Shown: piece by piece, positions 1 through 26,612 of the stretch
How the letters are laid out: every line of letters starts with the position of its first letter
Position numbering within the stretch: position 1 is the first letter of the stretch
Source of the DNA: a virus
DNA: 26,612 bases
Reading direction: 5' to 3' (one strand)
Virus record (IMG/VR): IMGVR_UViG_3300043464_002556
Location: 1-26,612 of that record
Translations under genes and position numbers: made by a program
The notes under the pieces: generated by a model
Databases searched by the model: none
The model's input: the letters and a program-made list of their open reading frames with translations, nothing else
Told to the model about the DNA's origin: nothing

Positions 1-138
1 CACCCAATCATTGCTACTTATTGTAGTTTTATAAGCTCCAATATCAATAACAAAGTTTAAATCATGATCTAAAAAATATTCACAAATATGATGACGGAGT
101 TTGTATTCTTTAGATACAAGGTATTCCCATCTATCCAT
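1..138 (-). CDS. Partial gene, possible methyltransferase N-terminus
   Basis: I translated this stretch by hand. An ATG at 138 opens a frame that runs without a stop for 46 codons to the left window edge, so only the N-terminus is present. The ATG overlaps the stop of the upstream methyltransferase gene (TAATG), the same junction style used elsewhere in this operon. The visible protein begins MDRWEYLVSKEYKLRHHICE, and later has the segment NFVIDIGAYKT. A hydrophobic strand followed by DIGA resembles motif I of Rossmann-fold methyltransferases (D/E-x-G), but the second and third glycines are absent, so the family is not certain. No strong Shine-Dalgarno sequence is visible, so translation may be coupled to the gene before it. 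Sitting next to another methyltransferase, it may act in the same modification step; that is inference. Confidence 0.6.
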   Translation of the reverse strand, partial: MDRWEYLVSKEYKLRHHICEYFLDHDLNFVIDIGAYKTTISSNDWV

Positions 139-749
139 TACAAACCAACTCTTGGCATAATCAATGCTGTACCACACCCGTATGGGAAGTTGACAATATC
201 GTGTTTATTATGGTTAGCCCAATCAACAGCAGCATGATAAGAACCAATTGGTGGATGATCTCCATCTGATGGATTAAATGTATCATGGATGGTGATAGCC
301 CATCTCTTATTAGGATTCATTCGTGTTCCATAATGTGCTAAATCTTTATAGATTTGTTCATAAGAATGATCAGCGTCAACATGGAGATAATCAATATCAC
401 TAAATTGCTCATAAACATTGTCAGTCAAGTCTTTGATGATCTTAATGTTCTCATAACCATCAATTAAATCATTATAAACAGGCAAACCCCAAGGCCCAAT
501 GTTTGCATCAATTAATGTAACATCAAAAATATTATCAGATATCTCAAGCAACTGACCTTCATTGAATAAAGTTTTCTGTGCCTCTATCATTAATTTAGGA
601 ACGAATCCTGCTCCAGAGCCTAAGCAAACAATCTTTTTTGCTTTCAACATATATGGAATAAAATAATAGAGTGATCCTGCACCGAGGAATTCTCCCTCTG
701 CACCGTGAGACTCAGACCACTTTGATGTTTCAATAATTTCTTTAAACAT
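138..749 (-). CDS. SAM-dependent methyltransferase (Methyltransf_24-like)
   Basis: A 203-residue protein with a class I methyltransferase layout. Residues 40-48 (IVCLGSGAG) match motif I, the SAM-binding glycine loop. D81 after a hydrophobic strand fits the acidic residue that holds the SAM ribose. Residues 119-137 carry DIDYLHVDADHSYEQIYKD, the DAxHxYexvxxDl pattern typical of the Methyltransf_24 group often found with glycan-modifying genes. A later IHD (154-156) fits the post-motif strand of that group. The start at 749 is supported by AAGGAG four bases upstream, lying inside the last codons of dnaE, which it overlaps by 8 bases. The substrate cannot be read from sequence: glycan, small molecule or modified nucleotide are all possible. 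The next gene downstream may be related in function. Confidence 0.75.
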   Translation of the reverse strand: MFKEIIETSKWSESHGAEGEFLGAGSLYYFIPYMLKAKKIVCLGSGAGFVPKLMIEAQKTLFNEGQLLEISDNIFDVTLIDANIGPWGLPVYNDLIDGYENIKIIKDLTDNVYEQFSDIDYLHVDADHSYEQIYKDLAHYGTRMNPNKRWAITIHDTFNPSDGDHPPIGSYHAAVDWANHNKHDIVNFPYGCGTALIMPRVGL

Positions 750-3700
750 AATTCTCCTTTTTCAAATCTTTTCTTTCAATATAGTTCTCAATTGAAATGA
801 CACCGCTTTCACTTTCAATCTTGTAAGAGTCAAGTCTTGTAAGAGTCTTTTGGTCTTCAATCTTTTCTAGTCTAACAGCGAACCAATGCCCCGGTTTAAC
901 AATACTCTTGATTTTTTTAAACGGTGTAGGGAACACAACAATCTTAAAGATTGACTTACCATCCCAGCAATACAAGTTTGACATCTCTTTATCCTTAGAA
1001 GTCATGAATGTTCTCTGATGGAATACATACATCAATGTCTTTTCATCTTCAACCAATCCAAGACCGGTCTTATAAAGCCAAGAGTTCTCATGTTCCATAC
1101 CCTTAGCTCTTAACATCATCAACTCATACAAGTCTGTCCCGTGATATTCGTATGCATCGCAGAACGCATGTAAGGTTCTGTCTCCGATTAGCGCATAAAC
1201 AAAGTCTCTTGTTGCAAGTTCGGTGTTTCTTTCAGCAAATACCGTTGTAGAGCCTGAATGGTCTTCAAATTCAATACGGAGGTATTGTGGTGTTTTCTTT
1301 GTAGAACGCACCACAGCCTTAACCAGCGTCAATGGAGAGGTGATTTCGTGGAAGTCTGCAATATTCCCTACGAAGGCATCCATCTCATTTGTATCGTCTG
1401 AAATCTTGATAGGAAATCCCAAAACCGGCAGGTAGTACTTCTCATGGTCAAAATTGGAGACATGACCAATATTTTGGAATGCTCCAACCTTGTCAAAATT
1501 CTCCCTCAGAGTGCTCTTGACAGCCGTTTTACGGCATTTATTAGCAAATTCCTCGTATGAGTCAAAGGGGCGCTTACTTAGAATTTCCTCAATGGCAGAT
1601 TTACCGCATGAGGCGACATTTGATAGACCAAAACGGATTGCCTCATAATCGCTACGGACTTCCACTGAGAAGAACTCTTCTGAAAGGTTGATATCTGGAG
1701 GAAGGATGTTTACACCCATTCTCTGAGCTTCCATAAGATAAGCAGTAATCTTGTCCGTTGCAGATTCGTTATAGAGCAATGACCACACAAACTCAATCGG
1801 ATAGTTGATCTTTAACCACATTGTTTGGTATGAAAGCATTGAATATGCGACAGCATGAGACTTGTTAAACATATACAAAGCTGCCATTTCAAACTCTGAC
1901 CAAATCTTTTTGGCTTGAGCTTTACCAATATACTTGTTATTGACAAACTTCTCTTTAAACTCATCAAAGCCAGCAGCATCTCTCTTCTTACCAATGATCT
2001 TACGCAAACGGTCAGCATCTGACCATGTGAAGTCTGCAAGAAGCACTGCCATTTGCATTAACTGCTCTTGGAAAATAACTGTTCCATATGTTTCTTCTAG
2101 AACATCCTTAACAACAGCGTGAGGATACTCAGGCTTTGTAACACCTTTCTTGCAATCAATGTATCTCTGACCTTGTGACAGCAATGCTCCCGGTCTTACC
2201 AATGCGTTTGACACAACTAAGTCATTGAAGTTGTCAATACCCATTCTTTCAATAAGATTACGATAAGCAGCAGCATCTGTTTGGAATACACCGACTGTAT
2301 TGCCAGCGTTAAAGTTCTCATAAACCTTTGGATCGTCAAGTGTTAATGACAACTCGCCAACATCAACGCCCCTTGTTTCTTTAATCTTATTAATACAGTC
2401 TTTAATAACAGATACTGTCTTCAATCCAAGAACATCGATCTTGATCAATCCAACTGCTTCAGCATCTTCCATATCAAATGCAGTAACAACAGAACGCTCT
2501 CCTGTTGATGAGTCTTTTCTTGTTTCTACAGGACACACTTCACTAAGCGGAATTGAGGAAACAACCATACCAGCAGCATGGACTCCAGCATTACGAATAC
2601 GACCTTCGATCACTCTTGCAATATCAGATACATCGGGATACTTACGACAGAAGATCTTTCCCTTTTCTGATGTTACAAGTTCATCAATTGTTTCAAAGTA
2701 TGGTGTGATTGCGTTAATCTCTTGATAAGGAACTTGGAAGACTCTAGCAACATCCTTTACAGCACTCTTGGCTTTAAATTCACCATAAGTTGTAATAGCA
2801 GCAACATTATCTGCTCCCCATCTTTCACGAAGATAGTTACGAACTTCACCTCTACGCTTATCTTCAAAGTCTAAGTCAATATCTGGATAGTCGTTTCTTT
2901 CAGGATTAATAAATCGAGCAAACAATAGGCCGTACTTTAGTGGATCAACTTTTGTAATGTCCAACAGATAAGCTAACACCGAACCACCGACAGAACCACG
3001 ACCTGTTCCACGACCAATTCCATTCTTGTCAGCCCATTTCACCAAGTCCCAAACAATGAGGAAGTAATCTGAGAATCCAAGTTGTTGAATAATACCAAGT
3101 TCTTCATTAAGTCGTTCCTGATATTCCGGTCCAAGTTTTTGATTCTTAATTGCAAACTCTGCAATCTCACGCAGGTAATCATTTGAATCTAGAACCTTTG
3201 AGTATTTGGGGAGAAGGTTACGCTTTGTAATAATCTCTGCTGTGCATTTCTCAGCGACTTCCATTGTGTTTTCAAGATACTCAATGTCGTCATAGCCGAC
3301 TTCCTTAAACCAAGAGTGAACCGTCTGTGCATCTGCGATATATGGGTTAATCTCATCAAACCGCAAAAAGCGCTCAGGATAGAGAGCGTTCATCTTGTCA
3401 ACAATGTCATTTGCTGGGTCTTTTAATGCATCAAGATTTGCCTGTGCGATACGAATGTCTCCAGCGTTTAGCGAAGGATATTGAGATACCATCAACAACA
3501 CTTCTTCAGCACCACGATGTTGATGATCAGGAAAGTGGCAGTCAGCAGTGGCAACAACCTTTTTGCCATATGCCTTTGCCATTTCAATTAGTTTGTTGTT
3601 CAGACTCTTTGGGTTCCATGCTTGAATCTCAAAATAGAAATCATCACCAAAGATGTTGATAAATCTTTCAGCAAGCCGGTCAGCCTTTGCGTAGTCCTTT

Positions 3701-4140
3701 GCTTCAATCGCCTTTGAGATTGCACCACCCATACAACCGGACAATGCGATAATGTCATTGTCCACCATTTGCTCCAGCAAATCAAAGTCAATGCGTGGTT
3801 TATAATAAAAGTTCTTTGTCCAACCAAGTTGGGAAATCTTAAAGAGCTTGCTCAAGCCAGCATTATTCTTTGCCAGCAAAATGAGGTGGAACCGCTCATA
3901 TTTTGTTTGCTCGTCAGCGCCGATTGATGGAACGAAATATGCTTCAACACCAAACAAGGGCTTAACGCCCTTGTCCTTGCAAGCGTATTGAAACTTCAAT
4001 ACACCGCCCATTGTTCCGTGATCAGTGATAGCAGCAGCATACTGACCGTTTAGGCTTGTGATGTTAGCAATCTCCTGTGGAGTACTCATTCCGTCAAGCA
4101 GTGAGTATTCCGAGTGACAGTGCAGATGCACAAAGTCCAT
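742..4140 (-). CDS. dnaE: DNA polymerase III alpha subunit (DnaE, C-family)
   Basis: A full-length 1132-residue replicative polymerase, close to the usual bacterial DnaE length and without an intein. The N-terminal PHP domain keeps all nine expected metal ligands: H7, H9, D16, H41, E66, H85, C136, D200 and H202. That is the pattern of PHP domains with intrinsic 3'-5' proofreading, such as mycobacterial DnaE1, and unlike the degenerate E. coli domain. The palm has GRGTGRGSVGGS (377-388), PDIDLDF (419-425, catalytic D422 and D424) and IDVLGL (568-573, third aspartate D569). GVFQTDA (617-623) and the FNKSHAVAYS segment (758-767) are also conserved DnaE features. The C-terminus looks like an OB-fold region. 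The start at 4140 lies two bases after the nucleotidase stop with only a weak GGA upstream. No separate epsilon exonuclease gene is visible, so PHP may be its proofreader (inference). Confidence 0.97.
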   Translation of the reverse strand: MDFVHLHCHSEYSLLDGMSTPQEIANITSLNGQYAAAITDHGTMGGVLKFQYACKDKGVKPLFGVEAYFVPSIGADEQTKYERFHLILLAKNNAGLSKLFKISQLGWTKNFYYKPRIDFDLLEQMVDNDIIALSGCMGGAISKAIEAKDYAKADRLAERFINIFGDDFYFEIQAWNPKSLNNKLIEMAKAYGKKVVATADCHFPDHQHRGAEEVLLMVSQYPSLNAGDIRIAQANLDALKDPANDIVDKMNALYPERFLRFDEINPYIADAQTVHSWFKEVGYDDIEYLENTMEVAEKCTAEIITKRNLLPKYSKVLDSNDYLREIAEFAIKNQKLGPEYQERLNEELGIIQQLGFSDYFLIVWDLVKWADKNGIGRGTGRGSVGGSVLAYLLDITKVDPLKYGLLFARFINPERNDYPDIDLDFEDKRRGEVRNYLRERWGADNVAAITTYGEFKAKSAVKDVARVFQVPYQEINAITPYFETIDELVTSEKGKIFCRKYPDVSDIARVIEGRIRNAGVHAAGMVVSSIPLSEVCPVETRKDSSTGERSVVTAFDMEDAEAVGLIKIDVLGLKTVSVIKDCINKIKETRGVDVGELSLTLDDPKVYENFNAGNTVGVFQTDAAAYRNLIERMGIDNFNDLVVSNALVRPGALLSQGQRYIDCKKGVTKPEYPHAVVKDVLEETYGTVIFQEQLMQMAVLLADFTWSDADRLRKIIGKKRDAAGFDEFKEKFVNNKYIGKAQAKKIWSEFEMAALYMFNKSHAVAYSMLSYQTMWLKINYPIEFVWSLLYNESATDKITAYLMEAQRMGVNILPPDINLSEEFFSVEVRSDYEAIRFGLSNVASCGKSAIEEILSKRPFDSYEEFANKCRKTAVKSTLRENFDKVGAFQNIGHVSNFDHEKYYLPVLGFPIKISDDTNEMDAFVGNIADFHEITSPLTLVKAVVRSTKKTPQYLRIEFEDHSGSTTVFAERNTELATRDFVYALIGDRTLHAFCDAYEYHGTDLYELMMLRAKGMEHENSWLYKTGLGLVEDEKTLMYVFHQRTFMTSKDKEMSNLYCWDGKSIFKIVVFPTPFKKIKSIVKPGHWFAVRLEKIEDQKTLTRLDSYKIESESGVISIENYIERKDLKKENYV

Positions 4141-4141
4141 T

Positions 4142-4675
4142 TCAATTCCAATCTAAGTCGTAAAGCGTATCTATTGTTGGGAGTCTCTCCCAGTTTTTTT
4201 GATTGTACCATTGTTTACGCAGAAATGCGTTGATACCTTCATTTAATAAAATCTCAACCTCGTTAGGATTATCCTCTACAACGAAGCGTGGATTCAATTC
4301 ACTAATCACATGATGCTTTTCGTGAATGTTCGTAAAAATTGGTCGTTGCGTTCCGATACGCCAAAAGTCCAGCCAAGGCTCCGTATGCTTCATAGCAGCA
4401 GGACAGCGCCTCGCCGTTACCACATGAACATCAATGCCACTTTCAAACCAATAGTTGATTTGGTGCCACGCATCCTCGTATGGCTTTAAGTTCTTCCAAA
4501 ATAATGGATCATTGAAGATCTTCATTGCTTTATCATCATTTGAGTCTGTAATCAACCAATGGGAATAGTCTAAATCGCCACTTTTAATATCGTCATGACG
4601 AAATAACCATTGATCAATGGATGATGCAATATCTGCAATCACTCCATCTAAATCTAATACAATTGATTCTTTCAT
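4142..4675 (-). CDS. HAD-family 5'(3')-nucleotidase-like phosphatase
   Basis: A 177-residue protein of the haloacid dehalogenase superfamily. Motif I is VLDLDGVIAD near the N-terminus, with nucleophile D8 and acid/base D10. Motif II threonine is in VVTARR (T87), a lysine at K120 in IHEKHH fits motif III, and VVEDNP (132-137) fits motif IV with E134/D135. The small size and TAR motif resemble 5'(3')-deoxyribonucleotidases (NT5C type) and the phosphatase part of polynucleotide kinases. It probably dephosphorylates nucleotides or DNA ends; the substrate is inferred. A good ribosome site (AAGGA, six bases before ATG) supports the start at 4675. A strong hairpin lies just upstream. The stop is followed by dnaE after one base, suggesting co-translation with the polymerase and a role in nucleotide metabolism during replication. 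Confidence 0.8.
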   Translation of the reverse strand: MKESIVLDLDGVIADIASSIDQWLFRHDDIKSGDLDYSHWLITDSNDDKAMKIFNDPLFWKNLKPYEDAWHQINYWFESGIDVHVVTARRCPAAMKHTEPWLDFWRIGTQRPIFTNIHEKHHVISELNPRFVVEDNPNEVEILLNEGINAFLRKQWYNQKNWERLPTIDTLYDLDWN

Positions 4676-4694
4676 TGTTTCCTTAAAAGGTTAA

Positions 4695-4720
4695 GAGGGG
4701 TCTGTTTTACCAGACCCCTC
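4695..4720 (-). terminator. Intergenic hairpin, possible terminator or attenuator
   Basis: A perfect 10-bp inverted repeat (GAGGGGTCTG / CAGACCCCTC) with a 6-base loop lies in the only sizeable gap of the window, after the putative ssDNA-binding gene and before the nucleotidase. It is far more GC-rich than its surroundings. On the minus strand the stem is followed by TTAACCTTTT, a broken U-tract, so it may be a leaky Rho-independent terminator lowering expression of the nucleotidase and polymerase, or a processing/stability hairpin. Confidence 0.65.
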
Positions 4721-4736
4721 CACCTCCCGAATTAAA

Positions 4737-5384
4737 TCACCAAGAATCCTTAGCAACTTCACCAGTAGTGAAGAACTTCTCTTGCTTCTCATATGGCAAT
4801 GTCATATAGAGAGAATCAAGGTCATGCATTGGCAATGACTTAATATCCTCTGGCATCTCAGTTGATTCCAATGGAATCAAAGTGTAGTTAGTGTCAGAAG
4901 GGCCGGATCCTGTTCTAGCAATCTTAAAGTAGCGGTCAGTGATTGTGCCGAACTCCTTTGCGTATTCAATAAGGATAAGACCGACATGGCGCTGGTTAAA
5001 GGTAGTGTCAAGAACTCTAGGCTCCCAAACACCCGGTTCAACTTCAACAGCAATGTTGATTACCAAGTGAGGCTTTGAACGCCAAGCCTTATCGTGGACA
5101 GATTGCTCTGTAGCCCAACAACGATAGTTAAACTTTGACAAACCAGCTGTTGATGCTGCTCGCCACTTCCAGTTAATTGGTGAAGTAACGACTGGAATTG
5201 TCTTAGCAGTTCCGACTTCCTCATCATAGTGATGAGCATCTTCTGTTAATTCCTGACGGAATCGAATACGGTATGACTCTCCTGAGCCAACCGTAAAGTA
5301 TTTCTTGGCACCTGTTTTCTGTCCGCTCTGTGCTGGAACGACATTCTTTTCCAGGTCTTTTAATGATTTAATTGATTGAAACAT
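4737..5384 (-). CDS. Putative single-stranded DNA-binding protein
   Basis: A 215-residue cytoplasmic protein with no signal peptide or membrane segment. It is rich in aromatic and basic residues in likely beta strands, for example INWKWRAAST (70-79) and FNYRCWATEQ (85-94). A segment around 151-173 contains RYFKIARTGSGPSDTNYTLI, a pattern I associate with phage ssDNA-binding proteins of the gp32-like kind that sit next to helicase and primase genes; this is recollection of a family pattern, not a search result. The position between primase and polymerase fits an SSB that coats lagging-strand template. AGGAG six bases before the ATG supports the start at 5384. It lacks the acidic tip of host SSB proteins, so it is not a standard OB-fold host-type SSB. 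It could instead be another replication accessory factor. Confidence 0.55.
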   Translation of the reverse strand: MFQSIKSLKDLEKNVVPAQSGQKTGAKKYFTVGSGESYRIRFRQELTEDAHHYDEEVGTAKTIPVVTSPINWKWRAASTAGLSKFNYRCWATEQSVHDKAWRSKPHLVINIAVEVEPGVWEPRVLDTTFNQRHVGLILIEYAKEFGTITDRYFKIARTGSGPSDTNYTLIPLESTEMPEDIKSLPMHDLDSLYMTLPYEKQEKFFTTGEVAKDSW

Positions 5385-5392
5385 TTTTTCTC

Positions 5393-6334
5393 CTATAATG
5401 TATGTTTTTTGTTATTTACAATTTCTTGTATTTGTTTACTTGTCATTTCACCAGGATCTTTACACCCAGTGTTATTTTCTACCACATAAATTTCTTTACC
5501 TTGGCAGAGATTTATTATATCATCACGCATGGCATTTCCGGCATCATCATTGTCAGAAAATATGGTGATTTGATCAAAGCACCTTTTTATAATCTTGATT
5601 TGATTTGCAGACACTTGAGCGCCTAGTGTTGATACAACATTTGGGAAACCGGCCTGATGAACCATCATCGCATCAACACTGCCCTCAACAATAATGCAGG
5701 AATCATACTTCTTTGCATTTTGTATGTTAAACAATACATCAGCTCTTTTAAACCCCTTGTTATAAAGGTAACGAGGCTCTTGCTCCGGTTTTATTGCCCT
5801 ACCAATGAAGCCAACCAGTTTGTAGTTTTGACTTCTAACAGGTATGACAATTCTTTCTTTTACTTTTGAGTACCCAATTTCAAAGTATTCTAGTGTCTCA
5901 TAACTGAGACCTCTATCGTGAAACATTTTGATACTCAAAAGATCTTCTTGGTTTGAATAGTCAATCTCCACATCGGAGATATCTAACTCTTCAATGTAAT
6001 CATTTTTTCTAAATCCGTTTTCAATCTGCTTTTGGATTGCTACAGGATCTAGGCTAACATCTCTGCCGTATGGCTTGCCAGTTATGTGCTTATATAACTG
6101 TCTGAAGTTTCCTTTTTTACCACATGATGGATTGAAACACTGCCATAAGCCAGTTTTAGTGTTAATAAAAAATGCTGGGCTATTTCTATTCTTATGGAAT
6201 GGGCAATACAAATTAAACTCTTGACCGTTTTGAGATTCAATCATTATATTTGACTTCTCAAAAAGTTCACGAATTTGCGATTCCATACTATATACAGAAT
6301 ATGATTTTAAACTTGAAGATATCCCGATTGGCAT
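5393..6334 (-). CDS. dnaG: DnaG-like DNA primase (zinc finger plus TOPRIM)
   Basis: A 313-residue primase that would synthesise RNA primers at the phage fork. A CHC2-type zinc finger is clear: LYCPFH (42-47), then WQCFNPSCGKKGN (64-76), giving ligands C44, H47, C66 and C71. The TOPRIM fold follows, with IIVEGSVDAM (214-223, metal-binding E217) and TIFSDNDDAG (257-266, acidic D261 and D263). The protein lacks the C-terminal helicase-binding domain of bacterial DnaG and is short in its middle domain, so it is a compact phage form. The start is uncertain. ATG at 6334 has AAGGA nine bases upstream and is used here. A second ATG at 6286 (residue 17) lies just after the stop of the small upstream gene and leaves a more typical primase N-terminus. 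The stop is followed closely by the ssDNA-binding gene. Confidence 0.92.
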   Translation of the reverse strand: MPIGISSSLKSYSVYSMESQIRELFEKSNIMIESQNGQEFNLYCPFHKNRNSPAFFINTKTGLWQCFNPSCGKKGNFRQLYKHITGKPYGRDVSLDPVAIQKQIENGFRKNDYIEELDISDVEIDYSNQEDLLSIKMFHDRGLSYETLEYFEIGYSKVKERIVIPVRSQNYKLVGFIGRAIKPEQEPRYLYNKGFKRADVLFNIQNAKKYDSCIIVEGSVDAMMVHQAGFPNVVSTLGAQVSANQIKIIKRCFDQITIFSDNDDAGNAMRDDIINLCQGKEIYVVENNTGCKDPGEMTSKQIQEIVNNKKHTL

Positions 6335-6467
6335 CGTAATCAGTCCTTAAAATTGTTTTATTGAACTTGCCATTAATAGCTTTCCATTCATCTTCCATCC
6401 AAGGTCTTAACCTTGCAATAGTTTCAATGTCTTTGGCTTCACCTTCAATAACTTTCTTATTCTTCAT
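6288..6467 (-). CDS. Small unknown protein between helicase and primase
   Basis: The 135-base gap between the helicase stop and the primase ATG is covered by an open frame of 59 codons beginning MKNKKVIEGEAKDIETIARL at ATG 6467, two bases after the helicase TAA. A longer version starting at 6482 would overlap the helicase end. The protein is charged, has a segment RPWMEDEWKAING with two tryptophans, and ends in hydrophobic KIIFCI. I do not recognise a family. The stop at 6288-6290 is one base from an alternative primase ATG at 6286, so the small gene and primase would fit together like other operon members if that start is used. With the primase start at 6334 they overlap by 47 bases. No strong ribosome site is visible, so coupling to the helicase is likely if it is translated. 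Confidence 0.5.
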   Translation of the reverse strand: MKNKKVIEGEAKDIETIARLRPWMEDEWKAINGKFNKTILRTDYDANRDIFKFKIIFCI

Positions 6468-6469
6468 TT

Positions 6470-7687
6470 TTATATGTCCCATTCTTCTTCCCATTTTCCT
6501 GTCTCTAGGTTCCATCTTAAAAAGAAACCAAATTGACTTGATCTTCTAACCTTTCTTGATACGACTTGAAATAAGTCTGAATTATACTCACGCTGAATTG
6601 CAAGAACTAAGTCAGCATCATAAGCCAACTGCTTACTCCATGCAACTTCTTCCAATTCTGGCGGTCTTTCTGAGTGACCCTCGCTCATTGTTACAGCAGC
6701 AACATCGATAATGGGCACTCCGTTTTTAACAGCCATTCTCTTGAATGCTTTTGAAAGGTTCTTTGCCTTCTCTGTTTCATTTCTAGCACCAGAAGCATCA
6801 TCAAACAAGCCGTGATAATCCAAGATAACAATGTCTGGTCTATACTGATCAATCTTGGCTTGCACCATGTTTTGATCTGCTGTTTCAAGACCCTCTGATG
6901 TTACAAGATGTATTGAGTGTTTACCTTCAAATGTTTCTTCAGCCCATTTTTCATAACCATCAACAATAGATGGGTTGGCACGAACAAGATCTGTGTTAGT
7001 AAATGTACCACTGCCATTATTCAGCAGTGTGTCAAGCCTTTGCCCCTCTTGCTTCTTATTCATTTCTAGAGAAATGATCAATGGTCTGTAGCCAGCTTTC
7101 CAAGCATTTACAGCAAATAGTCTTGCAATAAATGACTTACCAACACCTGTCCAACCTAGAAGAACAATAAAATCTCCCGGTTGCCAACCGCCAAACTGTT
7201 TATCAATAACTTTAATTCCACTAGGAATACCTTGCAGTTCACCAGTACCTTTTTCTGATCTTTCACGCAAATCAATTGCTCTATCTTTCCATTCACCTAC
7301 CAAGTCAGTATCTTTAAGATTGCTTGAATACTTGAACAAGGCAGATGTGTTCTCCATCAAATAAGCTAACGCTTCTTTCGGACCGGCTTCGCTAAGTAAG
7401 CCATTAGTCTTTGATACAAGAACTCTTGTCTGATAGGCAAGTGAACCTTTCTTAGCCTCTTCAATGTAGTACTTGATAGGTTCAGGAGTAGCGTAAAACT
7501 CAAACTCAGGGTGGTGTTGTTTTACAGTTTCTTTTGATGGAACTTTTTTATGCTCGTCATAGTGAGCAACGATGAAGTTCCAAACATCTCTATATTCAAT
7601 GAAGACATTTTCAACACCCTCATTTACAGCCGTTACATAATCATTAGATTGAATAAGTGAATTCAATAATCTAACTTCGTAATTCAT
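6470..7687 (-). CDS. dnaB: DnaB-like replicative helicase
   Basis: A 405-residue RecA-fold helicase expected to unwind the phage fork as a hexamer. The N-terminal part (about 1-125) is helical and resembles the DnaB N-domain. The motor domain begins around GIPSGIKVIDKQFGGWQPGD (153-172), the usual DnaB entry segment. Walker A is GWTGVGKS (178-185), the conserved glutamate lies in SLEMN (206-210), and Walker B is IVILDY (286-291). SRKVRRSS (377-384) fits the late nucleotide-contacting loop. At 405 residues it is a little shorter than bacterial DnaB (about 450-470). The ATG overlaps the preceding gene's stop (ATGA) and has no clear Shine-Dalgarno sequence, suggesting re-initiation by terminating ribosomes. 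It sits with primase, polymerase and a putative ssDNA-binding protein in one operon. Confidence 0.93.
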   Translation of the reverse strand: MNYEVRLLNSLIQSNDYVTAVNEGVENVFIEYRDVWNFIVAHYDEHKKVPSKETVKQHHPEFEFYATPEPIKYYIEEAKKGSLAYQTRVLVSKTNGLLSEAGPKEALAYLMENTSALFKYSSNLKDTDLVGEWKDRAIDLRERSEKGTGELQGIPSGIKVIDKQFGGWQPGDFIVLLGWTGVGKSFIARLFAVNAWKAGYRPLIISLEMNKKQEGQRLDTLLNNGSGTFTNTDLVRANPSIVDGYEKWAEETFEGKHSIHLVTSEGLETADQNMVQAKIDQYRPDIVILDYHGLFDDASGARNETEKAKNLSKAFKRMAVKNGVPIIDVAAVTMSEGHSERPPELEEVAWSKQLAYDADLVLAIQREYNSDLFQVVSRKVRRSSQFGFFLRWNLETGKWEEEWDI

Positions 7688-7995
7688 TCGTTAACCATTC
7701 TATCGTGAGTATCTCTCACAATTTGTCTAAATCTTTCTTTGGACTCTGTTTCTTGTTTTACTTTTTCAGTAAATTTTTTTGATTCAACAGCAAAATCAAA
7801 CATTAAAAATGGGCCTGTCTTACTTTTGACAAAATAATCAACAGTATCCATCAACAAATCACCATCATAATGTTCTGTCAGGGCATCAGCAACCGCTTCT
7901 TGACGAGGCGAATCAGGAATAAAAAGTTTACCTGATTTTTTGCAGGATTCCTTTAAGCACTGAATTAGCTCTTGACCTGTTATTTGCTTTTTCAC
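7684..7995 (-). CDS. Small protein upstream of helicase, possible loader or accessory
   Basis: A 103-residue, highly charged, probably all-helical protein with no transmembrane segment. It begins MKKQITGQELIQCLKESCKK and has DYFVKSKTGPFLMFDFAV around residues 53-70, followed by a lysine/glutamate-rich helix to the end. I do not recognise it with certainty. Its place immediately before dnaB, with an ATGA overlap, and the aromatic-rich helix before a charged tail are reminiscent of phage helicase-loader or replication-accessory proteins, but this is inference from position. The start is GTG at 7995, preceded by AAGGAGGT with a 5-base spacer, the strongest ribosome site in the window. That site and the first 68 bases of the gene lie inside the C-terminal coding part of the WhiB-like gene. 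Confidence 0.75.
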   Translation of the reverse strand: MKKQITGQELIQCLKESCKKSGKLFIPDSPRQEAVADALTEHYDGDLLMDTVDYFVKSKTGPFLMFDFAVESKKFTEKVKQETESKERFRQIVRDTHDRMVNE

Positions 7996-8224
7996 TATTC
8001 ACCTCCTTCCATGTTAATTGAAGGTATTCAAACTCTGATATTCCACCGTTCACACCGTAGAAGTTCCCAGTATTCCACATACTAACAAAACATTCAGTAC
8101 GGACTGTGCATTCTTTACAGATTTCTTTAGCACTGTCAACATCTTCTTTTTTGTAAGAGAACCACAAGTTTCTATTCTCATGATCTAGACAGAGTGCTGA
8201 TTCTTTCCAATTACTTTGCATCAT
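7928..8224 (-). CDS. whiB: WhiB-like iron-sulfur transcription factor
   Basis: A 98-residue protein with the Wbl signature. Four cysteines are arranged C12, C36, C39 and C45 (C-x23-C-x2-C-x5-C), the ligand set for a [4Fe-4S] cluster. They are followed by the G-V-x-G-G turn, here GVNGG (57-61) instead of the usual GVWGG, and then a charged tail. In actinobacteria Wbl proteins bind the primary sigma factor and change promoter choice; phage copies can redirect host transcription or block superinfection. The missing turn tryptophan is unusual, because that residue packs against sigma region 4 in characterised family members. The start could be either of two adjacent ATGs at 8224 or 8221; the site upstream is weak and the gene overlaps its predecessor by 14 bases. 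The C-terminal part overlaps the next gene by 68 bases. It is the best evidence in the window for an actinobacterial host. Confidence 0.9.
   Translation of the reverse strand: MMQSNWKESALCLDHENRNLWFSYKKEDVDSAKEICKECTVRTECFVSMWNTGNFYGVNGGISEFEYLQLTWKEVNSEKANNRSRANSVLKGILQKIR
8001..8008 (-). promoter_or_regulatory. Strong Shine-Dalgarno site inside the WhiB-like gene
   Basis: AAGGAGGT on the minus strand, five bases before the GTG at 7995. In the WhiB-like frame these bases encode part of WKEV, so one stretch serves both as coding sequence and as the ribosome site for the next gene. It decides the GTG start of the downstream gene and implies a 68-base gene overlap. Confidence 0.8.
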
Positions 8225-8411
8225 CTAGTTCTTGCAATTTGGCTTCAATTTGCTCATCAATTGAATTCCACAATTTCTGCCAAGCTGCTTCATCATCTAA
8301 ACTTGAGGCTTTGCATTTAGCACCAGCATCAAGCCTTAGAGATTCGTAGTTGCCAAGATTTTTCGTAATCCCGACAGATGCCCAAATTTCTACTTCATTA
8401 TTTTCTGACAT
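8211..8411 (-). CDS. Small conserved-type phage protein, unknown function
   Basis: A 66-residue acidic protein. Its N-terminal half includes VEIWASVGITKNLGNYESLR (7-26), reminiscent of a pattern (sVGxtxNLGxyESxrxdxG) found in small phage proteins of unknown role; I cannot name the family with confidence. The C-terminal half is a likely amphipathic helix or short coiled coil (from AAWQKLWNSIDEQIEAKLQE to the end). A clear ribosome site, AAGGA five bases before the ATG, supports the start. The gene follows the MerR-type gene with its stop only one base away and overlaps the WhiB-like gene by 14 bases, so the three are probably made from one transcript. It may be a partner of a neighbouring regulator or nucleic-acid enzyme; nothing in the sequence decides this. 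Confidence 0.7.
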   Translation of the reverse strand: MSENNEVEIWASVGITKNLGNYESLRLDAGAKCKASSLDDEAAWQKLWNSIDEQIEAKLQELDDAK

Positions 8412-8412
8412 G

Positions 8413-8838
8413 TTATTCCTTTATTTTGTTTTCTATTTTCTGCTCAAGCAGTTTTATGTTTATATTTTTCTTCACTGGTCGCCCAGGAATCCTTGAATTA
8501 AAGAACTCTACCATAGTGTAAACATCTTGTTCTCTGTAGAATCTCCATGAGGAATAGCCATTATACATATCCCCAAACTTTTCTGCACTTGGAATCAAAG
8601 ATCTTTTTTCATATTTTCTTATGGTGTCCGGTCTTTTCTCAACAATCTTAGCAACTTCTCCAACAGTATATATCCGATAAAGAATCAATTCATTCTGTTG
8701 GTATGGAAGTTCTATTATTTCATTTGTATCCAATCTTTCAACATAAATTTTATTAGCTTTTTTATTAATCTTTTTTAACTTGACAATAGTATCAGCATAA
8801 GTATAAAACTTGTTAGTTGTCAGATTATTTCTGACCAT
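8413..8838 (-). CDS. MerR-type helix-turn-helix DNA-binding protein
   Basis: A 141-residue protein whose second half is a MerR-like winged helix: YTVGEVAKIVEKRPDTIRKY (57-76) is the helix-turn-helix, then LIPSAEK and WRFYREQDVYTMVEFF (98-113), where R99-F100-Y101 matches the conserved wing segment before the second helix pair. The basic sequence GRPVKK follows. There is no long dimerisation coiled coil or effector domain as in full MerR regulators, so it is closer to the small phage and excisionase-like members. Residues 1-55 form a separate lysine-rich, probably beta-stranded module that I do not recognise. GAGAGG five bases before the ATG supports the start, with a 14-base overlap with the zinc-ribbon gene. 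Next to a WhiB-like gene, it probably contributes to phage transcription control. A DNA-architectural role is an alternative. Confidence 0.8.
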   Translation of the reverse strand: MVRNNLTTNKFYTYADTIVKLKKINKKANKIYVERLDTNEIIELPYQQNELILYRIYTVGEVAKIVEKRPDTIRKYEKRSLIPSAEKFGDMYNGYSSWRFYREQDVYTMVEFFNSRIPGRPVKKNINIKLLEQKIENKIKE

Positions 8839-9019
8839 GACCGCCTCTCTTCTCTGCTAAAAGCTTAAGAAACCTTTGCAGTCTTGGGACTTCAATATCT
8901 TTGGAGTCTGCACATATAACGCATGTTACATCAACATAGTATTTGCCATAAGCATAGTACTGATCACCAATAAACTTTAGGCCTCCACAATTTGAGCACT
9001 TAAGTTTTATTGCATGCAT
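8825..9019 (-). CDS. Small zinc-ribbon protein
   Basis: A 64-residue protein beginning MHAIKLKCSNCGGLKFIGDQ. Two CxxC pairs, C8/C11 and C33/C36, separated by an aromatic-rich strand region (YYAYGKYYVDV), form a typical zinc ribbon. The C-terminal half is a basic helix ending RGGHGQK. No known family is recognisable beyond that. The frame extends upstream to another ATG at 9076, but that version adds a leucine-rich stretch coded over the 3' end of the phosphoesterase gene. The ATG at 9019 lies one base after the phosphoesterase stop and starts just before the zinc ribbon, so I prefer it. Small zinc ribbons of this sort in phages often bind nucleic acid or RNA polymerase; together with the MerR-type and WhiB-like neighbours a regulatory role is plausible but unproven. 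Confidence 0.7.
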   Translation of the reverse strand: MHAIKLKCSNCGGLKFIGDQYYAYGKYYVDVTCVICADSKDIEVPRLQRFLKLLAEKRGGHGQK

Positions 9020-9020
9020 A

Positions 9021-10223
9021 TCAATCCAACCAGCAGTTGTATTCAGCAGTAACAATACCTTTAATTGGATGTACAAACATTAATGGTTGAGATGCACGAC
9101 CTACTGCTCCCAACACCTCAATCGCATATGTATTAGTTGATTCAGGACTACCTGAAATACGACACTGGACAGTATTGAATGTCATCTTAGTCGGTGTATG
9201 GAAATGTCCAAAATAAACATCGTCAAACGCATCAACTAGATTACCATCTTTATCCTTGCGTTCAATACCGCCGATCTTCCATCCATAAACTTTCTTTTGA
9301 AATGAGTAGAACGAAGAAAGACTCCCAAACTGATCTCCATGAATAAGCAAAGACTTATAATTTCCGATTGCATCAATGGCATACCAATATCGTTCTCCAC
9401 GACCATCGGGGATGTTGAACTTAACTCTAGGGTTGCTTTCAAACATCAACTGAACAATTCTGTACAACATTCTGTCAGCATTTGTTTCAGGATCGTGATT
9501 TCTTCTTGACTTTCCACCAATTGCACCATGATTTCCAATTACACCAGTGAATGTAATTGTTTCAAAGTTTTCCAACATCTTATTGATGAAGTTCTTCATA
9601 ATTCTTGGTCCATCAACAGTAACCTGTCTGTAAAGACCACTATCAATCAAAAACTCTTGACCGGGGAAGATTAATTCACCTTCTACAATATCTCCAAGAC
9701 ACCAAATCCTTAATTCCTTAACAGGATGATCTTGTCTTTGAATCTCAGTTAGATGAATAATCTTATCTGCATATTGATTGATTCTCTGTTCACAAACTGC
9801 TGAGTTGTAATCAGGAGTTACCTTTCCTAACTGCCAGTCAGCCAAGACAGCAACAGCAACCTCTTCAGAAACTTTTCTTGTGTCTTTTTTGGGTGCTGGT
9901 ACTTTAGGAACAGTGTATAAACTTCCCTGTTCAATTTCTTCCTTAACAGCTCTGTAAACAGCGTCTGCTAAGTGAACTTCTTTACTCTTAAGTTTATCGT
10001 ATTCTTGAAGTAACTTTGTATAACTAACTTTTAATTCTGATTCAGTACTGATCTCCTTACCAGTTTTGATATCAATTGGCATATCTATAATTCCATTTTC
10101 TTTTCTAAATTTACATAGACCCAAAGAGTCTATGCTCTTGCGACAAGAAGCATCCGCATAACGCTGATTAGCAGTGTTTGGCTCAAATGTCTCGTTGCAA
10201 TTTTCTGCTGCGCAAATTTTCAT
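9021..10223 (-). CDS. Calcineurin-like metallophosphoesterase with N-terminal Cys-rich module
   Basis: A 400-residue protein with the full metallophosphoesterase signature. Counted from the ATG at 10223: D129 in ADWQLG, D178 in CLGDIVEG, N231/H232 in GNHG, H295 in IHGD, and H340/H342 in GHFH. These residues bind two metal ions and hydrolyse phosphodiesters or phosphomonoesters. The first 40 residues hold cysteines C4, C9, C27 and C37 in a C-x4-C...C pattern resembling a small zinc finger, then a charged linker to about residue 115. The domain may act on DNA, as SbcD/Mre11 nucleases do, but no partner ATPase is visible. The frame also extends to a TTG at 10262 overlapping the HNH stop. I prefer ATG 10223 because the Cys-rich module begins there and an extended -10 element lies seven bases upstream. 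It opens the regulation/replication half of the window. Confidence 0.88.
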   Translation of the reverse strand: MKICAAENCNETFEPNTANQRYADASCRKSIDSLGLCKFRKENGIIDMPIDIKTGKEISTESELKVSYTKLLQEYDKLKSKEVHLADAVYRAVKEEIEQGSLYTVPKVPAPKKDTRKVSEEVAVAVLADWQLGKVTPDYNSAVCEQRINQYADKIIHLTEIQRQDHPVKELRIWCLGDIVEGELIFPGQEFLIDSGLYRQVTVDGPRIMKNFINKMLENFETITFTGVIGNHGAIGGKSRRNHDPETNADRMLYRIVQLMFESNPRVKFNIPDGRGERYWYAIDAIGNYKSLLIHGDQFGSLSSFYSFQKKVYGWKIGGIERKDKDGNLVDAFDDVYFGHFHTPTKMTFNTVQCRISGSPESTNTYAIEVLGAVGRASQPLMFVHPIKGIVTAEYNCWLD

Positions 10224-10230
10224 AGGGATA

Positions 10231-10239
10231 ATTATAACA
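10231..10239 (-). promoter_or_regulatory. Extended -10 promoter, probably leaderless
   Basis: TGTTATAAT on the minus strand is a perfect extended -10 element (TG-n-TATAAT). It ends seven bases before the ATG at 10223, so transcription would begin at or next to the start codon and give a leaderless mRNA, which is common in actinobacteria. A -35-like TTGAGG lies 20 bases further up, too far to be convincing. It sits at the boundary of tail genes and the regulation/replication cluster. Confidence 0.6.
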
Positions 10240-10258
10240 CCCTCTGGGCAGACTTTCC

Positions 10259-10699
10259 TCAATCCATTGAATTATATTTTCGAGGCATTGATGTTCTTTT
10301 TTTAAGAGGTTTTTTAACTGGCTTCTGGCGCTCATTCATGTTCTTCCTGAGTTTATCACGATGTTCTTGAGATGGTCTTTTACCTTCACGGTGAATTGCG
10401 CTATGCTCTTGCTGAGAGCAAAGGAAAAGGTTTTCTAGTCGGTTATCAGCTTTGATTTCATTGATATGATGAACACTTTCCCAACTTTTAAGATATCGAC
10501 CAAGAACTTCTTCAATCAAAGCCCTGTGCTCATAAATATAGCCTTTAATGTTGGCCGGATGTTCTGGTCTTAAAATCCTTACATAACCTTTGTCATCAAT
10601 GTACTTACCGCCATTATAGTTTGAGTTCATTTCTCCTAAACCGGTTCGGTCACTCCACTCAATGTCATCTCTTTTAGATGCCAGTGGTCTTGGGGGCAT
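10259..10699 (-). CDS. HNH endonuclease
   Basis: A 146-residue protein. The segment GYVRILRPEHPANIKGYIYE (38-57) and the following HRALIEEVLGR match the strand-helix entry of the HNH_3 type. The core is VHHINEIKADNRLENLFLCS (76-95) with H77/H78, N86 and N90, followed by QQEHSAIHRE with H99 and H103, so the metal and catalytic positions look intact. The C-terminal 40 residues are very basic, rich in Lys/Arg/Pro, and would bind DNA. AAGGA five bases before the ATG at 10699 supports the start, which lies just after the stop of the preceding tail-region gene. Standing alone at the end of the tail module, it is most likely a free-standing homing endonuclease or other phage nicking nuclease. A packaging role, known for HNH proteins next to terminase, is not supported by this position. 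Confidence 0.88.
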   Translation of the reverse strand: MPPRPLASKRDDIEWSDRTGLGEMNSNYNGGKYIDDKGYVRILRPEHPANIKGYIYEHRALIEEVLGRYLKSWESVHHINEIKADNRLENLFLCSQQEHSAIHREGKRPSQEHRDKLRKNMNERQKPVKKPLKKRTSMPRKYNSMD

Positions 10700-10701
10700 A
10701 A

Positions 10702-11373
10702 TTATCCTTGTCCACCAATATCTTCAATGTAGAATTGCATCTTTGACTCATTGCATGGGATTACGAATGTTGATGGGTTAGCAGCACTATTACCACTATC
10801 TCTATAGATTTCAACATTGAATACACCACTGCCGTTTGCCCCTGTGATTCCTGTACCAGTTGTTGTTACAAAACTATAAGAGCCAGCACCAAAATATGAA
10901 GGGAAGGATGATCCTCTTATCTGCGTGTTTGCAGTCGTTGGTGGACTTGTTGTTGAAGCATCAAGGAATGTATGAATTGGTTGACTAATCTTCCAAGTGT
11001 AAAGAGTCGTTGCAGTATTAGCGTTACTTCCCTGACTTACTCTTAAAAGATAAACAGAATCTTCCTGACCCGGTGTTGAGACTTTGATTCCCGGAAATGT
11101 AAGTGTTAACTTAACATAACGACTACCGGGAAGTGTTACTGAATTATCTGGATTTCCAGATCCTTCATTCTTAAGATTAATAATTTCACTATAGGCATTC
11201 ATTGAATTAGTAGTAACAGCAGTTGTCACTTCTTTAATCTTAATCAAACCCCTTGGGTTGTCATCAGTTGCATCTTTTACCTGCTGGATGTTCTCAGTCA
11301 TCTGCTGAAGACGGTCAGCAGAAATTGGTGTTCCTAGTGTCCAAGCGACTTGTACATAATTCTCATAAGCCAT
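10702..11373 (-). CDS. Putative tail-tip or fibre-associated virion protein
   Basis: A 223-residue protein of unknown family. The N-terminus includes YVQVAWTLGTPISADRLQQM (6-25) followed by TENIQQVKDATDDNPRG, a layout I associate with small structural proteins near the end of tail operons in actinobacterial phages. The rest is Ser/Thr/Asn/Gly-rich and likely all-beta, with alternating hydrophobic strands such as RYVKLTLTFPGIKV and KMQFYIEDIG, consistent with a secreted-face or receptor-contacting module. No signal peptide, membrane helix or enzyme motif is visible. It directly follows the S74 fibre and precedes the HNH gene. There is no Shine-Dalgarno sequence at normal spacing; instead a TATAAT lies eight bases before the ATG, so it may have its own leaderless promoter. 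A virion role is inferred from place and composition. Confidence 0.7.
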   Translation of the reverse strand: MAYENYVQVAWTLGTPISADRLQQMTENIQQVKDATDDNPRGLIKIKEVTTAVTTNSMNAYSEIINLKNEGSGNPDNSVTLPGSRYVKLTLTFPGIKVSTPGQEDSVYLLRVSQGSNANTATTLYTWKISQPIHTFLDASTTSPPTTANTQIRGSSFPSYFGAGSYSFVTTTGTGITGANGSGVFNVEIYRDSGNSAANPSTFVIPCNESKMQFYIEDIGGQG

Positions 11374-11381
11374 ATCTATCT

Positions 11382-11387
11382 ATTATA
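11382..11387 (-). promoter_or_regulatory. Candidate -10 element for a leaderless transcript
   Basis: TATAAT on the minus strand ends eight bases before the ATG at 11373, overlapping the stop of the tail-fibre gene. The gene has no ribosome site at normal distance (GAGGA is about 16 bases away), so a leaderless start is plausible. No -35 match was found and the element is only six bases in AT-rich DNA, so chance is possible. Confidence 0.35.
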
Positions 11388-12774
11388 CATCCTCTAGAGC
11401 CTGTAATCTAGCCTCTAAATCCTCTACTTTAGCAATCAGTTCTTGGACAGCTTTAATTGTTAAAGAAAGCAGAGCTAAGTCTTTATACATAACAGGTCTA
11501 ATGTGCTGAAAGTCTTCCTCTACGGAAAATGGCAATCTACCGTCAATAGATTCTCGGTATTCTGGGCTATCAAACTCATAAGAAACCAAGGAGCCTTCAA
11601 AATTCTTTTGAACATCTATAATATCTTCAAGAATAAAACCAACTTCCTTATTTATTTGCTTTAAAGCATATGTATAATCATCATCATTTTTATTTCTTTT
11701 ATATGTAAATTTTACAGGTTTTAATTCTTTAATTAAGTCAAAAACAGATTCATTAATATATTCAATATTTTCTTTTATCTGTATTGTTGAACTTTGTTTT
11801 TGAACATATCCACTCGAGTTTAAAACAAGAACTGTTCCAGAGTCGGTGCCAATATTTGCCATATAAATTTCACCATCATTTCTAACACCGAAATAATGAG
11901 TGTTAGCTGAGTTCTGCGCTCTGAATGACCACCCTGAGCCTGCGGTACTACTACCTCTAACCTTAAATGTTGTTGCTCCTCCGTCACCTGTTGCCCCATT
12001 GACTCGAACATTATTACCAACTGATAAATCATCACCAATAATTATTGTTCCATTTGAATATAATGTTGTGCTACCAGCAGATATGTTGGAAGTGTTAATG
12101 TTCCAACCACCAATTGAACCTGAAGTTGCTGTCACAGATCCTGTTAAGCTTGCATTAGTTGCCGAAACATTTCCTTCTGGAGTAACACTAAAGTTTGTGC
12201 TAACTATCGCACCATTTGAAAGAATATCAATCCCCGGTGTACTTACCGAGTTTGCAGTTATTGCTCCACGAATTGATGCACTGGAAAACTCTGCACTACC
12301 AGCATAAGTTATTGCCCATCCAGCAGTTCCCTGACCTGTTATAACTCCATTTGCAGCAATTGTTCCATCATAATTATTACTTCTAATAATATTATTAATT
12401 AAAACAATATTCGATGATAACTCATTTGATGTTATTGTATTAGCAGAAATTTCATCAGCTGTGATAGTATTAGCTTGAATCTGAGTAGCTGTAATAGTAT
12501 TTGCTCTTATACTTTTACCACTTAATGTGTCTGGAGCTAAACTTAATCCAGCAGGTGTTAAAACTTTAGAATTAACAATTCTAATAACCCATTCTTCCAT
12601 AGCAGATTGATTGACACTCTGTCTATTGATTCTTGTTTGTGAACCTGTATAGCCTAGGGAAAAATCAAACAATGAATACGAACCAACATCGATAATTGTT
12701 GAATTAATACCATTATGGGAATGACCTCCTGAACCAAAAAAAGATATTCCGTTTTCTGATGTTCTTGTTGTCAT
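11383..12774 (-). CDS. Tail fibre with C-terminal S74 intramolecular chaperone
   Basis: A 463-residue fibre. The N-terminal 90 residues probably attach to the tail tip. Residues 91-120 are three decapeptide repeats (ANTITATQIQ, ANTITADEIS, ANTITSNELS). The middle is a Ser/Thr/Asn/Gly beta-rich shaft including GWNI and GWSF turns (223-226, 281-284). From about 325 a peptidase S74 (intramolecular chaperone autoprocessing) domain begins: S329 and K334 in SSTIQIKENI have the five-residue Ser-Lys spacing of the endosialidase dyad, then LKPVKFTYKR and EVGFILEDI. This domain assists trimer folding and then cleaves itself off. The last 30 residues are a short coiled coil. GAGGAAGG four bases before the ATG, and an ATGA overlap with the hub gene, support the start. 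It is likely a receptor-binding fibre. Confidence 0.88.
   Translation of the reverse strand: MTTRTSENGISFFGSGGHSHNGINSTIIDVGSYSLFDFSLGYTGSQTRINRQSVNQSAMEEWVIRIVNSKVLTPAGLSLAPDTLSGKSIRANTITATQIQANTITADEISANTITSNELSSNIVLINNIIRSNNYDGTIAANGVITGQGTAGWAITYAGSAEFSSASIRGAITANSVSTPGIDILSNGAIVSTNFSVTPEGNVSATNASLTGSVTATSGSIGGWNINTSNISAGSTTLYSNGTIIIGDDLSVGNNVRVNGATGDGGATTFKVRGSSTAGSGWSFRAQNSANTHYFGVRNDGEIYMANIGTDSGTVLVLNSSGYVQKQSSTIQIKENIEYINESVFDLIKELKPVKFTYKRNKNDDDYTYALKQINKEVGFILEDIIDVQKNFEGSLVSYEFDSPEYRESIDGRLPFSVEEDFQHIRPVMYKDLALLSLTIKAVQELIAKVEDLEARLQALEDV
12415..12504 (-). repeat. Three decapeptide repeats in tail fibre
   Basis: Three consecutive 30-base units encode ANTITATQIQ, ANTITADEIS and ANTITSNELS (fibre residues 91-120). 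Each starts with ANTIT and continues with a variable polar-hydrophobic pentad, the kind of register expected in a trimeric beta-helical or coiled fibre shaft. At the DNA level the units share short matches around GTAATAGTATT-like runs but have diverged. Confidence 0.85.
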
Positions 12775-15700
12775 ATTGCCTTCCTCAAGGTTATAGAGTG
12801 ATCTAATGTATCTCCAACATTTAGACTATGAGAAACCACCCAGTAATCAGTATTTGATATATTTAGGCTAGTAAATTCTGATATTCTAATTCTATCACCA
12901 ATTTGAAGCGTAGGAATTGCCATAGTTTGTATTTGCAGGACTGGTACTGGTGTAGTAAATTTATCAATTAAGAAATCAGCAATCTGCTGGGCTTTTGCCG
13001 CGCTATAAATATATTCGTTTTCAATAACAACTTCTTTCAATCCATATTTGCGAATATCATCAGTAAGAGAAGCAGTCTGTTTTTTAATTAAATTAGCAGA
13101 ATCCTGCTTGATTACTGGTACACCTGCAATTGATGTGAAATCAACCTCGCCTGTTTTAGCATTGGTACCCTGAATAAAAGCAAGCTCGCCTTCTGGAACG
13201 GAAGTTGAAGCAGCCAAAATCAATTGGGCATTGTAAGCATTTGTCGTAAATCTAACCAGTTCAATTTCTGGGGGGAATGTGTTTGAAATTGCTGTAATCA
13301 ATGGCTTCTGAATATTAAAAGCGGGGGCGTTGTCGTATTTAATATCATAGTAACGAACTTCCCTTACAGGATCATTTGCAAAATGAGCAGATGGTGTGGT
13401 ATCAAATTCTCCTCTAGTAACGCCCAAGAAGTTTGTTGAATCAATTGATGAATATTTTACAATTTCACTATCAATTTTTAAATAACCGCTTGTTGGGAAA
13501 GGCGGTCTATCAGTTGTTGATACCGGCAATGTATTAGAATTGGCAGTAACATTTGTTGTTAATTTTACAACGCCCAAAGTTGATGGATCTGGCGTTGCTG
13601 TCCAAAGACCTTGCCTTGTTGAGATAAGAGGGTTATACTCTGTTACATTTACAGTTACTTTATTAGTTTGTAACTGAACATTGTAATCGCCAGAAATGAT
13701 ATGTGAATTACTACTTATTGTTTTTTGGACATTTGCATGTTGTGAAATTGAAGGTTCAAAATATCTATAAAAGTGGATATACCTAAAATTATTTTCTTCA
13801 TCAACATAGAAACGACCAAAATCAGCAAGAGTAATTGAATCAATAATGGCCTTTGCACTTTGATCATTACCATAAAGATGAGGGAAGTTTGTCAACTCTC
13901 TTATTTGTGTTGATATATATCTATTACGAATTTCATCATCTGTTAAAGCCCGGTTATACATGGCAAATTCATCAATATAGAAATCTCTTACAATTGATGG
14001 TTCTGTTTCAGTTCCTGCTGAGAATGACGCACCACGACCACCGATTGTTATGTCGTTTATCCAACTAGCCTGTGTGCCAACACCGTCAGTTTCACCCAAT
14101 TTAGATCCATTTACATAATAATGAATTGCCCCATCAGTATGTTTTGCAACAATATGAGAGTATTGAGTTGTTGATAATGCTGTATTTGACGATACGGTTT
14201 TAACATCTCCATTGTGTTTTACAACACGAAAACCATTTGAAGTCGATGTGTTGAAGAATTCAAATCCGCTTGTTGACGATGAATTATTCCAGTTGCTGAC
14301 ATACTCTCCACTATTAGAGAAAGTGTAAGGTAATTTAACATACAACTCAATTGTCCATTCATCAGTAAAATTTGAAGATTGACTGTTTGCTAAATTCAAA
14401 GATTCGCTGTATGGAATTCTTATATATGTATTATAATTAACTGCATTTCTTGTAACTTGACCTACCAATACAGATTTATTGTTAGGTTCGGAAACTAAAC
14501 CTGTTACTTGATTTATAATAGGCCCATTAACATAAACAGCATCATTTTGATAATGATTTCTATTTTTTAAATTCTTATTAATGGTGTATGGGCTTGAACT
14601 GGTTACAGTTGCAAAGGTGGAGTTTCTTGATCCAACATAATCCTTAGCAACTACAGTTGTAAATTGGCTGGCAGGTGAAGCAGAGTAATTTGAAGCTATT
14701 CCTGAAGATTGTTCCATCCCCAATTTAAGAGTCATAGCCTTACCAGAATCTTTTGGACCTTCAGCATGAAAGAATTCAATTCTTATTTTGTATGGAACAC
14801 CAGCATCAAGGTCAATATTGTCTCCAAGATAGTCATAGGAGGAAAGGTAGATGTTATCAGTATTTGTTTTTAATCTTGTCCAAGTGTCAAGTACTAGCGT
14901 ATCGTCAATAAAAGCTCTAACGCCTGAATTTATTGTTGTTATATTTAAGTTATAACCGCTAGTTGCTGGAGGTATAAAATAGCCATCAATAACTCCGTTG
15001 TAATATTCGCTATGCTCAACAACATCCCTCTCTAAAAAAGAAAAGTTTTGCATGTCAACAGCAAGACTTGTATTTACATTCATTAAATCTGGGACTGAAG
15101 ATGCCATACGCTGAGAAGAACTATAGGCAACATGTGTTGGAGGAATATAAGCCTTAGCGCCCATCGCCTTATCATACTTACTTAGAGTAACATCAAGAGC
15201 ATCGGCTTTAATATCCTTAACTTCATTTTCCTTACCAGTTGCAATTTTCCAAACTCGACATCTTAATCCTTGATTTAAAGATACTGCGGCTTCATCTCTT
15301 TGAACGGGAGTATCAAAAGAGTATAAAAGAACAGCATTTTCTTTTGCAAAATTTGTATAAGGTTTTATCTGAATATATTCATTTTTAGAAATATTCGTGC
15401 TCATCAACATCTTTTCAATGGCATCACCGACTGTTGAATTCTGAACATAGAATCCTTTCGTAACCTGCTTCTCTGTCAGGAATTTGCTTTTATCTAGACA
15501 TTTAACAGACACTTCCATAGATGTACCGCCTGTCCATTCATCAACATAGAATTCTCCAGCGTTTACATATTCATATGGATCAAAAGAAACTGTAACGCCA
15601 GAACTGTGTGACCTTGCAATCGTGTTTGCATAACCTCTTTCTAAAATATTAACTGTCACATCAGTTCTTGTTGAACACAACACCCTCTCTTCATTAGGAG

Positions 15701-16772
15701 TGTTTGGTTCAAGAACCAGAGTAAATGTATTAGTAGCATTGCCATTTAAGAATTTTGAAGCATCGGAAACGGTAATTGTGTTTGAAGAAGAAGCAATGTT
15801 CCCAATCAATTGGGTATTTACGAGAACATCATCTGTTTTAACAATCCTCCACCCATTATAGATATTTATCTTTAAATCTTTCTTCATGTATTTACCATAT
15901 AATGAAGAATTATCAAATGGATTAAACACTCTAGTTGTATTATCTAGTGTGATTGAGGCGCTTGAAGAGCCTGTGCCAGCAATTGGAATTGAATTTTCCC
16001 ATAATTCACCTTGTCTATCAACACTGTGAGAAATTGTATAATCTGTAATATCAACTTCATACAGCGGCTCAACCTCATGCACTCTTGCATAGTCGTTTGG
16101 ATTTTGTGTGCTATAAATTGTTAACAAAATTCTACTTACATCATTTGAGATATTAGATGGCAAAATATGATCATTATAATAATCATCTACTGAAATTGAT
16201 GAATATGTGTTATAAAAAGCAGAAAGCGTATTGTTATACACTTCAATCTTATATGCGCTTATCTTTCCAGAAAATTCAGATGTTGCAACCCTGATTTTAT
16301 TAACTTTTCTTTCTGTAAAATTGTAATCTAAAGTTATTGGAGTTGTGAATTCATAGCCCCCATTAGCATGAACATTTGCCGTTGATGAAGTATATGATCT
16401 CCATCCAAATTCATAGTTATCCTCAAGATCGCTTGGCATACAGTGCCAAGTTCCATCAGCACGAATAACCTTATCCATGTTGTCTTTATCGCCAGCAACA
16501 GCCCATGTGTATGCTTGTCTAGAGACACCATTCATGCTCTGTTCTGGTTTAAAGAAGTAGCCTCCTAGCAGTGAGTTACCGGCCATTTGGTCAGCATAAG
16601 TACCCCTGGAGTTGGATGGATATGGATCGTTTGTGGTAACAGTTAAATTATCAACATGTCTGCTATCAAGAAATGTTATTACAATTTTTGGCTTGACTTT
16701 TTGAGCATAAGCATCTATCGCAGATGTAAAAGTATTGGAAAGATTCTTACCATATATATCTTTAGTAATCAT
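12771..16772 (-). CDS. Large tail hub/tip protein with PA14-like and LamG-like domains
   Basis: A 1333-residue minor tail protein. Residues about 240-310 (DYTISHSVDRQGELWENSIP, then ASITLDNTTRVFNPF) match the start of baseplate-hub-like minor tail proteins of actinophages. A PA14-like beta-barrel spans about 585-690 (YYNGVIDGYFIPPATSGYNL, then ... RAFIDDTLVLDTW ... DAGVPYKIRIEFFHAEG), a carbohydrate-binding fold. A LamG/concanavalin-like domain spans about 785-955, ending in the hallmark FYIDEFAMYNRALTDDEI. Two similar beta modules flank these (about 325-397 and 1095-1160), each with an E-x-V strand, a RG turn and a late H. The C-terminus (YSAAKAQQIADFLIDKF, then IGDRIRIS) resembles hub C-termini. 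GAGGAG five bases upstream and a TAATG overlap support the start. It probably binds cell-surface sugars before the fibre engages; no lytic domain was recognised. Confidence 0.87.
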   Translation of the reverse strand: MITKDIYGKNLSNTFTSAIDAYAQKVKPKIVITFLDSRHVDNLTVTTNDPYPSNSRGTYADQMAGNSLLGGYFFKPEQSMNGVSRQAYTWAVAGDKDNMDKVIRADGTWHCMPSDLEDNYEFGWRSYTSSTANVHANGGYEFTTPITLDYNFTERKVNKIRVATSEFSGKISAYKIEVYNNTLSAFYNTYSSISVDDYYNDHILPSNISNDVSRILLTIYSTQNPNDYARVHEVEPLYEVDITDYTISHSVDRQGELWENSIPIAGTGSSSASITLDNTTRVFNPFDNSSLYGKYMKKDLKINIYNGWRIVKTDDVLVNTQLIGNIASSSNTITVSDASKFLNGNATNTFTLVLEPNTPNEERVLCSTRTDVTVNILERGYANTIARSHSSGVTVSFDPYEYVNAGEFYVDEWTGGTSMEVSVKCLDKSKFLTEKQVTKGFYVQNSTVGDAIEKMLMSTNISKNEYIQIKPYTNFAKENAVLLYSFDTPVQRDEAAVSLNQGLRCRVWKIATGKENEVKDIKADALDVTLSKYDKAMGAKAYIPPTHVAYSSSQRMASSVPDLMNVNTSLAVDMQNFSFLERDVVEHSEYYNGVIDGYFIPPATSGYNLNITTINSGVRAFIDDTLVLDTWTRLKTNTDNIYLSSYDYLGDNIDLDAGVPYKIRIEFFHAEGPKDSGKAMTLKLGMEQSSGIASNYSASPASQFTTVVAKDYVGSRNSTFATVTSSSPYTINKNLKNRNHYQNDAVYVNGPIINQVTGLVSEPNNKSVLVGQVTRNAVNYNTYIRIPYSESLNLANSQSSNFTDEWTIELYVKLPYTFSNSGEYVSNWNNSSSTSGFEFFNTSTSNGFRVVKHNGDVKTVSSNTALSTTQYSHIVAKHTDGAIHYYVNGSKLGETDGVGTQASWINDITIGGRGASFSAGTETEPSIVRDFYIDEFAMYNRALTDDEIRNRYISTQIRELTNFPHLYGNDQSAKAIIDSITLADFGRFYVDEENNFRYIHFYRYFEPSISQHANVQKTISSNSHIISGDYNVQLQTNKVTVNVTEYNPLISTRQGLWTATPDPSTLGVVKLTTNVTANSNTLPVSTTDRPPFPTSGYLKIDSEIVKYSSIDSTNFLGVTRGEFDTTPSAHFANDPVREVRYYDIKYDNAPAFNIQKPLITAISNTFPPEIELVRFTTNAYNAQLILAASTSVPEGELAFIQGTNAKTGEVDFTSIAGVPVIKQDSANLIKKQTASLTDDIRKYGLKEVVIENEYIYSAAKAQQIADFLIDKFTTPVPVLQIQTMAIPTLQIGDRIRISEFTSLNISNTDYWVVSHSLNVGDTLDHSITLRKAI

Positions 16773-17533
16773 TAAATCTCCTCAAGCTCCACATCACATC
16801 TCCAAAAATATGTGCCAGTACCTAAATCGCGGCGTATTAAATCTTCAGAGTAATTTGTAATAAAAACATTATACTCTGTTTCTTCAAAAACATCTTCTGG
16901 ATTTTCGCCATATTTAATAACGGTTAAAGTATGGTAATCAGGATCCATAGACTTTTCTTTTATGAAATTTCTAGCCTGTCTTTTATCAATCGTATTTTCT
17001 TTATCTGATGGGAGCCATTCCCAAGATAATTTAAAAGATTGCTTACCACTTGTAGCTCTTTTATAGTATCTAGATTTTGAGCTATTCCAATTACTCTTTT
17101 CTACAAAGACTGGTTTATTTGAATTATTAAATTTACGATTCTGGTCTGTCAGGGGAACTCCATCAAGAAGAACCAATGGGATATACGAACCTGGATTCTG
17201 TACAGATGGGGTGAACCTTATAAGGTCTGGAATAATAAAATTACTAGAAATTGACAAAGATACAGCCCCAGCGATATCAATCCTCACTGGAGTCGCTATA
17301 GACACATCTAGAAGACCGTCTAGGCTGGCTGACGCTGACTTGATAGCGAAAGCGGAGGCTGTGAAGTCGCCCTCTCCATCCATTGCGATACTTTGGGAAA
17401 AGATAGCAGTAGCAGAAACTGTCAGATCCGACTCAATAGAAAGAGAAGCAGAACCTGTGACAATGACAACACCGCTATTAAAAAGAGCGCTTCTTAAAAG
17501 AGGACTTATATTATAAGTTGGCTCATTTGCCAT
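16772..17533 (-). CDS. Minor tail protein with beta repeats and a duplicated C-terminal domain
   Basis: A 253-residue protein in two parts. Residues 25-100 contain about four 19-21-residue beta repeats, seen in ASLSIESDLTVSATAIF, AMDGEGDFTASAFAI and SASLDGLLDVSIATPV. Residues 143-253 are clearly homologous to the neighbouring 132-residue protein: QSFKLSWEWLPSDKENTIDK pairs with SSFTFQWDWLPSLDTHTIDN, and YSEDLIRRDLGTG with YNEDLIRRDPSTG. The gene lies right after its paralogue and before the hub, the position of minor tail proteins near the distal tail. The start is well supported by GAGGAGG four bases upstream, with a TAATG overlap. I infer a ring or adaptor component at the tail tip, with the repeats as an added surface module. 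The exact structural role is unknown. Confidence 0.78.
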   Translation of the reverse strand: MANEPTYNISPLLRSALFNSGVVIVTGSASLSIESDLTVSATAIFSQSIAMDGEGDFTASAFAIKSASASLDGLLDVSIATPVRIDIAGAVSLSISSNFIIPDLIRFTPSVQNPGSYIPLVLLDGVPLTDQNRKFNNSNKPVFVEKSNWNSSKSRYYKRATSGKQSFKLSWEWLPSDKENTIDKRQARNFIKEKSMDPDYHTLTVIKYGENPEDVFEETEYNVFITNYSEDLIRRDLGTGTYFWRCDVELEEI

Positions 17534-17931
17534 TATGCCTCCTCAACGGTAAGAGACACTGTGAAATAATCACACCCAGTTGATGGGTCTCTCCTTATAA
17601 GATCCTCATTATAGTCATTAATATAAACATAAATTAACTCAGCCTCTTCATTATGATCCATCTTAATTTCCATTAAAATTTTATTTCTAACTGTTAATGC
17701 TAAATCTTTAATATAATCACGACCCTTGCGATTATCAATTGTGTGTGTGTCTAGAGAGGGCAACCAATCCCATTGAAAAGTGAAGGAGCTTTTGTTTTTC
17801 TTTATGTACCTTCTAGATGCTCCATTATCTAATTCAACCTGACCTGCATTGACCGTAACACTGTCCGTCATCTTTCGACCTTGCTCGGTTATCTCTTCAT
17901 TATTTAATGATAAAAAACTTATAATTGACAT
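17533..17931 (-). CDS. Minor tail protein, paralogue of its downstream neighbour
   Basis: A 132-residue protein immediately after the tape measure gene. Residues about 24-132 match the C-terminal 110 residues of the next protein, sharing the landmarks W-x-WLP, TID-R-x-R, and NEDLIRRD followed by a final beta strand ending in Glu-rich EEA/EEI. It lacks the beta repeats of that neighbour. The arrangement indicates a tandem gene duplication after which one copy gained, or the other lost, the repeat module. AGAGGA five bases before the ATG and a TAATG overlap with the tape measure stop support the start. Its place suggests a distal-tail or tail-tip ring protein. I recognise no enzyme motif or membrane segment. 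Confidence 0.77.
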   Translation of the reverse strand: MSIISFLSLNNEEITEQGRKMTDSVTVNAGQVELDNGASRRYIKKNKSSFTFQWDWLPSLDTHTIDNRKGRDYIKDLALTVRNKILMEIKMDHNEEAELIYVYINDYNEDLIRRDPSTGCDYFTVSLTVEEA

Positions 17932-20900
17932 TACATTCCTCTGTTTATACCATTATAAGTTTTAATTACACGAGATTCAAGACCTGCCTGCTTTTGGTTT
18001 GCAGGGACTACCTTCATGTTATATTCCTTCATCATAGAGTTAAACCATTCGGTTTCTCCAATAAAGTTGTCGACATAGAAATTATAATTATGAGTAGTTT
18101 CTGAAGATGTCGTTTGCGGAGCATTACTTACTCCAGAAATCTTTGCATAGTTAGACATTGGCATATTAAACTTAGGAACTTTAGGAACATAGATTCCCTT
18201 ATTCATTTGACTGAGCATGTCTAAGCCATACTTTTTGACAGCAGAATTTCTTAAAACATACTCACCACCGTGAAGGATTGCTGGAATTGCTTGCTGAGAA
18301 GGACCGAATGTGAACCCGCCTTGTGCGTATGGTAAAATACCTCCGTTGAATCTTGCAGGAACATTTCTAAATATACCTGTTTTGCCATCTCTACGATATA
18401 CATATGTTAAATAAGTCATTAGAGGGTTTAATGGACCTGAAGCGCCTGTGTCAACCCATTGCATAGCGGCTCTAAGACTTGCTGGCGAATATGGCCCCAT
18501 CACAACGGGAGGAGCGTTTGTTTCAGAACGCCCTGTGCCTCCTCCTCCTCCAGAAATAGCATTACCAATATCTTTAGCACCTTCGGCTGCTGCTTTCTTA
18601 GCCTCTTCAAGACCCTTCTTTACGGCCTCTGCAATTGTAAGAGCTTTAACTTTTTCATTAATTGTACTAACAATTGCTGCAAATGCGCTACCAATTCCTC
18701 TTTGATTCTTAAGAATCTCTTGTTCCATTGCTGTATTAGCATCAGCAATTGCTTTTCTAAACACACCGGCCAAACTGGTTTCGCTCGTTGGGTTGTTCTT
18801 ATCAGCAATGTATGTTGTCAATTGCGTCATTGCAGAGCCATATGCTGTTTGAATCGCTCCACCGGAAGCGAAAGCATTGGTGATTACAGATGGAATACCA
18901 GCAGATGTGCTTGTGAGCATTGTTGATGTAACACCCAATATGCTTTCTGCATTACCACCAGTACCAGAAGAAAGTCCAAATCTTGTTTTTGCTACTTCAA
19001 CAAGTTTGCCCATTTCGGTTGAAAAGAATCCTGCATCAGATGTTGTTGGGTCTAGCCCTGTTCTAATTAGAGCTGGCAGTTGAGAGAATGATGTTTGGAA
19101 TGCTGTATTGATGGCTGCTGATTTTTCATTTGCCTTGGCAGCGATTCTTCCAAACTGTTCTGAAAGTTGGGTTTCAGAAATTGTTCCATTTCTAGTTACT
19201 TCTTCAACATAATCTTCAAATTCCTTAATTGCCTCATCGAATAATTTTGCAGCCTCATCCTTATTCTTTTGAATAATAGCAATTGCATCTTGTCTGTTCT
19301 GACCTTGAAGTTCTCTCTGCCTTGATTTGTCTAGGTCTGAAATTTCATTATTGAAATCATCCGCATTTTTCAACTCAGCAAGATCAAGGTTTCTTGCATC
19401 ATCAACACGACCTTCATAAATTGCCAAAGTCCTTTCTTTTTGGTAGTTGTTTCTCTGAAGTTCTCTGTCCTTGATTCTTTGTCTTCTATTTGATTCATAC
19501 TCTTCGGTGGCAGTAAGTCTTTCTTCAGCTTCAGCAAGCGCTTCAATACCAGCAATTTGATCGTCATAAGCTTTGAGAGCATCTTCTTTTTGCTTATTAA
19601 GAATTTCAGAAAGTTCTGTCTTAATCTTACTCATTGCGTTGCCAATATTTCCAATTACAGCATCAAAGTAAGAATCTTGTAGACTCTTCATTCCTTCTTT
19701 GACTGCATTTGCAATTGCTTGACCAGCAGCTTTAGCAGCAGATGGGTCTTTAAATGTTTGACCAACATCTTTTCCAAGTTGCTTTCCAAGACCTTCTGGT
19801 ATCAAACCACCCTTAACCATTCCATCAATAAAACTATTAATTGCATTTCTACCAGCAGCAGCAAAATTGCTTGCTGATCCAATTTTTCCTGTTAACCAGT
19901 TTGCAACACTATCAATTCCTGACATTAGTTTGTTTTGTGCTGTTTGAGCCATATCACCTAATGCATTACCAACTCCTGCTAGTCTTCCAATAAGTTTGTT
20001 AACACTATCTGCACCATTGTCAACGAAGTCGAGAACTTTATTTTGCGCTCCTTGCACATATCCCTTTAATTTATCAAATGCACCGCCAATAAATGGAATT
20101 TTAGATGCTAGCCCAAGAAGACCCTTTGCGATTCCAAACCATGTATTTATATATGTTTTAGCAATCATCTTGGCAATATTGACAAGGCCTTGAAGAAGCT
20201 TTGAGAATGCAGTTAATATGAAATCAACAATAAAGATAACTGGCTGGACAATGCCGGCGAAGAACAGTTGAGTTGAAGCCTTAGCCATCCATCTAATTGA
20301 ATTAACAAAGAAGATCGGTATCTGCTCAAGAATATTTACAATAGTAGTAACCATAGCAAAGAAGAGAGTAACAATCAGTTTAAGAATTGGAGCAAGTATT
20401 ATAATTATCCCCTTAAGAACTTTTCCTACAACATCTCTGAGATTTCCAAATGCATCTTTAATTCTTCCCCATGCATTGGAGAAATCTCCTTTAAATAGAG
20501 ACACAACTGCTTTAATAATATTTATAATAAATTTAATAGCAGGAACAAATGCCTCAACAATTGGCTTAATTCCTGACATAATTTGTCTTATAACAGGTAC
20601 AATATTTTTTTCAACAAAATCTTTAATCTTTGGCATAACTTCAAGTACTTTATCTGCAAAATTACCAATCTTCTTACCCAAGTCTTCTGCTGACTTACCA
20701 CCCTTATCAGCACCGCCCAAGAAGCTTGCGAAGAAGTCAATAATTGGAGCAAGAATTAATCCAAAAATTTCCTTAACCTTTTGCCAAGCCATCTTAAATT
20801 TCTGAATAGCGCCATCAGAGTATTGTGCCCATGCACTTGTTGACTTCTTTAATAAGAAGAAGGCTCCAACCAATGCAGCAAGAAGAAGAATTACAGGTCC

Positions 20901-23900
20901 ACCAACTTTTGGAATCATTGCAATCTTTTGGATAATATTTGTCAAAACTGGTCCAGCAATCATTCCGACCATTCCGAATTGGTATGACAACATGCTTACT
21001 GCTGTTCCCATACCACCCATAACACTGCTCTTGAGTCCAGCGCCAAACCCTTGGATTCCAGCCATAGCCCCACCAACAAGACCTTTTCTTCCACCTTGAC
21101 CATTAGCATCTGGCTTAACACCAAGAATCATTCCTCTAATACCATCAGATTTAACTTGTTGATTGTTGACACCCATGTATGTGCCACCAATCATTTTTGC
21201 TTTCAGAATATTCATTGCACCAGCAAAACGACCTGCTTGTTCACCTGCTGCTTTCAATGTTCCCGGCAACCTTGCAATTCCACTTGCAAGTTTATTAATA
21301 GAACTTCCAAATGGAACAAATTTTAGAGCCAACATTGTCATTGCTCCAGTAACTTGCAGAGCAACTTTTGTTGAACTCATACCAAACTGAACACCAGCAG
21401 TAGTTATAATTCCAGCTAATGCGCCGAGTTTCTGTTTGACTGTCAAATTAGCAAGATCGATTGCAGAAGCATCTCTTTGCAGAGAAGCAATAGCGGCTCC
21501 TCTTGTTGCGCTTGCTCTAAGTTTTCCAGCAAATTTAACAGCTCCCTGAGATCCAGAAGTCATTGCTAATGTATCAATAATCTTTAAAGCACCACCTATA
21601 TTTCCAAGCAGTGAATTGCTAAGATTTCTAAAAGTTTTATAGAGAGTAAATGTTGTTTTATTCATTGCTCTAAATGTCACAATTGAGCTATTAAATGCAA
21701 CAATGCCTATTTCTTGAATACCTTTAGTTAAAACTCTTCCAGTTGCATTTATAACATTATTAACTTTTATGCTTCCTTGATAAAGCCTATTGGTAAAACC
21801 AAGAATGCTATTAACAACAGAATTGGCCATAGTTTCAAAACCAGAAGGTGTAATGTTTGCAAACAATCTTGCTGATAGTTCTTCTGCCTTTCCTGTTGAA
21901 ACCCTTGAAGGAGCAATTCCTGCTCTTTCAAGGTTTCTGTCAAGAATTCCACCCATACCCGTTCTTTTTGGCGCAGCCTTATCAGTCTTAAGTTTTCCAC
22001 CACGATCAAGACTTGCAGAAAGAGGCGTTGGCAAATATGGAGCATATGTTGTTTGCAACAACGCCTTTAGATTTGGGAATAGATTAGTTTTCTGAATTGC
22101 ACTTCCGACACCCATAAGTGCTCTTGGGACAACTGCTTTAAGATTGTTTACAAACCCTTCAATTGGAGGCATTGCCTCACCTGTTAATGGGTCAGTCTTT
22201 CTGTACTTCATTAATGGAGCAGTCCCGCCTAGCGCTCTTGCAAGATATTCAAGTCGACTTGGGGAGAAAACATTGCCAAAAACAGTGCCAAAACTTCCAA
22301 GACTCTTTTCTGCAAGAGAGAGTGGATTAAAAGCTGCTCTAATTGCTCTCGCCATAAGACCAGGCGCTTTAGTGCTTGTTGCTGCTTTTACAATCTCTTT
22401 AAAAGAATAAATTAATTGGAATCTAACTGACTTACCAACAAATCTTGCCTCAGATACAATTGGAGACAAGTCTGATACAAATTTTCTTGCAACCTCTTTG
22501 AAATCAATTTGTTGACTTAATTGAGCAATTAATTGAGAAGTTGTTTGCTTATTAATACTCATGATTGGAGGCTGATTCAATTGATTTTGAATTGATGGCA
22601 TATAAGGCACTGAAGGACCAGACGCTCCAGATGTTGCAATCCTCATTTGCTGATCTAATTGATTTTGAATTTGCTGTATTGGAGTAACCATTGATGCCCT
22701 CTTCAAAGCAGATCTTTCAATTTGAATTTGAATTCTCTTAATCATCATGTCAACACGCTTTTGCAATGACTTCTCAAGTTGAGCATCAATTCTTGCTTGC
22801 AATTCTGGTGTTATGACAGGTGAAACAGGAGCAGGTGGAGGTGGTGGAATTACAACAGCAGGTGAAACAGGAGGTGGTGGTGGAATTACAACAGTGGATG
22901 AGGTAGGAGCAGGAGGAGGTGGTGGTGCAGGAGTCGATGAAGCAGGTGGTGCAGATGGTGCTGGAGTTCTTGGTGCTCTTGGGGATGGAGCTGGACCTGC
23001 TGCTGCTACTGTTGCATCAGCAATTAATTTATCATCAATTGCTTTTGTAATAATTGCTATAGCTTTTGCTTTTGTATCTGTTAGTTTTCTTTCTGCACCC
23101 TCAACAGGCTTTGTTCTATCAGTTCCTCCCAGAATTGTGTCTGCGAGATACTGGAGTTGTCTTCCTGTAAGAGAATTAAGCTCAGTTAATGTGATGCCGT
23201 ATTTCTTAATATAGTCAGCAAGTTTAAGCATTTGTTGATAGGCAACATCCCCATCCTTTTCCAACTCAGCAAGTGGAATTTCAAAAGAACCAATTCTTTC
23301 AACCTTTGCTGTTTTCTTTGGTCTTGCAGTTGCCGATGGTTCTGCTCCTGCACTTGATGCTGCTTTTGCTTTTGCTTTTGCAGCATTCAATCTTTCAACT
23401 GTCTTATCAAATGCCTCTTGTACTCCCAGAGTTGCAACATCTCTTGCATACATAACAAGTCTTTGGAACATTTCTTGGACAGGTCCGGCTTTGGCAAACT
23501 TGACAGCCTGCAATTGCTTTAATGCTTCAGCAGGTGTTGCAATTGCACTTTCAATTGTCATTCCAATCTTGGCAAGTTCTTGTTTCAACAACTCAAGATC
23601 ATCAACCGCTCCAAGACCGACACCTTGAGCAATTTCAGCAAGACCCTTGCCCTGAACTTTCAAGGATTGTAAGAATTGGTCAAGAACATTTGTTGGAATT
23701 TGCATTGCAGACTGCAACTGCGTATTGATATTTCCAAGAAGTGTTGGACCATCTGGAACAGCGGCAGACAAAGATTTTGGTCGCATTGATGGAGAAATAT
23801 CTGGTGCCATCTTTGCAAGTTTTGCCTGAGCCTTTTCAAGAGCTGTTGTAATTTCTAGAATCTTGTTTGCAATTTGTGTGGACAGTTCCTCAAGTTCTTT

Positions 23901-26612
23901 TGTGGTAGCAGACTTTGTGAGATTAAAGAACTTTCTTATTTCTTTATCATCAGCAAAAGTTCCTCTCTTCATTGACATTCTGCTCAATGATTTAGATATA
24001 CTTTCTAATGTAGTCAATTCTCTTTGAAGTTTCGATACAGCCTCTTGTGCTTTCAAAACATTCTTTGGTATTTCAGCAGCCTTTGTTACGATAACATCTT
24101 GTGCTTTTGAAACAGCATCAACTCTTTGTCCTGATTCATTCACACCAATAGATGGTTTTGGCAAATATCCAACAGAACCAGATGTTTTTGATTTTGGTTT
24201 TTCAGTAAATTCTTCTACTGTAGGTGGTGTAAATCCACTGGGCTTGGATGTGCCAAATCGAGGCAATCCACCACGCCTTAAAAGAATCTCTTCTCTTAGT
24301 TTTGAAACTCTTTTATCAATTAATTGAAGTAGTTTTTCATTTGCAGCAATTTCTTCTTTAATAACCTTTAATGTTTTACCTTCAATGCTTAAATTATCAA
24401 TAAGAATTTGCTTCTCTTTTATGTAATTATCTCTTCTTTCAGCGTCTGTTTTACCTCTAGTGCTTCCGAATAACGCTTTGGCTTCATCTGTTTTAAGAGC
24501 AGCACCTTTAAATGTTTTTGCTTTTTCAATTTGTGCTTGCAGTTCAGCTTCTCTTGATGCTAATTTATCTAATTTACCTTTTAATGATTTTGTATTAAAT
24601 TCAATTAAAGAAACCTGTTCATTCCTAGCTTGTGTAAGATCTCGACTTGCTTTGTCAATAGCAGCACCTTTAGCGCTTTCTAACACATTTTTAGGTATTG
24701 CTTGAATTGAACCAAATTGTTTTGTTAATTCTGCTAGTCTGCTACCAACTGCCTTTGCAATCTGCGTGTCGATATCAAAAATAAATTGTTGGGTTTTTTC
24801 ACTAATGATTTTTGGCAATGTCTTATTACGACCACCAGCATTTCTCGCAGCTTCATCTGCTGCTCTAATACTTTCTCTATATGCCGCTTGATCTTCTTGA
24901 CCAATTAAAGCAGGAGTTTCCGATCCTCTTTTTGCCTGTAATTCTTGTTCATATCTTTCTGCAATTTTGTCTCTAGCAGCTTGAATTCCTTTTTGTCTCT
25001 TTTTATTAAATGCTTCATACTGCGCTTCTGTCATTAAATCTAATGACTTACCACTTTTAAGAGTTCTTTCATAACCTTCTGTTGAAGACATTTCTCTTCT
25101 ATATACGGCTCGCTTGGCTCTTCCCGGTTCGAAACCGGCCATCAATTCATCAACAATTCTTTTCGCTGTTAAGACATATTGTCTAAACTCTTTCATTCCA
25201 ATTTGGAGAGAATCTCCTACTTGGGGTATAAGACTTTCAAGAGTTGCACGAGCATCTCTAGTTCCAACCTTTACTCGTTTAATATTCCCATCTTCGTCTC
25301 TCATCGAAACGGTTTTTCTAGCATTCCTTAAATTAGCTTTTTTATCTAGATCCCTATATCCAATTTTTGTATAATCGATATCGCCTTTTTGCGCTCCAGT
25401 GGCTGATGCGACCTTGCCAGCGGCATCAGAGAAAATATTTCCAAAAGCATTTGACAAAGAGTCTTGCAATTTACCAGTAACGCCTTTAAAGTTAAATCTT
25501 TTCTTTGCACCCTTTCCTAAAGCAAGTGCTCTGTTAACCTCTCCTTCGAATTCCAAAATTGTTTGACCAGCAATATTTGTAAGAATTTTTGGAGCTATTG
25601 CAGTCCTTGTCATTGATTGAATTAGTTTAATTAATGATTCTCTAGTAATAGCCAATGCTTGACCATTGGCATCAACAAGTTCTCCCATTTTATTAAAAAT
25701 TGGAGGTAACTGTATACCAAGAGCTTGAGCTAACTCAAAGAATTTCTGTTTAGTGAGAATAAGTGCACCACGAGAACCAGTTCCAGTTTTCTTAACAAGA
25801 TTTAAAGAATCAATAATTTCATCAACTGGCGTTGTCAAAACTCTTAAGGATGCTTGAACATTAGATTGCATTTGTTCAACAGTTGATGCAAGTTTTTGTG
25901 CTTTTGGAGAGATACCCTCAAGAGGAGTTCCAGAAGGTGTTGGAATCTTTTTAACAGTATTGGAATCGGCTTTTACTTGTGCATCAACTGCTTTAGCATC
26001 GGCTTCTGCTTGGGCTTGCTGAACCTTTCTTGTTCCTCTTGAAGATCTCTCATTAACAGGTTTTGGATCAACAGGAGCAGCAGTGGTCTTCTTGGTAGCA
26101 GTAGCATCTGCTTTTGTTTGCTCTTTCACCGCTACTGCGTCTTTTTCAACCTGAGATGCCTGAACATTCTTCGTTCCTGTATCTGAGGCTTCTGTAACAT
26201 CAGTTGGTTTAACAGGAGGAGCTTTTGTTTGCGTTGAAGCGACAGTCTTCTTAGCATTATCAGCAATCTTTTCGGTAGCCTCTTCGACAGCTTGTTTTGG
26301 TGCAAGAATTGCTTTAAGAAGAACTCTTCTTATTTCTTCTACTTTAAGACCAGATACATTTTTAATACCTAGACCTTTTGCCATATCAAGAAGCTGTTTT
26401 TTAGTAGATTTGGCAATACTGTCTATCACCTCTCCATACACTTGCTCTATACCACTCGGTAATGCTGGTTTTGGAATTAAAGAAGCAGGTGTTGGAATAT
26501 TATTATTAACAACAGTCGGATCAACCATTGGCAATGTTCTTTGTCTAATCTTGACAGGCACAGTTGTTGGTGCGGGTGGATGAGAATGAGCAGGGACTGG
26601 ACCAGTTGTAGA
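17931..26612 (-). CDS. Tape measure protein (5' end beyond window)
   Basis: At least 2893 codons are visible. The frame stays open for 17 more codons upstream of a GTG at 26561, which has no ribosome site, so the true start lies past the window edge. The protein sets tail length and is threaded through the tail tube. Residues below count from the GTG. Evidence includes extreme length, alternating Ala/Lys/Gln-rich helices and coiled coils (for example 500-900 and 2250-2400), a Pro-rich linker (about 1186-1249), and several hydrophobic helices, such as PVILLLAALVGAFFLL and KGIIIILAPILKLIVTLFF around 1880-2080, expected to enter the host membrane. The C-terminal AIPAILHGGEYVLRNSAVKK matches the ending common to actinophage tape measures. 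Its place before minor tail genes agrees. No lysozyme or peptidase domain was recognised. The upstream tail-chaperone frameshift pair is outside the window. Confidence 0.95.
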   Translation of the reverse strand, partial: STTGPVPAHSHPPAPTTVPVKIRQRTLPMVDPTVVNNNIPTPASLIPKPALPSGIEQVYGEVIDSIAKSTKKQLLDMAKGLGIKNVSGLKVEEIRRVLLKAILAPKQAVEEATEKIADNAKKTVASTQTKAPPVKPTDVTEASDTGTKNVQASQVEKDAVAVKEQTKADATATKKTTAAPVDPKPVNERSSRGTRKVQQAQAEADAKAVDAQVKADSNTVKKIPTPSGTPLEGISPKAQKLASTVEQMQSNVQASLRVLTTPVDEIIDSLNLVKKTGTGSRGALILTKQKFFELAQALGIQLPPIFNKMGELVDANGQALAITRESLIKLIQSMTRTAIAPKILTNIAGQTILEFEGEVNRALALGKGAKKRFNFKGVTGKLQDSLSNAFGNIFSDAAGKVASATGAQKGDIDYTKIGYRDLDKKANLRNARKTVSMRDEDGNIKRVKVGTRDARATLESLIPQVGDSLQIGMKEFRQYVLTAKRIVDELMAGFEPGRAKRAVYRREMSSTEGYERTLKSGKSLDLMTEAQYEAFNKKRQKGIQAARDKIAERYEQELQAKRGSETPALIGQEDQAAYRESIRAADEAARNAGGRNKTLPKIISEKTQQFIFDIDTQIAKAVGSRLAELTKQFGSIQAIPKNVLESAKGAAIDKASRDLTQARNEQVSLIEFNTKSLKGKLDKLASREAELQAQIEKAKTFKGAALKTDEAKALFGSTRGKTDAERRDNYIKEKQILIDNLSIEGKTLKVIKEEIAANEKLLQLIDKRVSKLREEILLRRGGLPRFGTSKPSGFTPPTVEEFTEKPKSKTSGSVGYLPKPSIGVNESGQRVDAVSKAQDVIVTKAAEIPKNVLKAQEAVSKLQRELTTLESISKSLSRMSMKRGTFADDKEIRKFFNLTKSATTKELEELSTQIANKILEITTALEKAQAKLAKMAPDISPSMRPKSLSAAVPDGPTLLGNINTQLQSAMQIPTNVLDQFLQSLKVQGKGLAEIAQGVGLGAVDDLELLKQELAKIGMTIESAIATPAEALKQLQAVKFAKAGPVQEMFQRLVMYARDVATLGVQEAFDKTVERLNAAKAKAKAASSAGAEPSATARPKKTAKVERIGSFEIPLAELEKDGDVAYQQMLKLADYIKKYGITLTELNSLTGRQLQYLADTILGGTDRTKPVEGAERKLTDTKAKAIAIITKAIDDKLIADATVAAAGPAPSPRAPRTPAPSAPPASSTPAPPPPPAPTSSTVVIPPPPPVSPAVVIPPPPPAPVSPVITPELQARIDAQLEKSLQKRVDMMIKRIQIQIERSALKRASMVTPIQQIQNQLDQQMRIATSGASGPSVPYMPSIQNQLNQPPIMSINKQTTSQLIAQLSQQIDFKEVARKFVSDLSPIVSEARFVGKSVRFQLIYSFKEIVKAATSTKAPGLMARAIRAAFNPLSLAEKSLGSFGTVFGNVFSPSRLEYLARALGGTAPLMKYRKTDPLTGEAMPPIEGFVNNLKAVVPRALMGVGSAIQKTNLFPNLKALLQTTYAPYLPTPLSASLDRGGKLKTDKAAPKRTGMGGILDRNLERAGIAPSRVSTGKAEELSARLFANITPSGFETMANSVVNSILGFTNRLYQGSIKVNNVINATGRVLTKGIQEIGIVAFNSSIVTFRAMNKTTFTLYKTFRNLSNSLLGNIGGALKIIDTLAMTSGSQGAVKFAGKLRASATRGAAIASLQRDASAIDLANLTVKQKLGALAGIITTAGVQFGMSSTKVALQVTGAMTMLALKFVPFGSSINKLASGIARLPGTLKAAGEQAGRFAGAMNILKAKMIGGTYMGVNNQQVKSDGIRGMILGVKPDANGQGGRKGLVGGAMAGIQGFGAGLKSSVMGGMGTAVSMLSYQFGMVGMIAGPVLTNIIQKIAMIPKVGGPVILLLAALVGAFFLLKKSTSAWAQYSDGAIQKFKMAWQKVKEIFGLILAPIIDFFASFLGGADKGGKSAEDLGKKIGNFADKVLEVMPKIKDFVEKNIVPVIRQIMSGIKPIVEAFVPAIKFIINIIKAVVSLFKGDFSNAWGRIKDAFGNLRDVVGKVLKGIIIILAPILKLIVTLFFAMVTTIVNILEQIPIFFVNSIRWMAKASTQLFFAGIVQPVIFIVDFILTAFSKLLQGLVNIAKMIAKTYINTWFGIAKGLLGLASKIPFIGGAFDKLKGYVQGAQNKVLDFVDNGADSVNKLIGRLAGVGNALGDMAQTAQNKLMSGIDSVANWLTGKIGSASNFAAAGRNAINSFIDGMVKGGLIPEGLGKQLGKDVGQTFKDPSAAKAAGQAIANAVKEGMKSLQDSYFDAVIGNIGNAMSKIKTELSEILNKQKEDALKAYDDQIAGIEALAEAEERLTATEEYESNRRQRIKDRELQRNNYQKERTLAIYEGRVDDARNLDLAELKNADDFNNEISDLDKSRQRELQGQNRQDAIAIIQKNKDEAAKLFDEAIKEFEDYVEEVTRNGTISETQLSEQFGRIAAKANEKSAAINTAFQTSFSQLPALIRTGLDPTTSDAGFFSTEMGKLVEVAKTRFGLSSGTGGNAESILGVTSTMLTSTSAGIPSVITNAFASGGAIQTAYGSAMTQLTTYIADKNNPTSETSLAGVFRKAIADANTAMEQEILKNQRGIGSAFAAIVSTINEKVKALTIAEAVKKGLEEAKKAAAEGAKDIGNAISGGGGGTGRSETNAPPVVMGPYSPASLRAAMQWVDTGASGPLNPLMTYLTYVYRRDGKTGIFRNVPARFNGGILPYAQGGFTFGPSQQAIPAILHGGEYVLRNSAVKKYGLDMLSQMNKGIYVPKVPKFNMPMSNYAKISGVSNAPQTTSSETTHNYNFYVDNFIGETEWFNSMMKEYNMKVVPANQKQAGLESRVIKTYNGINRGM
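22815..23005 (-). repeat. Proline-rich repeat linker in tape measure protein
   Basis: About 64 residues dominated by Pro, Ala, Ser and Thr, including two near-identical copies of VVIPPPPP and further PPPPPAP runs. The matching DNA has direct repeats of GGTGGTGGAATTACAACA on the plus strand. It would form a stiff polyproline linker between the N-terminal coiled-coil half and the following QIQNQLDQ-rich part. The plus-strand image of this run is a long Gly-rich open frame that is not a gene. Confidence 0.85.
25944..26190 (-). repeat. Degenerate tandem ~46-residue repeat near tape measure N-terminus
   Basis: Two adjacent segments align: one around residues 128-172 (GTKNVQASQVEKDAVAVKEQ, then TKADATATKK) and one around 176-206 onward (GTRKVQQAQAEADAKAVDAQ, then VKADSNTVKK). 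Each is a charged Ala/Lys/Gln helix followed by a Pro/Thr-rich tail. The repeat is visible in protein but has diverged in DNA. It joins two similar LGI-containing helical units on either side. Confidence 0.75.

Follow-up and report, generated by a model that had tools for sequence, protein, structure and literature searches.

Results

Genes and promoter element at the phosphoesterase locus

We analysed a linear IMG/VR virus fragment of 26.6 kb (26,612 nt, IMGVR_UViG_3300043464_002556), hereafter the window, whose minus strand carries an HNH endonuclease gene, a phosphoesterase gene and a cluster of replication-side genes. The features considered are:

10259..10699, minus strand: HNH endonuclease gene (HNH_3; PF13392, E 1.9e-9), 146 aa
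10224..10258, minus strand: 35-nt intergenic stretch from the HNH stop to the phosphoesterase ATG, with the entire promoter inside it
10231..10239, minus strand: extended -10 element TGTTATAAT, with the hexamer TATAAT at 10236-10231 (read from the sequence)
10224..10230, minus strand: 7-nt spacer TATCCCT between the -10 and the ATG
10223-10221, minus strand: ATG start codon of the phosphoesterase
10223, minus strand: predicted transcription start, the A of the start codon (from the -10 spacing and the T-1/A+1 preference)
9021..10223, minus strand: phosphoesterase gene, a calcineurin-like metallophosphoesterase/exonuclease of 400 aa with an N-terminal four-Cys module (PHROG 284, invariant motifs)
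4737..9019, minus strand: Zn-ribbon, MerR-like, WhiB-like, helicase, primase and further genes, tightly packed (from ORF layout, start contexts and families)
10223..10699, minus strand: putative exchange cassette of HNH gene, promoter and start (from gene trees and the mosaic scan)

The phosphoesterase was identified by a profile match to the PHROG 284 exonuclease (E 1e-43), while no matches to its sequence were found in Pfam or PDB. Across 24 homologues the N-terminal Cys residues are invariant, as are metallophosphoesterase-type motifs (D129, GD178, GNH231-232, H295, GH340xH342). The gene order tail-HNH-phosphoesterase-Zn-MerR-WhiB-helicase is common to the lineages compared. Between 10223 and 4737 the genes lie close together and overlap, their starts are mostly SD or coupled, and no comparable promoter occurs; it is therefore plausible that the phosphoesterase promoter is the main promoter of the replication half, perhaps early or middle in infection, and 4737..9019 would probably be read from it. 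Beyond this cluster, a 62-nt gap between two replication-side genes (4737-4675) contains a hairpin-like GTCTG-GTAAAA-CAGAC.

The WhiB-like gene downstream of the phosphoesterase, together with a DNA polymerase whose best matches are in Streptomyces phages (~38% identity), points to an actinobacterial host. A scan of genome contigs returned seven loci only, in MAGs of mixed labels.

The minus strand around the phosphoesterase start reads GTGTTATAATTATCCCTATG, and the stretch from the promoter through the ATG (10239-10221) is TGTTATAATTATCCCTATG. A preliminary description of this DNA had reported a perfect TGnTATAAT seven bases before the ATG, which we confirmed, and had proposed a motif search for promoter, spacing and ATG together. 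In the window there was a single match to the whole string TGnTATAAT-N7-ATG against 0.04 expected, with the 9-mer TGTTATAAT alone near chance (2 matches; 1.56 expected). We found no SD at a usable distance before this ATG in the window.

The start codon is conserved among relatives

For comparison of starts we fetched a first set of 80 relatives. In all relatives with a complete start, the coding match opens at one shared start codon, ATG or, in a few, GTG. The ATG and the Cys module are retained among homologues; the 13-residue extension that a longer frame would add is broken by a stop or is unrelated in others. The TTG that would open this longer frame (10262) overlaps the TGA stop of the HNH gene and has no SD. 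The earlier description had taken the ATG as the likely start and the 13 extra residues as lacking recognisable features, and had named beforehand an alignment of the N terminus with homologues as the comparison capable of refuting it. In that alignment the 13 residues were not conserved, which favours a leaderless reading.

Homologues fall into two start classes

We classed a start as leaderless when a -10 hexamer ended 6-8 nt before the ATG with no SD, and as leadered when an SD was present. The first set divided into 33 leaderless and 47 leadered starts, with none fitting both definitions and none fitting neither. A larger set of 107 distinct homologues comprised 36 leaderless, 69 leadered and 2 unclassified starts, again with none in both classes; of the unclassified pair, L267, with its weak hexamer, resembles the leaderless class and L215, with its weak SD, the leadered class. 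Retention of the -10 at fixed spacing in 36/107 homologues supports the proposal that the phosphoesterase mRNA may be leaderless.

Across 18 leaderless lineages, the hexamer was kept at the leaderless spacing in all 18, with 7 nt to the ATG in 16 of them, as in the window, and 6 nt in the other 2. The base at -1 was T in 18/18, and the CCYT directly before the ATG was invariant (CCTT 12/18, CCCT 6/18), while the DNA upstream of about -17 was free to vary. Leaderless homologues thus have in common TATAAT and its spacing, together with CCYT ahead of the ATG and ATGAAAATTTG following it, and no SD sequence was found in them. In most of them a TG abuts the hexamer directly (GTGTATAAT), so that the extended -10 described earlier holds for TATAAT and its spacing but not for the TGn register. 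In leadered lineages the -10 lies mostly 20-36 nt upstream, far enough for a short leader to fit in between.

No conserved -35 box was seen in the leaderless lineages compared; a candidate TTGA ~20 nt upstream in some of them was discarded as part of the HNH stop region. The presence of a hairpin or terminator immediately 5' of the -10 was likewise rejected (mean fold z -0.36 ± 0.25, 18 lineages, not significant).

Several individual loci showed further features. The CCYT and the ATT used for Ile codon 3 (16/18 leaderless lineages; positions -4 to +11) are conserved beyond apparent promoter or protein need. In L251, L258, L263 and L266 (near 2490) only 8 nt separate the HNH stop from the ATG and the -10 hexamer overlaps this stop, so that part of the promoter lies within the endonuclease gene. 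In L029, L032, L043 and L073 (near 7430), where the phosphoesterase start is leadered, the Zn-ribbon gene has its own -10, TAAAAT, 6 nt before its ATG; in the window this gene is instead coupled to the phosphoesterase stop.

Candidate leaderless starts elsewhere in these phages

A -10 hexamer positioned to make the A of an ATG the first transcribed base would be expected to show the T-1/A+1 preference, as this is the pattern at transcription starts in sigma-70-type initiation. We sampled nine long contigs of related phages for ATG codons without an SD and with noncoding DNA upstream. At spacings of 6-8 nt we counted 36 -10 hexamers, where other spacings predict 11.8 (Poisson p 1e-8), the counts being approximate as starts were called with a simple ORF caller. 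T was at -1 in 29/36 of these candidates, phosphoesterase included; with the phosphoesterase left out, it was at -1 in 22/29, compared with 232/790 other starts (Fisher p 5e-7). Raw TATAAT-N6-8-ATG counts in 22 records were only mildly above those at other spacings, because most ATGs are not starts, and the gene-aware count was therefore used.

Other gene families in related contigs have the same -10/ATG layout. One family, beginning like MTTFEEQEIEITHEMIESWHPLIAMPCY, has a TATAAT-N6-8-ATG start in L091, L098, L103, L108, L115 and L124, and in several phages its start directly follows a T-run resembling a terminator tail. In the window, the tail gene at 10702-11373 on the minus strand has TATAAT 8 nt before its ATG (11373-11390) and lacks an SD. 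The TATAAT is retained in relatives, 6-8 nt from the same start, even where the upstream stop has moved (L012), and this start may be a second leaderless one.

Start type follows the HNH gene

We mapped start type onto gene trees of 31 lineages. On the HNH tree it changes once (branch support 99/97; 99% of bootstrap trees), and trees built from segments of this gene have 1 or 2 changes. On the phosphoesterase tree it changes 8 times, and the AU test rejects a single leaderless clade (p 1e-85); phosphoesterase residues 6-95 alone give 5 changes. The tail gene, which flanks the HNH gene opposite the phosphoesterase, gives 5 changes and again rejects a single leaderless clade (AU p 5e-8), while the helicase gives 6 and MerR 4. 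With 60 lineages, a set that includes the 31 which suggested the idea, there was 1 change on the HNH tree (bootstrap range 1-2), 9 on the phosphoesterase tree and 6 on the tail-gene tree. The dividing branch of the 60-lineage HNH tree was weakly supported (18/0) because distant marine forms attach on long branches. Judged from these trees, HNH type is predictive of the start type of the next gene, and the phosphoesterase gene seems to have switched repeatedly between leaderless and leadered starts in related phages.

Each of the nine contigs has a single copy of the HNH gene, and 31/31 lineages retain its histidine motif HHIN intact, together with the residues around it. By trees and mosaic scan, its history is discordant with both neighbours, and flanks have been exchanged along with it. 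We found no empty site lacking the HNH gene among the 107 distinct homologues, only allele replacement.

A nearest-relative scan identified mosaic loci. For L006 the nearest relatives are the leadered L020/L288 across the HNH gene and up to ~225 nt into the phosphoesterase gene, and beyond that point the leaderless L007/L012. L045 has leaderless relatives as its nearest to about +375 and thereafter the leadered L051, at 95% identity. L062 is leaderless-like from about -525 (the HNH gene start) to +75, with both flanks closest to leadered relatives. By their nearest relatives, these loci show HNH gene, promoter and first codons to have been exchanged as one block, with the 3' edge of the cassette in relatives at about +75 to +375 of the phosphoesterase gene.

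Discussion

From the motif and its conservation, the two start types, their linkage to HNH type and the mosaics, all features of sequence and phylogeny, we consider it likely that the phosphoesterase has a leaderless start and that an HNH-linked cassette carries its promoter and start, so that cassette swaps switch translation mode. The -10 would be positioned such that transcription begins on the A of the phosphoesterase AUG, and we infer that the resulting mRNA is translated leaderlessly, a mode common in actinobacteria. Together with the upstream HNH gene, promoter and start codon would form a small, jointly inherited cassette, of which the phage group appears to hold two types, one with a leaderless end and one with promoter, short leader and SD. 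The probable trigger of recombination is cutting of the other allele by the HNH enzyme, with co-conversion of the flank. A swap of cassettes would then switch the translation mode of the same gene.

The start might be leaderless without the cassette being active, the block having moved by ordinary homologous recombination with the HNH gene as a passenger. The missing empty site among the 107 homologues would fit this account, as would crossovers well inside the phosphoesterase gene (L045 near +375) and flanking genes conserved enough for recombination. However, the agreement between start type and HNH gene is almost perfect, in contrast to the discordance of both flanking genes, which suggests HNH as the centre of exchange, and we regard a passenger role as possible but rather doubtful. 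It is improbable that point mutations created and removed leaderless starts independently in each lineage, with the HNH linkage arising by chance: substitution between SD and leaderless starts is documented between orthologues (Zheng et al. 2011, PMC3160421), but the single change on the HNH tree compared with 8-9 on the phosphoesterase tree argues against such a history, as does the sharing of CCYT and ATGAAAATTTG by nearly all leaderless lineages.

It is also conceivable that the AT-rich string is not a promoter and merely keeps the start unstructured for SD-less translation from a long tail-operon mRNA. The phosphoesterase does lie downstream of tail genes on the same strand, with no strong terminator and no significant hairpin signal upstream of the -10. 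Yet hexamer and spacing are fixed while the flanks vary, T occupies -1, and the matching -10 shifts upstream where an SD is present, so that we hold this to be very improbable; leadered read-through mRNA from the tail operon could nevertheless be an additional supply of phosphoesterase. Translation from the TTG at 10262, with 13 extra residues, is scarcely credible: its frame is open in the window and L002, but runs into a stop or unrelated sequence in other homologues, and the codon overlaps the HNH stop with no SD before it.

Returning to the cassette proposal, we tentatively suggest, as an idea we would not yet favour, that a homing HNH cassette took over promoter and start codon from an essential gene on the replication side, that rival leaderless and leadered cassettes compete, and that their differing start sequences shield each from its own enzyme. 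In that case the way a phage gene is translated would be set by gene drive. More generally, the cassette reading suggests a route by which translation mode may evolve through the swap of a selfish cassette and not by slow mutation. The two classes also provide natural matched pairs, with the same gene at the same locus under leaderless or SD-led initiation, for a direct look at the effect of leaderless initiation, and leaderless starts would occur regularly across a large group of WhiB-encoding phages.

Leaderless genes of Actinobacteria, more than 20% of the total, have a -10 box ~10 nt before the start codon and no SD (PMC3160421; M. smegmatis, PMC7148126), and the phosphoesterase start in the window resembles them in both respects. 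Actinobacterial orthologues can also differ in start type, with SD-led replacing leaderless starts (Zheng et al. 2011, PMC3160421); unlike the history proposed for the phosphoesterase locus, this change is linked to no mobile cassette. Leaderless promoters were predicted in Cluster O mycobacteriophages (PMC4351075), in other phages and genes, and the portion of that report consulted describes no HNH link. A study identifying nuclease genes as marking the edges of genetic exchange between phages (PMC10448857) did not treat promoters or translation starts, the words 'promoter' and 'leaderless' being absent from its text. In the parts of the literature covered by our search, no description tied leaderless mRNA to homing endonucleases. 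Closest to the cassette proposed here are the free-standing homing endonucleases of T4 (seg, mob), which lie between essential genes and carry the promoter of the downstream gene, as with segG for gene 32 and the promoter between mobE and nrdB, with co-conversion of flanks (PMC2988022). They differ from this cassette, for which homing by the HNH enzyme is our proposal, in having no switch between leaderless and SD-led starts. Leaderless mRNAs and promoter-carrying homing endonucleases are thus each known, and their linkage to translation mode appears to be new.
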